From contig CALSOU010000003.1 of assembly GCA_943788055.1 (NCBI GenBank), positions 1-64,000 on the forward strand: a DNA stretch of 64,000 nt, read 5' to 3'. Shown piece after piece: positions 1-64,000 of the stretch; position 1 is the stretch's first letter; every line of letters starts with the position of its first letter. Position numbers and translations under genes: made by a program. Under the pieces are notes generated by a model. The model had not been told where the DNA came from. It saw only the letters and a list, made by a program, of their open reading frames with translations, and made no database searches. The DNA comes from an uncultured Saprospiraceae bacterium (GTDB lineage Bacteria; Bacteroidota; Bacteroidia; Chitinophagales; Saprospiraceae).

Positions 1-56
1 CTTCGGCTGGAGAGTACTTAGATGAAAGATTACGAGAAATAGGATTAAAAAAGTAA
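1..56 (+). CDS. C-terminal tail of a truncated gene
   Basis: An open frame enters from the left edge (codons from base 3) and ends at TAA 54-56. Its last residues read SAGEYLDERLREIGLKK. The tail is charged and helical, but too short to assign a family. It lies about 100 bp upstream of tatA on the same strand. Confidence 0.45.
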   Translation, partial: SAGEYLDERLREIGLKK

Positions 57-154
57 ACTTTTTAGGACCTTTGTGGGTCTAATAAGTGTTTAATATAAAT
101 ATCGGAGATAATTGAAGTATGTTCTTCATCACATCTCCCTAAAAAAAAGATATT

Positions 155-388
155 ATGAGTTCATTATTTTTAATCGGCGGTTTTGGTGGCCAAGAAATTC
201 TCTTGATTGCCCTAGTTGTACTTCTGTTATTTGGTGGTCGCAAGATTCCTGAATTGATGAAGGGGCTTGGAAAGGGAATTCGAGAGTTTAATAATGCTAA
301 GGCAAATATTGAAACTGAAATCAAGGATAATATCAAAGAACTTGATACTAAAGAGCCAACGAAAGTTAAAGAAAAGTTGGAAAGATAA
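155..388 (+). CDS. tatA: Twin-arginine translocase subunit TatA/E
   Basis: TatA forms the pore-like component of the Tat system, which exports folded proteins across the inner membrane. The 77-residue product has the family layout: one N-terminal membrane helix (about residues 12-27), the hinge FGGRKIPEL (residues 26-34), an amphipathic helix ([12 protein letters not shown]) and a charged soluble tail. Length is normal for TatA. The hinge and the glycine-rich start make the assignment secure; TatA and TatE cannot be separated by sequence alone. No tatC lies in this window. Confidence 0.93.
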
Positions 389-456
389 TTCACATTGCCT
401 TCTTGCTGGTCTTTAATCAGCCCTATTCTACATTTTTTGATTTTTGAATCTATCCG

Positions 457-1831
457 ATGACGAAGCAACTTGTTATTGCCCTTATATTATTGCCTTTTTT
501 AGTCAGCGCACAGACCTGGAATGGTCAATGGAAAGCTACACTGAGTGGTCTTGATATCTACCTAACCATTGAAGAGTCCGACGGGGTTTATCTTACCATT
601 CCTGCTCAAGGCCTGTTTGATGACAAGGCGTCATATTATGAAATAGAAGGAGATAGGCTTGATTTCCACTTTCAAAAATATGGAGCCACATTCTATGGAA
701 ACTTAGCAATGAAAAGATAAATGGTACATGGGCTCAAAGCGGGCAGGAGAAAACTTTGACTTTCAAACCATCAGAAGAAGATTTAGCCTACGATCGTCCT
801 CAAGAGCCGAAAGGGCCGTTTGCATATAAATCGGAAGATGTTGAAATAAAGCAAGAAAAAGACGATATAACTCTAGCTGGCACATTAACATATCCTGACG
901 GGGATGGACCATTTCCTGCAGTTGTTTTGATTTCTGGGTCTGGGCCCCAAAATAGAAATTCTGAAATTTTTGGACATAAATCTTTTTTGCTCATTGCTGA
1001 CTATCTCACAAATAGGGGTTACGCAGTCATGCGCTATGACGATAGAGGTGTAGGAGAATCTACTGGGAAATTTGCTCAAGCAACATCTGAGGACTTATCT
1101 TACGATGCTGAAGCGGTTTTCGAATATTTAAGAACAAGAGATAACATCCGAAAAGATCAAGTGGGATATATCGGCCATAGTGAAGGTGGTATGATAGCTC
1201 CAATGGTGGCTGCTAGAAATCAAAATGTCGCATTTCTCGTTTTACTAGCTGGTCCTGGTACACCTATTGATGAATTGATGACATACCAATTGAAACATAC
1301 GAAAGGTCAATTTGGTCTATCTAAAAAAGGTGAGGTAGCTTATGAAGAAATGGTAACAAAAATTATCAACTTACTAAAGCAAGATAAACCCAACGATCAA
1401 ATTGTCGACGAGCTTGAAGGAACGACTAATATGTTTTACCGCAACCTCTCAGAAGATGATCAAGAAAAAATGGGACCAAGTGAAAAAGCTTTTTATTTTA
1501 AGTTTGCTCCAGGCCTCTTAAATGTGTGGATGCGTTACTTTCTAAAATATATCCGTCAGAAAACCTATCTAAAGTGACTGTGCCTGTCCTAGCAATGAAT
1601 GGCAAAAAAGATCGCCAAGTACTTGCTAAGCCTAATACCAAAGCAATTAAAAAAGCTCTGAAATCGGGCGGTAACAAAAACGTTAAAATCAAAAGGTTTA
1701 GAAAACTCAACCACCTTTTTCAAACCTCCAAAACTGGTGAAGGGTCAGAGTATGCCATAATCTCTGAAACCTTTAACCCGAAAGCTCTTGAGTATATGCA
1801 CAAATGGCTTGACAAACAAGTTGGGGAATAG
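457..1831 (+). pseudogene. Secreted alpha/beta hydrolase broken by two frameshifts
   Basis: Three open frames in a row make one hydrolase. Codons from 457 encode a signal peptide (to about LVSAQ) and a small beta-rich N-terminal domain. The frame is lost near 705, where one missing base would join NL to SNEKINGTW. The second frame holds the alpha/beta core with the nucleophile elbow GHSEGG (about 1173-1190). The frame is lost again near 1550, where KYIRQ should read KYDPSENL if one G were present. The third frame holds the acid region (GKKDRQV) and the histidine (NHLF) and ends at 1831. All catalytic parts survive, so this is either a very young pseudogene or two base-calling errors. Confidence 0.8.
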
Positions 1832-1836
1832 TATTC

Positions 1837-2200
1837 ATGCTAGTCAACATACATCCTAAACTTCCTATGAGAAGTAAAGAGATAACTCGTGATTACTATA
1901 TCAATAAACTTGGGTTTGTTGAAGTTGGAGAGCAAGATTATCGATGGTTATCTTATGGTCAAAAAAGATCAAATGTCGAAATTCACTTCTTTGAATTTTC
2001 TGATCTAGACCCTCTTGAAAACTATGGTCAAGTCTACATTCGTACTGAAAACATAGAGCCTCTGTACAGCTCTATGATCGCTCAAAATGTAGCAGATTCA
2101 CCCCAATGGACCATTGAGCTCTAAACCATGGGGACATCGTGAATTTGCATTATTAGATCCAGACAGCAATCTACTAACCTTCGGAGAATCTATTGAATAG
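1837..2200 (+). pseudogene. VOC/glyoxalase-bleomycin resistance family protein, frameshifted
   Basis: The gene starts 6 bp after the hydrolase stop. The first frame (from ATG 1837) gives a typical vicinal-oxygen-chelate half with RDYYINKLGF and a bleomycin-resistance-like EIHFFEF strand, but stops at 2124. The frame one base over continues with PNGPLSSKPWGHREFALLD and PDSNLLTFGESIE, the standard C-terminal strand of this fold, to TAG 2198-2200. The shift lies at about 2094-2106 and needs one base removed or two added. The intact family member is about 120 residues. Substrate unknown; relatives bind or degrade small hydrophobic or antibiotic molecules. Confidence 0.75.
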
Positions 2201-2357
2201 CTTTTTTTCATCTGAATAAAGATGTGCTTGTTTTAATAAGGAGCATATTTCGTTTGCCAGCTTTTGCTACATACTTTTGGTTTATATCTAAATATGAAAA
2301 CCCACAAGATACGTGCGTATTTTAAGTCTTTTGAGTAATTTCGCTTAAACATTAACC

Positions 2358-3461
2358 GTGGCATCAATAACTAAATATTATTCATTCAGCACTTTTGTAT
2401 CCATCATGCTGCTGGCTATTATTTTCTCTTGCGCTAACACCAGCAAACCATCAAAGATTAAAATAGAAAACCAACCAGAAGGCTTCATTTCATCAGTCGA
2501 TAGCTCCAAGTTTCTACAATTTACCAATATCCATTCTATTTACAAAGACTCTCGTGGAAATGTATGGATTGGTTCTCATTCTGAAGGAATCGCAATGTGG
2601 GATGGAAAATCCCATACTTACTTCACAGCCCCCGATGGTCTAGTTGACAATCAGGTCCGTTCCATTCAAGAAGATAAACTAGGAAATATTTGGATAGCAA
2701 CAGGGCATGGAATCTCCAAATTTACTGGTGATGGATTCCATATTCGCTTAAATATGAAAAACTGGAATAATGGCATTGCTCCCGAAGTATGGGAGTCAAA
2801 TCCAGATGATCTTTGGTTTCATGCAGGTAATAAACCTGGTGTTTATCGGTTTAATGGTCAAAATCTAAACTATCTAGCCTTTCCCTCTGATCAAAACGAA
2901 AAAGTTAATGATGTTTATCTGAATACTTGTTTTGCAAAAGGACAAAACAATCAGATTTGGTTTGGCACATATCCAGCCGTTTTTGGCTTTGATGGTGAGT
3001 TGTTTTCCTCTATCGATGATCAGAGTTTGGAGCTAAATGGTCAGAGTGAATATATGCATGTCAGGAGTATTTTTGAAGATAGCCGCGGCAACTTATGGAT
3101 AGGAAATAATGGACTAGGCTTGCTAGTATATAATGGCGAAAAAATTGTGAATTTTACTAAGAAACACAAGCTTACAAACGAACATTTTACCATCCAGCAT
3201 CAAGTTTCTGACAACACGGGAACATTAGCAAGGATATTCTCCATAGAAGAAGATGCTGATGGTAACCTTTGGTTTGGAACCGCGGACGCTGGAGCTTGGA
3301 AATATGATGGGCAAAATTTAAAAAACTACAATTCAAGTCATGGTTTCGAAGACCACTTCATTAAAGTAACATATTGTGACAATGATGGAGTCATGTGGTT
3401 CGGAACCCAATCTGGAGTATATCAAAAAAGCGGCGAAGAAAAGTTTTCACGCGTTTTCTAG
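2358..3461 (+). CDS. Two-component-regulator-type beta-propeller lipoprotein
   Basis: The product starts with a lipoprotein signal (lipobox IIFSC, Cys25), so it should be anchored in the envelope. It then carries about six propeller blades of the reg_prop type, recognisable as DSRGNVWIGSHSEG, DKLGNIWIATGHG, DSRGNLWIGNNG, DADGNLWFGTADAG and DNDGVMWFGTQSG. These blades usually form the sensor half of hybrid histidine kinases in Bacteroidota. Here there is no kinase domain, so it is a free-standing propeller, possibly a ligand-binding or protein-interaction module. The start is GTG (GTGGCATCA), 12 codons ahead of the hydrophobic stretch. It stands alone. Confidence 0.8.
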   Translation: MASITKYYSFSTFVSIMLLAIIFSCANTSKPSKIKIENQPEGFISSVDSSKFLQFTNIHSIYKDSRGNVWIGSHSEGIAMWDGKSHTYFTAPDGLVDNQVRSIQEDKLGNIWIATGHGISKFTGDGFHIRLNMKNWNNGIAPEVWESNPDDLWFHAGNKPGVYRFNGQNLNYLAFPSDQNEKVNDVYLNTCFAKGQNNQIWFGTYPAVFGFDGELFSSIDDQSLELNGQSEYMHVRSIFEDSRGNLWIGNNGLGLLVYNGEKIVNFTKKHKLTNEHFTIQHQVSDNTGTLARIFSIEEDADGNLWFGTADAGAWKYDGQNLKNYNSSHGFEDHFIKVTYCDNDGVMWFGTQSGVYQKSGEEKFSRVF

Positions 3462-3647
3462 GCTCCCAACATTACAACTTTTATCATGTGTTAAATCTGC
3501 TCAAACTGTTTAAAATCAGTTGATTTTATACGCTCTGTCTTAATGTTTACATCTTTGCCCTATCTAGAAAATTCAAATATCTCTTTTTTTGTCTTTGAAA
3601 ACCACTTGAAATTAACCCTCTTTTCTACCCTTACAATATAAATTTTC

Positions 3648-4226
3648 ATGCCTACTTTTATCACTGATCCATGGCCCTGGTACATTGCGGGACCTGCGAT
3701 CGCACTAGTTATGTTTTTACTAATTTTCTTCGGAAAGACCTTTGGAGTTTCGGACAATCTTCGAACCATGTGCACAATCATGGGAGCAGAACGCTATTCA
3801 AAATTCTTTAAGCTCAATTGGAAAAATAAGATCTGGAATCTAGTATTCACTGTTGGGGCAGTAATCGGTGGTTTTATATCCGTTCGATTCCTGAGTAATA
3901 ATCAAGAAGTAGCGCTCAACTCTAAAACGGTTTCAAGGCTGGAAAGCATGGGCTTTGAAGCTGTGGGCCAATCTTACGCACCATCTGAATTATTTAGCAC
4001 TGAGGTTGCAACTAGTTTTTTAGGAATTCTATTTCTTCTTTTTGGTGGCGTTTTAGTTGGCTTTGGTACTCGTTATGCTGGTGGCTGTACATCGGGACAC
4101 GCTATAAGTGGTATCAGTAATTTGCAAACTTCAAGTCTAATGGCTGTTGTTGGCTTTTTTCTTGGTGGACTAATCATGGTGCACTTAATATTTCCTTCAC
4201 TTCTTCCATTTTGGAACAACATATAA
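3648..4226 (+). CDS. YeeE/YedE-family sulfur-transport protein, first half
   Basis: A membrane protein of 192 residues with several hydrophobic segments and the signature GTRYAGGCTSGHAISG (about residues 143-158). Its cysteine is characteristic of the YeeE/YedE family, whose members import thiosulfate or similar sulfur species by cysteine relay. In Bacteroidota the transporter is often split into two adjacent genes; the next gene is the second half. Residues 70-100 are a polar loop between membrane segments. The exact sulfur compound cannot be read from sequence. Confidence 0.85.
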   Translation: MPTFITDPWPWYIAGPAIALVMFLLIFFGKTFGVSDNLRTMCTIMGAERYSKFFKLNWKNKIWNLVFTVGAVIGGFISVRFLSNNQEVALNSKTVSRLESMGFEAVGQSYAPSELFSTEVATSFLGILFLLFGGVLVGFGTRYAGGCTSGHAISGISNLQTSSLMAVVGFFLGGLIMVHLIFPSLLPFWNNI

Positions 4227-4237
4227 AACCAAAAAGA

Positions 4238-4660
4238 ATGAAAATTTACAAACTCTTGAAGTTCTTTCTAACAGGCATCCTCTTTGGTGTTATACTAGGA
4301 AAAGCAGAAGTGATATCGTGGTACAGAATTTATGAAATGTTTTCTTTTGAATCTTTCCATATGTACGGCGTTATTGGGTCAGCTTGTACCGTCGGTATTG
4401 TCGGTGTGTTAATTATGAAAGCCTTTAATGTTCATGGACTTAACGGCAAGCCAATTTCTTTCAAACCTAAAAAATTCAGTGTGCCGCGCTATCTTATAGG
4501 CGGTACTATTTTTGGTCTCGGTTGGGCGCTCACTGGTGCATGTCCTGGGCCTCTATTTATCTTAGTAGGTTATGGGTATTTTTCAATTATTATAGTAATT
4601 ATTGGTGCATTACTAGGCACTTTTCTATACGGTATTTTAAGAAAGCGTCTACCACATTAG
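4238..4660 (+). CDS. YeeE/YedE-family sulfur-transport protein, second half
   Basis: The product (about 140 residues, four hydrophobic segments) carries the second family signature, GLGWALTGACPGP, whose cysteine pairs with the one in the upstream half. The open frame extends to 4211, which would overlap the first gene, but ATG 4238 (MKIYKLLKFFLTGILFG) matches the usual family start directly before the first membrane helix, so it is preferred. Together the two genes make one split transporter. No rhodanese or persulfide dioxygenase gene is next to it, although these often accompany the pair. Confidence 0.85.
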   Translation: MKIYKLLKFFLTGILFGVILGKAEVISWYRIYEMFSFESFHMYGVIGSACTVGIVGVLIMKAFNVHGLNGKPISFKPKKFSVPRYLIGGTIFGLGWALTGACPGPLFILVGYGYFSIIIVIIGALLGTFLYGILRKRLPH

Positions 4661-5494
4661 TCCCAAGAATTTATCAACAATTAATGGCAAATCTAACCAA
4701 TTAAACATACCTTTAAAAAGGGGATAGCGGTAATATCAAGGTGAGTCTGCACGAAATCAATTTCGACTCTACATCTGATAGTAGAGGATAGTGGCAAAGT
4801 GTGTGATCCATCGACTATTCGCTCAAACTCCTTTGGACAAAAATTAGTCAAAACATTGTCAAAGCAATTAGACTGAAGTCTTACAATAAACTCGGATGAA
4901 GGAACTTTAAGTTTTCTACAAATTAACAAATACAAACGTCTTGACTAATGCACATATTATAGCTAAATCAGACCGGGCAGTAGTGTCCGCTTTTTAATTC
5001 ATTCTCTAAATCGAGTATGCGCTTTCCAATTTCTTCATCTCCTCGACACTGTACAATTTCTTCTTGAATAAATGGGTAATCCATTGTATACTTCATCTGA
5101 TAAGATAATGAAAGTTTATCCAGGAGTACCCAAATTTCAATGAAGCGACTACTCGTCTTCGTTCCAATTAATATAATCATAAGATAGGGTTACTGGGATC
5201 AATTAGTTGTAAAACTTCAAAAAGTGTGGCGCTTTCAACCAATTACAATTATAACGTGTTGGTTTTTAATTAGTTTGCCCAATTATCACAATTTATCTCC
5301 CTTTCGATTATAATTTCTTTTTGATATTATAAACCATCAACTCCTCGTAATTTCAAACGGTCAAGCTTTAAAAAAAATTAAGTTAAAAGTCCCATTGTTA
5401 AGTATAGACCCCAGTATATCCAATACTGCATTCAATAAATCCAATTATATTCCATCTAAATGATATTTTTGGGCTTCAGCCAAATAAACGAACT
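4661..5494. other. 834-bp region without an assignable gene; two short unexplained minus-strand frames
   Basis: Nothing here can be assigned. Two minus-strand open frames are protein-like but unknown: 4693-4935 (80 codons, ending with SSTIRCRVEIDF and a hydrophobic tail) and 4968-5180 (70 codons, containing YPFIQEEIVQCRGDEEIGK and a leucine-rich helix). They could be small genes or relics of one larger gene. The last 300 bp before ftcD is AT-rich and should hold its promoter; no perfect TAnnTTTG element with a partner was found. Confidence 0.35.
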
Positions 5495-7180
5495 ATGAAT
5501 CCAAATGCAATTATTGAATGTGTGCCCAACTTTAGTGAAGGGCGCAATCTGAATATAATTCGTCAAATTACAGACCAAATCGAATCTGTCGAAGGAGTAT
5601 CTCTTTTGGACGTTGATCCTGGAAAAGCAACTAACCGGACAGTTGTGACTTTTGTCGGTCATCCCGAACAAGTTATTGAAGCGGCTTTTCTAGCAATTTC
5701 CAAAGCCATGGATCTGATTGATATGAGACAACAAAAAGGGGAGCATCCTAGGATGGGTGCGACTGACGTATGTCCCCTTATTCCAATCTCAGGAATTAGC
5801 ATGGAAGAAACGGTCGCTTATGCACATAAACTTGGAGAACGAGTAGGTAAAGAACTAGGACTTCCCATCTATATGTATGAAGAAGCTGCAACCAAATATG
5901 ATCGAAAGAACTTGGCTGTTATCAGAGCTGGTGAATATGAAGGTTTCGCGGAAAAAATCAACCTCCCTAATTGGAAGCCTGATTATGGTCCTGCAGAATT
6001 TTTAGCCTTTTCAGGAGCTACAGTCATTGGTGCTCGTGATTTTCTAATTGCATATAATGTAAATCTCAATACAACAAGTGTTCGACGAGCGAATAGCGTG
6101 GCCTTCGATGTTCGTGAAAAAGGACGTATCAAAAGGGAAGGAAATCCGATCACTGGAGAAATCGTACATGACGAAAATGGCGAACCAATGAGAGAGCCTG
6201 GCATGTGTAAATCTGTCAAAGCAATTGGTTGGTATATTGAAGAATACGGCCTTGCTCAAATTTCGATGAACTTAACAGACATTAAAGAAACGCCTCTTCA
6301 TGTAGCATTTGAAGCATGTCGAACAAGCGCTAATAACAGAGGCTTACGCGTTACTGGTTCAGAATTAGTTGGACTGATGCCTCTAAAAGTAATGCTAGAT
6401 GCTGGGAAGTACTTTTTACAGCAGCAGAATCGGTCTACCGGAATAAGTGAGCGTGAGATAGTCAGAATAGCCATCAATTCTCTTGGGTTAAATGACCTAA
6501 GTCCGTTTGATCCAGACAAAAAAATTATTGAATATGTAATGGTCAGTAAACCTACTCCATTAGCAGAAATGACGCTTCGTGCTTTTGCCAACGAAACTGC
6601 AAGTGAAAGTCCCGCTCCAGGTGGTGGTTCAATTTCAGCATACGCTGGCGCAATGGGTGTAGCTCTAGGAACAATGGTTGCAAACTTAAGTGCTCATAAG
6701 CGCGGATGGGACGATCAATGGGAATATTTTTCGGATTGGGCAGCTAAAGGTCAAGATATTAAAGACCAACTTGTAAGTCTCGTAGATCGAGATACCGAAG
6801 CATTCAACCTAATTATGGACGCCTTGAAAATGCCAAAAAATACAGATGAAGAGAAGAGTCAAAGGAAGGAAGCCATGGCTCATGCTACTCGAGTTGCTAT
6901 AGAAACTCCTTTGGAAGTTATGACCACCGCTATAGAATCTTATGATTTGCTTTTGGCAATGGTAGAAAAAGGAAATCCCAATTCAGCATCTGACGCTGGA
7001 GTAGGAGCTCTTTGTGTAAAAGCTTGCATAGAAGGTGCTTTTATGAACATTAAAATCAATATGGGCGGAATAAAAGATGAAGATTACAAAAATAAGATTA
7101 TGAATCAAGCGGAATCTATCCAAAATCGCTCTATGGAGCTTGAACGCAAGATCGTACAGCGTGTGGAATCTCTTATCTGA
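5495..7180 (+). CDS. ftcD: Bifunctional glutamate formimidoyltransferase / formimidoyl-THF cyclodeaminase
   Basis: FtcD links histidine breakdown to folate: it moves the formimino group from formiminoglutamate to tetrahydrofolate, then deaminates the product to methenyl-THF. The 561-residue protein has the formiminotransferase N and C domains (start IIECVPNFSEGRN; GEHPRMGATDVCP; FLIAYNVNLNT) to about residue 300, then the cyclodeaminase domain from about residue 355 (APGGGSISAYAGAMG; PNSASDAGVGAL). This fused form is the one found in animals and many Bacteroidota. No hut genes flank it here. Confidence 0.95.
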   Translation: MNPNAIIECVPNFSEGRNLNIIRQITDQIESVEGVSLLDVDPGKATNRTVVTFVGHPEQVIEAAFLAISKAMDLIDMRQQKGEHPRMGATDVCPLIPISGISMEETVAYAHKLGERVGKELGLPIYMYEEAATKYDRKNLAVIRAGEYEGFAEKINLPNWKPDYGPAEFLAFSGATVIGARDFLIAYNVNLNTTSVRRANSVAFDVREKGRIKREGNPITGEIVHDENGEPMREPGMCKSVKAIGWYIEEYGLAQISMNLTDIKETPLHVAFEACRTSANNRGLRVTGSELVGLMPLKVMLDAGKYFLQQQNRSTGISEREIVRIAINSLGLNDLSPFDPDKKIIEYVMVSKPTPLAEMTLRAFANETASESPAPGGGSISAYAGAMGVALGTMVANLSAHKRGWDDQWEYFSDWAAKGQDIKDQLVSLVDRDTEAFNLIMDALKMPKNTDEEKSQRKEAMAHATRVAIETPLEVMTTAIESYDLLLAMVEKGNPNSASDAGVGALCVKACIEGAFMNIKINMGGIKDEDYKNKIMNQAESIQNRSMELERKIVQRVESLI

Positions 7181-7196
7181 GTGATTACACCTTAGT

Positions 7197-7484
7197 TTAG
7201 CCGTCACTTATTTCAATATACGATCGTATCAAAGAAACAGGTCTGGTACATACACTGCTATTATCCTCCTATCAGGTCTGGTAGTGTTATTAGCAATTAC
7301 TATTTCTCTCGAGTATTTGGTCACTTTTTTAAATATGTTTATGTTGTCACAACTTCTAATGTTGAAGTCAAGGAACAAGAGGAAATGGAAATTCCCAAGG
7401 TTAACAAACAAAGTCTAGGTGATGGATCAGCGGGAATGCGTATAGTTCGAAAAATAATCGAGCACCTCAAAAACACGCAGTAAC
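7197..7484 (+). pseudogene. Relic of an unidentified gene with a membrane segment
   Basis: Between ftcD and the CIA30 gene, protein-like sequence jumps between frames: YDRIKETG, then a hydrophobic stretch TAIILLSGLVVLLAITI in another frame, then EIPKVNKQSLGDGSAG and MRIVRKIIEHLKNTQ ending at TAA 7482-7484. The order (basic start, one membrane helix, soluble tail) resembles a small single-pass membrane protein with at least two frameshifts. The family is not recognised. It may be no gene at all, but the codon pattern of the last 40 codons looks coding. Confidence 0.35.
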
Positions 7485-7527
7485 TCAAGCATCCTGAACA
7501 AAACTTAATATATCGAGTTATGTGGCT

Positions 7528-8058
7528 ATGAAATATATATTATTAATAGCTATCGCATTTATGTTAGAACCACTAACTCTATTTGACTTCTCTTCGGAAT
7601 CAAATTTATCATCTTGGTATATCGTCAATGACACGGTCATGGGAGGAAGATCAGATGCATCTTTTGAAATTAATAACGAAGGACATGGTATATTCAAAGG
7701 ACATGTTTCACTAGAAAACAACGGTGGCTTTGCATCAATAAGACATCAAACTAAAACACTAGACATTTCACAATACTCAGCAATAAAACTGAGAGTCAAG
7801 GGTGATGGAAATCGTTATCAACTTCGATTACAAGAAGACAACTACGACCGCTTTAGCTACATTCACTATTTTGAAACAACAGGCGTGTGGGAAGAAATAA
7901 CTATCACATTGAAAGACTTCGAACCCTGGTTTAGAGGTAGATACCTCCAAAAACCTAACTTCTCAGGTACACAACTTGATGGTTTATCTATACTTGTCGG
8001 AAATAAAAAAGAGCAAAATTTCCAAATGGAGATAGATAATATATTGTTAATCAATTAA
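7528..8058 (+). CDS. CIA30-family (complex I intermediate-associated protein 30) protein
   Basis: About 176 residues with a short hydrophobic N-terminus, followed by a CIA30 beta-sandwich: FDFSSESNLSSWYIVNDTVMG (split across residues 19-40), GGRSDASFEI, GGFASIRHQ, YQLRLQEDNYD and a final DGLSILVGNKK strand. In eukaryotes CIA30 is a complex I assembly factor. In bacteria the fold is found in small proteins of unknown role and resembles carbohydrate-binding modules. The frame opens at GTG 7522, but ATG 7528 is the better start because it places the hydrophobic N-terminus first. Confidence 0.85.
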   Translation: MKYILLIAIAFMLEPLTLFDFSSESNLSSWYIVNDTVMGGRSDASFEINNEGHGIFKGHVSLENNGGFASIRHQTKTLDISQYSAIKLRVKGDGNRYQLRLQEDNYDRFSYIHYFETTGVWEEITITLKDFEPWFRGRYLQKPNFSGTQLDGLSILVGNKKEQNFQMEIDNILLIN

Positions 8059-8145
8059 TTAGAACGTTTATTTCAACCTTGCTATTTGACATTGCACTCT
8101 CCGTATTAAATATTTTGAATGATAGCATACCAATCTTTTATATTT

Positions 8146-8652
8146 CTATAAATCTAAGTCTTCGTAAAATCCCACTTGCTCATCTTTAATCCATTTAGTC
8201 AGAAGAGCAATTTGTCCTGTATGATAAGATGCATGTTCAATAACATGAGAGATTATTGAAAATCCTGAGACTCTAAAATGTGACTGGATAGTTTTTTCCA
8301 TTAATAACAAATCTATATTTATCTTATATTTTAATGTCTCAATATCAGTTATTAATAAAGAAATTATACTCAATAATTGCTCTTTTGAATGCGATTTCCT
8401 TGCGTTAAATTCATCATCTCGTAATCTTGTAAAGGATAATCCAAAGAAACCGTCCAATAACCACTGCCTGATATTGCCATTTAGGTGTAGAATTAGATTA
8501 CCTATTGAATTTAGCTGATCACTTGGTATATACCAAATTTCTTCATCATTTAGAAGTTCAACACATTTTATGATTCTTTGTAAAGACTCATCACATAAGC
8601 GCAGTTGTAACTCTTTACGTATTTCTTCAACTAATAACTCTACTTTGTTCAT
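8146..8652 (-). CDS. DinB/YfiT-superfamily four-helix metal-binding protein
   Basis: The 168-residue protein has the DinB pattern: a histidine in helix 2 (LNSIGNLILHLNGNIRQW) and the C-terminal pair in SHVIEHASYHTGQIALL, which together form the metal site of this helical bundle. Family members are damage-inducible proteins of unknown role or thiol-dependent transferases. In bacillithiol producers some DinB proteins are bacillithiol S-transferases, and bshA lies elsewhere in this window, so that role is possible but not shown. It converges with the CIA30 gene and is divergent from thrC. Confidence 0.8.
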   Translation of the reverse strand: MNKVELLVEEIRKELQLRLCDESLQRIIKCVELLNDEEIWYIPSDQLNSIGNLILHLNGNIRQWLLDGFFGLSFTRLRDDEFNARKSHSKEQLLSIISLLITDIETLKYKINIDLLLMEKTIQSHFRVSGFSIISHVIEHASYHTGQIALLTKWIKDEQVGFYEDLDL

Positions 8653-8714
8653 CTAATAATAATCTTATACTGATATTTATATTATAGAATACCCGTGGTT
8701 CATAATCACCAACT

Positions 8715-10004
8715 GTGAAATTATATAGTACTAACGATAAAACGAATATAGTCAATTTAGAAAAGGCAACATTGCGATCTTTGCCTGATGACAATGGTCT
8801 ATACCTTCCTTTGTCAATTCCAGAACTAGAAAAGGACTTTATTAATAATCTCAGCAATTATTCTTTTCCAGAAATTGCTTTTGAAATAAGTCGTAAAATA
8901 ATCGGTACAGAGATCCCTACAAATATTTTAGAGCAGATATGCTTTAATGCAATTAATTTCCCTGCTCCTCTTCTTCAGCTATCTAATAATATTTACACAC
9001 ATGAATTATTTCATGGACCAAGTCTCGCATTCAAGGATTTTGGTGCTCGATTCATGGCAGAGTTAATGTCTTACTTTGTAAAAGAGAAAGAACAAAAGTT
9101 AACTATTCTGGTCGCGACTAGCGGAGATACTGGCGGAGCAGTAGCTGCTGGATTTCACAATATTCCAAATATTGAAGTAATTATTTTATATCCATCTGGG
9201 AAGGTAAGTCCAATACAAGAAAAGCAATTAACCACCTGGGGAGATAACATTCATGCAATTGAATGGGTAGGAACTTTTGACGATTGTCAAGCAGTCGTTA
9301 AAAAGACATTCTTAGATAAAGGCTTGATAAGTGAATTTAATCTCAGTTCTGCTAATAGTATAAATATTGCACGGCTTATTCCACAGACATTCTACTATTT
9401 TGAAGCGATCAAACACTTAGATGTAAATAAAGCTATCACCATTAGTGTACCTAGTGGAAATTTGGGTAATATCACAGCAGCTAGTTTGGCGCGTCATATG
9501 GGACTGCCAATTACTAATCTGATAGCTGCACATAATAGTAATTCTGCTGTATTTGAATATTACAATAATCGCTCTTACCTTCCAAAGAATTCGATATCAA
9601 CAATGAGTAATGCTATGGATGTTGGAAACCCCAGTAATTTTCCTCGCTATTTGGAACTTTATGAGTCCGACTATGAAACTTTAATACGAAATACAGAAGC
9701 ATTCATAATCAGCGATAACAAAACGAAGGAAAGCCTTCTTGAATTATACGAACAGTTTAACTATATCTCTGAACCACACGCCGCAGTAGCATATGCTGCT
9801 CTTAAGAAATCCAAAACTTTCCATATAGGTCAACAGGTTTTTCTAGGTACAGCACATCCTGCGAAATTCCAAGAATTAGTCCAATCAATTCTGCCTGTTA
9901 AAATAGAATCACCACAACCCCTCAGTAGTCTTGAAAACCACATTCAAAACAAAATCAGGTTAGCGAGTTATGACGCATTTAAAAAATGGATGCTAAGTAG
10001 GTGA
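8715..10004 (+). CDS. thrC: Threonine synthase
   Basis: ThrC converts O-phosphohomoserine to threonine with pyridoxal phosphate. The 429-residue product shows the PLP-lysine region HGPSLAFKDFGARF, the phosphate loop ATSGDTGGAVAAGF, SANSINIARLIPQ and the conserved SNAMDVGNPSNFPR. Length fits the short bacterial class. The start is GTG (GTGAAATTATAT), since the frame begins directly with the family N-terminus LYSTNDKTN. No other threonine gene (thrA, thrB) adjoins; Bacteroidota usually have thrABC together, so isolation here is unusual. Confidence 0.95.
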   Translation: MKLYSTNDKTNIVNLEKATLRSLPDDNGLYLPLSIPELEKDFINNLSNYSFPEIAFEISRKIIGTEIPTNILEQICFNAINFPAPLLQLSNNIYTHELFHGPSLAFKDFGARFMAELMSYFVKEKEQKLTILVATSGDTGGAVAAGFHNIPNIEVIILYPSGKVSPIQEKQLTTWGDNIHAIEWVGTFDDCQAVVKKTFLDKGLISEFNLSSANSINIARLIPQTFYYFEAIKHLDVNKAITISVPSGNLGNITAASLARHMGLPITNLIAAHNSNSAVFEYYNNRSYLPKNSISTMSNAMDVGNPSNFPRYLELYESDYETLIRNTEAFIISDNKTKESLLELYEQFNYISEPHAAVAYAALKKSKTFHIGQQVFLGTAHPAKFQELVQSILPVKIESPQPLSSLENHIQNKIRLASYDAFKKWMLSR

Positions 10005-10024
10005 TTTAGTTGATGAATATCCAA

Positions 10025-10040
10025 TGTTCCACGTGGAACA
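10025..10040. other. parS centromere site 1
   Basis: A perfect 16-bp palindrome TGTTCCACGTGGAACA, which is the canonical ParB-binding parS type. It lies 20 bp after thrC in a 455-bp non-coding gap whose remaining sequence is AT-rich and shows no gene. A second identical copy is 211 bp downstream. parS sites nucleate ParB and load SMC near the chromosome origin; the DnaA-box region starts 4 kb away. Confidence 0.9.
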
Positions 10041-10235
10041 ATGAATTGCATACTAGATTAAATCTTCAAATCAGAGATTTATCTAAGTCATTTCTAGAGC
10101 AAATTCTGTTAATAGTCTACATAAAGCAACTAAAAAAGCAGACTTCTATGGATCAGACCCTTGAAATTATTTAACCTAAATAAGTCTATGTATCTCGCAA
10201 TTTCACACCATTTAGCACTCTCTTGAAAGATTTTG

Positions 10236-10251
10236 TGTTCCACGTGGAACA
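10236..10251. other. parS centromere site 2
   Basis: A second perfect copy of TGTTCCACGTGGAACA in the same thrC-peptidase gap. Two identical 16-bp palindromes in 230 bp cannot be chance. parA and parB are not in the window. Confidence 0.9.
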
Positions 10252-10459
10252 TTTTTAGTAAAATGTCAAAACTACGTGTTCATACTAATGTTGAAATTCT
10301 CTTATTTATAGTATAAAATATTATAAATCAACACTTTATAAATAAAATTACTGCGTTTATTAGCCATTTTTTTAGATAATTACCAATTTTATCATCTTTA
10401 CAGCCAATTTTGCGTTTATATGATTTACTACTTATCTACTTACTTAAAATACAACATAC

Positions 10460-12766
10460 ATGCGGTTATTAGTTACATTACTATTGTGTCTTCCTAGCCT
10501 ATTGCTAGTTTCTCAAAAACAAGAGCAAATAGCTAAGTTTCAACAGTTGGGTTCTGAACTTCCTACACCCAACACATATCGGACAGCTTCAGGAGCGCCA
10601 GGTCCAGAATACTGGCAACAAAGAGCTGACTATAAAATGGATATTCGTCTAGATGATGAGACTCAACGAATCTATGGTACAGAAACAATTACTTACTTTA
10701 ATCAATCACCAAACCCTCTAGAGTACCTTTGGCTGCAGCTTGATCAGAACATGCGCGCGAACGATTCCGATACTTACTTAATTGGAACATCTGATGTGAA
10801 TCAACGTATGACAATTGATCAACTCAAGAGATTGGACCCAACATTCGATGGAGGCTTCAAACTAGATTATGTGCATGATGCTCAAGGTAAAGATCTTTCG
10901 CATTTTATTGAGAAAACGATGATGCGAATTAATCTTCCTAAGGTACTTCAATCAGGTGAACAATTTACTTTCAAAATCAAATGGTGGTACAATATCAATG
11001 ATCGAATGGAAATTGGAGGACGTTCTGGTTACGAATATTTTGAAGAGAATGATAACTATCTATACACAATTGCTCAGTTCTTTCCTAGAATGTGCGTTTA
11101 TGACGATGTTGAAGGATGGCAGAATAAGCAGTTTTTAGGTAGGGGAGAGTTTGCACTTGCTTTTGGAAATTACGAAGTTGATATTACTGTGCCTGCAGAT
11201 CATCTAGTTGCAGCAACAGGATCACTACAAAATGAATCAGAGGTATTGACAAAAGCTCAACAAAAAAGATTTGATGAAGCTAGAAAAGCATTTGATCAAC
11301 CTGTAATAATTGCTACGCAAGAAGAAGCTGAAAAACGTGAGAAAAGTAAATCTAAGAAAAGTAAAACGTGGAAATTTAAAGCTGAGATGGTTCGCGATTT
11401 CGCTTTCGCCAGTTCTAGGAAATTCATTTGGGATGCAATGGCAACTGATATAAATGGTAAAACGATCATGGCTATGTCTATGTATCCAAAAGAAGGTAAT
11501 CCACTTTGGGAGCAATATTCTACTAAAGCTGTTACACACACACTAAATTGGTATTCCCATTATACAATAGATTATACATATCCAGTAGCCTGGTCTATTA
11601 ATGCCAAGTCAATCGGTATGGAGTATCCTATGATTTGTTTCAATTTCGGAAGACCGGAAAAAGATGGTACTTACTCTCCACGTACTAAGTATGGTATGAT
11701 AGGTGTAATAATACACGAAGTTGGTCACAACTTTTTTCCTATGATTATTAATAGTGACGAAAGACAATGGACATGGATGGATGAAGGTCTCAATTCTTTC
11801 GTACAGTTTATGACTGAACAACAATGGGAACGTGATTATCCATCAAGAAGAGGAGAGGCAAAAAATATCGTTCGATACATGTCTAGTGACCAAGAATCTA
11901 TGGTTCCTATCATGACCAATAGCGAATCTATTCTACAATTTGGAAATAATGCATATGGAAAACCAGCTACAGCTCTTAATATCCTTCGTGAAACAGTAAT
12001 GGGTCGAGAAGCATTCGACTACGCATTTAAGAAATACTGCGAGCGATGGGCATTTAAGCATCCTACACCAGCTGACTTTTTTAGAACCATGGAAGACGCA
12101 TCAGCAATAGATTTAGATTGGTTTTGGCGAGGATGGTTTTATTCAACAGTTCCTGTAGATATAGCTTTGTCGGAAGTAAATTCATTTAAGCTTGACTCTG
12201 GAAATCCGATGATTGAAAAAGCAAAGGATAAAAAGAAAAGAGATGAAGGACCTAGAACAATCTCTCAGATTAGAAATGATAAAGAAATCAAACAGACCTA
12301 CTCTGAAATAGATCCAACGATTCTTGATTTCTATAATAGCTACGATCCTCTGGACGCTACTGAAATAGATAAGAAGAAATATGAGAAATACTATGCTAGC
12401 CTTTCTGATAATGAAAAGGAATTTCTAAATGCTGGTTATAATTTCTATGAGTTAAGTTTTACAAACGAAGGTGGACTAATCATGCCTGTTATCTTCCAAT
12501 TTCAATATGAAGACGGGACTACCGAAGACGTGCGTATTCCTGCTGAGATCTGGAGAAAAGGAAGCACAACAGTTACGAAAACTTTCAAAAGAATGAAGAA
12601 AGTTGAAAGTATAATACTTGATCCATACCTTGAAACTGCTGATATAGATCGATCAAATAACTACTTCCCACCACGTGAAGAAGTTGATCGTTTTGATTTA
12701 TTCAAGAGAAATAGAAGAGATAGAAGTAATCCTATGCAAAATGCTAATAAAACAATCAAGCCCTGA
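10460..12766 (+). CDS. M1-family zinc aminopeptidase, exported
   Basis: A 768-residue secreted metallopeptidase with a signal peptide (about residues 1-18). The gluzincin core is HEVGHNFFPMIIN (zinc ligands His419, His423) followed by the third ligand in WTWMDEGLNSF. The substrate-binding GxMEN motif appears as SIGMEYPM. The N-terminal beta domain starts with YKMDIRLDDETQRIYGTETI, as usual in M1. The C-terminal part has an unstructured lysine-rich stretch (about residues 590-620). It likely trims peptides in the periplasm. The gene sits between the parS sites and oriC and ends in a hairpin terminator. Confidence 0.92.
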   Translation: MRLLVTLLLCLPSLLLVSQKQEQIAKFQQLGSELPTPNTYRTASGAPGPEYWQQRADYKMDIRLDDETQRIYGTETITYFNQSPNPLEYLWLQLDQNMRANDSDTYLIGTSDVNQRMTIDQLKRLDPTFDGGFKLDYVHDAQGKDLSHFIEKTMMRINLPKVLQSGEQFTFKIKWWYNINDRMEIGGRSGYEYFEENDNYLYTIAQFFPRMCVYDDVEGWQNKQFLGRGEFALAFGNYEVDITVPADHLVAATGSLQNESEVLTKAQQKRFDEARKAFDQPVIIATQEEAEKREKSKSKKSKTWKFKAEMVRDFAFASSRKFIWDAMATDINGKTIMAMSMYPKEGNPLWEQYSTKAVTHTLNWYSHYTIDYTYPVAWSINAKSIGMEYPMICFNFGRPEKDGTYSPRTKYGMIGVIIHEVGHNFFPMIINSDERQWTWMDEGLNSFVQFMTEQQWERDYPSRRGEAKNIVRYMSSDQESMVPIMTNSESILQFGNNAYGKPATALNILRETVMGREAFDYAFKKYCERWAFKHPTPADFFRTMEDASAIDLDWFWRGWFYSTVPVDIALSEVNSFKLDSGNPMIEKAKDKKKRDEGPRTISQIRNDKEIKQTYSEIDPTILDFYNSYDPLDATEIDKKKYEKYYASLSDNEKEFLNAGYNFYELSFTNEGGLIMPVIFQFQYEDGTTEDVRIPAEIWRKGSTTVTKTFKRMKKVESIILDPYLETADIDRSNNYFPPREEVDRFDLFKRNRRDRSNPMQNANKTIKP

Positions 12767-12824
12767 CTTCGACTTCGCTTAGTCAGCAATACTCTTAATT
12801 GACTTTAGTTATCTCTGAAATGAT

Positions 12825-12863
12825 AAAAGCGAAATTTGGTGTGAACTGGGTTTCGCTTTTTTT
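12825..12863 (+). terminator. Intrinsic terminator after the M1 peptidase
   Basis: The arms AAAAGCGAAA (12825-12834) and TTTCGCTTTT (12851-12860) pair perfectly around a 16-nt loop and are followed by a T run. It lies 60 bp after the peptidase stop on the plus strand. Confidence 0.8.
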
Positions 12864-12971
12864 ATGTTTAATACAAATCACAACGATTATAACTTTTTTA
12901 ACATTTTGGAACTTAGCCTGACATATAAAGTAAGTTATACTATATAATCGCTATCAATAGTAATAGGGTGC

Positions 12972-12997
12972 AGTGATGAAATCTTCGCAGCATCACT
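12972..12997. terminator. Second hairpin in the peptidase-COX15 gap
   Basis: AGTGATG (12972-12978) pairs with CATCACT (12991-12997), followed by AATTATTTTTATTT. The run is not pure T, so it may be a weak terminator or a backup for the one upstream. Confidence 0.4.
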
Positions 12998-13116
12998 AAT
13001 TATTTTTATTTATAGTTTTCTATACATAAAAACAAGAACTACTTTTACAACTAATGAGGTAAACGCACTAACATATAATATATCAATATAATTATTAGAT
13101 TATGAATATCTTATAC

Positions 13117-14100
13117 CTACTCTAACCTAAGTTTAAAGAAAATAGCTCCTATAAACAACATACTTCCCACAACTAGGTGTACGGGCTGGGCAATAGCTGG
13201 CATATCCAAATAATTCATAACAATACCAGCAAGCATTGCTACAATAGTGCAGATCATAATAAAATTCATTAATAATCGCAGCTCAGTAAAGTCTTTGGAT
13301 TTAAACCACAGATAACCTGACACAATCAGAATTAACCAACTGAAACTTCTGTGTATATAGAATGGTATACCAAGAGCACCTATCCACAAGTCACGTTGTT
13401 GATAAGATAGATTCTTTGAAATAATATCGACTTCTTCACGAACTTGTGTTCCGAGAACTATTTGAATAAGAACAGCTCCGATGAGCACCCACGCAGCTTG
13501 TTTCACATAAGACGGAACCATCACCTTCTCGTAACGAATACGCCTAATAATGTACAGAGGAATTGCGGCTATTAACAAAGCTATCAACATATGTATAGTG
13601 ATCTTCACTACAGATAAATTGGCGTCAACAACAAGTTTTCCCATCCACCCTTGAAAGCCAGTCAATAATACTAATCCTCCAATAAGTATGGGTATCCACT
13701 TCTCAGTTACTCGGTACTTAATAATAGACCATACAAAATAGATAAAAATAAAGATTCCGAGTATTGCTCCCAACAGTCGATTTATATACTCAATCCATGT
13801 ATGGTAAACATTGAAACTATGATCTATATCTTGCTTACTTAAGTACTTCTCAAAATCAGTAGGTAGCTGACTAACATCGGTAGGAGGTACCCACATACCA
13901 AAACATCGTGGCCAATCAGGACATCCCATACCACTCTGTGTCATACGCACAATCCCTCCAGCAGCAATAACCAAAAATACCCAGATCAGAACAAACCAAC
14001 TGTAACGCACAAATGCACTACTTCCGCTCATTTTATCTTTCTTTAATTGCTTGTCTTTTTCCAACATTTCTAATTGATTATCGATACAAAGGTAAATCAT
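13117..14100 (-). CDS. ctaA: Heme A synthase, COX15/CtaA type
   Basis: The enzyme oxidises the C8 methyl of heme O to make heme A for aa3-type oxidases. The 327-residue protein has about eight membrane helices and the four family histidines: YHTWIEYINRLLG, ITIHMLIALL, YIHRSFSW and QPVHLVVGSM. The cysteine pair region RMTQSGMGCPDWPRCFG is in the first periplasmic loop. The frame opens at 14100 but Met at 14067 or 14031 (MSGSSAFVRYSW) may be the real start. The 5' end of the gene abuts the candidate oriC, so transcription runs away from the origin. Confidence 0.92.
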   Translation of the reverse strand: MIYLCIDNQLEMLEKDKQLKKDKMSGSSAFVRYSWFVLIWVFLVIAAGGIVRMTQSGMGCPDWPRCFGMWVPPTDVSQLPTDFEKYLSKQDIDHSFNVYHTWIEYINRLLGAILGIFIFIYFVWSIIKYRVTEKWIPILIGGLVLLTGFQGWMGKLVVDANLSVVKITIHMLIALLIAAIPLYIIRRIRYEKVMVPSYVKQAAWVLIGAVLIQIVLGTQVREEVDIISKNLSYQQRDLWIGALGIPFYIHRSFSWLILIVSGYLWFKSKDFTELRLLMNFIMICTIVAMLAGIVMNYLDMPAIAQPVHLVVGSMLFIGAIFFKLRLE

Positions 14101-14771
14101 TTTAAACTTGATGATCTATCTCAAAAGCTTCTCAACTTATCCACCTTATGATAATATTGATAATTAATTTTTAAAATATAAAAAGAATCATATATCATTA
14201 TTAGCCCTGTGGATATGTGTAAAACTTTACCTTTAAAACAGTTGTTTTTCAGTCTTGTTGATAGCTCAGAGAATTATTCACAATACTTATTGAAAAGATG
14301 TACTTTATTCCACAGCTTAGTTATTCCACATTTTTTTGTTGATAATTTTATACACTAAAACATATATTACATTAATAAGTAATTAAATTATTTATAATCA
14401 ACTTTTTATATATTAATATTATAATTATAAAATGTGTATTTAGTATAATATATGTGGATAACCTGTGGAAGATATTAGTATTTAGAATTAATTTTTAGAG
14501 GTTTATGCACATATGTGTAAATCTATGCTGATATTATTAATCATGATAAGTATTTTCAAAACTTTGTTTATAAGCTATGTCATTTTATATGAGTTTATTC
14601 AGCTTCACCTTCTTGTTCTCCACATTGTTATGATCAAGTGATCTATTTGTGGATATCTTCTTGGTTTCCCACAAATTATTACGAAAATCATGTGGAAAAA
14701 TACTTCATTATACTATTGATTTTATGATATTTACACTTTATAGATTTATTTAATGTGTAAAAACTTATTTT
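14101..14771. other. Candidate chromosome replication origin (oriC)
   Basis: A 671-bp non-coding, very AT-rich stretch packed with DnaA boxes. Perfect TTWTNCACA matches are at 14216-14224 (-), 14274-14282 (+), 14453-14461 (-, TTATCCACA), 14503-14511 (+), 14691-14699 (-) and 14754-14762 (-). One-mismatch boxes are at 14137-14145, 14208-14216, 14348-14356, 14514-14522, 14616-14624 and 14648-14656. An almost GC-free block lies at about 14338-14450. Genes diverge from it on both sides (COX15 minus, SRAP plus), and two parS sites lie 4 kb to the left. dnaA is not adjacent, which is common in Bacteroidota. Confidence 0.85.
14338..14450. other. AT-rich DNA-unwinding-element candidate in oriC
   Basis: This stretch is nearly devoid of G and C (for example TAATTAAATTATTTATAATC and TATTAATATTATAATTATAA) and is directly flanked by the perfect DnaA box at 14453. 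That is the arrangement expected of a DNA-unwinding element. Confidence 0.6.
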
Positions 14772-15449
14772 ATGCGCTTTAAACTATCCCTAGCAGCATC
14801 TCGTGAGAAAGTAACTCAAGAATGTGGTAAAGTTACCTTTCCAAAAAGCTTTGGACATCAATTCCAGATTAATCCTACAGAGAAAGTCTATTGCTTACTA
14901 GATGTTAATCCTTCTCGTATGTATACGATTGAGTGGGGTTTAATTCCACATTGGGCAAAACGTCTAAACAACAGGGGTAATCTTACAGAGATAAACATAG
15001 AGGATATAGCCTCCAAACCTTCATCACGTATTCCATTTCGTATTAAACGAGGAATTATTCTTACCGATGCTATATATTATATTCATAAGAAAGGTTTAGA
15101 ATATACACCTTATCGCATCGAACGAAAAGATGGAAAATTAATGAGATTTGCTTGTCTTTGGGATGAATGGCGTAAAGAAGAAAAGTACTTGGCTACGACA
15201 GCATTGGTTACAAAGAAGGTGCAGGGTTTTATCACTGATGAATTCCCTATTGAATTTACTGCAGAGGAATCTGTCAGTTGGATGGAAGAGCAGAATTTAG
15301 CAGCTGCAGAACAGATGCTAGGTAAGAGATTTTATCCTGAAGTTTACCAGTACTTTAAGGTTACTAATCGCATTCTAGATGTTACTTACAACGAAAAGGA
15401 TTTAACTGTTCCGGTACCTGAGGAAATTAATCTTTTTAGTTTCCTTTAA
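14772..15449 (+). CDS. SRAP-family (YedK/HMCES-like) protein with degenerate active site
   Basis: SRAP proteins shield abasic sites in single-stranded DNA by a covalent bond to Cys2. The 225-residue product aligns with SRAP along its length: YTIEWGLIPHWAK, a DNA-binding loop region at ASKPSSRIPFRIKRG, YTPYRIERKDGKLMRFACLW and FTAEESVSWM. However, the residue after Met is Arg (ATG CGC) where the family has Cys, the GFYEW-type glutamate is replaced (TDAIYYI), and the IHxRMP-type histidine is Thr (FITDEFPIEF). It should therefore not form the thiazolidine link, but may still bind DNA. It abuts oriC. There is no alternative ATG-TGC start in frame. Confidence 0.8.
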   Translation: MRFKLSLAASREKVTQECGKVTFPKSFGHQFQINPTEKVYCLLDVNPSRMYTIEWGLIPHWAKRLNNRGNLTEINIEDIASKPSSRIPFRIKRGIILTDAIYYIHKKGLEYTPYRIERKDGKLMRFACLWDEWRKEEKYLATTALVTKKVQGFITDEFPIEFTAEESVSWMEEQNLAAAEQMLGKRFYPEVYQYFKVTNRILDVTYNEKDLTVPVPEEINLFSFL

Positions 15450-15461
15450 TATATATCTAGT

Positions 15462-15914
15462 ATGAAAGTTGTACTTCAACGTGTCCGATCTTCATCTGTT
15501 TTAATTGATAAGTCGGAACGCCGTTCAATAGGAGAAGGAATGACTGTTTTACTAGGAATCACTGAAGGAGATAGTCAAGAAGATATTGATTGGTTGGTAC
15601 GCAAGATGATCAATATACGGATATATCTTGATGATGTAGGAGTAATGAATCGTTCGATTTTAGAAACTAGAGGATCTTTTCTTGTGATATCGCAGTTTAC
15701 TTTGCATGCATCCACTAAAAAAGGAAATCGTCCTTCATATATTCGTTCGGCAGCACCTAGTATCTCAAAACCACTTTATGAAGCTTTTTTGCAGACGCTA
15801 GAAAAGGCGAGCGGACTCGAGGTCCAAAAAGGTGAGTTTGGAGCAGATATGCTTGTTGAAATTCAGAACGACGGACCCATCACTATTATCATGGATACAG
15901 AAGATAAAAAATAG
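15462..15914 (+). CDS. dtd: D-aminoacyl-tRNA deacylase
   Basis: DTD removes D-amino acids (and glycine misloaded on tRNA-Ala) from tRNA. The 150-residue product has both signature motifs: SQFTL (in VISQFTLHASTKKG) and the C-terminal GPITIIMDT, a variant of the GP-containing catalytic motif. It starts 12 bp after the SRAP gene and is followed by the MazG-like gene after 13 bp, so the three likely form one operon reading away from oriC. Confidence 0.95.
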   Translation: MKVVLQRVRSSSVLIDKSERRSIGEGMTVLLGITEGDSQEDIDWLVRKMINIRIYLDDVGVMNRSILETRGSFLVISQFTLHASTKKGNRPSYIRSAAPSISKPLYEAFLQTLEKASGLEVQKGEFGADMLVEIQNDGPITIIMDTEDKK

Positions 15915-15927
15915 AAATACACGAACT

Positions 15928-16272
15928 ATGACTATCCAAGAAGCGCAAAATCAAGTACACGAATGGATAAAAACATATGGTGTGCGCTATTTTGATGAAC
16001 GGACAAATACCTTATTACTTGCTGAGGAACTAGGTGAATTTACTCGATTGATTGCTCGTGAATTTGGTGAGCAATCATTTAAGAAAGATCGTAATCCAGC
16101 GGACATAAAAGCGGCCATCTCTAATGAAATGGCCGATATGATGTTTGTTATTATTTGTCTTGCTAATCAGATGGATATCAATCTCGAAGAGGCACTATCT
16201 AAAAATCTAGATAAGAAAACAAAACGAGACCATCAGCGACATAAGGATAATGACAAGTTAGCACCCAGCTGA
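15928..16272 (+). CDS. MazG-like nucleotide pyrophosphohydrolase
   Basis: All-alpha NTP-PPase of 114 residues. The metal-binding pattern is AEELGEFTRLIAREFGE (EExxE) and the second-helix EMADMMFVIICLANQMD (ExxD). Such enzymes hydrolyse non-canonical or excess dNTPs. The frame is open upstream to 15832 inside dtd, but ATG 15928 (MTIQEAQNQV) matches the family start. Pairing with dtd is common in Bacteroidota. The 3' end overlaps the end of the convergent TonB-C gene by 15 bp. Confidence 0.88.
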   Translation: MTIQEAQNQVHEWIKTYGVRYFDERTNTLLLAEELGEFTRLIAREFGEQSFKKDRNPADIKAAISNEMADMMFVIICLANQMDINLEEALSKNLDKKTKRDHQRHKDNDKLAPS

Positions 16273-17049
16273 TCCGTAGAAGAATATTAGTTTTTGACTA
16301 ATATTCTGCCCCTTTTCGTTTTTAGCTGGAGTCCAAGTTCCTGGCATCATAGCGATATGAGTAAGGAAGGCTTCGTCTATTTCTGTAAATCCTGAAGAAC
16401 TTTCTAAATTCACATTTCTCACAATTCCTTTTTCGTCTATTGTAAATTTAATTCTACCAGGTTTTATATTTTCCATATCTACCATAGACGTTTGATTTTC
16501 CATGCGATCTCTTAGATAAAATAACATAGCTTTTTCTCCGCCTTCGTATAATGCCTCTACTTCAGGAATAATAGTCATGTAATATACTATGTGGTTATTA
16601 ATTGTATTGGCAGTTGCCATATCAAAAGTGCTGTAGTAGGAAGTCAGATATAAATTAGTTGAGTAATCACACTTTTTAAGAAGTTCTTTCTGTGCTTTAC
16701 TTAAGAGTTTGTTGTCGACTTTTTCAGAAATTACAATTTCTGGATCTAGCATCACTGTAAGTTTAATTTCGTTGAATTCCTGTGAATCATTCACGGTATT
16801 TTCGGGGTATATATCTTCTATAGTATTTGATTCATGTAATTGTTTTCTAGTTACTTGATGTATAAATCTAGAGTCTACACCGTAGTAGAAATTTCGAGCA
16901 GTACTTGAGGTTTTGTCTTCTTCAAGATTTACAGCTTTCATAGTTTCTATTTTTTGACATTGATTATTATCTGTTGAATGCTTGTCTGTAAGGACAAAAG
17001 CTGTAATACTTAAGAAAATGCTAGCAATGAAAATGGTCATTTTGATCAT
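16258..17049 (-). CDS. Envelope protein with TonB C-terminal domain
   Basis: Signal/anchor helix at residues 1-22, then a long non-conserved region and a C-terminal TonB_C fold (GRIKFTIDEKGIVRNVNLE, SSGFTEIDEAFL, MMPGTWTPAKNEKGQ). In full TonB proteins this domain contacts the TonB box of receptors; in Bacteroidota many single proteins carry it without ExbB/ExbD neighbours, and the role is unclear. There is no proline-rich spacer. It is convergent with and slightly overlaps the MazG gene. Confidence 0.7.
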   Translation of the reverse strand: MIKMTIFIASIFLSITAFVLTDKHSTDNNQCQKIETMKAVNLEEDKTSSTARNFYYGVDSRFIHQVTRKQLHESNTIEDIYPENTVNDSQEFNEIKLTVMLDPEIVISEKVDNKLLSKAQKELLKKCDYSTNLYLTSYYSTFDMATANTINNHIVYYMTIIPEVEALYEGGEKAMLFYLRDRMENQTSMVDMENIKPGRIKFTIDEKGIVRNVNLESSSGFTEIDEAFLTHIAMMPGTWTPAKNEKGQNISQKLIFFYGSAGC

Positions 17050-17392
17050 AATAATTTAATTTGATTAATTGATAGTCCAAAGCTAGGGACAGATACGAGT
17101 CATCACTGAGATATTATTGTAAAACAATGTAAACCTACTGTAAAATACTGAAAATAAGTTAGTTGGTATTCACAAAAACAGGATTATCGAATGTAAGTTG
17201 TGGTAATTCCGAGTAATAATTTTAGTCTGATGTTTCGGTTATCGGGAATTTATTTGCTGATCTTAAAACAGTAGATGGCAGGATAAACGAATTATATTTA
17301 TAGAAGATACTAGGAAATATGCTATGTTGCTATGACCTTGTTAAAAATACGTAGTTTTGAAATAGCGAGATATTAAAGTGACAGCTGTATTT
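17050..17392. other. Divergent intergenic region, 343 bp
   Basis: The gap separates the TonB-C gene (minus) from the ABC permease (plus). A TAnnTTTG element (TAGTTTTG, 17352-17359) lies 34 bp before the permease ATG 17393 and could be its -7 box, but no TTTG at the right distance is present. No gene or hairpin is seen. Confidence 0.4.
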
Positions 17393-18559
17393 ATGGAATC
17401 GGAGAAGGTGACAATAGATGAAATTGAAAAAACAACGACGGAAAATGGCACCTGGCAAGTGTTTCTGCGTAATAGAGTTGCTGTAGCATCTTTAGCTATC
17501 ATAGTAATCTGTTTTATACTAGCCATATTTGCATACTTTATCATCCCAGATCAGACTCCCAACGCAAATAATCAATTTCCGATGATAGCGTTGAAAGCTC
17601 CAGGCTTTTCAAGTCCAAGTATCAAAGTGGTCAACCTATCAAAGTCTGATAATAAGCAAGGCTTTTTTGATAAGCTAATTAATGGGAAAGACTTGCCTTA
17701 TAAGTTACGAGTCTATCAAAACCTTGAATATCAGGATGCTGGAATTATGTTGACAAATCATTATCAACGACAAGAATTCATTCCATACAAGGATTTGTAT
17801 TTGGAGCTTGACTCCGGTTCTCAAAAAGGTATAACAAAAATGTACGTAGAATCTCGCAAGGATAATTTTCTGAGTACGGAGCGATTCTATCTAGGTACGG
17901 ATAAATTCGGACGTGATATTCTTTCACGACTAATACTAGGAATCCGTGTTTCAATACTTGTCGGATTAGTTGCTGTTGCTATTTCTCTGATTGTAGGTAT
18001 TTTGGTCGGAGCTACTTCTGGCTATTTCGGTGGCAAGATTGATCAACTATTGATGTTGTTAATTAATGTGAGCTGGTCCATACCGACTTTACTGATGGTT
18101 TTTGCTATTGTACTTGCTTTCGATAGAGGAATATCTGTCATTTTTATTGCCGTTGGACTTACTATGTGGGTTGAGGTTGCTCGAATTGTGCGTGGACAGG
18201 TACGATCTATTAAAGAAGAGCAGTTTGTCATGGCTGCAAAAAGTATGGGCTTTGGTCATTTTAAGATTATTATTCAACATATATTACCTAATATTGTCGG
18301 TCCAATATTAGTGATTGCAGCAGCAAATTTTTCGACAGCAGTATTAGTGGAAGCAGGACTGAGTTATTTAGGCTTTGGTGTTGAACCACCGACTCCATCA
18401 ATAGGTAATATGCTCAATGAACACTATGGTTATGCTTTGACGGGAAAGGTGTTTTTGGCAACGATTCCAGCTATTACCATTATGATCTTGGTTTTATCAT
18501 TTAACTTAGTGGGAAGTGGATTGCGAGATGCTTTCGATGTTAAAAGACAGGATTCATGA
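17393..18559 (+). CDS. ABC transporter permease, DppC/OppC family
   Basis: Inner-membrane permease of a peptide/nickel-type ABC importer. Membrane helix at about residues 29-50, a long periplasmic insertion (about residues 55-160), then the five-helix core with RFYLGTDKFGRDILSRLI, typical of DppC proteins, and the EAA loop AAKSMGFGHFKIIIQHILPN. The frame is open from GTG 17378; ATG 17393 (MESEKVTIDEIEK) is preferred. The partner permease, ATPases and binding protein are absent. The stop codon overlaps the start of the SpoIIE relic by 4 bp (ATGA), showing that the two were translationally coupled. Confidence 0.88.
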   Translation: MESEKVTIDEIEKTTTENGTWQVFLRNRVAVASLAIIVICFILAIFAYFIIPDQTPNANNQFPMIALKAPGFSSPSIKVVNLSKSDNKQGFFDKLINGKDLPYKLRVYQNLEYQDAGIMLTNHYQRQEFIPYKDLYLELDSGSQKGITKMYVESRKDNFLSTERFYLGTDKFGRDILSRLILGIRVSILVGLVAVAISLIVGILVGATSGYFGGKIDQLLMLLINVSWSIPTLLMVFAIVLAFDRGISVIFIAVGLTMWVEVARIVRGQVRSIKEEQFVMAAKSMGFGHFKIIIQHILPNIVGPILVIAAANFSTAVLVEAGLSYLGFGVEPPTPSIGNMLNEHYGYALTGKVFLATIPAITIMILVLSFNLVGSGLRDAFDVKRQDS

Positions 18560-18892
18560 TCAATGCAGAAATCGCTCGGATTGACGGTCTCGAAAAAGAG
18601 CTTAGCCGAAAGCAACTACAGATCTGATCTTTATTGACGATTACACAAGCGATCAATGATAGTGTAACTACGGAGGGCCTATATCGGATGTATAAGAATT
18701 TTCTGATCTGGGTAGTGGGTATCGATAAGATGGCATATTTTGGAAGATGATCGTATAGGGGCTTTCGTCAAAGAACTCGGTGTTCATGGAGTAGAAGCAG
18801 TCAATAGTCGATTAGTAAAAGAGATTGAGATTTTTAAGGGAACTCAGTCATATACGTATGACATTACTATAGTGACTTGTAAGATTAAATAA
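18556..18892 (+). pseudogene. SpoIIE-type PP2C phosphatase relic with large internal deletion
   Basis: The start ATG 18556 overlaps the permease stop. It encodes MINAEIARIDGLEKELSRKQ, hits an in-frame TGA (18625), and continues in frame as SLLTITQAINDSVTTEGLYR and MYKNFLIWVVGIDKMAYF, the N-terminal GAF-like start of Bacteroidota SpoIIE phosphatases. At about 18742 it jumps one frame over to IGAFVKELGVHG, IEIFKGT and YDITIVTCKIK, the very C-terminus of the same family, ending at TAA 18890-18892. The catalytic middle (some 250 residues in intact relatives) is gone. Both flanks of one gene remain, so a single internal deletion explains it. Confidence 0.75.
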
Positions 18893-18896
18893 AGAA

Positions 18897-19769
18897 ATGA
18901 AGAATAAAACAACAGCAGCTTTATTAGCACTTTTTTTGGGTGGATTCGGCGTTCATAAGTTTTACTTAAAGGATACAGGAAGTGGTATCTTTTACATAAT
19001 GCTTACCGTATTTAGTGCTAGTCTGCGTTTTCCTATTGGTTGGATTCTAGGGTTCATCGACGCCCTAGCTTTGTTTTCCATGTCTGAAGAGCGATTTGAC
19101 AAAAAGTATAATTCTGGAACTCAACAACGTGGACGTTCAAGAAGCAGAAGAGGGGAAAGACGAGAGAGTCGAACAGCTGGAAGAAATCCGTATCAAAATG
19201 CTGAAGAAGCTGATTATAGAAATGCAAGAAGGTCAAATCGAAATTCTTACAGAGAACCTGTTCGTAAGAATAAGGTAATAAAGGATAATCCATTTAAAGT
19301 AAGTGGAATTAAGCGGATAAAAGATTTTGAACTTGATCTAGCGGAAGCGGATTTAATTAAGGCTGTTGAGCTATCACCAGATGATAACGAAATTCACTTC
19401 GAGTTAGGAAAGCTGTTTTCAATGACCGAACAAAAAGAAAAGTCGTTTTTTCATTTAGTAAAGGCAGTACAGTTAGGATACAAGAATGTAAAGGATTTTA
19501 GAGAGGCAGATGAGTTGGCATATCTACGCGTGCAGCCTGAATTTGAAGCTTTTGAAAGTTCGGGCTACACAGCTATACCTTCAGGGGGGTCAAGCCCAAA
19601 TGTCGTAAAAGAAAAAGTGAGCAATGCTCCTGTAGCACCTCCAGCTGACGACTTATTGCAGGATGACCTATTACTTTCGCAATTAAGCAAGCTTCAAGAA
19701 CTAAGAAAGAAAGGACTACTTTCGGAAGCTGAATTTGAAGAGGAAAAGACTAAGTTAATAAGACGATAA
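18897..19769 (+). CDS. TM2-domain membrane protein with C-terminal SHOCT motif
   Basis: 290 residues. The TM2 domain is at residues 1-65 (ALFLGGFGVHKFYLKDTGSG then a second helix RFPIGWILGFIDALALF). A long Arg/Ser/Asn-rich linker follows (RGRSRSRRGERRESR), then a TPR-like helical stretch (SPDDNEIHFELGKLF) and a SHOCT helix pair at the end (LQELRKKGLLSEAEFEEEKT). TM2 proteins are often tied to envelope or stress functions, but the role here is unknown. It begins 4 bp after the phosphatase relic. Confidence 0.82.
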   Translation: MKNKTTAALLALFLGGFGVHKFYLKDTGSGIFYIMLTVFSASLRFPIGWILGFIDALALFSMSEERFDKKYNSGTQQRGRSRSRRGERRESRTAGRNPYQNAEEADYRNARRSNRNSYREPVRKNKVIKDNPFKVSGIKRIKDFELDLAEADLIKAVELSPDDNEIHFELGKLFSMTEQKEKSFFHLVKAVQLGYKNVKDFREADELAYLRVQPEFEAFESSGYTAIPSGGSSPNVVKEKVSNAPVAPPADDLLQDDLLLSQLSKLQELRKKGLLSEAEFEEEKTKLIRR

Positions 19770-19829
19770 AACTGTTTTATCGATAGTGTAATTCGTTGAT
19801 AATAAAGTAAAAGACAGAAACAATATAGT

Positions 19830-20489
19830 ATGACAGCATCTGATTTAATATCTGATCTGGTTTCACCGGCCAAAACGTCTGATACTGGTGAAGAATTGCT
19901 AACAATGATGGGCGTTTATCATCTTAGACACCTGCCCATTGTTAACAACAAGGAGTTGTTGGGTGTAATATCGGAAGATGAGATACTATCTCAAGATGTT
20001 GATGCAGCTGTGGGATCATATCCCTTATCTATGCGGAGACCATTTGTAGAAATGCATACAAATATCATAGATATGATGCGTATCATGTCGGAGTATAATT
20101 TGACCGCTGTTCCAGTCATCGATCACAACAATGTGTTCACGGGAATGGTCCTTCAAGAGGATATAGTCAAGTATTTTGGACAGAGCGCCACATTCACACA
20201 ACCGGGTTCAGTGATCATTGTTGAAGTCAATCGTCAAGATTATTCTTTGCATGAGATTACTAGAATTATAGAGCACGAAAGTGCCGCTATCATTGGCATG
20301 CTCATTTTTGAGCACTTTAATCCGAATAGCATTAGAGTTATCTTGAAGTTGAATACTAAAAATCTAAAACACATTTTAGCAGGCTTGCAACGTTATGAGT
20401 ATATAGTTGAAGCTAGTTTTTCGGAATACGAAGTGATTGACAGCTTCCAGGATCGATACGATTCGCTGATGAATTATCTGAATGTGTAG
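19830..20489 (+). CDS. CBS-domain pair protein with ACT-like C-terminus
   Basis: Two CBS domains (about residues 5-60 and 70-125), with typical strand endings HLPIVNNKELLGVISEDEIL and TAVPVIDHNNVFTGMVLQED. A second alpha/beta region follows (PGSVIIVEVNRQDYSLHEIT), which reads like an ACT or ferredoxin-like regulatory domain. CBS pairs bind adenine nucleotides. Its stop overlaps the start of the next gene (GAATGTGTAGG), so it forms an operon with the POTRA barrel protein and the M50 protease. Confidence 0.85.
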   Translation: MTASDLISDLVSPAKTSDTGEELLTMMGVYHLRHLPIVNNKELLGVISEDEILSQDVDAAVGSYPLSMRRPFVEMHTNIIDMMRIMSEYNLTAVPVIDHNNVFTGMVLQEDIVKYFGQSATFTQPGSVIIVEVNRQDYSLHEITRIIEHESAAIIGMLIFEHFNPNSIRVILKLNTKNLKHILAGLQRYEYIVEASFSEYEVIDSFQDRYDSLMNYLNV

Positions 20490-21897
20490 GCAAATAAGCT
20501 ATATAGTTTTGTTGTTACTTATAACGACTTTTTGGGCGAAAGCTCAAGAAGAACAAAAGATATATACTTTGTCAGATGTTGAAATTACGGGCAATAAGTG
20601 GACAAAAGAGCAAGTAATCTTGCGTGAGATGAATTTTCAAGAAGGCGTTTCTACAAGCTTGGATAATTTTGAAAGTAAGAAGTTTGAAACGACAGAAAGG
20701 CTGAAGAGCCTAGGAATTTTCAATGATGTTGAGCTAGAATATGTGGTATCACTTGAAAGCCCTGGAGAACTAGTCTGTAGGATTAAGGTGGTTGAAAATT
20801 GGTATATCTATCCGGGTGTAATCTTTGAATTGGCTGATCGAAATTTTTCAGAATGGTGGTTTAACCAGGGAAGAGATTTGTCTAGGACCAATTATGGTGT
20901 GCGTCTCTCACATATTAATACAACAGGTCGAAATGATAAGTTAGTTGCACAAGTTCAGAGCGGGTTCAAGAAAAAATACGAGCTTGTATATAATCTACCT
21001 TATCTGAATAGAGAAGGGACGTGGGGTGCCGAAGCATTTGTGTTTTTTGCCAATCAAGATGAATTACCCTATTTGACGAGGGAAAACCGGATAATATTTG
21101 GAGGATATGAGGACCGAATTTTATTGAGTCGATTTCGAGCAGGTTCTGCACTTTTTTACAGACCTACCATTTATCAACATCATTTATTTCGGTTGGAGCT
21201 TCATCAGAATTCAGTAGACCCAATTGTTATTCAGGAATTGAATTCTGACTATTTTCTGGAAAGTAGAAAACAGATAAGATTCTTCTATTTTAATTATCAC
21301 TTTACCTATGATCGACGTATTTCACAATTTTATCCGGTAGGAGGATATCAGTTTGTGTTTGATTTTAAAAAGGAAGGTTTCGGATTATACAATGAGTATA
21401 ATAACACTCAGGTTTATGTTGACGGGGAGTATTACCACACATTGGCACCACGAATAGTGCTTGGCTTGGGATTAAAGGTGAAAGCTAACTTGGACCGAAG
21501 TACTGTATCTTTTGCCAACAACACTGCACTGGGTTATGGTAGTGACATTCTAGGAGGTTATTATCGCTATGTGATTGATGGGACAGATTATATATATTCA
21601 AAGAATAACTTACGTTACAAAGCTTTTCAAAGGAAGTTTGATCTAAAATGGTTACCGCTTAGACAATTTCGCGTATTGAATGCAGAGATGCATGGTCGAC
21701 TATTTGCAGACGTAGGTTATGTGAACGAACGAACATATAGAGAGTTATACGACAACGATTTTAGTAATCGATGGTTATATGGAGTGGGACCTGCGGTTGA
21801 TATTTTGCTTTTCAATAATTATATGCTTAGCTTCAACCTTGGGTTTAATCACCTTGGTGAACGTGATTATTTTTTTCAGTATAGAACGAATTTTTAA
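20482..21897 (+). CDS. POTRA plus beta-barrel outer-membrane protein (Omp85-like)
   Basis: 471 residues. Signal peptide to about residue 22 (ends FWAKAQ), then one POTRA domain (YTLSDVEITGNKWTKEQVIL, residues about 27-105, ending VELEYVV), then a long beta-barrel C-terminal half rich in aromatic alternation, ending in Phe (FQYRTNF) as outer-membrane proteins do. It resembles the ShlB/BamA group but with a single POTRA. The start codon lies inside the CBS gene (8-bp overlap). Confidence 0.8.
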   Translation: MCRQISYIVLLLLITTFWAKAQEEQKIYTLSDVEITGNKWTKEQVILREMNFQEGVSTSLDNFESKKFETTERLKSLGIFNDVELEYVVSLESPGELVCRIKVVENWYIYPGVIFELADRNFSEWWFNQGRDLSRTNYGVRLSHINTTGRNDKLVAQVQSGFKKKYELVYNLPYLNREGTWGAEAFVFFANQDELPYLTRENRIIFGGYEDRILLSRFRAGSALFYRPTIYQHHLFRLELHQNSVDPIVIQELNSDYFLESRKQIRFFYFNYHFTYDRRISQFYPVGGYQFVFDFKKEGFGLYNEYNNTQVYVDGEYYHTLAPRIVLGLGLKVKANLDRSTVSFANNTALGYGSDILGGYYRYVIDGTDYIYSKNNLRYKAFQRKFDLKWLPLRQFRVLNAEMHGRLFADVGYVNERTYRELYDNDFSNRWLYGVGPAVDILLFNNYMLSFNLGFNHLGERDYFFQYRTNF

Positions 21898-21902
21898 AAG
21901 GG

Positions 21903-23021
21903 ATGAACAAAACAAGTGCATTACAACGGCTTAACCATACGTTTTCCTTGGGAACGTTGTTTAGCATTCCTTTTAAGTTACATTGGTCTATAATTCCTTT
22001 TTTTGCAATTATTCCGTGGATGGCATATAGGAATCATATGTCGATGACCGAGTCATTGTTGTTATTGTTGCTGATGATTCTCGTTTTAGGTAGTGTTTTG
22101 TTGCACGAGCTAGGTCATGCAGGGGCAGCCAATATACTTGGTGTTAAGACACATGATATTTTACTTTCTCCAATAGGAGGAATTGCTCGTTTAGAAAAAA
22201 TGCCCGAAGAGCCAATTGAGGAATTCAAGATTGCTATTGCAGGACCATTGGTGAACCTTCTGATTTTTACAGTAATTGCAGCACCCATTCTTTTGTTGAC
22301 TTATATAGATATCGTGGAGATTGATTGGACAATGAATAATCTAGCTCAGCCTATTGTTTTTTTGAGTTTGTTGGCAATTAGTAATTTCATTCTATTCTTA
22401 TTTAATCTTGTCCCAGCATTTCCTATGGATGGTGGACGTATACTACGCGCGTTCTTGGCGTCAAGAATGGCCCGTCAAAAAGCAACGAAGATTGCTTCCT
22501 TGATAGGCAAAGTTCTTGCAGCAGCATTGATGATACTAGGTGTTGTGTACATGCGACCTATATGGACCCTGATAGGGATTTTTGTCTTTTTGATGGCTGA
22601 TATGGAGAATCGTCAGGAGCAGGAAACACATAAATTGCGACAATTTCTTGCATCAGCTATTTGTACGCAAGATTATAAGGATGTGAAATTGTACACTCCG
22701 ATGCTAGAATTAATACAAATGCATTTTAGTTCTGATGAGCGTAATTTCATCATTCGAGATCAGCAAAACAAAATTACAGGAATTATATATCCTGCGATTT
22801 TAGATGATGCAATGCGGATTAAGGAAAATATACAACCGGTTGCTAGTTATGTGACTAATCGCTATGCAATCGTTAATGTACAGGATGACACTTTACAGAT
22901 ATATGATGCTCTTATTAAAGCCGATATGCCATTGGCACTGGTAATGGATTATGGAGAATTATACGGCGTAATAGAGCCCGACCGTCTTCTCGATGTGATG
23001 CGGAATAAGGAGATAGCGTAA
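21903..23021 (+). CDS. Site-2-type M50 zinc metalloprotease with CBS domains
   Basis: Intramembrane protease. Zinc motif HELGH (in SVLLHELGHAGAANILG, about residue 67) and the partner motif FNLVPAFPMDGGRILRA give the full active site. Six hydrophobic segments lie in residues 15-240. The C-terminal 120 residues form a CBS-like pair (GIIYPAILDDAMRIKE; LVMDYGELYGVIEPDRLLD). Such enzymes cleave membrane regulators. It starts 6 bp after the barrel gene. Confidence 0.9.
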   Translation: MNKTSALQRLNHTFSLGTLFSIPFKLHWSIIPFFAIIPWMAYRNHMSMTESLLLLLLMILVLGSVLLHELGHAGAANILGVKTHDILLSPIGGIARLEKMPEEPIEEFKIAIAGPLVNLLIFTVIAAPILLLTYIDIVEIDWTMNNLAQPIVFLSLLAISNFILFLFNLVPAFPMDGGRILRAFLASRMARQKATKIASLIGKVLAAALMILGVVYMRPIWTLIGIFVFLMADMENRQEQETHKLRQFLASAICTQDYKDVKLYTPMLELIQMHFSSDERNFIIRDQQNKITGIIYPAILDDAMRIKENIQPVASYVTNRYAIVNVQDDTLQIYDALIKADMPLALVMDYGELYGVIEPDRLLDVMRNKEIA

Positions 23022-23305
23022 GAATGATATAGGCTACATGATGTTGAAGTTCGCCATTAGGTTGAGCAGAAGATGGTCGAATAGGCTACACTAAACTGTT
23101 CGTTATTTTTCGGTTCTCATTATCATTTTAAGAGGCTGGACTTATAGTTTGGTATAGGGGGGCCAAGTTAGTGATCCTAGGATATGGAATAATATTGGTA
23201 AAATCAATTACGAAAGATAGATAGAGTTTTAAACGTTTGACCACACGCAATGTACCGCACATTTGTATTGAAGATTGACTATCAGTTTTTGATAAGATCT
23301 ATTGA

Positions 23306-23932
23306 TTATTCTGCTAATTCATTGTAGTCAGAGAACCCCTGTTCATCATTGAAATAAAAAATTCGCACTTGTGCAGTGTCATCTAGGTAGTTTACCTTTC
23401 CGACCTCCACCCGGTTAATAGACAAACCCGTTCGCTTTTCTAGTTCAGCTTTTAACTCATCTGTTTTACTAATATCTACTAGCTTGATATTTTCAAAAAG
23501 TATTGTTTTCCTTGTTTCATGTTTTAATAACCAAACGAACTCTAAGCAGTACGTCAATCCTAGTATAAAAACATTAATGATTCCTAGTTCGGTCATTGAA
23601 ATCTTGTCAGATGCAAGGGCATTAATTACACTAAGGCCAATAACAATAAAAAGATATGCCATTTCTTTGATTGCAATCGGATTCGTACGATATCTGATTA
23701 TACTGAATATGGCGAAAAGACCTAGACCCATTCCTGTGTCGATATCTAACTTTTTCAAGGAATAGCAAAGGAAGAAAATGATAAAGCCCATTAGGTAGTA
23801 GGTAAATAAGTAGTCCTTTCTTTTAGTTAGTTTATAGTAGAAGAAACGAACAATTATCGTAACAAATACAAAATTGATACCCAGGCGCATCAACAGCCTA
23901 TACACGTCTTCATCAAACCAGGTTATATTCAT
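23306..23932 (-). CDS. DUF4956 membrane protein
   Basis: 208 residues. Membrane helices occupy about residues 14-125, including the conserved GMGLGLFAIFSIIRYRTNPI, and a soluble ferredoxin-like tail follows. This family is almost always encoded next to a VTC-type polyphosphate polymerase domain protein, as here (gap 2 bp). The soluble tail may bind the VTC protein or its product. No enzymatic motif is visible. Confidence 0.85.
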   Translation of the reverse strand: MNITWFDEDVYRLLMRLGINFVFVTIIVRFFYYKLTKRKDYLFTYYLMGFIIFFLCYSLKKLDIDTGMGLGLFAIFSIIRYRTNPIAIKEMAYLFIVIGLSVINALASDKISMTELGIINVFILGLTYCLEFVWLLKHETRKTILFENIKLVDISKTDELKAELEKRTGLSINRVEVGKVNYLDDTAQVRIFYFNDEQGFSDYNELAE

Positions 23933-23934
23933 TA

Positions 23935-24675
23935 TTATGCAATTTTATTTAGTTTAAGGAGTATTTTTTTAAATCGATTGTATTTAATATTGTCTAAACC
24001 GTATGTCTTTATTATTCCAATGCAGTATTTGCTAAATCTACATGGTCTAATTTGTAGATTCCTCAGGACCTTGAAAATTAGCGCTTCTCTTGACAAAGTA
24101 GCTTGTTTAAGTTCGGCAATTACCAGATTGTCTAAAGTTGTTATTCCGCCGTCACGATGATATTGAATGTTAAAATCAAAGGTAGCTCGTTCTACCGAGT
24201 GATTAGCAACTAATGTTATGCGATTATAAGTATTGGTCAGTTTAATTTTGAGATCTTCTTGATTGATATTAGCTTCCTTTAGGAATTTTTTGTTTTCTTC
24301 ATCAAGAAAAAATTCCTCATTTTCTACTTCTACGCGTTGTTTTTCCATCCGACCTTTCTTCTTGTGTTTCACTTCAAGAAACGTCATGTCTGAATCCACA
24401 TAATTTCTAAATCTGACTTTATACCTATTTTTTCTTTTTCGATGATGTTCGTGATAGAAAAAAAGATTGTCGGTGTCGTAGTACACAGTTTTATATTGAG
24501 GTATTAAATTGCCATCAACACTCATTACCTTATAGTCTACTCTCAATTGTTCTAAAATCATCGGAAGTTGCTTGATTGAGAATATAAATTTAGTTTCAAC
24601 TCTATCTAATAATCTTACTTGATTCATTTCTTGGAGTGAAATAGGGCGATATTTTTGAAGCAGTTTTTCCAGCAA
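23935..24675 (-). CDS. VTC-domain (polyphosphate polymerase-like) protein
   Basis: 246 residues of the tunnel-fold VTC domain: VETKFIFSIKQLPMILEQL at the start, basic strands KRKNRYKVRFRNYVDSD, FLEVKHKKKGRMEKQRVEVE, and a final NLVIAELKQAT strand with the catalytic-type E-x-K pattern. Yeast VTC4 makes polyphosphate from ATP; bacterial relatives are presumed similar. The gene starts with TTG at 24675, since the family N-terminus (LEKLLQKYRPISLQEMNQV) precedes any ATG. It is coupled to DUF4956 downstream. Confidence 0.85.
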   Translation of the reverse strand: MLEKLLQKYRPISLQEMNQVRLLDRVETKFIFSIKQLPMILEQLRVDYKVMSVDGNLIPQYKTVYYDTDNLFFYHEHHRKRKNRYKVRFRNYVDSDMTFLEVKHKKKGRMEKQRVEVENEEFFLDEENKKFLKEANINQEDLKIKLTNTYNRITLVANHSVERATFDFNIQYHRDGGITTLDNLVIAELKQATLSREALIFKVLRNLQIRPCRFSKYCIGIIKTYGLDNIKYNRFKKILLKLNKIA

Positions 24676-25044
24676 ATTAGTCTGTTTTATTTGTTAGACA
24701 CCAATTTTTGGTAAATCCTTTGTTTTGAATTTGGAATAAGCAAATTCATGTGAAGAAGAGATGATTATATGTGACTCATTATCACAATCTTAAGAAGCGC
24801 TCTAAAGCTGGGTAGGATTCAATAGCAGCAAACAATAATCGTAATATTTGTTGAAAGTAGCATATTGAAAGTAATGATAAATTCTTATTGAGTTACAGCG
24901 GTCTCTAGAGACGCGCTTTAAATTCTGAGTTATCCATCAAGGACATTTGTGTTTTTTGGTCTCAATTTCTTCAAAACGACATAGTATTTTGTGTCCGTGG
25001 CAAAATTGAAAGATAGGCTGTAACGATCAATAAAAGAATCTTTG
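24676..25044. other. 369-bp gap, no gene seen
   Basis: The region upstream of the VTC gene shows no convincing open frame on either strand. A TGTGTCCGTGG stretch at about 24990 and other segments look like decayed sequence. Promoter elements for the VTC gene were not recognised. Confidence 0.4.
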
Positions 25045-25278
25045 TTATTGTATTTCGAGATAAAGTTCCTCAACTTTTTGTCGAGCCCAAGGCGTTCGTC
25101 TTAAGAACTTCAAGCTCGACTTTATTGAAGGATCGTTCGTAAAACAGTTGATATTGATCCGCGCAGCCAAGTGTTTCCAGCCATATTGATCTACTAAGAA
25201 TTCTAATATAGTGACTAGCTTGACACCATGTAAGGGGTTATTTGGCTGCTCTTCTAAGCTTTTATTTTTTCCTTCCAT
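25045..25278 (-). CDS. VF530-family DUF2132 small DNA-binding-like protein
   Basis: About 78 residues. The family core is nearly unchanged: [54 protein letters not shown] and KVEELYL. The solved member VF530 has a small helical fold resembling DNA-binding domains; function unknown. The frame is open to 25347, but the upstream part is hydrophobic and non-conserved, so ATG 25278 (MEGKNKS) is taken as the start. Confidence 0.88.
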
Positions 25279-25566
25279 GGTGATTTCCTTCGCTTCTAAT
25301 TTCACAAGAGTTTCAAAAATAACATAAAGAACAAGTAGGGAAAGCAATACAACCTTTGTTTTTTAGGATCTCGAATACTTTTTTATATTGCTTTGAGGTG
25401 AAAATCGCTTACAATTCTATGCTGGATTGATTTTATAAGTTGGAATAGGAAATCCGTTGATTGTATTTGTTTTCTAACTAACCTGATAGAACGGGGGTTT
25501 TGAACAACAGTAATTACTACACGATTTGATGGATAGGATATTTGGAAGGGCTTGTCTAGTTCTAAA

Positions 25567-25950
25567 AGACCATACTCAAACTTAAAAATTTAGGCACTTT
25601 CTAGAACGCCAACATCGCTCCACCGATGAATCAAGAAACAGTTAACACTGTGATTAATATCAAACCAAGAGCCCAGGCTCTCTCCTCCGAGGCGCCTTTT
25701 CGAGTCGATTTGGTGAAAAGCTTAAGATTTCTTTTGGTCCTTTAGACAATTCAGCCTCATGATAATTATAGAAATCTAAACTAGACCTAAACCGCATTAA
25801 GCCAGTACTATCTTGTGTAACGTCATAAGCATTGGGCAACTGATTACCTTATGAAAAGGTGATGTTTTCTATGTAAAGTTGATCCTCAAAAGATTGACTA
25901 AAACACAATGTAGTGTACATTAAGAAGAGGCACATGAAAAAGTTTTTCAT
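25567..25950 (-). pseudogene. Relic of a reg_prop sensor protein
   Basis: From ATG 25950 the minus strand encodes MKNFFMCLFLMYTTLCFSQS (signal peptide), FEDQLYIENITFS, an in-frame stop, then NQLPNAYDVTQDSTGLMRF, RSSLDFYNYHEAE and ILSFSPNRLEKAP before further stops. The pattern (IENITxxDGL, xxDVxQDSTGxxWF, GLxxYDG) is the opening of Bacteroidota hybrid sensors with propeller blades. Only the first blade remains. A different open stretch lies at about 25390-25590 on the same strand (LDKPFQISYPSNRVVITVVQ) but cannot be assigned. Confidence 0.55.
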
Positions 25951-26224
25951 TGTGCTGGTTGATTTGAGAGAGCACTAAAGCATCAAAAGAGAGTAGGCGT
26001 ACATGAACTTAGGATTGTATGTGTGCATGATATTATTTAGCTCTATACTTATAGCGGTGGGATGTATCGAACTTCCTGCTTTCGAATATTCTTAAAAAAG
26101 ATAACTATTTGTATTGTTTAATAGTTAAGGATTTTTTAGAAACAGAAGCAGTTTTCTTTTTGAAGCAAGTGGGTTAGCTCCAGAAATAAAAGGGAACAAT
26201 AAGGCTCACTTAAGTAGAACGGAC

Positions 26225-27370
26225 TTAAAATGCTTCCCCAATAAACAGATAAAACCCACTACCTTCCTTCGTTAACGCAAAGTCTAAACGTGTCCAAATA
26301 TCTTTTTTTGGAAATAGCAAAAAGCGTAAACCGGCACCTCCCGATACTATCAAATTGGACAGGTCTAGATCTTTGGTGTCGTTGAAAACAGATCCAGTTC
26401 CTGCAAAAATAGCGAATCCAAGTCTGTCGGTAAAACCTAAAGAGATTGGAAGAATACGAAATTCAGCTTGAGCTGCAATTTGGTGGTTGTCGCGGTATCT
26501 TCCATAATAATATCCGCGCATCAGACTCTCTCCACCCATAAGAGCAAGTTGATTGAAAGGAACATCCCCATAGTTGAATTGCCCAAATAACTGTGCGGCA
26601 AAAACATTGTTTTCACCAACTGGTCTATAAACTCGCGTATCAGAGATTATAGAGGTGAAATTATAGGTACTACCCCAAGCTTGATTATACTGTAGGAACG
26701 CTAATTCGGAAAAGAAACCTTTTCGAACATTTAGCACATTGTGCCTATTGTCTTGAATTAAACCTAGACCTAAACCAACATTCGTAGAACCACCACTTCC
26801 TAAAGGTTCTTTAAATTCTTGATTTAGAGGACCAGCTAATACAAATTCAGTTCCTACTAAGCGCTGAAAATCAAACTCCAGACCTAGAAACAAATTATTT
26901 TTTATTTTTCGGAGGACACGCTCTTTAATGATCACTTGATTAGCTTCAACACGAGCGATGTATTCTGCAGGTGTGCCTAGACCGATTCCATGATAAAATA
27001 GAGGAAAACTTTGGAAACGCAGTTTACCTAAGAAAAACCATTTATTCTGATCGGAATAAATAGCATGATCAAACCAGATTCCATATTGATTTTCCAGAGT
27101 TAAGAAAGTGAATGCATTGACTTCGCTCAGACGATTAGTGGTGTCATTTCCAGCAAAATAGACGTATAACGCGCTGAGGCCGACTTCCCAATTAGTTTCA
27201 GGTGCATATGCCAAGGTAGGATATACGAGAAGTTGAGCTTTGGATAAATCCGTCGTATCGTTGACAAGACTGTTCCAGTAATTCTTTGCAAAATTCTGAG
27301 CTTTTGTACTTGTAGAGAAAAGCAAAAAAGAAACCACAAGCAACAGATTTAGCTTAGTAGAAGAGCCCAT
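26225..27370 (-). CDS. BamA/TamA-type outer-membrane barrel without POTRA
   Basis: 381 residues. Signal peptide to about residue 24 (FSTSTKAQ), then only a beta-barrel, with the Omp85 signatures GGSTNVGLGLGLIQDNRHNV and the loop-6 motif LMRGYYYGRYRD. It ends with Phe (LFIGEAF). Such 16-strand patatin-like or surface-antigen barrels lack POTRA domains and may be channels or autotransporter-like. It lies between the VTC pair and the CotH gene. Confidence 0.85.
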   Translation of the reverse strand: MGSSTKLNLLLVVSFLLFSTSTKAQNFAKNYWNSLVNDTTDLSKAQLLVYPTLAYAPETNWEVGLSALYVYFAGNDTTNRLSEVNAFTFLTLENQYGIWFDHAIYSDQNKWFFLGKLRFQSFPLFYHGIGLGTPAEYIARVEANQVIIKERVLRKIKNNLFLGLEFDFQRLVGTEFVLAGPLNQEFKEPLGSGGSTNVGLGLGLIQDNRHNVLNVRKGFFSELAFLQYNQAWGSTYNFTSIISDTRVYRPVGENNVFAAQLFGQFNYGDVPFNQLALMGGESLMRGYYYGRYRDNHQIAAQAEFRILPISLGFTDRLGFAIFAGTGSVFNDTKDLDLSNLIVSGGAGLRFLLFPKKDIWTRLDFALTKEGSGFYLFIGEAF

Positions 27371-27504
27371 TTAGTCGATTAAGTTATTGTAAAGTGACTA
27401 TATCAGTTGTATAACGAAAGTCAAAGGTAAACTAATGACAAAAGTTTCTAGAAAGAACATAGAACAGTTTTTTACAATATCTAATAGTCTTTTAAATTTT
27501 ATTG

Positions 27505-27892
27505 CTATTCAATTAATGCTGAGGACAAATACCAACCGTCTAGATCACAAATGGTGGTAACGACAACACCTTTATCGATTGTTTCAGCGACCTTCAGGGC
27601 TCTAAATACTGATCCAACACTACTCATATTAGCAAACACACCTTTTTCTTTGGCAATTCTTTGTGTTGTAGTTGTGACATCTTGTTCATCAAGTTCAATC
27701 ACAACAGTTCCTTTAGGGCGATAAAAAACTTTAGAATATAGTCTGGAGACCATTTTCTGATTCCAGGAATTCTTGCACTACCTTGTGGGGGAGCTCCTAC
27801 AATTGTAATGTCTTTACTATTTCCTATTTGATATGTAGAAACGCCCAGGATTATTCCAGGTGTACCCATTGCGGCTACGAAATGAATGATAT
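27505..27892 (-). pseudogene. Cysteine synthase (CysM/CysK) relic, 5'-truncated and frameshifted
   Basis: The minus strand from about 27892 reads IIHFVAAMGTPGIILGVSTY and DITIVGAPPQGSARIPGIRK, typical cysteine synthase interior. At about 27725 the frame shifts (one G missing would give KFFDRPKGTVV) and continues EQDVTTTTQRIAKEKGVFAN, MSSVGSVFRALKVAETIDKG and ICDLDGWYLSSALIE to the normal C-terminus. The N-terminal half, including the PLP lysine, is absent. Intact enzymes are about 290-300 residues; about 130 remain. Confidence 0.75.
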
Positions 27893-28008
27893 AAAGACAT
27901 CAAATTGATAGAAGTCTATATAAATCGATAGGTAATGAGTCAAAACTTTAGATAGTAGTTTAGTAAGGAATATATTTGTTTTAATAAAGGAGAGACTAAA
28001 ATTAATAC

Positions 28009-30174
28009 ATGATTCACCCATATTTAAGATATTCAATATTACTGTTTTGTTTTCTTGGTGGTTGTTTGTCAAGCACAGCTCAGACAGTAGATCACTGGGA
28101 GACTATCATCTATAATGATGATGAATGGTATTATGCGATAGGATCAAGTAGCATTCCATTGACATGGAAAGATCAGGAATTTGATGTTAGTCAATGGGAA
28201 ACCGGACAAGGTGGTTTCGGATACGGCGATGATTATAACACTGTGTTGGAAGATGTTTCATCTCTCTTCATTCGAAAGGAGTTCACCGTTGATGACAAGT
28301 CCTTAATCAGTGCATTGCTCTTACATGCAGATTACGATGACGGCTTTGTGGCATATTTAAATGGCACTGAGATTGCTCGAATGAACTTGGGAATCGCGGG
28401 CACACAACCCGATTATGATGATACCGCAAATAATACAATTGAACCAAAATTAGCTTATAGCCAAGTGCCAGATGGCTTTCAAATTGATTTAGATCACTTG
28501 AATGAAGGAAGCAACGTTTTGGCGATTCAGATTCATAATCGGACCGGAAATTCATCAGACTTGACGAGTAACGTCTTCCTTTCTGCTGGAATTAGCGACG
28601 ACTCTGTTGTTTACGGAGATCCACCACTTTGGTTCAGTTCTTCTTTGTTTCAATCTACGCTACCAATTATTAAGATATCTACCGAGTCAGGGGAGGAGAT
28701 TATGGATGAACCTCGCATCACCGCCCAAATGGGGATAATATTTAATGGTAAAGGAAATACAAATTCAGATTTTGATCCATTCAATGATTATGATGGTCAA
28801 ATTGCAATTGAACTTCGAGGCACTTCTTCTTTGGCTTTTGACAAAAAAGGCTATGGTTTCGAAACGCGCAATGATGATGGGTCGAATAACAATGTTTCAT
28901 TGATTGGAATGCCAGAGGAGAATGATTGGATTTTAAATGGGCCATATTCAGATAAATCTCTGTTGAGGAACGTCCTTACCTATCACCTAGGAAGCTTATC
29001 TGGTAGATACGCGCCTCGGACTAAGCTTTGTGAACTATTTATCAATAATGAATATCTAGGGGTATACGTGTTGATGGAGAAAATAAAGCAAGACAAGAAT
29101 CGTGTTGATATTGCCAAATTACGAGAAGAAGACAATACAGGAGATGAGCTGACAGGTGGATATATTATCAAGGTCGATCGAAACGATCAGAATATTCCCG
29201 GAGCAGGGTGGTACTCAAATTATCCAGATAACAAGTTTATTGCTTATGTCGATCCCAAAGATGACCAGATTACAAGCTTACAACAGGATTATATTCAAGA
29301 ATATATGAATAATTTTGAATCAGCGATGTGGGGTAATAACTATGAAGGGGTTTATCAAGACTATGTGGATGAGCATTCTTTCGTAGATTATTTTTTGGTA
29401 ACAGAGGTAGGAAAACAAGTTGACGCTTTTAAGCTTAGCTTTTATTTATATAAGGATAAAAATAGTAATGGAGGCAAGCTAAACTTTGGTCCTTTGTGGG
29501 ATTTTAATCTTGGCTATGGAAACTTTGATTTTGGCTACTCTCCTGATCCGCAAGGCTGGTCATATGAATTCCCCGATGAAGGTAGTTGGCATCCTTTTTG
29601 GGCTAAGCGATTAGCTGAAATTGCAAACATTCAAAATCTTAGCGATTGTAGATGGAAAGAGCTACGAGAAGGGCCCTTTCAGACGGATAGTCTGATGCAG
29701 TTTATTGATGAGAAGGTTTCTTTAATGGGACCTGCCGCGGATCGCAACTTTGACCGATGGCAGATTCTCGGTGAATATGTTTGGCCGAATAATTACATAG
29801 GAGAAACATATGTGGACGAGGTTGACTTCTTGAAAAATTGGCTTCAAGAAAGGTTAGTTTGGATGGACCAAAATATGCAGGGAAACTGTGATGAATATAT
29901 TCCTGTTGCTCTAGAAGAAAGCAGAGAAGTGTTTGCCGAAGTATTTCCTAATCCTGCGAGTGGACATTTTAATGTTCTGTGGAGCAGCGACGAAAGTGCT
30001 GAACTCGAAATATATGACTTAAGAAGAAGCCTTGTACATAGTCGAAAAATGGAAACGAAAGGAAATCATCGGATCAATCTTGATCAAATCGAACGCGGAA
30101 TGTACGTTTTGGTTTTTAAATCGATGAGTGATCAAAGGATTCTTTTAACTGAGAAATTAGTAGTTATAAAGTGA
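28009..30174 (+). CDS. CotH-kinase family protein with T9SS sorting domain
   Basis: 721 residues. Signal peptide to about residue 25 (SSTAQT). Residues 30-195 form a galactose-binding-like domain. The CotH core spans about residues 215-570: AIELRGTSSLAFDKKGYGFE, NDWILNGPYSDKSLLRNVL, YLGVYVLMEKIKQDKNRVDI and LNFGPLWDFNLGYGNFDFG. The last 80 residues are a type-A secretion domain (VFPNPASGHFNVLW; GMYVLVFKS). CotH proteins are secretory kinases that phosphorylate proteins on Ser or Thr. Export by T9SS puts this one on the cell surface. Confidence 0.9.
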   Translation: MIHPYLRYSILLFCFLGGCLSSTAQTVDHWETIIYNDDEWYYAIGSSSIPLTWKDQEFDVSQWETGQGGFGYGDDYNTVLEDVSSLFIRKEFTVDDKSLISALLLHADYDDGFVAYLNGTEIARMNLGIAGTQPDYDDTANNTIEPKLAYSQVPDGFQIDLDHLNEGSNVLAIQIHNRTGNSSDLTSNVFLSAGISDDSVVYGDPPLWFSSSLFQSTLPIIKISTESGEEIMDEPRITAQMGIIFNGKGNTNSDFDPFNDYDGQIAIELRGTSSLAFDKKGYGFETRNDDGSNNNVSLIGMPEENDWILNGPYSDKSLLRNVLTYHLGSLSGRYAPRTKLCELFINNEYLGVYVLMEKIKQDKNRVDIAKLREEDNTGDELTGGYIIKVDRNDQNIPGAGWYSNYPDNKFIAYVDPKDDQITSLQQDYIQEYMNNFESAMWGNNYEGVYQDYVDEHSFVDYFLVTEVGKQVDAFKLSFYLYKDKNSNGGKLNFGPLWDFNLGYGNFDFGYSPDPQGWSYEFPDEGSWHPFWAKRLAEIANIQNLSDCRWKELREGPFQTDSLMQFIDEKVSLMGPAADRNFDRWQILGEYVWPNNYIGETYVDEVDFLKNWLQERLVWMDQNMQGNCDEYIPVALEESREVFAEVFPNPASGHFNVLWSSDESAELEIYDLRRSLVHSRKMETKGNHRINLDQIERGMYVLVFKSMSDQRILLTEKLVVIK

Positions 30175-30182
30175 GTTAGTAT

Positions 30183-30452
30183 TTATAGTAATCCCACCGC
30201 AAGTTGAGCCCAGATTAAGGCAAAGACAATTACAACAGCTGCAATCCAAAAAACCCGACTCTTACTAGTATTTACATAACGTAGAACTAATTCAATTAAT
30301 AGGCCTAATACTAGCAATAGACTTCCAGCGACCAAAAAGTCAGCTGTTTTCCAATTTACTTCAGTAGAGAAGAACATAGCGACATATGGAATGAGCAAGA
30401 GGGATAACGTGCCCAGCCCAATAAGAGCTAATCGTTGATTTATTAGAGTCAC
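30183..30452 (-). CDS. Small membrane protein, three helices
   Basis: 89 residues with three predicted membrane helices (about 7-27, 37-60 and 68-87) separated by short polar loops (STEVNWKTAD; LRYVNTSKSR). No family recognised for certain; small proteins of this layout without a name are frequent in Bacteroidota. It converges with CotH, 8 bp between stops. Confidence 0.65.
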   Translation of the reverse strand: MTLINQRLALIGLGTLSLLLIPYVAMFFSTEVNWKTADFLVAGSLLLVLGLLIELVLRYVNTSKSRVFWIAAVVIVFALIWAQLAVGLL

Positions 30453-30841
30453 GACTTTAGAGTTTAGGTGAAATAAAGATGATTATGTGATGGTTTTTCT
30501 TTTGAAATTTTGCACACGCAATGTCTTTTAAGTAATTGGTTGTCATATAAACATTGCCTTTCTTGCGCCAATTGTAATATTTTAAAATGCCTCCACAGAG
30601 TAGGGTTTATTCTTTAAGGCGGCCGACAATATCGGCCGCCTTTAGAAGCGGTTTACACCCATTAACTGAAAGTAAAAGTTTGCTTATTCTACTATGAAAG
30701 AGAAACCTTCTTGTTGCTTATTCAACGTTGAGCTTAGTTGCTACAGTATTCGTAAAGTAGTTATAAACGGCTTAAAAAGATAAAGATATTTTTTGATGTA
30801 TCAAAAACCTATTTCAACTTCAAAAGAAGAAATTTGTGTTT
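30453..30841. other. 389-bp gap with one strong hairpin
   Basis: The gap lies between the small membrane protein and arginase, both on the minus strand. It holds the GC-rich hairpin listed at 30616. Nothing else coding was recognised. Confidence 0.5.
30616..30642. terminator. GC-rich perfect hairpin downstream of arginase
   Basis: AAGGCGGCCGA (30616-30626) pairs perfectly with TCGGCCGCCTT (30632-30642) around a 5-nt loop. It is much more GC-rich than its surroundings. It lies 200 bp past the arginase stop and lacks a T run of the usual length, so it could be a terminator for arginase or another structured element. Confidence 0.5.
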
Positions 30842-31789
30842 TTATAGCCTCTTTGTGATCTCATCTAGTACATAAAAAGCGGTTTCTGCCATTTTATTCC
30901 CTTTCATGTCGAGTAAAGGGTTTACTTCAACAAATTCAATACAAGTGATTTTTTTAGAAACAATCAGATTGTTAATAATTCCTATGATTTCGTGTTCATC
31001 AAAGCCTTTTGGAACAGGAGTTCCAGTACCATAAGAGATTAAGTCACAGTCCATACTGTCAACGTCAAAGGAAATATAAATGTGGTCGCAGTCGGACAAT
31101 CGCTCCAAGGCTTCTTGAACGCAAGTTTCTATTCCTCTGTGACGAACCTCAGCAACCATGTAATTTCTTATACCTAGTTTATCAATTAGCTTGTCTTCAG
31201 GTTCTTCCGTCTCACGCACACCGAAGTAAACGAGGTCATGTGCAATAACTTTGGCACCTTCGCAACCAATGTTTTTCATTGCTGACCAAGATTCTTCCAC
31301 AGCACTTTGAATTTCATTTACTTGTGATTCTAGATTATCTACCGATAGTGCTGCAGCTAGGGGCATACCATGTACATTTCCAGAAGGAGAGGTATATGGA
31401 GAGTGTAAATCTGCATGCGCATCGATCCATACTACCCCTAATCGCTTAGATGGATAGGCTTCTTTAATTCCAGAAATACTTCCCAGAGCTGAGGAGTGAT
31501 CACCTGATAGCACAATTGGAAATTCACCATTTGCAAGCGTATTTTTGACAGTATGACTCAATCGGGTACATTGGTCAACAACAAACTTGATACGCTTTCC
31601 GAAGGGGTTGGTTACTTTGTTATATATAGATTCGTTTTCAGTGTCAACGTCAACATATTCGTATTTTTTAAAATAGTGGTTTTTATTGACAATAGCTGCT
31701 ATTTCAATCGCGTCAACTCCCAAGTCAGACCCCCTTGTTCCTGCTCCGATATCAGATCTATTCTTTACTATTTTGATTGATTTTTTCAT
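30842..31789 (-). CDS. rocF: Arginase / ureohydrolase
   Basis: 315 residues. All manganese-binding motifs of the arginase fold are present: GDHSSALGS, DAHADLHSP and SFDVDSMDCDLISYGTGTPV. Product should be ornithine and urea from arginine; the Asp-His pattern fits arginase better than agmatinase, but substrate is inferred. A TAnnTTTG-type -7 element lies just upstream (31841). Confidence 0.9.
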   Translation of the reverse strand: MKKSIKIVKNRSDIGAGTRGSDLGVDAIEIAAIVNKNHYFKKYEYVDVDTENESIYNKVTNPFGKRIKFVVDQCTRLSHTVKNTLANGEFPIVLSGDHSSALGSISGIKEAYPSKRLGVVWIDAHADLHSPYTSPSGNVHGMPLAAALSVDNLESQVNEIQSAVEESWSAMKNIGCEGAKVIAHDLVYFGVRETEEPEDKLIDKLGIRNYMVAEVRHRGIETCVQEALERLSDCDHIYISFDVDSMDCDLISYGTGTPVPKGFDEHEIIGIINNLIVSKKITCIEFVEVNPLLDMKGNKMAETAFYVLDEITKRL

Positions 31790-31840
31790 TTCTAGATATC
31801 TTTAATTTGCCAAAGATTTTGTGTGCATAATTAGCGAGTT

Positions 31841-31848
31841 CAAAAATA
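31841..31848 (-). promoter_or_regulatory. Candidate -7 element for arginase
   Basis: Reading on the minus strand the sequence is TATTTTTG, a match to the Bacteroidota TAnnTTTG element, about 50 bp upstream of the arginase start. No perfect -33 TTTG was found at about 20 bp, so confidence is moderate. Confidence 0.4.
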
Positions 31849-31979
31849 GCTTTTCCCAAGCAAAGATTGTTAAGGCAGCTTGTTTGATTAGTTAAAAAAG
31901 GCCAAGTAACTGAATACTTGACCAAGTTTATTGGAAACAGTCTATCATAATCTTTTTTATAGGATATGGTAATTAACTT

Positions 31980-32504
31980 ATGATTTTAGTTTGACACCTA
32001 TGTAGAGTGTTCGTGGAAGCGCTGGTCCAAAAACGAAGTTGCTATCCCTATTTTTCCAATATCAAATTCATCTTGAAAGGCGTTAAATAGATTTCTGACA
32101 CCACCGTACAGTTTGATGGCAGACTGCTGTTTTTTCGGTTGTATGGTATATCCAAGTTTCAAACTAAACTCTGAAAAAGCTTCTGATGTGACAATTTCAT
32201 CTACTAGTTGATTTGGAGCACCCGCAAAATGCGGGACTAACATACTACCAGTATAGATGTAGTTGATATTTGCATTTATCTTATTATTTGGTGTAATTGA
32301 TAAATTAGCAAAACCGTAGGTGTTTGGTGTTCTTGTGAAGGCCCGAAGCCCTTCTATACCTTCGATATATTCTACGCTTTCATCAAAACGAGACGACTGC
32401 AAAGTAAAACCAGATTCAATTTTCATTTTTCGATCATAATTGGCTCGAAATTCTACAGTCATTCCCTCCACCGTTGCACCTAGGCTATTTCTTTTGCAAA
32501 CCAA
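31980..32504 (-). pseudogene. TonB-dependent receptor C-terminal stump behind acs
   Basis: Open minus-strand frame starting directly after the acs stop. It reads ATVEGMTVEFRANYDRKMKI, ESGFTLQSSRFDESVEYIEG, FTRTPNTYGFANLSITPN, YIYTGSMLVPHFAG and LYGGVRNLFNAFQDEFDIGK, the last strands of a TonB-dependent outer-membrane receptor. Near 32057 the frame shifts at an A run (one A too few); the other frame gives the true end, NRDSNFVFGPALPRTLYIGV. Plug domain, signal and most of the barrel are absent. The junction with acs is within about 25 bp of its stop, so a deletion probably joined the two. Confidence 0.75.
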
Positions 32505-34415
32505 TTACTGCAGACTATTATCCATAATATCTTGGACAACTTCTGGATTCAATAATGTTGAGATATCACCCAGATTACCAGTATCGTTTGTTGCAATTTT
32601 ACGCAGTATCCGACGCATGATTTTTCCTGACCTAGTTTTAGGTAAGCCATTGACAAATTGTATTTTATCCAATTTTGCGATTGGTCCAATTTGCTCAGTA
32701 ATCAGTTGGTTTATTTGTTTTCTTAGATTATCAGTTTCGCTACTTTCGTCAACTTCTTTTAAAGTAACAAAGCCATAAAGTGCGTTACCTTTTACATCGT
32801 GCGGAAAGCCAACGATTGCTGATTCTGCAACCATAGGATGTTCATTAATAGCATCTTCTATAGGAGCGGTTCCCATGTTATGTCCACTGACAATAATTAC
32901 ATCATCAACACGACCTGTTATTCTATAGTATCCTGTTTCATCTCGTAAGGCACCATCACCAGTGAAGTACTTATTTTCATAAGCAGAAAAATATGTTTCT
33001 TTATAGCGTTGATGATCACCCCAAATTGTCCGCGCAATTGATGGCCATGGCTTTTTGACACAAAGCTTTCCATCAACTTGATTACCATTGATTTCTTCAC
33101 CGTTTTCGTCCATCAATGCCGGTTCAATCCCGGGAAGAGGTAGTGTTGCAAATGTTGGTTTAGTAGGTGTTACGTGTGGAATTGGTGATATCAAAATCCC
33201 ACCAGTTTCAGTTTGCCACCAAGTATCTACGATCGGAGATTTTTTCTTTCCTACATGTTCGTTATACCAGCACCAGGCTTCTTCGTTGATAGGTTCACCT
33301 ACAGACCCAAGCACCTTAAGTGAACTGAGGTCATAACTATTAACAAAGTCTACGTTTTCTTTAGCTAAGGCACGAATAGCAGTAGGAGCTGTATAGAACT
33401 GATTTACTTTATGTTCTTCAACAATTTGCCAGAAACGACCATAATCAGGATAACTCGGCACACCTTCAAACATCAATGTAGTTGCCCCATTGCACAGTGG
33501 TCCGTAGACAATGTAGCTATGACCAGTTATCCAGCCGATATCGGCTGTACACCAATAGACATCGTCGTCTTGATATTGGAATACATTTTTGAATGTATAC
33601 GCCGTAAAAACCATGTAACCAGCTGTTGTGTGTAACATTCCTTTCGGCTTACCGGTACTACCTGAGGTATATAGGATAAATAAAGGATCTTCAGCATCCA
33701 TTATTTCAATTTCACACTCAGAAGACGCATTTTCCAAAAGCGGTTCTAGCCAAATGTCTCGGCCCGACTTCATTGTTATTTCACTGTTGATTCTTTTGGC
33801 AACAAGAACGGTTTCTACTCCTGGGCTTTCATCTAAAGCTTCGTCTACAATCCCTTTAAGGTCAATCGTTTTTTTGCCTCTATAAGACCCATCTGAAGTA
33901 ATAACCATTTTTGCTTCACAATCATTGATCCGAGTACTAAGTGCTGTTGAGGAAAATCCAGCAAAGACGACGGAATGTACTGCACCTATGCGAGCACAAG
34001 CTAAAACGGAAACAGCTAGTTCTGGAATCATAGGTAGATAGATAATCACACGATCGCCCTTTGCAACGCCATTTAACTTCAAAACATTTGCAAATTTGCA
34101 GACACGCTCATGCAACTCATTATATGATATATGAAGAGCATCTTCGTCAGGACTGTTAGGCTCAAAAATGATGGCAGTTTTATCTCCTCGAGTTGGCAGA
34201 TGTCGATCAATACAGTTCTCAGTAATATTTAGCTTAGCATTTTCAAACCATTTTATTTCTGGCTTCGAGAAATCCCAAGACAAGACATTCGTCCATTTTT
34301 CTCTCCATGTGAAGTGCTCTTCTGCAATCTCTTCCCAAAACACCTCTGGTTCTTGGATAGACTTTTTATAGACATGAAAGTACTCCTCTAAGTTTTTAAT
34401 GTGGTAATTGCTCAT
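32505..34415 (-). CDS. acs: Acetyl-CoA synthetase
   Basis: AMP-forming acetate activation: acetate + ATP + CoA to acetyl-CoA. The 636-residue product shows LFILYTSGSTGKPKGMLHT (P-loop), WCTADIGWITGHSYIVYGP, the TWWQTETGG motif and the C-terminal acetylation-site lysine in PKTRSGKIMRRILRK. Length is normal for Acs. It ends with DIMDNSLQ; the receptor stump follows without a gap. Confidence 0.96.
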   Translation of the reverse strand: MSNYHIKNLEEYFHVYKKSIQEPEVFWEEIAEEHFTWREKWTNVLSWDFSKPEIKWFENAKLNITENCIDRHLPTRGDKTAIIFEPNSPDEDALHISYNELHERVCKFANVLKLNGVAKGDRVIIYLPMIPELAVSVLACARIGAVHSVVFAGFSSTALSTRINDCEAKMVITSDGSYRGKKTIDLKGIVDEALDESPGVETVLVAKRINSEITMKSGRDIWLEPLLENASSECEIEIMDAEDPLFILYTSGSTGKPKGMLHTTAGYMVFTAYTFKNVFQYQDDDVYWCTADIGWITGHSYIVYGPLCNGATTLMFEGVPSYPDYGRFWQIVEEHKVNQFYTAPTAIRALAKENVDFVNSYDLSSLKVLGSVGEPINEEAWCWYNEHVGKKKSPIVDTWWQTETGGILISPIPHVTPTKPTFATLPLPGIEPALMDENGEEINGNQVDGKLCVKKPWPSIARTIWGDHQRYKETYFSAYENKYFTGDGALRDETGYYRITGRVDDVIIVSGHNMGTAPIEDAINEHPMVAESAIVGFPHDVKGNALYGFVTLKEVDESSETDNLRKQINQLITEQIGPIAKLDKIQFVNGLPKTRSGKIMRRILRKIATNDTGNLGDISTLLNPEVVQDIMDNSLQ

Positions 34416-34630
34416 CTGTATATTATTTAATAGGCCTCTTATTTTTAAGTTATTCTTCTGTGTATTCTTTGTTTAGGATTCGTTTTTTGTTTGATCATAA
34501 AACGACCTTCGGCATAAAAAGCTGATAATTTTCTAATGTGAGCCTTGATTTGTCGGCCTAGTTTCTATATATTAATGCATGTACACTAACATAAAACAAT
34601 TGAGCTTTCAATTGATATATTTGTGTGCTA

Positions 34631-37204
34631 CTATTTGATTATAGTAATATCATTGGTAAAAATAATTTTATCGCCATTTTGGCACACCCCCTCTATGAGA
34701 TAAACATATATACCTGGCATACAATCATTACCTTGAAACTTACCATTCCAAAACGGATCTCTTTCTTGTGTTTCATAAAGATTATTTCCCCATCTATCAA
34801 AAATCGTTAGCTTCTCGAAAGTTACAACCTCAGAAAAGGGACGAAATAAGTCATTAATACCATCATTGTTAGGAGAAAATATATTCGGTATATAAGTCTT
34901 ACAATTTTTAATTTTACAAGTTTCTTTAGATTCTACTTCTATAAATAATGTATGTTCATAATTACATTCGTTTTCTATTTCTACTATAAATGTATAAGTA
35001 CCAGGATTGTAAAATATTCCTAAATTATGCATTAAAGAATCTCCTTCGCATATTTTATACGACTCATATACATTCTCCGTTTCTAGTAGCATAAGATTAG
35101 TAGTTATTATACTGTCGCACCCATATGAAGTTGAAAGAGTATCTACATAGATTCCTGGAAAAACGTATAAACTTTCTCCTATACTTAGCGTATCGCCGTT
35201 ACACAAATTAACCACCTGACTAATCTCAGGATTTTCGTAAAAACTTAGATCTGTATATACGATACTGTCACAGCCACTAATACTTTGTAAAATATCAATA
35301 TAATTTCCAGCTAGCGTGTAATTGTTGCTTCCTACTAACAGTGAGTCACCATTACACAAATAAATTTCTTGTGTGAATTCAACAATATCGAACACTTGTA
35401 AATTCAACATGACAATGCTGTCACATCCAGCAACACTCTCCAAAGTGTCAGTATAGAAGCCTGTGGTAAAATAAATATTATCTCCTACTATTGTCGAGTC
35501 GCCAAAACATAATGATTCCGAATATTCAATGATTGGGTTTTCGTAAAAACTTAGATCTGTATATACGATACTGTCACAGCCACTAATACTTTGTAAAATA
35601 TCAATATAATTTCCAGCTAGCGTGTAATTGTTGCTTCCTACTAACAGTGAGTCACCATTACACAAATAAATTTCTTGTGTGAATTCAACAATATCGAACA
35701 CTTGTAAATTCAACATGACAATGCTGTCACATCCAGCAACACTCTCCAAAGTGTCAGTATAGAAGCCTGTGGTAAAATAAATATTATCTCCTACTATTGT
35801 CGAATCGCCAAAACATAATGATTCTGAATATTCAATGATTGGTAAACTCACTAATTCAATTTCTCCAAAACAAGTAGCAGATTGTCCGCTACTATCATTT
35901 ACAACAAAAGTATATGTTCCTTCATCTAGGTTATCGAATAAACTAATATTTTGAAATTGATCATTATTAATTGAAAAGCTATACTGAGGAACTCCACCCG
36001 AGGGAATCACATTAATAGAGCCACTAACCAAATCGATACAATCAAAAGGCATAGATGAAGTCTCGCAGGACAGGCATTCAATATTAGATGGCTCAATTAC
36101 GAAATATAGAGTACTATCAAATCCTGTAATAGGATTAGAAATTATCAACTCATAGGCCCCCTCGGATAGCATGCTAATCACATTTGAGTCTTGAGATGTT
36201 GGACCAGGAAAAAGTTCAAACAAGTAATTATCTGTGCCATTTATTATATCAAGAATGATGTATCCGTCATTATTTCCAATACAACTGGGGCTAATTGTTT
36301 CTATTTCAATTTCGAAGCAAGAGTCACTTAACTGATTTGGGTTTGTACTTGTTCCAACACCCTGACCTTGGGGAGAAAAAACAATTGGCACCCCACATTC
36401 ATCTACAGCATCATTTATAGTATTGTTGTCTAGTAAATCATTATATGCTAAGTCTTCATCGCCCTCAAGTGCATCTGGACAAAGATCATTATCTGAATCT
36501 AAATCGAGGTAATTTGGCACTCCGTCTTCGTCAGTATCATTATTACAAACTAATCCAAATATTTGGCCACTGATATAAGTGGGACCGACTACCCCTTGGT
36601 TAATAGTAATTGTATTAGATGTGACCGTATTCCACGTTATGTTATTTAACTGGGGATCTCCTGGCCGGATTATTAATTCTTCAAGGATAGATTCTGTAAA
36701 TCTTTTGCCCAGGAAAAGAATTTGACCATCCATACTCATTTTCAACCTGATAACAGGATCTCCAAACTCTCCATTAATCTGCCAAATATTAGAATTGCCA
36801 CTTTGACCATGCATAGTTCCATCAGCGCTAAATATCATTTCAGAATCATTTTGTGATCCAGCATTTGCTTGGAATTGGAATTGATCAACAACTAAATCAA
36901 CACCATTAACACTTATTGCAAAACTATTGTCTAAAGCATATAAATCGATAAAAACTCCAGTAGTGGTTGGAGAAAAAACAAACGTAGTTGACAGACCATT
37001 ATCAGATTGAAAAGACTCTTCTATAAGTTCTTGACATTCGTATAAGTCCAAAATTCCATCATTATCTGCGTCAGAATCAAATCCATTTATTATTCCATCT
37101 TGATCGCAATCACCGGATGGAGAAGGATCCGAACATTGCGCATGTAATTCGCAAAAAGCTGAAATAGACAATACGAATAAAAAAACATAAAAATTCATCA
37201 GCAT
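34631..37204 (-). CDS. Large secreted adhesin-type protein with CDSI repeats and T9SS type-B domain
   Basis: 857 residues. Signal peptide to about residue 22 (FCELHAQ). It then has thrombospondin type-3-like calcium repeats (DCDQDGIINGFDSDADNDGI; DTDEDGVPNYLDLDSDND), a jelly-roll region, SprB-like Ig repeats (residues about 375-460), and about six copies of a 50-residue repeat with GDSxxVG, a GxYxDTL strand and GCDSIVxxxL. The last 85 residues are the gliding-associated type-B sorting domain (IPNIFSPNNDGINDLF; IFDRWGNNLYE; GIYVYLIEG). It should be exported by T9SS and act as a surface adhesin. Confidence 0.88.
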   Translation of the reverse strand: MLMNFYVFLFVLSISAFCELHAQCSDPSPSGDCDQDGIINGFDSDADNDGILDLYECQELIEESFQSDNGLSTTFVFSPTTTGVFIDLYALDNSFAISVNGVDLVVDQFQFQANAGSQNDSEMIFSADGTMHGQSGNSNIWQINGEFGDPVIRLKMSMDGQILFLGKRFTESILEELIIRPGDPQLNNITWNTVTSNTITINQGVVGPTYISGQIFGLVCNNDTDEDGVPNYLDLDSDNDLCPDALEGDEDLAYNDLLDNNTINDAVDECGVPIVFSPQGQGVGTSTNPNQLSDSCFEIEIETISPSCIGNNDGYIILDIINGTDNYLFELFPGPTSQDSNVISMLSEGAYELIISNPITGFDSTLYFVIEPSNIECLSCETSSMPFDCIDLVSGSINVIPSGGVPQYSFSINNDQFQNISLFDNLDEGTYTFVVNDSSGQSATCFGEIELVSLPIIEYSESLCFGDSTIVGDNIYFTTGFYTDTLESVAGCDSIVMLNLQVFDIVEFTQEIYLCNGDSLLVGSNNYTLAGNYIDILQSISGCDSIVYTDLSFYENPIIEYSESLCFGDSTIVGDNIYFTTGFYTDTLESVAGCDSIVMLNLQVFDIVEFTQEIYLCNGDSLLVGSNNYTLAGNYIDILQSISGCDSIVYTDLSFYENPEISQVVNLCNGDTLSIGESLYVFPGIYVDTLSTSYGCDSIITTNLMLLETENVYESYKICEGDSLMHNLGIFYNPGTYTFIVEIENECNYEHTLFIEVESKETCKIKNCKTYIPNIFSPNNDGINDLFRPFSEVVTFEKLTIFDRWGNNLYETQERDPFWNGKFQGNDCMPGIYVYLIEGVCQNGDKIIFTNDITIIK
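35232..35843 (-). repeat. 306-bp tandem duplication inside the adhesin gene
   Basis: Copies at 35232-35537 and 35538-35843 are identical but for two or three substitutions (a G/A at the GAG/GAA codon and a C/T in CCG/CTG, plus the end base). 306 bp is 102 codons, so the frame is kept. Each copy holds two of the 50-residue CDSI repeats. The near identity at nucleotide level marks a very recent duplication. Confidence 0.92.
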
Positions 37205-37398
37205 TAGATAAATAGAGCAACAAAAATTAATTTTTGGGCTTTCGAAATTACTTTTTCAAGAAACTCAAAAATCAAATTATAATTTAGAAATTAAAGATAA
37301 GCTAAGATGTATCATATTGCGTAATTGTATTGTACATTGAACAAACCAATATTTCAAGTAGGGATATTTTAGAAAGTTTGCTGTTTGTCTTGTGCTGG

Positions 37399-38796
37399 TT
37401 ATTTTCCAATACAAAACCTCGTAAAAATTGAATCAAGTAGATCATCCGTCGATATCTCCCCCGTGATCTCACCTAGATGGTGTAATGACCGACGGATATC
37501 CATTGCGATAAAATCACCAGTAATTCCAGTGTCAAGACCATTCATAACTGCGTCCAAGGCTTCGTGAGCTTTGTGTAATGCATCGTAATGACGGGTATTG
37601 CTGACAATGGTTTCGTCCATCATCGAATTATCGTCAATGACCGTTTGATAGAGTTTTTCTTTAAGATATTCAACATTCATCTTGTGTAGTGCAGAGGTCG
37701 TAATCAGATTGTCTGCATTGATTAATCCTTCCTTATGATACTCAACTGGGTCAAGCTGCGGATATAAGTCCATCTTGTTGGCAACAAATAGCTTTTTGCT
37801 TTTGGAGGTCAACGCTGCGCTACTTTCTAGGAATTTATCAACGTCTTCCCACAAGTCGGCAGGACGAGACTCTGTTACATCAAATAGATAAATCACCAGT
37901 CGTGATTGAGCTATTTTTTCGATGGTTTTTTCTACTCCGATTCGCTCAATTTCATCCTGAGCTTGACGTATACCAGCTGTGTCGATCAACCTAAATTGTA
38001 TACCTTGAATGTTCAAACTCTCTTCGATAGTATCACGAGTCGTACCTGCAATGTCACTGACGATTGCACGCTCTTCATTCAATAATGCATTGAGTAGCGT
38101 TGATTTACCAGCATTTGGGCGACCGGCGATAACTGTGGATACGCCGTTCTTTATCACATTTCCAAGGTGGAAGGATTGCAAGAGTCGTTGGATAACAGAT
38201 TGTATTTTTTCAACTAGGCGATTCAATTTTTGGAGATCAGCAAATTCTACATCTTCTTCTCCAAAATCCAATTCCAATTCAATCAGCGCCGCAAAATCAA
38301 TTAATTCTTGACGTAAATACTTGATTTCATCTGAAAAACCACCCCGCATTTGTTGCATGGCTAGCGCATGACTTCCTTCAGAGTCCGAGGCTATCAGATC
38401 AGCAACTGCCTCTGCTTGTGAAAGATCAAGTTGACCATTCAGAAATGCTCTAAGCGTGAATTCGCCCCTTTTGGCCATCCTAGCCCCTTTTCTCAGACAC
38501 AATTGAATTATTTGCTCAATAATATAAGGCGAACCATGACATGATATCTCGATGACGTCTTCTTTTGTATAAGACCTCGGCGCTTTAAAAACAGAGGCGA
38601 CACATTCATCAATAATCTTGTCGTGTTCATCCACGATTTTACCATAATTTACTGTGTTTCCTTCCACTTTTTCTAAGTTTTTACCCCTAAAAAAAGCATC
38701 AACTAAAGGAATGGTTTTTGGTCCGGACAGTCGAATGACACCGATGGCGCCTTGGCCTGGTGGTGTGGAAAGTGCGACAATGGTATCTTGTGTCAT
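37399..38796 (-). CDS. mnmE: tRNA uridine-5-carboxymethylaminomethyl GTPase MnmE
   Basis: MnmE with MnmG modifies U34 of tRNAs. 465 residues: N-terminal folate-binding domain (IVALSTPPGQGAIGVIRLSG), central helical domain, G domain with GRPNAGKSTLLNAL, DTAGIRQA and NKMD, and the C-terminal cysteine motif FCIGK. All family features are present. Confidence 0.97.
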   Translation of the reverse strand: MTQDTIVALSTPPGQGAIGVIRLSGPKTIPLVDAFFRGKNLEKVEGNTVNYGKIVDEHDKIIDECVASVFKAPRSYTKEDVIEISCHGSPYIIEQIIQLCLRKGARMAKRGEFTLRAFLNGQLDLSQAEAVADLIASDSEGSHALAMQQMRGGFSDEIKYLRQELIDFAALIELELDFGEEDVEFADLQKLNRLVEKIQSVIQRLLQSFHLGNVIKNGVSTVIAGRPNAGKSTLLNALLNEERAIVSDIAGTTRDTIEESLNIQGIQFRLIDTAGIRQAQDEIERIGVEKTIEKIAQSRLVIYLFDVTESRPADLWEDVDKFLESSAALTSKSKKLFVANKMDLYPQLDPVEYHKEGLINADNLITTSALHKMNVEYLKEKLYQTVIDDNSMMDETIVSNTRHYDALHKAHEALDAVMNGLDTGITGDFIAMDIRRSLHHLGEITGEISTDDLLDSIFTRFCIGK

Positions 38797-38824
38797 ATGT
38801 GCATGAATTCAATTGAATGAAAAG

Positions 38825-38832
38825 CAAAAATA
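38825..38832 (-). promoter_or_regulatory. Candidate -7 element for mnmE
   Basis: TATTTTTG on the minus strand, about 29 bp upstream of the mnmE start, matches TAnnTTTG. The -33 position has TTTA rather than TTTG. Confidence 0.4.
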
Positions 38833-38896
38833 GCTGTATTCATACTAAATTCGGCTATTTCTTTGGTGTCATTGAAACACTCCTAAGAGAAAATGG

Positions 38897-39580
38897 TTAT
38901 TCGGAAAAATTGGCTAGTTGTTTTTCCCAGTTATACTTTTTGAACCTCAATTTATATCCTGATAGATCTTGATCTAAAGCCCGTCCTATTTTATCGAGTG
39001 CTCCTTTTTTACCGCCAAAATCTCCTGAAAACCAACTTAAAAGGGCAGAAGTTGTGACAGTTTTATGATTTGTATCAATATCGGTCTTACCTTCTAGGAA
39101 TGAAACCGTAGCCATTTCCAATTGTTGATCAATCCTTTCAGTATCGTAGAAGGCAATTGGAGGACAACTAACAGCCCCACAATTTAAAGCAAAATGAATT
39201 CGGTAGTCGATTTTATGAACAGCGAGTTTGCGAATAATTGCTGGTGTAAAAATTTGCGGTAGATAACCTTTCGACCATTTCCAGCGATATCTCCTTAAGA
39301 TCCCGTGTTCGATGTCATCTAAGGAGAATGACTCTCCGGCGATCTTAATATCAATTCGATTGTAGATGCTTCCTTGTGACTTATTATGATTCATAGCAAG
39401 AATCTGATAATAGGCATTGTATATATTGATCCAGAAAGTCTTTAATGCATTTTCAGAACTCAATTCTTGTTGGAGATTATCTAGGGAGTAGGATGCTAAT
39501 TCTTTTTGCTCCTCATGTACTGATTCCTCATTTTTTACTTTTAAAAGTAAGCGTCCTGATAGTTCGGTTATTCCTTTCAC
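38897..39580 (-). CDS. DUF547-family protein
   Basis: 227 residues, no clear signal peptide. Family motifs: FWINIYNAYYQILAMN, SLDDIEHGILRR, IHFALNCGAVSCPPIAFYD and ATVSFLEG. The Asn-Cys region suggests a catalytic Cys-His pair, and the fold is thought to be related to papain-like or transglutaminase proteins, but no activity is known. It starts with GTG (39580). A TATTTTTG element lies only a few bases before it. Confidence 0.85.
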   Translation of the reverse strand: MKGITELSGRLLLKVKNEESVHEEQKELASYSLDNLQQELSSENALKTFWINIYNAYYQILAMNHNKSQGSIYNRIDIKIAGESFSLDDIEHGILRRYRWKWSKGYLPQIFTPAIIRKLAVHKIDYRIHFALNCGAVSCPPIAFYDTERIDQQLEMATVSFLEGKTDIDTNHKTVTTSALLSWFSGDFGGKKGALDKIGRALDQDLSGYKLRFKKYNWEKQLANFSE

Positions 39581-39584
39581 ATTG

Positions 39585-39592
39585 CAAAAATA
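39585..39592 (-). promoter_or_regulatory. Candidate -7 element for the DUF547 gene
   Basis: TATTTTTG on the minus strand, ending four bases before the GTG start. If active, the transcript would be almost leaderless. Confidence 0.35.
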
Positions 39593-39762
39593 CTAGACTT
39601 TGGGGTTTTGTTTGAGTTTACTTCCGACTTCATAGCTTTTAATATCTGCAAATAAAGCAATTCCAAATTTCACGGAGAGATAATTAAGTTTTGTATTCAA
39701 TTTGGAATCAAAAGCAAATGAAAATCAACGAGTTGAACAACTTCTATAAGTAATTAGAGACT

Positions 39763-39794
39763 TTTGGCTGTTCAGATAGTATAGTCTATTTTTG
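39763..39794 (+). promoter_or_regulatory. Bacteroidota-type promoter for the M16 gene
   Basis: TTTG (39763-39766), a 20-bp spacer and TATTTTTG (39787-39794) make a complete -33/-7 pair. It includes the TTG 39792, which therefore cannot be the start codon; the GTG at 39813 fits a transcript beginning near 39800. Confidence 0.55.
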
Positions 39795-39812
39795 CGTGCT
39801 AAATTCAATAGC

Positions 39813-41087
39813 GTGCAACACGATTCCACTCGAATTCACGGACCGAAAATATCTTCGATTCAACATGTTCCTTTACCTCAGTTTTATCTCATGGAGCTGG
39901 ATAATGGCATACCCGTTTATTACATAAATGATGGTTCGCAAGAACTCTGTAAGTTGGATGTGGTTTTTACAGGTGGACGTCATGCTGAGGAAAAAGCGAC
40001 ACAAGCAAGGGCGACGGGTTCATTAGTAAAGGAAGGAAGTACTAAGATGAAGTCTTCGGATATGTCATCATTCTTTGATTATTACGGTGCCTCGTACAAT
40101 TGTCGTAGTTCACTTGATTTTACTACTTTCACACTGTTTAGTCTTAGCAAGTACTTTTCTGAATTAGTAGGGACGTTTCGAGATATGGTTTTTGATCCAG
40201 TTTTTCCTGAAGATGAGTTGGTCAAATTCAAAAAGAATAGCATTGAAAGGCTGGCAATGGATTCAGCCAAGAACGAAGTGATGAGCTACCGTTATTTGAC
40301 TGAAGAATTATTCGGTGCAGATCACGTCTATGGTTATAATAGCACGGAGAATAGTCTAAATAGTCTGAATCGCGCAGACTTGATCAGCTTCCATAAACAT
40401 ATGGTCGAACATCAAATCTGTACCATTTTTCTGACCGGCCGCTATTCTTCAGATGTTTTGACGGAACTGAATAAGAACTTTGGACAGCACAGCTATAAGG
40501 GTGACCACAAGATAGCATATCAGCAAACGCGTTTAAGATCTCATAAAAAGAGAAGTCCTGCTCCTAACTCTCTGCAAAGTGCGATTAGACTGGGCCGTCA
40601 TTTCGGATCAAAAAGACATGAACACTACGCAGAACTTAGTTTCTTGAATAATGTATTTGGAGGCTTCTTTGGCTCTCGACTCATGCGGAACATCAGGGAG
40701 GAAAAAGGTTATACCTACAACATCTATTCTGATATCGACAGCATGATGTTTGATGGGTATTTTTATATTGCTTCTGAATTAGATAAAGTACACGTTGAAC
40801 CGGCACTTGAGGAAATCTACAAAGAGATGGATATGCTGTGTACAGATCTGGTAGGTGAGGATGAGCTAGAAATGAATCGAAACTATATTCTAGGAAATTT
40901 ACTGAATTCTGTTGATGGACCTTTTCAAGCAATAAGGCTGATCAAATCAGCAATTCTTAATAACCAAGACCTAGATGATATTCATCAGATAATTCAAAAG
41001 TTTACTGAACTTTCTGCAGAAGAATTGCGCGAAACAGCTCGGTTGTACTTAAAGCCTTCAGAATATATAGAGGTAATTATTGGTTAA
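39813..41087 (+). CDS. M16-family peptidase-like protein, catalytically inactive subunit
   Basis: About 425 residues. The fold is M16: GGRHAEEKATQARATGSLV at the N-terminal position where active members have HxxEH; here it reads TGSLVKEGS, so no zinc site. The second half keeps the Arg-Tyr pair GFFGSRLMRNIREEKGYTY, typical of the non-catalytic partner that holds substrate. In Bacteroidota an active M16 gene normally sits next to it, but none does here. Start: GTG 39813, supported by the promoter; no ATG is available. Confidence 0.85.
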   Translation: MQHDSTRIHGPKISSIQHVPLPQFYLMELDNGIPVYYINDGSQELCKLDVVFTGGRHAEEKATQARATGSLVKEGSTKMKSSDMSSFFDYYGASYNCRSSLDFTTFTLFSLSKYFSELVGTFRDMVFDPVFPEDELVKFKKNSIERLAMDSAKNEVMSYRYLTEELFGADHVYGYNSTENSLNSLNRADLISFHKHMVEHQICTIFLTGRYSSDVLTELNKNFGQHSYKGDHKIAYQQTRLRSHKKRSPAPNSLQSAIRLGRHFGSKRHEHYAELSFLNNVFGGFFGSRLMRNIREEKGYTYNIYSDIDSMMFDGYFYIASELDKVHVEPALEEIYKEMDMLCTDLVGEDELEMNRNYILGNLLNSVDGPFQAIRLIKSAILNNQDLDDIHQIIQKFTELSAEELRETARLYLKPSEYIEVIIG

Positions 41088-41124
41088 TGCAGGTTTAAGA
41101 TGCCTAAAGACAAAGACTAAACAT

Positions 41125-41160
41125 AGAAAGCGCTTTTGTCTCGTAGACAAAGCGCTTTCT
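41125..41160. terminator. Bidirectional terminator between convergent genes
   Basis: AGAAAGCGCTTTTGTCT and AGACAAAGCGCTTTCT form a long stem with one bulged T around a 3-nt loop. It lies between the M16 gene (plus) and the barrel genes (minus), ending transcription from both sides. Confidence 0.8.
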
Positions 41161-41180
41161 ATTTGACGTGTTTTTCTTTA

Positions 41181-41708
41181 TTATCGCGTGAAGTTGTACA
41201 TTATGCCTAGACCAAAGGCCTGACCAAAAACTCCACCTCCGTCATCAAATGAATCGACAAAGTATAGTCCTAAACCATTTCTAAGATCAAGATCAAGGTT
41301 TCGACCTAATTTAAATGTGGTTTGAACACCAGCACTAACTGCAAAAATACTTCCTTCGCTTACATAGGCACCGCCGAGAGCTCCAATCGCAGAAAACTCA
41401 ACGAATGACGTGCGATGTATTTTGCGTAAAAATCCGACTGACCCCATAATGAACACTTCGTTAGCAGCATAGATAGGAAGTAGGGTGAGTTGAACACCAT
41501 TATTCCCAGTATTATATCGGTAAGTAGGACCAGCACCCATCATGGTGCCACCATTAAAGCCAAATTGATGTGTATATTCTGTCGTCTCCTTTGTTTTTTT
41601 CTTCTTTCTTTTTTTGCTGCTTTGCGCAAACATGACTGAACTAGAAACAAGAATAAGGCATAAAAGGAGAAGCCATTTACCTGCGTAATTATTTATTTGT
41701 TTTTTCAT
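41181..41708 (-). CDS. Outer-membrane beta-barrel protein, paralog A
   Basis: 175 residues. Signal peptide to about residue 29 (VMFAQS), a lysine-rich patch (KKRKKKKTKETTEY), then amphipathic strands (HQFGFNGGTMMGAGPTYRYN; LDLRNGLGLYF; AFGLGIMYNFTR). Ends in an aromatic-Thr-Arg. Family not named. It is the shorter copy of the upstream gene and 9 bp downstream of it, so the two make a tandem pair. Confidence 0.75.
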   Translation of the reverse strand: MKKQINNYAGKWLLLLCLILVSSSVMFAQSSKKRKKKKTKETTEYTHQFGFNGGTMMGAGPTYRYNTGNNGVQLTLLPIYAANEVFIMGSVGFLRKIHRTSFVEFSAIGALGGAYVSEGSIFAVSAGVQTTFKLGRNLDLDLRNGLGLYFVDSFDDGGGVFGQAFGLGIMYNFTR

Positions 41709-41717
41709 GATCGTCTT

Positions 41718-42260
41718 TTAGTAGTAAAGGTTGTACAATAGTGCAGTACCAATTGTTGGTAATAAAGAAAAACTATCTCCGCCAATACCATAAGCACCAA
41801 ATCCAAGATGTAATTCCCAATTTAATTGGTCACCAAGGTGTAAATCAATTTGAGGAGCGATACCAAACTGTAAAGAACTGTTCCACTCATCGTTGAAATC
41901 ATTTCCCGTGCGAATTTCACCACCAACTAACAAAGAAAAGTCGACAACCCTTCGACGAAAAAAGTATCTATTATAATTTACACCAATTTGATTTCTTCCA
42001 AATCCATCATCAAGAAAGCCTCCGTTATCTGTACTGAACGCAATGATCGGAGCAATGGAAACTGATATGCCGTCCATTCCTTTCGTAAATCTATAGGTAA
42101 AACCGCCGCCGTTTGCTGTAGCAGCTGTATAACCAAATTGGTGCCTGCTTTCGAATTTTATTCTCATTAGATCCCTATCCTCAGAATCTTGCGCAGCTCC
42201 TTGCTGGACAAATAGACCAATGAAAAGAAGAGAAGCAAATAGCACTTTCAAAATTTTCAT
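41718..42260 (-). CDS. Outer-membrane beta-barrel protein, paralog B
   Basis: 180 residues. Signal peptide to about residue 23 (QQGAAQD). It shares HQFGYTAATANGGGFTYRF, GISVSIAPIIAFS and a C-terminal barrel (GIGGDSFSLLPTIGTALLYN) with paralog A. Together they look like a small porin-type family of unknown role. Confidence 0.75.
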   Translation of the reverse strand: MKILKVLFASLLFIGLFVQQGAAQDSEDRDLMRIKFESRHQFGYTAATANGGGFTYRFTKGMDGISVSIAPIIAFSTDNGGFLDDGFGRNQIGVNYNRYFFRRRVVDFSLLVGGEIRTGNDFNDEWNSSLQFGIAPQIDLHLGDQLNWELHLGFGAYGIGGDSFSLLPTIGTALLYNLYY

Positions 42261-42434
42261 GATAATAAATATTTAATTAGATAAAAGTTTATTGGTATGC
42301 TTTTAAGGTAAAGTTAAACTAATTATTGTCATTCTGATCTATTTCAGTCAATTCAGCACCTGACCCTGGTCATTCTTGGTTTATCGGAAATAAAGCAATA
42401 ACAAGACTATTAGATAATACAATTTGTCTGTTTC

Positions 42435-44546
42435 CTAAGGCATTAACACGTCTAATAGCGCAATTGCTGCTTCAGCGATGTGTGTTCCAGGTCCAAAAAC
42501 AGCTGCCACCCCATGTTCAAATAAGAAATCGTAATCTTTTTGCGGTATCACCCCACCAACGACTAACAAAATATCATCTCGGTTCAGAGCTTTTAGAGCA
42601 TTCATAGTGTCAGGTACTAATGTTTTATGACCTGCAGCTAGAGAGGAGATTCCTAAAATATGTACATCGTTTTCCATCGCTTGTTTGGCGGCTTCTTCGG
42701 GGGTTTGAAACAGAGGCCCTATGTCCACATCAAAGCCAATATCTGCAAAACTAGTTGCTACAACCTTGGCGCCTCGATCATGTCCATCTTGACCCAATTT
42801 AGCAATCATGATTCTTGGTCTCCGTCCTTGTTGAGCAGCAAATTCATTCGTTTTTTTACGTGCTTCAGCAACTTTATCATTCTCTTTCATTTCTTTACTA
42901 TATACGCCACTTACGACATGAGTCGGAGCTGAATATCGTCCAAAAACAAGCTCCAAAGCATCAGAAATTTCGCCCAATGTTGCACGATCATGAGCACATT
43001 TTACAGCTAGTTCAAGCAAGTTTCCATCTGATCTAGCACCTTCTGTGAGTGCTTTGAGTGAAGCTTGAACTTTTTGTTCGTCCCGCTCGGATTTTATCTT
43101 TTGGATTCGTGCAATCTGACTATTTCTTACTTCTTCATTATTGATCTCTAGTGTTTCAAGAGAAGCACTATCTTCTACTTGGAAAACGTTTAGACCAACG
43201 ATCGATAATTTGCCCGCATCAATCTGTGCTTGTCTTTTAGTAGCCGCTTCTTCTATACGAAGTTTTGGTATTCCCTTTTCAATTGCTTTGACCATACCAC
43301 CAAGCGATTCGATTTCAGCCATATGCTTTTTGGCCTTGAGGTATAGCTGTTCTGTAAGCGATTCTACGTAATGTGAACCATCCCATGGATCGATATATTT
43401 CGTAATGTCAGTATTTTGCTGAAGGAACTTCTGCGTTTCACGAGCAATCTTGGCTGAATAATCGGTCGGAAGAGCAATCGCTTCATCCAAAGAATTGGTG
43501 TGTAAACTCTGCGTTCCTCCAAATGCAGCTGCAGTCGCCTCAATTAACGTCCTTGCGATGTTGTTGAATGGATCTTGCTCCGTGAGACTGTAACCACTCG
43601 TCTGACTATGCGTTCTCAAGGAGCCCGTTTTAGCTTTCTTGGGATTAAATTGCTGTACAACCTCTGCCCAAAGTCTCCTTCCCGCACGCATCTTCGCAAT
43701 TTCTACAAAGTAGTGCATCCCGATACCCCAGAAGAAGCTAAATCTTGGAACAAAGGCATCCACTTCAAGCCCTGCCTTCATACCCGCTCGGATATATTCT
43801 AGCCCATCGGCAAGTGTATACGCCAATTCAAGATCTGCAGGCGCACCCGCTTCATGCATGTGATATCCACTGATGGAAATTGAATTGAAACGAGGCATAT
43901 TTTTACTCGTGTAACCGAAAATATCAGATATGATGCGCATCGAAGGAGATGGTGGATAGATGTAGGTGTTTCGTACCATAAACTCCTTGAGAATATCATT
44001 CTGTATTGTTCCTGATAATGATGCTTTTGGCACACCCTGCTCTTCTGCATTGGCAATAAAGAAAGCCATTATGGGAATTACGGCTCCGTTCATAGTCATG
44101 GAAACGGACATTTTATCGAGCGGAATCTGATCAAAAAGCAATCGCATATCTTCGATTGTATCGATGGCAACACCCGCCATTCCAATATCTCCTTTTACTC
44201 GAGGATGATCGCTGTCATAACCTCGATGCGTAGCAAGGTCAAAAGCTACCGATAAGCCCTTTTGGCCCGCAGCCAAATTTCTTCTATAAAAGGCATTACT
44301 TTCTTCCGCCGTTGAGAATCCAGCATATTGACGAATCGTCCAAGGTCTTCCTGTGTACATACTTGCGTACGGACCTTGAAGAAAAGGTGGAAAACCGGAT
44401 TGAAAAGGACTAGGTTCACTTTTAAGTTCAGCCTTGAGTTCGAAACCTTCCGGACTCTTCCATGTTCCTGATTCTACAAGGTTGTTTGAAACATTGAAAT
44501 CTAGTGGAAGCTTCGTAAAGTGTGTGTACTTTTTTGATGTTGCCAT
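42435..44546 (-). CDS. mutB: Methylmalonyl-CoA mutase, large subunit
   Basis: Adenosylcobalamin-dependent interconversion of methylmalonyl-CoA and succinyl-CoA. 703 residues with the substrate-barrel motifs [38 protein letters not shown] and [19 protein letters not shown], and the C-terminal B12-binding DxHxxG motif in [18 protein letters not shown]. Bacteroidota usually have a heterodimer, but the small subunit gene is not adjacent here. The upstream neighbour is a glycosyltransferase. Confidence 0.95.
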
Positions 44547-44564
44547 GCCACTAAGATAAAGAAC

Positions 44565-45305
44565 CTAAGCGTAAATTTTACTTTTGAAAAGTCCCCACTT
44601 AGATAGTCTGTGTTGAATGGAAACGCGTAATACACCTAGCCCATATTTCGTACTTCGCGCCAGATTTATGGAAGATGCTTCCTCAAAATATTTGGTCGGG
44701 CAAGTAACTTCTGCAATGTCGAAGCCTTTGTAGATAATCTGTGATAGCATCTCATTATCGAACACAAAGTCGTCAGAGTTATCATTGAAAGCAATACTCT
44801 GTAAAACTTCTTTTGAAAATGCACGATATCCAGTGTGGTATTCAGATAGTTTGTAGTTGATAAGAAGGTTCTGAGTCAAGGTTAGAAAGCGATTTGCGAT
44901 GTATTTATATATTGGCATCCCCCCTTTTAGGGCTCCCTTTCCTAGAATTCTAGAACCTAGAACCACTGGAAAAAGGTCATCTCCTATGATATTTACCATT
45001 GATGGAATTAACTTCGGAGTATATTGATAATCAGGATGCAGCATGACCACGATATCGCCACCTAGAGCCAGAGCCTTGTTGTACAGTGATTTTTGATTTC
45101 CACCATAGCCCTTATTGGTCTCGTGCGCAATTATATGCTCAATACCAAGGCGTTTCGCTTCCTCTATTGTCTCATCTTTACTTGCGTCATCGCAGAGAAT
45201 AATCTCATCAACAAGATCCATAGGGATTTCACGATACGTTCGTTCCAAGGTTTTAGCTGCATTATATGCAGGCAGAACTACAACTACTTTCTTATTCTGA
45301 TACAT
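44565..45305 (-). CDS. Glycosyltransferase family 2, dolichyl-phosphate-mannose synthase-like
   Basis: About 246 residues. GT-A fold: VVVVLPAYNAAKTLERTYRE at the start, DEIILCDDASKDET (DxD-like), HETNKGYGGNQKSLYNKAL and DIVVMLHPDYQYTPKLI. Acceptor unknown; relatives transfer sugars to polyprenyl phosphate. The frame is open to 45479, but the upstream 58 codons run through a non-coding repeat element; Met at 45305 (MYQNKKVVVVLP) is the start. Confidence 0.9.
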   Translation of the reverse strand: MYQNKKVVVVLPAYNAAKTLERTYREIPMDLVDEIILCDDASKDETIEEAKRLGIEHIIAHETNKGYGGNQKSLYNKALALGGDIVVMLHPDYQYTPKLIPSMVNIIGDDLFPVVLGSRILGKGALKGGMPIYKYIANRFLTLTQNLLINYKLSEYHTGYRAFSKEVLQSIAFNDNSDDFVFDNEMLSQIIYKGFDIAEVTCPTKYFEEASSINLARSTKYGLGVLRVSIQHRLSKWGLFKSKIYA

Positions 45306-45365
45306 GGGCGTAAATATAGTTTTTTTTGCTTTTCGTACTAGCAGTAATATTGGAGCATTTGGGAT

Positions 45366-45445
45366 GTGGGCGTCCGTACGCGCTATCTGCTCATATCCTT
45401 CCTCGCATAGCTCGTCGGAACCCGCTTCTATCGCTGACGCGGGCG
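45366..45445. repeat. Candidate dispersed palindromic element between GT2 and NTF2-like gene
   Basis: A GC-rich stretch in AT-rich surroundings. It has outer arms GCGTC (45370-45374) and GACGC (45436-45440), an inner TTCC/GGAA pair, and the motifs CGCTATCTGCTCATATCC and CCGCTTCTATCGCTGACGC. The layout resembles, from memory, short intergenic elements scattered in Bacteroidota genomes. It directly precedes the truncated NTF2-like gene. No second copy is in the window. Confidence 0.5.
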
Positions 45446-45810
45446 TCATTAGAAAATTTACCTTTTGTTGTGAACCCAAAGTGATTCAGAATTACTTTGA
45501 TGGCTGGCTCACGGGTGATACTAACTTGGTTGGTTCAGCAATGCATGCAACATGCAATCTTAAGTATGTAAAAGATGGGAAGATTAGCAAACGTAATCGA
45601 ACAGAATATCTTAGCGGTTTCAAGCCAAGACCACGTCTTGAAAACGCTGAAGGGAGAATACTAAGTATCGATATTACTAGAACGGCAGCAGAAGAAAAGG
45701 CCGAATTAGAAACTGAAAATCGTCTTTTGACAGATTATTTCAACCTGCTGAAAGAAGGAGATCGCTGGTATATTACAGATAAGGTATCGACCAATATTAG
45801 TAAAAAGTAG
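45445..45810 (+). pseudogene. NTF2-like (lumazine-binding family) protein, 5'-truncated
   Basis: The residues VIQNYFDGWLTGDTNLVGSA, MHATCNLKYVKDGKISKRNR, YLSGFKPRPRLENAEGRILS and LLTDYFNLLKEGDRWYITDK are a clear secreted NTF2-like protein of the lumazine-binding group. Intact members begin with a signal peptide directly before this. Here the frame instead runs into the palindromic element and has no plausible start, so the signal sequence is probably lost through the element. About 120 of an expected 150 residues survive. Confidence 0.65.
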
Positions 45811-45878
45811 GAAAGTTCTCTTGTTTATTTTGTTACTAGAAAGCACTGATACAGCCTTTGGTGGAATCTCGGTTTGAA

Positions 45879-45906
45879 GGTACAAAGGTGCTACTCCCAC
45901 GGAGTT
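45879..45906. repeat. REP-like palindromic repeat, copy 1
   Basis: GGTACAAAGGTGCTACTCCC followed by ACGGAGTT. It shares with copy 2 the pattern TACAAxGGT, CTCCxACxGAG. The core can form a short hairpin (CTCC/GGAG). It resembles repeats common in Bacteroidota intergenic DNA. Confidence 0.5.
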
Positions 45907-45929
45907 TATGATATTTTTAGCAGTTAAGA

Positions 45930-45958
45930 ACTACAATGGTTTCGCTCCTACAGAGCTT
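45930..45958. repeat. REP-like palindromic repeat, copy 2
   Basis: ACTACAATGGTTTCGCTCCT followed by ACAGAGCTT, 51 bp after copy 1 in the same orientation. The core GCTC/GAGC forms a hairpin. Confidence 0.5.
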
Positions 45959-46118
45959 GGTGTATGAGAATTTGAAGCGCCCCATGTCCTCGACGCCTTA
46001 GCCTTGTATCTTCACTACGCATAATAATCGTAATTGTTCAGCCTTAACTTAGCAAGTGCGGCACCTTGTCTTATTATAACGACAATTGTAAACTTGACAA
46101 AAAAATTTGGCGAAACGC

Positions 46119-47081
46119 TTACTTCCTCAACCATTTATTTTTCCCCCATTGCATCAATCTGAAAAGCCGATTGGGATGATTTTCAACAAGGAGATAGTCT
46201 TGTTTTATTGCTCCGATTTTCTTCCACACCTTTGCAATGGATTCGATACTACTCCCATATAAATCAAGGTCTTTTACAGTAGTGTGCTCCTTCAAAAACA
46301 AAGCTGTTTTCCATACTGTCAAAACACCAGGATATAGTTTTCGATGGTCTTTGTGATTACCTGCAAAAAGATAATATGCTCGTTTTTTGTCCCAAACAAT
46401 AAAGCTAGCACCTATGATTTCAACATGGTTACGACATACTATCAATTTACCTTTGGAACGAGATTCTGCTGCTTTTATAAGCTTAGTCAGCTGTATTTCG
46501 GAGATACCATGTTCTTCAAGTGGTCCCATTGATGAAACCAGCATTTCTATAAAAGCGTCTATCTCAGCTTTAGTAGATTTCTGCTTTAGATTTTGATCAT
46601 CTAATTTCCCTCCAGATTCTTCATACTTTCGAATAGCTCTACGATAATTCCCATCTAAAGCTTGATGGAGCTCATCCATTGTTGGTGAAAGATCCCATAT
46701 GAATGTTGTTCTTTGTACCGTTTTATCACCAGAGAATACAGATTTTAGAGAGTCGATCTCAGGCAGAAATTGCTGTACGTAATAAGATGATGATGGCAAC
46801 ATCAAACTCATGTAGTCATAAGCCTTTTCTTTTTGAGCTTGACTCAAAGCTGGTTTGAATAGTGGTCCCATGTACTTCACTGCAGGTGGCATGGTGATAT
46901 AGGTCAAACCAAGTTTCTTTTTCTGCCAATACAGCCATAGACCAAGGAGTTCCTTGTTTTCTCTGTATTCCAAGAGCTTCCATTTTCCGCCTTCGCATAA
47001 GATATTGAGAAACCAATCTTCCCAGATTACTGGAAAAACGACATTTTTAAAATAGGGAGCAATGGATTTCTGGTCTATCAT
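46119..47081 (-). CDS. FemAB/GNAT-like acyltransferase
   Basis: 320 residues with two GNAT-like halves. Conserved stretches are LGLTYITMPPAVKYMGPLF in the first half and KLIVCRNHVEIIGASFIVWD, AYYLFAGNHKDHRKLYPG and LDLYGSSIESIAKVWKKIG in the second. These are typical of Bacteroidota proteins related to FemAB peptidyl transferases. Substrate unknown. The gene overlaps the upstream O-methyltransferase by 4 bp, so they are co-transcribed. Confidence 0.75.
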   Translation of the reverse strand: MIDQKSIAPYFKNVVFPVIWEDWFLNILCEGGKWKLLEYRENKELLGLWLYWQKKKLGLTYITMPPAVKYMGPLFKPALSQAQKEKAYDYMSLMLPSSSYYVQQFLPEIDSLKSVFSGDKTVQRTTFIWDLSPTMDELHQALDGNYRRAIRKYEESGGKLDDQNLKQKSTKAEIDAFIEMLVSSMGPLEEHGISEIQLTKLIKAAESRSKGKLIVCRNHVEIIGASFIVWDKKRAYYLFAGNHKDHRKLYPGVLTVWKTALFLKEHTTVKDLDLYGSSIESIAKVWKKIGAIKQDYLLVENHPNRLFRLMQWGKNKWLRK

Positions 47082-47713
47082 CGTTTACGCAATAAAGTGA
47101 GTCCGTCTCGAAGAGGAATCATCAGTGATTCGACACGATCATCACTGGCTACTTTCTTATTAAATCGATCAATTAACTGCGTCCTTTTATCATCTAGGTT
47201 TTCTAGAATCTTTCCTTTCCAAAGGACGTTATCAACAGCAATAATTCCTCCTGAACGTAGCTTGGGAAGGAGTTTTTCATAGTAGTAGTCGTTGTCTTTT
47301 TTTGCAGCGTCAATGAGAATAAAATCCCAAGTTTCATCCATTGATTCTATATGATCCATGGCATTTCCCAAAATGGAATTAATCTTTTGTGGTTCCGAAA
47401 ACTCCTCAAAAAACTGATTTGCCAACCAATGTGATTCAGGATTAATTTCGATAGTGGTAATACTTGCTGCGCTTTGTAATTTTTCGGCAATAGATACAGT
47501 GGTATATCCAGTGAAAGTTCCTATTTCCAGCACCTTTTTTGCATCCATTGCAGAGATAAACCAAGCTAAGAATTGACCTTGTACACATCCACTGATCATA
47601 TTTGGCTGTAAGGTCCGAAGATAGGTTTCTCGTTCAATCTTCTGTAATAGCGAACTAGGTGCACTGCTGTGCAAAATACTATAGGCTTCTATATCTGCAG
47701 CTTGTTGATACAT
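47078..47713 (-). CDS. O-methyltransferase (caffeoyl-CoA/catechol OMT family)
   Basis: 211 residues. SAM-binding: KKVLEIGTFTGYTTVSIAEK, ITTIEINPESHWLAN, and the metal site DFILIDAAKKDNDYYYE with GGIIAVDNVLWKGKI. Family 3 of bacterial O-methyltransferases (TrmR-like relatives modify tRNA U34). Whether it acts on RNA or small molecules cannot be told. Confidence 0.9.
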   Translation of the reverse strand: MYQQAADIEAYSILHSSAPSSLLQKIERETYLRTLQPNMISGCVQGQFLAWFISAMDAKKVLEIGTFTGYTTVSIAEKLQSAASITTIEINPESHWLANQFFEEFSEPQKINSILGNAMDHIESMDETWDFILIDAAKKDNDYYYEKLLPKLRSGGIIAVDNVLWKGKILENLDDKRTQLIDRFNKKVASDDRVESLMIPLRDGLTLLRKR

Positions 47714-47726
47714 TAGTATGTGAGAT

Positions 47727-48623
47727 TTAACTTGCCAATTCTGGTTTTGAGAACCGGTTTCTTATAAATGGATACGAAAAAATAGCAGCGCATATAATGA
47801 TTACTCCTACATAGAACGAGAGGTCTAGGTCTTGATGTTCAGAGAGTAGTACGATCGCCAATAATATGCCATAAACTGGTTCAAGGTTTACGACTAGATT
47901 ACTTGCAAAAGCAGTAATATGTTGCAAAGACCGAAGTGCGAGAACATATGCTAAAGTTGTACACAATAGGGCCAAAACAACCAATAGTCCGACGTCTGTC
48001 CAACTCGGTGTCCAAGACATATTGGGCGCCAAGAACCAGACAAATGGACCAATGATTGAAATAAAGGCCCATACACCGAACATCTCAATTCCAGAAATCG
48101 CTACCGGACTCGCTTTTTTAATGTATTTTTTATTAAATATTGAGAATAATGATGCAAATAAAGCGCTAATTAGACCGACCAAAATACCCCATCGATAAGA
48201 CAATTCAACGCCTTGAACAATAAAATACATACCAGGTAGAATTAAAATTCCCAGAGCTAGTTCGTACCAATAAAAAGGACGTTTGAGAATTAAAGGTTCA
48301 AGTAATGCCGTGAAGAAGGAAGTTGTAGCCAAACAGATTACGCCAATGCTGGCATTACTCATTTTGATTGCACCGTAAAAAGTAATCCAATGTAAGCCGA
48401 CTATGATGCCGATGGCCAAAAATATGCCAATTTGTTTTTTAGTTGTGTCGCGAAAAAGCTTCTTGAAGTCAATCAGAAATAAATAACTAATCCATGTAAA
48501 CAGAACACGCCACCAAACGATAGCAATGGCCGCAAGCGTAATCCACTTGCCAAGAATTGCCGTAAAACCAAATAGGATTACTGCGATATGCAATTCTATG
48601 TAAGCGCGTTTGGTTTCGTCCAT
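47727..48623 (-). CDS. EamA/DMT-superfamily transporter
   Basis: 298 residues, ten membrane helices in two EamA repeats, the first with KWITLAAIAIVWWRVLFTWI and the second starting near ISGIEMFGVWAFISII. A conserved EPVYGILLAIVLLSE loop is near the C-terminus, typical of this drug/metabolite exporter family. Substrate unknown. Confidence 0.9.
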   Translation of the reverse strand: MDETKRAYIELHIAVILFGFTAILGKWITLAAIAIVWWRVLFTWISYLFLIDFKKLFRDTTKKQIGIFLAIGIIVGLHWITFYGAIKMSNASIGVICLATTSFFTALLEPLILKRPFYWYELALGILILPGMYFIVQGVELSYRWGILVGLISALFASLFSIFNKKYIKKASPVAISGIEMFGVWAFISIIGPFVWFLAPNMSWTPSWTDVGLLVVLALLCTTLAYVLALRSLQHITAFASNLVVNLEPVYGILLAIVLLSEHQDLDLSFYVGVIIICAAIFSYPFIRNRFSKPELAS

Positions 48624-48625
48624 TG

Positions 48626-49330
48626 TTAGTAATATTCAACCTTGCGTAGGAATCGAAGGACTAGCGTTACTTCCAAAGTTGTGTTTCTGATTTCTGTTTC
48701 AGGTAGGGTGATCGTATTTCCTGTAACTGTTGAGATTACATTCTGTAGTGCTGGGGAATAGTAGTTTCTATAGAAATCGGGATTAACCGAAAACTCTATC
48801 GCCGCACCGTATAATTCGCTTATTTCAAACTGATATCCAGCGCCTCCTGTAATTCCGGCAACGAGGGGTCGGACAAATTCTGGTTGAGGAAAAGACGTAC
48901 CCAAAAAGCGTTCATTGACATCCTTTAGATTTGTACTGACGGTATACTCTCCGCGGACACCTACTAGATAGTAAAACTTATCATTCATAAATTTCTTAGC
49001 TCCGATTTGAAGCGAGATATTATTAAAAACGAATCTTATACCTGGAATCAGGGAATTATCAAAAGAGCTAATAAATGATCGGGTTGTACTTCCTCGTTGA
49101 TGTAATCCTAACTGTGCATACAATGATCCAAACTCCTTGTTTTCATCCAGTGTTTCAATAAAGAAAGCACCATGACCTGCAAGAATAGGTTGCCTAGTAG
49201 TTCGATTCCAATGTTGAATACCCAAAGTGGCACCGCCTTTTGGTCCAAACCAAAAACTCTGAGCTTGTATTTCTGTACAACACATTCCAAGGAATAGTAG
49301 TGTTATATAAAACCATTTTTGTTTCATCAC
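48626..49330 (-). CDS. Outer-membrane beta-barrel protein (PorT-like)
   Basis: 234 residues. Signal peptide to about residue 23 (TEIQAQS), then barrel strands starting FWFGPKGGATLGIQ, ending ILRKVEYY-like (VLRFLRKVEYY). This is the usual layout of Bacteroidota outer_membrane_beta-barrel proteins. The start overlaps the glucosaminidase stop by 4 bp, linking the two. Confidence 0.78.
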   Translation of the reverse strand: MMKQKWFYITLLFLGMCCTEIQAQSFWFGPKGGATLGIQHWNRTTRQPILAGHGAFFIETLDENKEFGSLYAQLGLHQRGSTTRSFISSFDNSLIPGIRFVFNNISLQIGAKKFMNDKFYYLVGVRGEYTVSTNLKDVNERFLGTSFPQPEFVRPLVAGITGGAGYQFEISELYGAAIEFSVNPDFYRNYYSPALQNVISTVTGNTITLPETEIRNTTLEVTLVLRFLRKVEYY

Positions 49331-50652
49331 TTGTCTGTATCAGTCTCAAAGTTCAAAAGTACTTCTTGTTTGCTAGTTTGAGCTAAAGCAGGCCTTTTAA
49401 TCTTACGAATACCTTTAAGATAGAGTAATTCACCGTGTTTTACTTCTTCATTGCTCTTTAAGAAATTACGCTTACGAAGACTTTTTTCGGTAACTCCATA
49501 TCGTTGTGAAACGCCTGCAACTGATTCACCCGCAACGATCTGATGAGCTTTTCTAGAACCACTGTAGCTTGATTTTTTTATTTCAAGATAGATTGTAGAT
49601 CCGTTTGCCAGTATTTGCTTGGCCTCGTATAATCCATCATTGTATTCTACAAGAGCATCGATACTTACGCCTTCTCTCAGAGCTACATCTGCGAGTGTTT
49701 CTCCTACTTCAGATAAGACCATACGCACATCATTGTGCCTGCTAAGATCTGGAAATGATGTGATTGTTTCTTCTTGTTGAGCATCCCTTTTAAGTATATT
49801 ATCACCTATTGATTGGATTTCTTGAAGGATAGCATCCATATTGAAGACCGACTCTAAAGCGGGAGCGTTTTCATTTTTAGTCATGTCTGCATTATCACTT
49901 TTATTGTTCCAAGTTTTTTTGAATTCGCGGAAGTTCTTTGTAAAGTCCTCCACTTCTTTACCAATTGAGGCCGTTGCTTTGTCAAAATTTGACGGGTTTC
50001 TACGGTTACGTTTTTTAGTCTTCTTTGGAGAAGAACTCGAGTTTTCTGCAAAAAGTAATTCCTCGGTTTCTTCTTCCTCTTCAAAAAAGCCTTCTTCCTG
50101 CGCTGCAAGTATTTCCGCACCATCTCCATCCATGTAATCAAAACGAGTAAGATCATATTTGTGGATGACACCTATGATTTTTGATGGATAGGATGGATCT
50201 GTAGCGTAGCCAGCTTTTTTTAAGCCTTTTGCCCAAGCTTTGTAATCTGTAGCATCGTATTTAAATAAAAAGCCGTAGCGTTGATTTTGTAGTAAGAATT
50301 CAGAGTGCGCAATATAAGATGCTTCATCTCCTGAAAAAACACGAAAACAGCTTTCGGTCAATTTGCCCCTTTTATCATAGTCATCGTCAACCTTGTAATA
50401 AGTTCTTCCTTCCCAAGAGCCTCCGCACTTGATTCCAAAATGATTATGCGCAAATTGTGACAATTCACTTCTACCCCAATCAGATTCTAACAAGCCTTGA
50501 GCTAATTTGACACTGGCGGGAATACCCGTTCTACTCATTTCAGAAACCGCGATTGGACCAAACTGATTGATGTAATTCTCAGCAATTTCTTGTGCATCGA
50601 TTTGTAAAGCGGTAAAAAGCAGAAGAAATAGATAACTAATTTTGTTTATCAT
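49327..50652 (-). CDS. Secreted glucosaminidase with two LysM domains
   Basis: 441 residues. Signal peptide to about residue 20 (LQIDAQ). Glucosaminidase domain at about 25-170 with the catalytic glutamate in LAQGLLESDWGRSELSQ. A low-complexity acidic and basic stretch follows, then two LysM domains (GETLADVALREGVSIDAL at about 315; GESVAGVSQRYGVTEKSL at about 375) that anchor it to peptidoglycan. It should cleave N-acetylglucosaminyl bonds in the cell wall. Confidence 0.92.
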   Translation of the reverse strand: MINKISYLFLLLFTALQIDAQEIAENYINQFGPIAVSEMSRTGIPASVKLAQGLLESDWGRSELSQFAHNHFGIKCGGSWEGRTYYKVDDDYDKRGKLTESCFRVFSGDEASYIAHSEFLLQNQRYGFLFKYDATDYKAWAKGLKKAGYATDPSYPSKIIGVIHKYDLTRFDYMDGDGAEILAAQEEGFFEEEEETEELLFAENSSSSPKKTKKRNRRNPSNFDKATASIGKEVEDFTKNFREFKKTWNNKSDNADMTKNENAPALESVFNMDAILQEIQSIGDNILKRDAQQEETITSFPDLSRHNDVRMVLSEVGETLADVALREGVSIDALVEYNDGLYEAKQILANGSTIYLEIKKSSYSGSRKAHQIVAGESVAGVSQRYGVTEKSLRKRNFLKSNEEVKHGELLYLKGIRKIKRPALAQTSKQEVLLNFETDTDK

Positions 50653-50909
50653 TTACAAGATTTTTAATCATAATATAAATAAGAAATCATCTGATCAATT
50701 GACTATGTGTAGATCATATATCTGCACAAATCATGATATGACTTCTCGTCCTGCTTAATTGTTAATCAAAAACTATTCCTAAAATTATTTATTATCTTAA
50801 TCATGGAATTTTTTTTAATATTTCTAGATGCATTTGTTGTGTCCTTGTTGATTTTAATAGCCATAGAGTAGCATAGTGCGCAGATTATTTATTTTTTAAA
50901 ATATTTTAT

Positions 50910-51524
50910 ATGTCAAATTTGATGAAGGCTTTGGAGTCTCAACTTTCGCCGCAATTACTAGGTTATTTATAAAAATCTATTGGTGGTGAAGATCTTCAGA
51001 AAACAGCGGTTGCTGCTGCTGGAGTTTTTTCTGTTTTGGTTAATGCATTGAGCAGAAATGGTGCTACTCCTGAAGGAGCTGCAGTTCTAGTAGGCGCGCT
51101 TGAACGCGATCATGATGGAAGTATTCTTGATGATGCTGTTGGTCTTTTGAGCGGGATGACTGCTCCTCAAAATAGCAACATGTTAAATTCTGCTGGAATT
51201 TTGAAGCATTTTTTGGGAAGTAAGCAGGGTAATGTAGTACAGAATATTTCTAAAGTAAGTGGTCTTGATGTAATGGACGTAGGTTCGTTAATGATGAAAT
51301 TGGCACCATTAGTAATGGGGACTTTAGGAAAGCAAAAGCAAAGCAATAATCTTCATGCAGGAGGAATTTTTGATCTTTTGAAAGGAACAACTCAAGCACA
51401 AGTTCAAAGAAATCCAGAAGCGTCAAATTTTGAGGGTATACTTGATAGAGATGGTGATGGTAGCATTATGGACGATGTTGCTCAGATCGGTTTTAAGTCT
51501 TTAGGCAATCTATTTAGAAGATAA
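50910..51524 (+). pseudogene. DUF937 protein with an in-frame stop near the start
   Basis: From ATG 50910 the frame reads MSNLMKALESQLSPQLLGYL, then TAA (50970-50972), then KSIGGEDLQKTAVAAAGVFS in the same frame and a full DUF937/YidB-like protein to 51524 (GILDRDGDGSIMDDVAQIGF). Family members have a Gln or similar residue at the stop position (QLSxQIGG). A shorter protein could start at ATG 51036 but would lack the first helices. Function of the family is unknown. It ends with a terminator. Confidence 0.7.
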
Positions 51525-51571
51525 TTGTCAATACACATTTTTACAATTTTTGTATAAGTTGAAATAGAGTT

Positions 51572-51607
51572 GGACCCACCTACCATCGTAGCGTGGATCT
51601 TTTTTTG
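51572..51607 (+). terminator. Terminator after the DUF937 gene
   Basis: GGACCCAC and GTGGATCT pair (one mismatch) around a 12-nt loop, followed by seven T. Confidence 0.65.
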
Positions 51608-51704
51608 TTTCATGTAATGTGAATATTAAACTTCTGTCCTTGTGGCGTTATTTGTATACATGATTTACTGTTCTGTTTTGTACAGGAATTATCATATTTG
51701 TGGC

Positions 51705-52763
51705 ATGAAAATAAATGGAGCAAGGGTATCGATCAAGTCTTTCATTGGATTATTGATGTTGGGAGTTTTTGCAGCAGGGTTTGCATTGAGTGTTACCTCT
51801 TGTAAAGGTCCAGATAAATCGGAAGATAGTTCAGAAGTTGATGAAACAACGGGAATCGAGTCTATTGATAAACTAACAAAAGTAATTCTTGCGGGTACTG
51901 ACGATGCAGAAGTCTATTTTGATAGATCAGTAGCTTACGCGGAGGTAGAGGCGTATGACAATGCCATAGTAGATATGTATAATGCGATGAAGCTTGATAG
52001 TTTGCAACCAAGGTACTATGTGCATCTTACTGATGTGTTTATGAGCTACTATCGATCCAAACAGGCGCTTCAAACTCTAAGACTAGCTACTGAACGATTT
52101 CCACAGAACCTGGATATTCTTCTTAAGTATGCTGAGCTATCCTTAACGCTTATGCAAAATCAGCAAGCAGTACAGACTTTGAATAAAATTCTTGAGCAGG
52201 ATAATCAGAATGCGCAGGCATACTTTTTGATGGGACTTCTCATGCAATCAGAAGGCGATTTTAAAAGGGCAAAGGCGGCATTTAAGAAAGTAGTGGAAAT
52301 CGATCCAGAAGTCGTAGATGCATATTTGTTACTAGGTGAGTTATACGAGGAAGACGACCCAGCTTTGGCGGAACAATATCTCAAAAATGCAATGACAGTA
52401 GCTCCTGACGAAGTTAATTCACTGCATTCGATGGCATTTTTCCAACAGAATCACGATAATGTTCCTGGAGCACTTGAATTATACCGCCAAATTAATGTGC
52501 TTCAACCAAGTTACTCGCCAGCGTTTCTTAATGCAGGTATTCTATATATCGAAATTGGAGAACTTGAGCCAGCATTGGAACAATTTGAGATTTTAGTAGG
52601 ATTAGAGCCTGCGAATCACTTAGGATATTTTTATCGAGGCCTTACTTATAAGCGTATGGGTAGAAAAGAACAAGCCATCGTTGATTTTGAAAATGCCTTG
52701 AAATTCAAAGAAGACTACAAGAAAGCAAGACTAGAGCTCTTGGACTTACAAAACAAAGAGTAA
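51705..52763 (+). CDS. TPR-repeat lipoprotein
   Basis: 352 residues. Lipoprotein signal MKINGARVSIKSFIGLLMLG with lipobox VTSC, then at least seven tetratricopeptide repeats (AEVEAYDNAIVDMYNAMKLD; NAQAYFLMGLLMQSEGDFKR; NHLGYFYRGLTYKRMGRKEQ). It is an envelope-anchored scaffold of unknown partner. The frame is open from 51642, but only ATG 51705 puts a signal at the start. Confidence 0.88.
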   Translation: MKINGARVSIKSFIGLLMLGVFAAGFALSVTSCKGPDKSEDSSEVDETTGIESIDKLTKVILAGTDDAEVYFDRSVAYAEVEAYDNAIVDMYNAMKLDSLQPRYYVHLTDVFMSYYRSKQALQTLRLATERFPQNLDILLKYAELSLTLMQNQQAVQTLNKILEQDNQNAQAYFLMGLLMQSEGDFKRAKAAFKKVVEIDPEVVDAYLLLGELYEEDDPALAEQYLKNAMTVAPDEVNSLHSMAFFQQNHDNVPGALELYRQINVLQPSYSPAFLNAGILYIEIGELEPALEQFEILVGLEPANHLGYFYRGLTYKRMGRKEQAIVDFENALKFKEDYKKARLELLDLQNKE

Positions 52764-52793
52764 GCGATATTTGTCTGTTTCTTCTACTGACTA

Positions 52794-53483
52794 TTAAACG
52801 TATTTGAAACGAACGTAGCGTATTTTTCGACCATCAAGAAGATGTTTCTTTTCGTAGTATGTCTTGAATTCAAGATCTGGAAAGTCTAACGGAGAAGCAT
52901 ATATGTCCTCGTTTTTGTATAAGATTTCAACACCTTCATAACTTTCCAGAACTTCCATGGTAAATTGGTATAGCTCTGGACTATCGGTCTTTAGCTGGAC
53001 AACACCGTCATTTGCCAACATCGCCTTATAACTATCCAAGAATCTGGCATGTGTCAATCGTCGGTTATCTTTGCTATCGCGTAGAAAAGGGTCAGGGAAA
53101 GTGATCCATATTTCTTGAACTTCACTAGGCTCAAAGAAATTATTGATTTTCTCGATTTTCATTCTTAGAAAGGCGACATTATCCAGACCTTCTTCCAAAG
53201 CTATGGTGGCCCCTTGATGAATCCTCGCTCCTTTGATATCAACTCCGATGAAGTTTCGATTAGGGTATTTTCGAGCTAGTTGAAGTGTATATTCTCCTCT
53301 ACCACAAGCTAATTCAAGAGTAATAGGGTTGTCATTCTTGAAGTGCTTTTGGGCCCAAAGCCCTTTCATTTCAACAATTTCAGTATTTTCCCCTCTTAAT
53401 TCTGGTATCATCGGGTGAAAATTTTCATAAACATTTGGGAACGAACGTACATCTGCAAATTTCTCCAACTTTCTACGTGCCAT
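52794..53483 (-). CDS. trmB: tRNA (guanine-N7-)-methyltransferase
   Basis: 229 residues. SAM-binding LELACGRGEYTLQLARKYP, FIGVDIKGARIHQGA, and the signature WITFPDPFLRDSKDNRRLTH; makes m7G46 in tRNA. An N-terminal basic-aromatic tail (ARRKLEKFADVRSFPNVYE) is conserved in Bacteroidota. Confidence 0.95.
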   Translation of the reverse strand: MARRKLEKFADVRSFPNVYENFHPMIPELRGENTEIVEMKGLWAQKHFKNDNPITLELACGRGEYTLQLARKYPNRNFIGVDIKGARIHQGATIALEEGLDNVAFLRMKIEKINNFFEPSEVQEIWITFPDPFLRDSKDNRRLTHARFLDSYKAMLANDGVVQLKTDSPELYQFTMEVLESYEGVEILYKNEDIYASPLDFPDLEFKTYYEKKHLLDGRKIRYVRFKYV

Positions 53484-53499
53484 ATCGATAATTTGAACA

Positions 53500-53507
53500 C
53501 AAAATTA
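53500..53507 (-). promoter_or_regulatory. Candidate -7 element for trmB
   Basis: TAATTTTG on the minus strand, 17 bp upstream of the trmB start, matches TAnnTTTG. No -33 TTTG seen. Confidence 0.35.
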
Positions 53508-53633
53508 AACATCAGAATTTATTTATGCTATTTGTCCTGTAAAATCTGACTTCAGTTTAATAATGGATGTCGATAATAAGATCGCTTTGAAGATTTAGAG
53601 TAAGCAGTCAATTTCTTTGTATATTTTTGTCAT

Positions 53634-54290
53634 ATGAAATATCTCATTTTAACTTTATTGTGCTTGAGTGCTTTAGCGTGCAAAGACCCTGTAATGCCAA
53701 GTGCTAAGCAAGCAACTTCAGTCGAAAATCAGTGGGAGAAAGAACTTCAAGCAAATAAAAGTAGAGATGTATGGCAAAGACCTTCCGATGTTATAGACCT
53801 ACTAGGAGATGTATCAGAATATAAGATTGCTGATATTGGAGCTGGAACAGGATTTTTTTCTTTTAGACTTTTACTGAGAGGAGCATCAGCTATTGCTATT
53901 GATATTGACCCGCGTATGCTTGAGATTATTGAGAGCTTCAAGCAAAATCTTAGTTCCGAAATGCAGACTAAACTGGAAACAAGATTAGCACTTCCGTCTG
54001 ACGCAAAGATTAAAAAAGACGAGGTAGATATTATTTTGATAATAAATACGATTGGATATATTGAAAATCGTATTGAATACTTGAAGCAACTATATGAAGT
54101 CTTACCAGATGGTGGCAAGATTCTCATCGTAGATTTTAAAAGTAGACAATTACCAGTCGAAGCACCTTCACTTGAGTACCGAGTTCCGTTATTTCAACTT
54201 GAACAGGATTTGGCAAATTCGGGTTTCACAAGCATCGAATCCAATGATGCTATCTTGGATTATCAGTATACTGTATTGGCAAGTAAATAG
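53634..54290 (+). CDS. SAM-dependent methyltransferase with lipoprotein signal
   Basis: 218 residues. It opens with MKYLILTLLCLSALACKDPV, a textbook lipobox (LSALAC), then a class-I methyltransferase: KIADIGAGTGFFSFRLLLRG, AIAIDIDPRMLEII and DVDIILIINTIGYIENRIE-like (DEVDIILIINTIGYI). Substrate unknown. SAM is not known in the periplasm, so either the signal does not act as one or the protein is a scavenging or sensing form. A TATTTTTG element at 53622 lies directly before the start. Confidence 0.8.
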   Translation: MKYLILTLLCLSALACKDPVMPSAKQATSVENQWEKELQANKSRDVWQRPSDVIDLLGDVSEYKIADIGAGTGFFSFRLLLRGASAIAIDIDPRMLEIIESFKQNLSSEMQTKLETRLALPSDAKIKKDEVDIILIINTIGYIENRIEYLKQLYEVLPDGGKILIVDFKSRQLPVEAPSLEYRVPLFQLEQDLANSGFTSIESNDAILDYQYTVLASK

Positions 54291-54677
54291 TTATGTACAC
54301 CTCTCCTTCCTTCCAATTCGGAGCCTCAGGAATGAAACTTTGGCTTGGATTAACACTTCATTTAAAAGCGAAAAGTACAAAACTCAGCGATAAAACGAAG
54401 TCAACAGAGAGTGAGGTGCTGCGCATTTCGGCCCACGCTCCTCGATAGAAGTAATTTTTCATATGAGACTGATTTATTGGGTTATAAGTAAAACAGTCCT
54501 GTATCGATCAAAGACAATACACATTCGGTGTATATATCGATAGCTGCAGAAATAGCCTGTTTTGGTTGGACTAATCTGAAAAAAGTCAAATGAACGGATC
54601 AAGAAGGCTATTAAATTAGCAGATGATAGATACAATGAAGTAAAACTAATCAGCAAAAAAGATTATAAATTCGCGGC
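54291..54677. other. 387-bp gap, short unexplained frames
   Basis: No gene recognised. One frame at about 54590-54670 reads RIKKAIKLADDRYNEVKLIS, which may be the tail of a lost gene or chance. A ribosome site for the next gene was not identified. Confidence 0.35.
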
Positions 54678-55727
54678 ATGGAAAAACTAGACTTTAGCGA
54701 AAGTAACATATCGCACATAATAACGCATTTTGTTGGAAATAGAGGAAAAGCTCAAAGCTTGAGATTATCGAGTGGATTGACTTTTGTCCCTGTATCGGCG
54801 GAAGAATTCTTACATAGATATCTCTTTTCTGCTGTCAAAATGGAAGAGTACTTTGAATTCTCTCACAAAGAAGATCTTCAGATGAATGAAGCCTATTCAA
54901 TTGTGAATGAAATATTTGTTGATCAATCCACATTTGTTGATGATTCGAGTAATCTAGCAAAGTTACTTTATGAAGCAAGTGTTCATCCGCAGATTTTGGA
55001 GGGAGAATTGACGGTCGCATATATTCAAAATGTAAAAATTGGCGAGCAGTATGTGGATGCGGTGGGTATGTTTAAATCGGAACAAGAATCTTCATTTTTG
55101 AAGTTTAACCACAAAGAGTCTCATTATGAGGTTGCAGTTGATTTCGGCTACGACACCGGAAAGGTAGACAAGTCTTGTCTTGTGTTCAATATCCACGGTG
55201 AAGAAGGGTATGAAGTGCTTATAACAGATCATAGAAGTAAAGGGGAAGATGCAAGGTTTTGGAAGGATACGTTTTTGGGCTTGAAGCCTATGGAGAATAA
55301 TTTCTACCAAACCAAGGTTGCGATGCATATGGCCAAGAATTTTATTGATTCACCCATTTCGCAAGAGCTAGAGCTAGATATCTCGGATCAGATGGAGTTG
55401 CTCAACAAATCAGCAGACTACTTCCGAACGAATGAAAGTTTCGATAAAGGAAGTTTTGAAGAGGCCGTGTTGAACAAAGAGAATCTAGTTGAAGGGTATC
55501 GCGCATTTGAAGAGACGTTTGCCAATGAGCATCAAGTCGAAGTACCTATAAACTTTGATATTTCACGACCTGCGGTTAAGAAAACATCAAAGATTTTTCG
55601 GTCTATATTGAAATTAGATAAAAATTTCAGTGTGTACATCCACGGAGACAGATCAAGAGCCGAACGAGGTGAAGATGAGAAAGGAAAGTATTACAAGTTT
55701 TACTATGATGTTGATCGTCAGGAGTAG
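54678..55727 (+). CDS. 37-kDa nucleoid-associated protein (NdpA/YejK family)
   Basis: 349 residues, family length. Recognisable regions: ISHIITHFVGNRGKAQSLRL, SLVHPQILEGELTVAYI-like (EASVHPQILEGELTVAYIQN), FWKDTFLGLKPMENNFYQTK, and the C-terminal PAVKKTSKIFRSILKLDKNF with HGDRSRAERGEDEKGKYYKF. The group binds the nucleoid and is related to MvaT-like partners and mobile-element proteins. No neighbour hints at a defence role. Confidence 0.82.
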   Translation: MEKLDFSESNISHIITHFVGNRGKAQSLRLSSGLTFVPVSAEEFLHRYLFSAVKMEEYFEFSHKEDLQMNEAYSIVNEIFVDQSTFVDDSSNLAKLLYEASVHPQILEGELTVAYIQNVKIGEQYVDAVGMFKSEQESSFLKFNHKESHYEVAVDFGYDTGKVDKSCLVFNIHGEEGYEVLITDHRSKGEDARFWKDTFLGLKPMENNFYQTKVAMHMAKNFIDSPISQELELDISDQMELLNKSADYFRTNESFDKGSFEEAVLNKENLVEGYRAFEETFANEHQVEVPINFDISRPAVKKTSKIFRSILKLDKNFSVYIHGDRSRAERGEDEKGKYYKFYYDVDRQE

Positions 55728-55795
55728 TGTTTTGCATGATTTTCTCATGTATTCTGAGACAATTAACATATAAGTTATATAGAACAAATATATAA

Positions 55796-56425
55796 TCACC
55801 AAATACTAGAGGTTTTACTTTAGCTGATTGGTCTTTTAGTGGAACAAATGCAATTGATGGCGAAACTAAAAATGCTACCGCGGCAGTTCCATTTCCTTTT
55901 GCAAGTCTTTCTGTCGAACTTACTTCTTTCGACATCAGAACACTGAACAAAGAAAACGAACTTGTATGGAAAACAGCAAGTGAGCTAAATAACAATCAGT
56001 TATTAATCGAGCGATCTAAAGATGGTAAGAACCTCAGCTCAATAGGAAAAGTTGACGGAAACGGCACTACAAATCGATTGATGGTGTACAATTTTACAGA
56101 TGAGCAACCACTATCAGGAGTTAATTTCTATAGATTAAAGCAAGTTTATCATACTGGACAATTCGCTTACTCAGATATCAGAGAAGCGTTCAATGAAGCT
56201 GACGACATAAGAATCTTCCTTACAGTAACAGAATCATTTGTGCAAGTTGAAGCTACTCAAGACGTTAATGTTAGAGTGGTAGATATTACTGGAAAACCAG
56301 TGATCAAGATGATGATTCAAGAAGGTTTAAATCAAGTTGATTTGAGCCAACTTATAGTAGGACAGTATATGATTCAGGTTATCCAAGGTAACCAAGTATC
56401 TACAACTGCAGTCATCAAACAATAA
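55796..56425 (+). pseudogene. C-terminal stump of a T9SS-secreted protein
   Basis: Open frame without a start: it begins after TAA 55793 with SPNTRGFTLADWSFSG and reads SLSVELTSFDIRTLNKENEL, VWKTASELNNNQLLIERSKD, VNFYRLKQVYHTGQFAYSDI and the type-A sorting domain (VVDITGKPVIKMMIQEGLNQ; LIVGQYMIQVI). Intact proteins carry large N-terminal domains before the LPVELTSF motif; these are missing. The first Met is at 56078, inside the domain. A terminator follows. Confidence 0.7.
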
Positions 56426-56471
56426 GCAGTAATAGTTCAAAGAAGTCGGTAATACTACTGTTAGACAAATA

Positions 56472-56505
56472 AGGGTTGTAACCACACAGGTTGTGACCCT
56501 TTTTC
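56472..56505 (+). terminator. Terminator after the T9SS stump
   Basis: AGGGTTGTAACC pairs with GGTTGTGACCCT (one mismatch) around ACACA, followed by a T run. The terminator has outlived its truncated gene. Confidence 0.75.
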
Positions 56506-56560
56506 TATTCTAGATTCCCCTTAAAGGAAAGAACTAGTAATCTATTTAATTTACAGAATA

Positions 56561-57196
56561 TTAACCTGCGCTAGAATAAGAGAGATAGAGTAGGTAGACT
56601 CCAAAACCAATAAGCCCAATACCAGCAACTTTACTGATCAAGCTAAAGGTTCTCTGATTGATATAGTGTCTAATACGATTTGCTAAAAGAACTTTAAGAG
56701 AATCTGTAAAAACGATCGTAAGAAATATAGCCCCTACGAATTCTATCGTTTCTGCCAAATTCAGATTTCGCCCAATTACATTACTGGTCATAACACCAAT
56801 CCAGAATATGAATGTGAAGGGATTGGCTGTGTTCACAAAAATACCCTTTATAAAAAAGGCTGACCATTCTTTTAAAGGTATTGAAGCGTATAGACTTTCT
56901 TCATTAAAGTTCGATTTTCGAACAAATGTCACAATTCCGAAAAGCAATAGAATAAGTCCACCAATTAACGAACTCCAAAAAGTAAAATTGTCATTATCAA
57001 CCCAGCTGATCAGTTTTGAAACAAACAAATAAGAGAGCAGAATGAAGCTTAGATCACTAATCCAAATTCCAGATGCAGCTGCGAACCCAGCCTTTGAACC
57101 ACGCTTGATCGAACTGTGCATTAATACTACGAATATAGGCCCCAGCATCGCAGCTAGTACTAAGCCAATCCCGACACCTTCTAGAAATAGTGGCAT
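56561..57196 (-). CDS. LysE-family transporter
   Basis: 211 residues, six membrane helices. LysE/RhtB signature GPIFVVLMHSSIKRGSKAGF near the N-terminus and NPFTFIFWIGVMTSN in the middle. Exporters of amino acids; substrate not known. It follows rhomboid by 2 bp, same operon. Confidence 0.88.
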   Translation of the reverse strand: MPLFLEGVGIGLVLAAMLGPIFVVLMHSSIKRGSKAGFAAASGIWISDLSFILLSYLFVSKLISWVDNDNFTFWSSLIGGLILLLFGIVTFVRKSNFNEESLYASIPLKEWSAFFIKGIFVNTANPFTFIFWIGVMTSNVIGRNLNLAETIEFVGAIFLTIVFTDSLKVLLANRIRHYINQRTFSLISKVAGIGLIGFGVYLLYLSYSSAG

Positions 57197-57198
57197 AA

Positions 57199-57873
57199 TT
57201 AAGCTCTTTTGTAGAAGGATTTAGGTTCGATAATTTGAAGTTTCTTTAGTACAAGCGCAACAAGTAGTCCGAATAAAAAGCCACCAATGTGCGCCCACCA
57301 GGCGGTTCCAGGACTATTGGGATCATTGCTATCCCAAAGAGATGAAATGACTTGGACTATAAACCAAAGACCAAGAAAATAGAGCGCTGAGATGTAGACA
57401 TTTCGGAAAATATAGATAACGAGTACTTTGATTTTTGACTTTGGAAAGAACACAAGGTATGCACCCATGACCGCAGATAATGCTCCTGATGCACCGAGTG
57501 ATGGTATCATACTACTTTGGTTAAAAGCAACGTGTGCGAGTGAAGCAAAAATTCCACCAGCTAAGTAAAATATGATGAACCAAATATTACCAAGAACTGC
57601 TTCAACATTATCTGAAAATATCCAGAGAAAAAGCATATTGCCTGCGATGTGCATTAATCCACCATGTAAGAATATATTAGTCAGTAAGCTTATCCAACCA
57701 TTGCCTTCCATGATTTGAAATGGAATAGTAGCATAAGCTTGATAGAATTCTCCAATGTTGTTACCCAATGAAATCGAGTACAAGAATACTAAAACATTAA
57801 GACCTATAAAGGTGTACGTGACGTATGGTTTTGCTCCACCAACTACATTTTCATCACCTACAGGAAATATCAT
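57199..57873 (-). CDS. Rhomboid-family intramembrane serine protease
   Basis: 224 residues, six to seven membrane helices. Catalytic serine in SLGASGALSAVMGAYL and histidine in AWWAHIGGFLFGLLVALV; HGGLMHIAGNMLFLW supplies the oxyanion-side residues. Likely cleaves membrane proteins in the bilayer. Confidence 0.93.
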   Translation of the reverse strand: MIFPVGDENVVGGAKPYVTYTFIGLNVLVFLYSISLGNNIGEFYQAYATIPFQIMEGNGWISLLTNIFLHGGLMHIAGNMLFLWIFSDNVEAVLGNIWFIIFYLAGGIFASLAHVAFNQSSMIPSLGASGALSAVMGAYLVFFPKSKIKVLVIYIFRNVYISALYFLGLWFIVQVISSLWDSNDPNSPGTAWWAHIGGFLFGLLVALVLKKLQIIEPKSFYKRA

Positions 57874-57971
57874 ATGGATACGTTATTGTTTCTCATAATT
57901 GTGACAAATCTACAGCGAATATCAGATAATTAGGCAGGGAAAGTACGTGGCATATTATTAAATAGTAAAAT

Positions 57972-58880
57972 CTAGTGTTTCAGAAGTGCTCTAATTGCAG
58001 GCTCTAGCTTTGAATATTTAAATTCGAAACCTGCTTTTACTATTTTTTCAGATTGCACTCGGTTACTAGTAAGTACGACATCAGCCATTTCACCCATCGC
58101 AAGACGCAGTGCAGCAGTTGGAACTGGGTTTAGAAGATACCATCCTGATTTGATGTCCTTAATTGTCTCCACCATCTTCTTATTCGTCACAACTTCAGGC
58201 GCTACACCATTGAATACACCACTTATATCATTTTGTCTAACGGCATGTATGAAAGTCCTAGCAATATCTTCAATGTGAATCCAAGAATAATACATTGATC
58301 CATCATCAAAATAGCTTGCCATTCGAAATTGGAAAGGAATCATCATTTTTTGAAATGCTCCCCCGTCACTTGCTAGTGCGATTCCTATACGAATTATTGC
58401 TACTCTATTGACAACTGTTGCCAATTTTTCAGCTGCTTTCTCCCATTGAACGGTACATTTTGATAAGAATCCAGAATCAGCAGGAGAGCTTGTTTCATCG
58501 ACCCACTGGTCTCCAGAGTCACCGTAAAAACCAATAGCTGAAGCAGAAATATACGCTTTAACTTTGAACGATTGACTCTCAAGGGCTTTCTGAATACAAG
58601 ATGCCGATTGGACACGACTATCAATCAAGATCTTTTTTCTGGCTTCTGTCCATTTTTTGTCTGCAATACCAGCACCTGCTAAGTTTATGATGAAATCTAC
58701 TTCAGTTGCTCCTTCTTCAATCCACTGTTTTTTTAGGTCCCACTGAAAGTACTTGACCTGCTCGGTATCTTCATGTGTAGAGCGACTTAGAATATGTATT
58801 ATATAGTCTTCAGAATCCAATTGGCGGATTATTTCACGCCCGATTAATCCCGATCCTCCTGCAATTAGTATCTTTTCCAT
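57972..58880 (-). CDS. TIGR01777-family SDR epimerase-like protein
   Basis: 302 residues. Rossmann start KILIAGGSGLIGREIIRQLD, then NLAGAGIADKKWTEARKKI, the SAxGFYG motif (SASAIGFYGDSGDQWVDE), and a C-terminal region including NKKMVETIKDI. This family is often found near photolyase or carotenoid genes in Bacteroidota. NAD(P) dependence is inferred from the glycine motif GGSGLIG. Confidence 0.88.
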   Translation of the reverse strand: MEKILIAGGSGLIGREIIRQLDSEDYIIHILSRSTHEDTEQVKYFQWDLKKQWIEEGATEVDFIINLAGAGIADKKWTEARKKILIDSRVQSASCIQKALESQSFKVKAYISASAIGFYGDSGDQWVDETSSPADSGFLSKCTVQWEKAAEKLATVVNRVAIIRIGIALASDGGAFQKMMIPFQFRMASYFDDGSMYYSWIHIEDIARTFIHAVRQNDISGVFNGVAPEVVTNKKMVETIKDIKSGWYLLNPVPTAALRLAMGEMADVVLTSNRVQSEKIVKAGFEFKYSKLEPAIRALLKH

Positions 58881-58975
58881 AGTAGTATAATTCTGCTAGG
58901 AACAGAAAGGTTTTCAAGTTCATCCAAATTGATACAAATCTTTGCGTTATTCTATAATCATACCAGATAAGACAT

Positions 58976-59005
58976 AAAAAAACCTCGAAACTATTGTTCC
59001 GAGGT
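58976..59005 (-). terminator. Terminator after yceI
   Basis: On the minus strand ACCTCGG and TCGAGGT-type arms (58982-58987 with 59000-59005) pair, followed by TTTTTTATG. It lies 27 bp after the YceI stop. Confidence 0.7.
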
Positions 59006-59031
59006 CTAGATTTTTATCAGGGGGAAATCAA

Positions 59032-59700
59032 TTAAGACTTAGCAACTAAATTAATTTGGAATCCTATATCGTTTCCGATTGCTATATCTTTTAGATCATC
59101 GAAAAATGTAGAAGAACCGTACTTGATACCCCATTCTGTGCGATCAATTGTAAACTGAGGCGTCGTGACAGAGATCATTCCGTCATTTTCATTTACTTGA
59201 GCTTTAAATGAAACTTGTTTAGTTACATCCTTAATGGTAAGGTTACCATTGATGATGTAATTTGCATTTTCATCATTTAACAACTGGGTAGCTTTTGTAA
59301 TCTCAAAAGATGAAGATGGAAATGACTTCGTATTAAAGAAATCATTGGCATTGTCATCTCCTAATCCCTTTAAGTGCGATTCAAGATATCCCTTTCGATC
59401 ACCTTCAAGATCTAGTACAACAATAGAAGTTATATCTAGCACGAATTTTCCTCCTGTTAGTTTACCATCTTCAATGGACACAGCCCCTTTGCTGACGTTC
59501 ACAGTACCGTTATGCTCTTTGCCAACACCTGATCCGATCCACATTACCATGCTACTATCAGCTATTACATTGTATGTAAATCCACTTATTTCAGCAGCTT
59601 CTCCAGCTTCAGATGTTTCAGCTTTGTCACCTGATGGTTTACATGCTACAACCAAAAGTCCTAATAGAAATAACCAGCTTAATTTTGTTACATTATTCAT
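59032..59700 (-). CDS. YceI-family lipoprotein
   Basis: 222 residues. Lipobox VVAC (GLLVVACKPSG), an acidic linker, then the YceI lipocalin-like barrel (MVMWIGSGVGKEHNGTVNVS; FDITSIVVLDLEGDR-like; ANDFFNTKSFPSSSFEITKA; TPQFTIDRTEWGIKYGSS). The barrel binds polyisoprenoid or similar lipids. It is downstream of the MerR gene. Confidence 0.92.
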   Translation of the reverse strand: MNNVTKLSWLFLLGLLVVACKPSGDKAETSEAGEAAEISGFTYNVIADSSMVMWIGSGVGKEHNGTVNVSKGAVSIEDGKLTGGKFVLDITSIVVLDLEGDRKGYLESHLKGLGDDNANDFFNTKSFPSSSFEITKATQLLNDENANYIINGNLTIKDVTKQVSFKAQVNENDGMISVTTPQFTIDRTEWGIKYGSSTFFDDLKDIAIGNDIGFQINLVAKS

Positions 59701-59725
59701 AAAATTGTAGTTTTCTTTTTTGTTA

Positions 59726-60616
59726 TTAAATACTGTTTTTTATTGAATTTGTGAATTCTACTACGTCACCTAGTCCTGGTAGAATTTTACAGTTTTTCTT
59801 AGCAACCACTGATTGACTTAACGCTTGGTATCCTGAAACTAGCATGGTTGAGGATATTTTATCGCATATTTTATCAATATATGGTTGAAGCGGGGCTTCA
59901 GTGAATGCATCATTGATGATAGTGAAAACGTATTCTGGCTTCAATAGTTCGCAAGTGTGAATTAATCGATTAACCGAAACATCTTCACCCAAGTAAAAGA
60001 CGCTGAATCCATCTCTTTTTAGAATATAATACATGTATAAAAGAGACAAAGACTGCGACTCTTCAGGTGGAATATATAAGATAAAACTGCCTTGTTTGTT
60101 TTTCTTTCGGGTAGGGAGATTGTCGATTTGCACAATTAGCTTGTGCTTGATAATATTGAGCACGAAAGTCTCGTGAACTTCATTGATAGACCCTGCAACC
60201 CACATTAGATTGATTTTTTCGAGAAGCGGATAAATTACAGTCTCCATTGTCTCTTCAAAACCGTTTTGCTTGATATTCTTGTTTAGAATTTGATCAAACT
60301 TATATTGATCAAGCTCAAGCATTGATATTGATAAAGTGTCTAGACTTTTTTCGAAGGCGTCATCCACTTCTGTAATCTCTGCAACTCTTGTTCGAACTTC
60401 ATCCTTATTGAGACGAGCAAGTTTACTAATTTTCATCCCTTTGCGGTACAATAGCGAAATATTCAAAGCATGTCGCAGGTCTTCCTCCGTATAATATCGA
60501 ATATTAGTCTCTGTTCTTTGAGGCACCAATATGCTGTACCTTTTTTCCCACATACGTAAAGTATGGGCTTTTATGCCGCAGAGATTTTCGATATCTTTTA
60601 TGGAATAGACTACCAC
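59726..60616 (-). CDS. MerR-family regulator with degenerate cobalamin-binding domain
   Basis: 296 residues: MerR helix-turn-helix at residues 1-70 (IKDIENLCGIKAHTLRMWEK; RRYxxLxP-like ERYSILVPQRTETNIRYYTE) and a CarH/LitR-type B12-binding half. In CarH a W-x9-EH pair and an E-x-H-E-I-G loop hold cobalamin. Here the first reads WVAGSINEVHETF and the second PPEESQSLSLLY, so the axial His is Gln and the Gly is Ser. The Rossmann part (FYLGEDVSVNRL) is intact. It may be a light- or B12-independent version. It is divergent from bshA. Confidence 0.82.
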   Translation of the reverse strand: MVVYSIKDIENLCGIKAHTLRMWEKRYSILVPQRTETNIRYYTEEDLRHALNISLLYRKGMKISKLARLNKDEVRTRVAEITEVDDAFEKSLDTLSISMLELDQYKFDQILNKNIKQNGFEETMETVIYPLLEKINLMWVAGSINEVHETFVLNIIKHKLIVQIDNLPTRKKNKQGSFILYIPPEESQSLSLLYMYYILKRDGFSVFYLGEDVSVNRLIHTCELLKPEYVFTIINDAFTEAPLQPYIDKICDKISSTMLVSGYQALSQSVVAKKNCKILPGLGDVVEFTNSIKNSI

Positions 60617-60675
60617 TTACGGTGTTGTTTGCAAAAAGTGTTTTTAATCTTTTGAAATTCAGTCCTATACGACTG

Positions 60676-60720
60676 GTTTAAACAATTAAGTTTGACAATT
60701 GTTTACAGAATCTATATTTG
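60676..60720 (+). promoter_or_regulatory. Promoter with an overlapping inverted repeat upstream of bshA
   Basis: A -33 TTTG (60691-60694) and a -7 TATATTTG (60713-60720), 18 bp apart, form a Bacteroidota promoter pointing right. Across the -33 box lies an inverted repeat: TAAACAATT (60679-60687) and AATTGTTTA (60697-60705) with a 9-bp gap. MerR proteins act on such palindromes in or next to the promoter spacer, and the divergent gene is a MerR protein, so this is its likely operator. Confidence 0.55.
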
Positions 60721-60871
60721 TCATACGTATTGTTCGTTCTGCCGGTAGTCGAGTTAAAAAATCACAAATAGATATTATTGCCAATATAGCATCAACTTGT
60801 CGCATTCATGACACAAAAGAGATGAAATCAACTCAATTAATGTAAACACTTCTAGACTTAAAATTTAAACA

Positions 60872-62017
60872 ATGAAGATAGGCATCGTTTGCTATCCAAC
60901 TTTTGGTGGAAGTGGAGTAGTTGCAACTGAAATAGGAATGGCGCTTGCCGATAATGGCCATCAAATTCACTTTATCACATATCGTAGACCAGCTAGATTA
61001 AATAGCTTTCACGAAAATATATTCTTTCATGAAGTTAATACAGAGGACTACCCACTATTCGACTACTCTCCTTACGATACAGCTCTTGCCTCAAAGCTGG
61101 TAGATGTTGCATTGTACGAAAAATTAGACTTACTTCACGTGCACTATGCCATTCCTCACGCTTCAGTTGCATTTCTTGCAAAATCGATTTTGAAGAGCAA
61201 AGGAATTGCGTTACCAGTGATTACTACCCTCCATGGAACAGATATTACTTTAGTAGGTAATGATCCGTCGTTTGCGCCAGTAGTAGAGTTTAGTATCAAT
61301 AGTTCTGATGGTGTGACAGCGGTGTCTCAGCAACTCAAACAGAAAACATTAGATACGTTTGATATTAAGAAAGAGATACAGGTAATCTATAATTTTATTG
61401 ATTTCTCACGTTTTAGGAAACAACATAAGAACCATTTTAAGGTGGCTATTGTCCCAAATGGAGAGAAGATCATGGCTCATGTCTCCAATTTTAGGAAAGT
61501 CAAAAGAGTAGAGGATGTTATCAAAGTTTTTGCCAAAGTCCAAAAGGAAATTCCATGTAAGTTGCTTTTGATTGGTGATGGACCTGAGAGAAGAAACTTA
61601 GAGGTTATGTGTCGGGAATTGAGATTATGTGAAGACATAAGGTTTCTAGGTAAGCAAGATGCAGTTGAAGAGCTTCTTGATATTTCAGATCTGTTTCTTA
61701 TACCCTCGGAAAACGAAAGTTTTGGATTGGCTGCCTTGGAAGCTATGGCATGTGAAGTACCTGTGATAAGTTCAAATGCGGGAGGATTACCCGAGGTAAA
61801 CATTCATGGAGTAACTGGCTATCTGTCCAATGTCGGGGATGTTGATGATATGGCAAAGAATGCATTAGCTATACTTAAAGATGAAACGCTCCACAATCAA
61901 TTGAAGAAAGGAGCTTATGAAACTGCCCTCAAATTTCACATCAATAGTATTCTTCCCCAATATGAAGCATATTATACTCAGGTTTATGATGAGGTAACTG
62001 CTAAAGCATTGGTTTGA
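60872..62017 (+). CDS. bshA: N-acetyl-alpha-D-glucosaminyl L-malate synthase BshA
   Basis: First step of bacillithiol synthesis: UDP-GlcNAc plus L-malate. 381 residues of the GT4 fold: MKIGIVCYPTFGGSGVVATE, TLHGTDITLVGNDPSFAPVV, SISNSSDGVTAVSQQL-like (EFSINSSDGVTAVSQQLKQK) and the E-x7-E motif ENESFGLAALEAMACEVPVI. Exact family start and length. bshB and bshC are not here. Bacillithiol is the thiol of many Bacteroidota. Confidence 0.93.
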   Translation: MKIGIVCYPTFGGSGVVATEIGMALADNGHQIHFITYRRPARLNSFHENIFFHEVNTEDYPLFDYSPYDTALASKLVDVALYEKLDLLHVHYAIPHASVAFLAKSILKSKGIALPVITTLHGTDITLVGNDPSFAPVVEFSINSSDGVTAVSQQLKQKTLDTFDIKKEIQVIYNFIDFSRFRKQHKNHFKVAIVPNGEKIMAHVSNFRKVKRVEDVIKVFAKVQKEIPCKLLLIGDGPERRNLEVMCRELRLCEDIRFLGKQDAVEELLDISDLFLIPSENESFGLAALEAMACEVPVISSNAGGLPEVNIHGVTGYLSNVGDVDDMAKNALAILKDETLHNQLKKGAYETALKFHINSILPQYEAYYTQVYDEVTAKALV

Positions 62018-62054
62018 TTCTCCTATATTTAATCTGAATTAAACAATCATCACA

Positions 62055-62924
62055 ATGGATCATAAGAAGCGCATAATTAATCCCGAAGACATAGAAACAA
62101 GAGATTTTCATCAATTTCTTTTGGGAGCGGTAGCTCCAAGACCTATTGCTTTCGTTTCTACTGTAAATGCAGATGGAGTTGTAAACCTAGCTCCCTATAG
62201 TTTCTTTAACGTCTTTAGTAGTAACCCTCCGATTGCTGTTTTTTCAAGCAACCGCAGAGTGTCAAATAATACGACAAAGGACACCTTAGCAAATCTTAAA
62301 ACAAATCCCGAAGCAGTAATTAACGTTGTTGATTATTCAATCGTTCGTCAAATGGCTATTGCAAGCGTTGAATTTCCAAGCGATGTTTCAGAGTTTGATA
62401 AATCGGGACTAACTCCTACTCCTGGAGAGGTAGTTAGTGTTCCTATGGTACTAGAATCGCCCGCTAGTATGGAGTGTACTGTAGACGAAATTATTCCATT
62501 AGGAGAACGTGGAGGTGCAGGTCATTTGATAATTTGTAAAATTCATAGATTACATGTTCGAGAAGAGGCTATTCAGGAGAATGGACGGTTGGATCCACAC
62601 AAGATGGATCTGATGGGTAGAATGGGTAGGGCATATTATGTTCGCGCAAGTGGAAGCAATGTGTTTCCAATTGTTCAAGCTGTTACGCAATTGTGTATCG
62701 GGTTTGATCAATTACCAACTGAGATACGTGAAAGCGATTACTTAACTGGAAACGAATTAGCTTTCTTGGCGGGACAAAGAGAAAAGCCTTCGGATTCGGC
62801 TTGTCAAGAAGCAAAAACTCGATTCAATAATGACTTAAGCAACACAGAGGCCAAACATAATCGTATTAAAGGCTTAATCGCCGAAGAAGATATTGATTCT
62901 GCTTTAGCCTTGACATTCGCTTAG
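62055..62924 (+). CDS. Flavin reductase / FMN-binding split-barrel protein
   Basis: 289 residues. FMN-binding split barrel: GAVAPRPIAFVSTVNADGVV, APYSFFNVFSSNPPIAVFSS, GGAGHLIICKIHRLHV. A charged helical C-terminal extension (residues about 235-289, AKTRFNNDLSNTEAKHNR) is typical of the Bacteroidota subgroup. Probably a flavin-dependent reductase; partner unknown. It follows bshA by 37 bp. Confidence 0.88.
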   Translation: MDHKKRIINPEDIETRDFHQFLLGAVAPRPIAFVSTVNADGVVNLAPYSFFNVFSSNPPIAVFSSNRRVSNNTTKDTLANLKTNPEAVINVVDYSIVRQMAIASVEFPSDVSEFDKSGLTPTPGEVVSVPMVLESPASMECTVDEIIPLGERGGAGHLIICKIHRLHVREEAIQENGRLDPHKMDLMGRMGRAYYVRASGSNVFPIVQAVTQLCIGFDQLPTEIRESDYLTGNELAFLAGQREKPSDSACQEAKTRFNNDLSNTEAKHNRIKGLIAEEDIDSALALTFA

Positions 62925-62931
62925 TTCCAAA

Positions 62932-63975
62932 CTATTTTTCTTCTTGTTCAAAGTGCTTCCAACCCTGAGCTGTCAGTTTGTGGAAGTTCCCTCCTGTAGT
63001 TTTTAACATGGCCCCATATGAAGGGTCTGTAACATCACCGATTATATACACATCAGGCATCGTTCGTATTTTGTCTAGATCTCCGGAGTCGACTGTAAAT
63101 AGTAATTCATAATCCTCTCCTCCACTTAATGCACATGTAATTGGATCCATGCTGAAACTAATGGCTGTTTTTTCCGTCTCAGGGTGAATTGGAACTTTGC
63201 TTTCTTCTAGTAAAACTCCTACATCTGATTCTTTACAGAGATGTAAAATCTCAGACGAAAGTCCATCACTTACATCGATCATAGAAGTTGGAAAGATATC
63301 ATGCTCTGCCATGTATGCGATAATATCACCTCGAGCTTCTGGCTTCAATTGTTTACCTAATAGATGCTGGTGTTCTTTTAGTTCAGGTTTTACATTTGGG
63401 TTGTCTAGAAAGAGCATCTTTTCGCGTTCAAGAATCTGTAAACCCAAGTATGCAGCACCGAGATCACCAGATACGCATAGTATATCACCAGGTCTAGCGC
63501 CACTTCGGTAGGTAACTCGCTCTGGCATTGCACGACCGATAGCTGTAATATTTATAAATAAACCCTTATTGGATGATGTTGTGTCTCCACCGACTAAATC
63601 TATTTTGTAGTGATCACACGCTGCACGAACACCTGCATAAAATTCCTCTAAAGCTTCTACTGAAAAACGATTTGAAATTGCTAGTGAAACAAGGATCTGT
63701 TGCGGTATTGCATTCATTGCATAGATATCTGATACATTAACACTGACTGCTTTATACCCCAAGTGTTTCAATGGAGTATACATCATATCAAAATGGATAC
63801 CCTCTACTAATGAGTCAGTCGAAACGACCGTCAACCAGTTTTGATTGTTGATTACAGCTGCATCATCCCCTATGGACTTGACTGTTGATTCTTTTTGTAT
63901 TGTAAAGGATTTAGTGAGATGGTCAATTAACCCAAATTCACCAAATTCGTTAACATCTGTTCGTTTCTCTTCCAT
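62932..63975 (-). CDS. thiL: Thiamine-monophosphate kinase
   Basis: ATP-dependent conversion of thiamine phosphate to thiamine diphosphate. 347 residues: N-terminal GDDAAVINNQNWLTVVSTDS, the DLVGGDTTSSNKGLFINITA magnesium site, and GDLGAAYLGLQIL, MIDVSDGLSSEILHLCKES and ALSGGEDYELLFTV. PurM/ThiL fold complete. It converges with the flavin reductase, stops 7 bp apart. Confidence 0.95.
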   Translation of the reverse strand: MEEKRTDVNEFGEFGLIDHLTKSFTIQKESTVKSIGDDAAVINNQNWLTVVSTDSLVEGIHFDMMYTPLKHLGYKAVSVNVSDIYAMNAIPQQILVSLAISNRFSVEALEEFYAGVRAACDHYKIDLVGGDTTSSNKGLFINITAIGRAMPERVTYRSGARPGDILCVSGDLGAAYLGLQILEREKMLFLDNPNVKPELKEHQHLLGKQLKPEARGDIIAYMAEHDIFPTSMIDVSDGLSSEILHLCKESDVGVLLEESKVPIHPETEKTAISFSMDPITCALSGGEDYELLFTVDSGDLDKIRTMPDVYIIGDVTDPSYGAMLKTTGGNFHKLTAQGWKHFEQEEK

Positions 63976-64000
63976 AGCGCAAAATTCGGTAAAATATCTG

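Follow-up and report, generated by a model that had tools for sequence, protein, structure and literature searches.

A probable chromosomal replication origin with a conserved DnaA-trio-like module between the divergent COX15 and SRAP genes of a Saprospiraceae bacterium

The stretch of DNA analysed here, called the window below, consists of the first 64 kb of a 216-kb contig (C3) from a draft assembly of 2,995,115 bases in 13 contigs, 96.85% complete. It contains a 671-bp intergenic gap (14101–14771) flanked by two genes that point away from each other, as the sequence-only reading had described: COX15/CtaA, for haem A synthase, on the minus strand (13117–14100), and a gene for an SRAP protein on the plus strand (14772–15449). 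Three neighbouring genes, all on the plus strand, were used as synteny markers, namely those for the D-Tyr-tRNA deacylase DTD (15462–15914), an M1-family peptidase (10460–12766) and the threonine synthase thrC (8715–10004). The order thrC–parS–M1–COX15–gap–SRAP–DTD was found whole or partly in relatives. Within the family, COX15 is divergent from SRAP or from DTD, M1 and thrC lie beyond COX15, and parS sites are placed in or near the thrC–M1 region, the arrangement being kept whole or in part. No match to an Rfam RNA family was obtained at gathering score across 9900–15500. Elsewhere in the window, positions 28009–30174 encode a 721-aa protein with a C-terminal type IX secretion sorting domain, which fits Bacteroidota.

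The gap is rich in DnaA boxes. All six perfect boxes announced by the sequence-only reading were recovered as matches to TTWTNCACA: TTTTACACA twice on the minus strand (14216–14224 and 14754–14762), the consensus box TTATCCACA (14453–14461) and TTTTCCACA (14691–14699), also on the minus strand, and TTATTCACA (14274–14282) and TTATGCACA (14503–14511) on the plus strand. In 2000 dinucleotide shuffles of the gap, the mean was 0.18 boxes and the maximum 3, and the statement that such a cluster is too dense for chance is therefore justified. Degenerate boxes are present as well, but their number, first given as six, is a question of definition, because one-mismatch boxes amount to 8 when compared to TTATCCACA (shuffle mean 0.37) and to 13 when compared to TTWTNCACA (shuffle mean 3.4, maximum 12 in 300 shuffles). 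Degenerate forms include TTATCCACC (14137–14145, plus strand), TCTTCCACA (14464–14472, minus strand, in tandem with the 14453 box), and the one-mismatch boxes TTCTCCACA (14616–14624, plus strand) and ATATCCACA (14648–14656, minus strand). A box-like motif, TTATTCCACA, was said to occur twice; both plus-strand copies are there (14305–14314 and 14321–14330), but a third one lies at 9376. Over the whole genome, TTWTNCACA is found 318 times and TTATNCACA 119 times. Among 100 listed of the 318 TTWTNCACA places, the next densest spot has 3 boxes in 671 bp (C1:234661–235294), and among 100 listed of the 119 TTATNCACA places, no spot other than the gap has three of them within 671 bp.

The gap also stands out by its composition, since no other 671 bp of the 216-kb contig are as A/T-rich as those starting at 14093, which coincide with the gap to within a few bases. 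Inside it, a block at 14338–14450 had been called almost GC-free. This wording is loose, with 12 G/C in 113 positions, but the block does overlap the A/T-richest 113 bp of the contig (from 14330). We considered it as the unwinding site and set this candidate aside: A/T-richest as it is, it has no equivalent at a fixed place in the gaps of relatives, as judged by eye. It is kept as a possible second easily melted stretch. The cumulative GC skew of the contig has its absolute minimum at base 4; beyond 8 kb, the minimum falls at 14,402, inside the gap and 14 units higher, and the curve then rises overall to a maximum at 207,020. With only 14 kb of contig to the left of the gap, this profile is not decisive.

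Two parS sites, reported from the sequence alone as lying 4 kb from the gap, are indeed found in the thrC–M1 intergenic region, as two copies of TGTTCCACGTGGAACA (10025–10040 and 10236–10251). They are the only places in the assembly that match TGTTCCACGTGGAACA with at most one mismatch. This sequence differs from TGTTTCACGTGAAACA at 2 of 16 positions, and TGTTTCACGTGAAACA itself has no occurrence in the assembly. A single parB match was obtained in the genome, at C10:72668. The dnaA gene is located on yet another contig (C12:235586), which agrees with the initial remark that it is not next to the gap. An origin placed beside dnaA was rejected: the 20-kb stretch that includes this gene contains no TTWTNCACA.

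A feature overlooked by the sequence-only reading, and the best conserved of the gap, lies close to COX15, at 14158–14224. Read on the plus strand, it starts with an A/T-rich tract (14158–14201, 91% A+T), the predicted site of first unwinding, which lies to the left of four DnaA-trio-like triplets, TAT-CAT-TAT-TAG (14193–14204), and overlaps them. The triplets follow the pattern NAN. After a CCC spacer (14205–14207) come two boxes on the minus strand, the trio-proximal ATATCCACA (14208–14216; TGTGGATAT in the reading direction of the module) and, 8 nt from it, TTTTACACA (14216–14224; TGTGTAAAA in that direction). The conserved, putative unwinding module is at 14158–14224, and not in the A/T block at 14338–14450 that had been marked first. 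Its layout fits the basal unwinding system (BUS) of Bacillus subtilis, composed of a DnaA box, a spacer and DnaA-trios, and predicted in 1755 of 2070 origins in the account given in PMC8287927. The search rule stated there takes a DnaA box with at most 2 mismatches, a spacer of 0–16 nt and at least 3 NAN trios, 3'-GAT-5' (TAG) being the commonest box-proximal trio. The window has a box with 1 mismatch, a spacer of 3 nt and four trios, with TAG in the proximal position. Applied to the gap, the published loose rule gave 13 matches, against 1.98 in shuffles; with a strict form (four trios, TAG), there were 2 in the gap, where shuffles gave 0.04, and the 64-kb window as a whole had 4.

To follow this module in relatives, 18 gaps were aligned, our own and 17 others. 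Of these, 17 are gaps with a divergent COX15, and the last one, from G009, has neither SRAP nor DTD as a neighbour of COX15 and was added for the boxes that surround this gene; any other COX15 with different neighbours stayed out of the alignment. Placed side by side, the gaps share a single alignable block, situated on the COX15 side and made of an A/T-rich tract, NAN triplets, exactly 3 nt, a TGT, and a second element 8 nt further on. The block aligns in 18 of 18 gaps, and the 3-nt spacer is kept in all of them. In the alignment, an A/T-rich stretch lies to the left of the trios, followed in some relatives by a short run of C. The triplet adjacent to the spacer is TAG in 12 gaps, CAG in 3, TAA in 2 and CAT in 1. 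The proximal element takes the form TGTTART in 11 of the 18 gaps, at 3–5 mismatches from TTATCCACA. On the side of COX15, the module lies 55–211 nt inside the gap, with either SRAP or DTD as the other neighbour; a MAG contig (L003) combines the DTD–COX15 arrangement with the module. In three gaps (G003, G010 and G083), a single seed string put the module in the wrong place, and these were re-anchored by hand. The leave-one-out test with a weight matrix starts from these hand-chosen anchors, each of which then came out as the top-scoring position of its gap; the module was found in 18 of 18 gaps, at a score reached by 0 of 300 shuffles in each. With our own gap left out, the matrix scored 25.5 at 14190 of the contig, the next best value in the 216 kb being 7.6. 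In 5 of the 18 gaps (G079, G019, G052, G053 and L003), an inverted TGTTART was also seen at offset 68–69 to the right of the first TGT element.

Boxes were counted in the 17 gaps in which COX15 is divergent from SRAP or DTD (our own and 16 relatives). Together they hold 50 boxes, against 2.16 from shuffles, an enrichment diluted by one gap (L172, from G052) that ran to DTD and so took in the SRAP gene. Taken one by one, 11 of the 17 counts were reached by at most 2 of 200 shuffles, and the other 6, among them that of G053 with no box, by at least 13 of 200. Two relatives, G051 (G051:C134:528666-529266, L191) and G053 (L173:296-841), have the trio module in a gap devoid of TTWTNCACA, and would therefore be missed if boxes alone were counted; the wording of the box may differ there.

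The 18 module blocks were next turned into a 60-position profile, R1, searched with a cut-off of E<=0.01, the E-values being rough. One row of the profile, the MAG L003, might also be among the searched genomes. R1 matched 75 of 118 genomes, our own included, at a single site in 71 of these 75, and found no match at this cut-off in the remaining 43. Matches were obtained in 54 of 72 genomes of the family and in 21 of 46 from the other families of the order. As 17 of the 75 matched genomes had served to build the profile, the yield among held-out genomes was 58 of 101. In a search over the class at E<=0.001, 21 of 295 genomes matched, namely our own, 5 of the 6 shown for family f20, and 15 from outside the order. 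With so few matches, R1 is not a class-wide signature, and its reach is roughly that of the order.

Distances between R1 and parS were computed for the 54 of 57 parS genomes whose places are listed, using only the best R1 match of each genome. Among the held-out genomes with both an R1 match and a listed parS (n = 29), the two were on the same contig in 17, always within 27.1 kb and with a median of 7.2 kb. They were on different contigs in the other 12, of which 9 are assemblies of more than 100 contigs. In G074, R1 and parS are 7.05 kb apart on a 4.35-Mb contig. Also in this genome, a stretch of about 400 bp (G074:C1:2044974-2045370, L098:12974-13370) holds ten TTWTNCACA boxes with two parS sites in between; this cluster is 7 kb from the profile match, whose own 3-kb locus (L211) holds 15 boxes, so that two dense clusters lie close together.

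GC skew was then examined in six relatives, G079, G051, G072, G019, G074 and G115, and a minimum at the homologous site was seen in two of them. The first is G079, a closed genome in a single contig of 7,507,556 bases, where the minimum over a contiguous 114 kb falls at 2,349,196, inside the homologous COX15–SRAP gap (2,348,803–2,349,405), which contains five boxes. Of 21 stretches of 20 kb sampled along this contig, all 8 up to 2.28 Mb have a negative skew, all 11 between 2.354 and 6.02 Mb a positive one, and the 2 beyond a negative one again. The second is G051, with the minimum of 100 kb at 528,911, about 100 bp from the profile match (528,782–528,833); this genome is outside the profile-building set, and its 100-kb stretch, taken around DTD, was chosen before the profile was built. 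In G072, the minimum was 14 kb from the profile match, on a flat trough. The minimum of 210 kb in G019 was at 376,207, about 76 kb away from its gap. In G115, which belongs to another family, the switch of sign falls at some point between about 2.9 and 3.71 Mb, no sample taken from 3.71 to 4.92 Mb is negative, and the lowest skew over 160 kb is reached 59 kb away from the profile match. G074, used as a skew control, switches sign many times in the sampled skew.

Boxes were also found in excess within COX15 itself. After removal of repeats and of gene matches weaker than 1e-40, there were 34 distinct reading frames of COX15, some of them partial, with 22 boxes in total, against 4.4 after synonymous shuffling. 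The same comparison gave no excess for thrC (0 against 0.9), M1 (1 against 2.5) or SRAP (1 against 1.8). The DTD coding sequences showed a smaller excess (8 boxes against 2.9 in 37 reading frames). In G004, G019, G023 and G079, two boxes in tandem are found after the stop codon of COX15; the loci with such a pair are L087, L089, L091 and L147. In G072 (G072:C67:168935-169463, L196), which is outside the 34-frame count, the two boxes after the stop codon are 12 nt apart, with others further into the gene at 333 and 175 nt. These spacings are repeated in L203 (from G055) and L220 (from G048), where COX15 itself is unannotated. Such an organisation suggests that some relatives may have a bipartite origin around COX15, with a second cluster in the 3' half of the gene and a pair at its stop codon. 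In the window, the COX15 gene (L007) has 0 boxes in its coding sequence and 0 in the 150 nt that follow, and the bipartite form is absent.

We conclude that the COX15–SRAP gap is most likely the chromosomal replication origin (oriC), equipped with a putative BUS and located away from dnaA, with a probability of about 95%. The original proposal of an origin at this place gains support from the box cluster, the rarity of parS, the skew minima of G079 and G051, and the conserved module. An oriC is favoured because it is the only reading we found that explains jointly the box cluster, the sole two parS of the assembly 4 kb off, the skew minima in these two relatives and the DnaA-trio-like module. 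From these computed properties, together with the gene order, we infer how the origin would function. DnaA would occupy the boxes from 14208 to 14762, the pair of them at 14208–14224 would steer a DnaA filament leftward, toward COX15, onto the single-stranded trios at 14193–14204, and the A/T tract at about 14158–14201 would open; the helicase would then be loaded, and two forks would depart in both directions. Segregation of the copied origins would fall to ParB, loaded at the two parS sites 4 kb from the gap.

A more specific view can be proposed, in which the opening module is particular to the order: trios, a fixed 3-nt gap, and TGTTART replacing a good proximal box in 11 of 18 gaps would be read by a distinct mode of DnaA or by a different protein. 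One subset would in addition have a bipartite origin, with the second cluster in the 3' half of COX15 and fixed spacings of 12, about 333 and 175 nt. We regard this combined proposal as tentative and rather doubtful. Some TGTTART sites could count as weak boxes, because their 3–5 mismatches compare with up to 4 permitted by the published rule.

Clusters of DnaA boxes are able to titrate DnaA. The gap might accordingly be a secondary DnaA-binding cluster, titrating DnaA or regulating genes, near the true origin and not at it. That such clusters exist near these origins is illustrated by G074, with its second, ten-box cluster 7 kb from the profile match. We nevertheless hold this very improbable, as G079 has its local skew minimum inside the homologous gap and G051 has its own about 100 bp from the module, and titration would not explain a trio module in the G051 and G053 gaps, which lack TTWTNCACA. 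Still harder to sustain is the idea that the gap is a promoter-operator region shared by COX15 and SRAP, whose box-like words would come from A/T richness or serve as regulator sites. The genes are divergent, the gap is short, and SRAP belongs to a family linked to DNA damage, for which a regulation by DnaA or SOS is conceivable. Boxes nevertheless exceed what dinucleotide shuffles produce, the module stays 55–211 nt in on the COX15 side whether SRAP or DTD is opposite, profile matches lie near parS in other families (e.g. G027, G109, G033 and G091), and in G115 COX15 is 33 kb from the profile match. Finally, secondary replicons carry box clusters and parS as well, but the origin of a plasmid, a phage or an integrated element is hardly credible here, given ordinary chromosomal flanking genes in an order kept across genera, a module that is single in 71 of 75 matched genomes, and its place at the skew switch of a single 7.5-Mb contig in G079.

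In a search of literature titles and abstract openings, outside supplementary tables and DoriC, we found none that concerns a COX15-located origin for this lineage, and novelty is not claimed. The novelty of the window's own origin is modest, and what specialists may wish to pursue is the module shared across the order, with its TGTTART form, together with the bipartite variant. Origins situated away from dnaA are easily overlooked in draft genomes. Where genomes of the order are unfinished, R1 could be of help in locating the origin, for instance when growth rates are estimated from read depth. The genomes in which it finds a single site include G051, with no TTWTNCACA in the gap and a skew minimum about 100 bp away. 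The module gives exact bases for the study of origin opening by DnaA in Bacteroidota, and TGTTART is a possible lineage-specific variation of the trio mechanism.

How does this locus compare with known systems? In chromosomal parABS systems, 16-bp palindromic parS sites lie close to oriC. The window likewise has 16-bp palindromic parS near the proposed oriC, and the genome a single parB match; it differs in that there are only two parS in the genome, both in one intergenic gap, and parB is on another contig of the draft. B. subtilis and Helicobacter pylori have bipartite origins flanking dnaA. A subset of relatives shares with them two box clusters flanking one gene, but this gene is COX15, the second cluster is partly inside the coding sequence, and the window's origin is without a second cluster. 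With the Ori-Finder predictions kept in DoriC, as these resources are presented in PMC6323995 and PMC10225481, the kinds of evidence are the same, namely skew, box cluster, indicator genes and trios. The neighbours are different, being COX15, SRAP and DTD in the window, with dnaA on another contig. A further likeness is to the BUS as outlined in PMC8287927: a box within 16 nt of at least 3 NAN triplets, TAG next to the box, boxes in tandem, and an A/T tract past the trios. In our case dnaA is not adjacent, and 11 of the 18 gaps have TGTTART as their proximal element, where the published rule permits at most 4 mismatches in the weaker box of the pair. The distance from the trios to the first TGT element is always 3 nt (18 of 18 gaps), and the second element comes just 8 nt further on.
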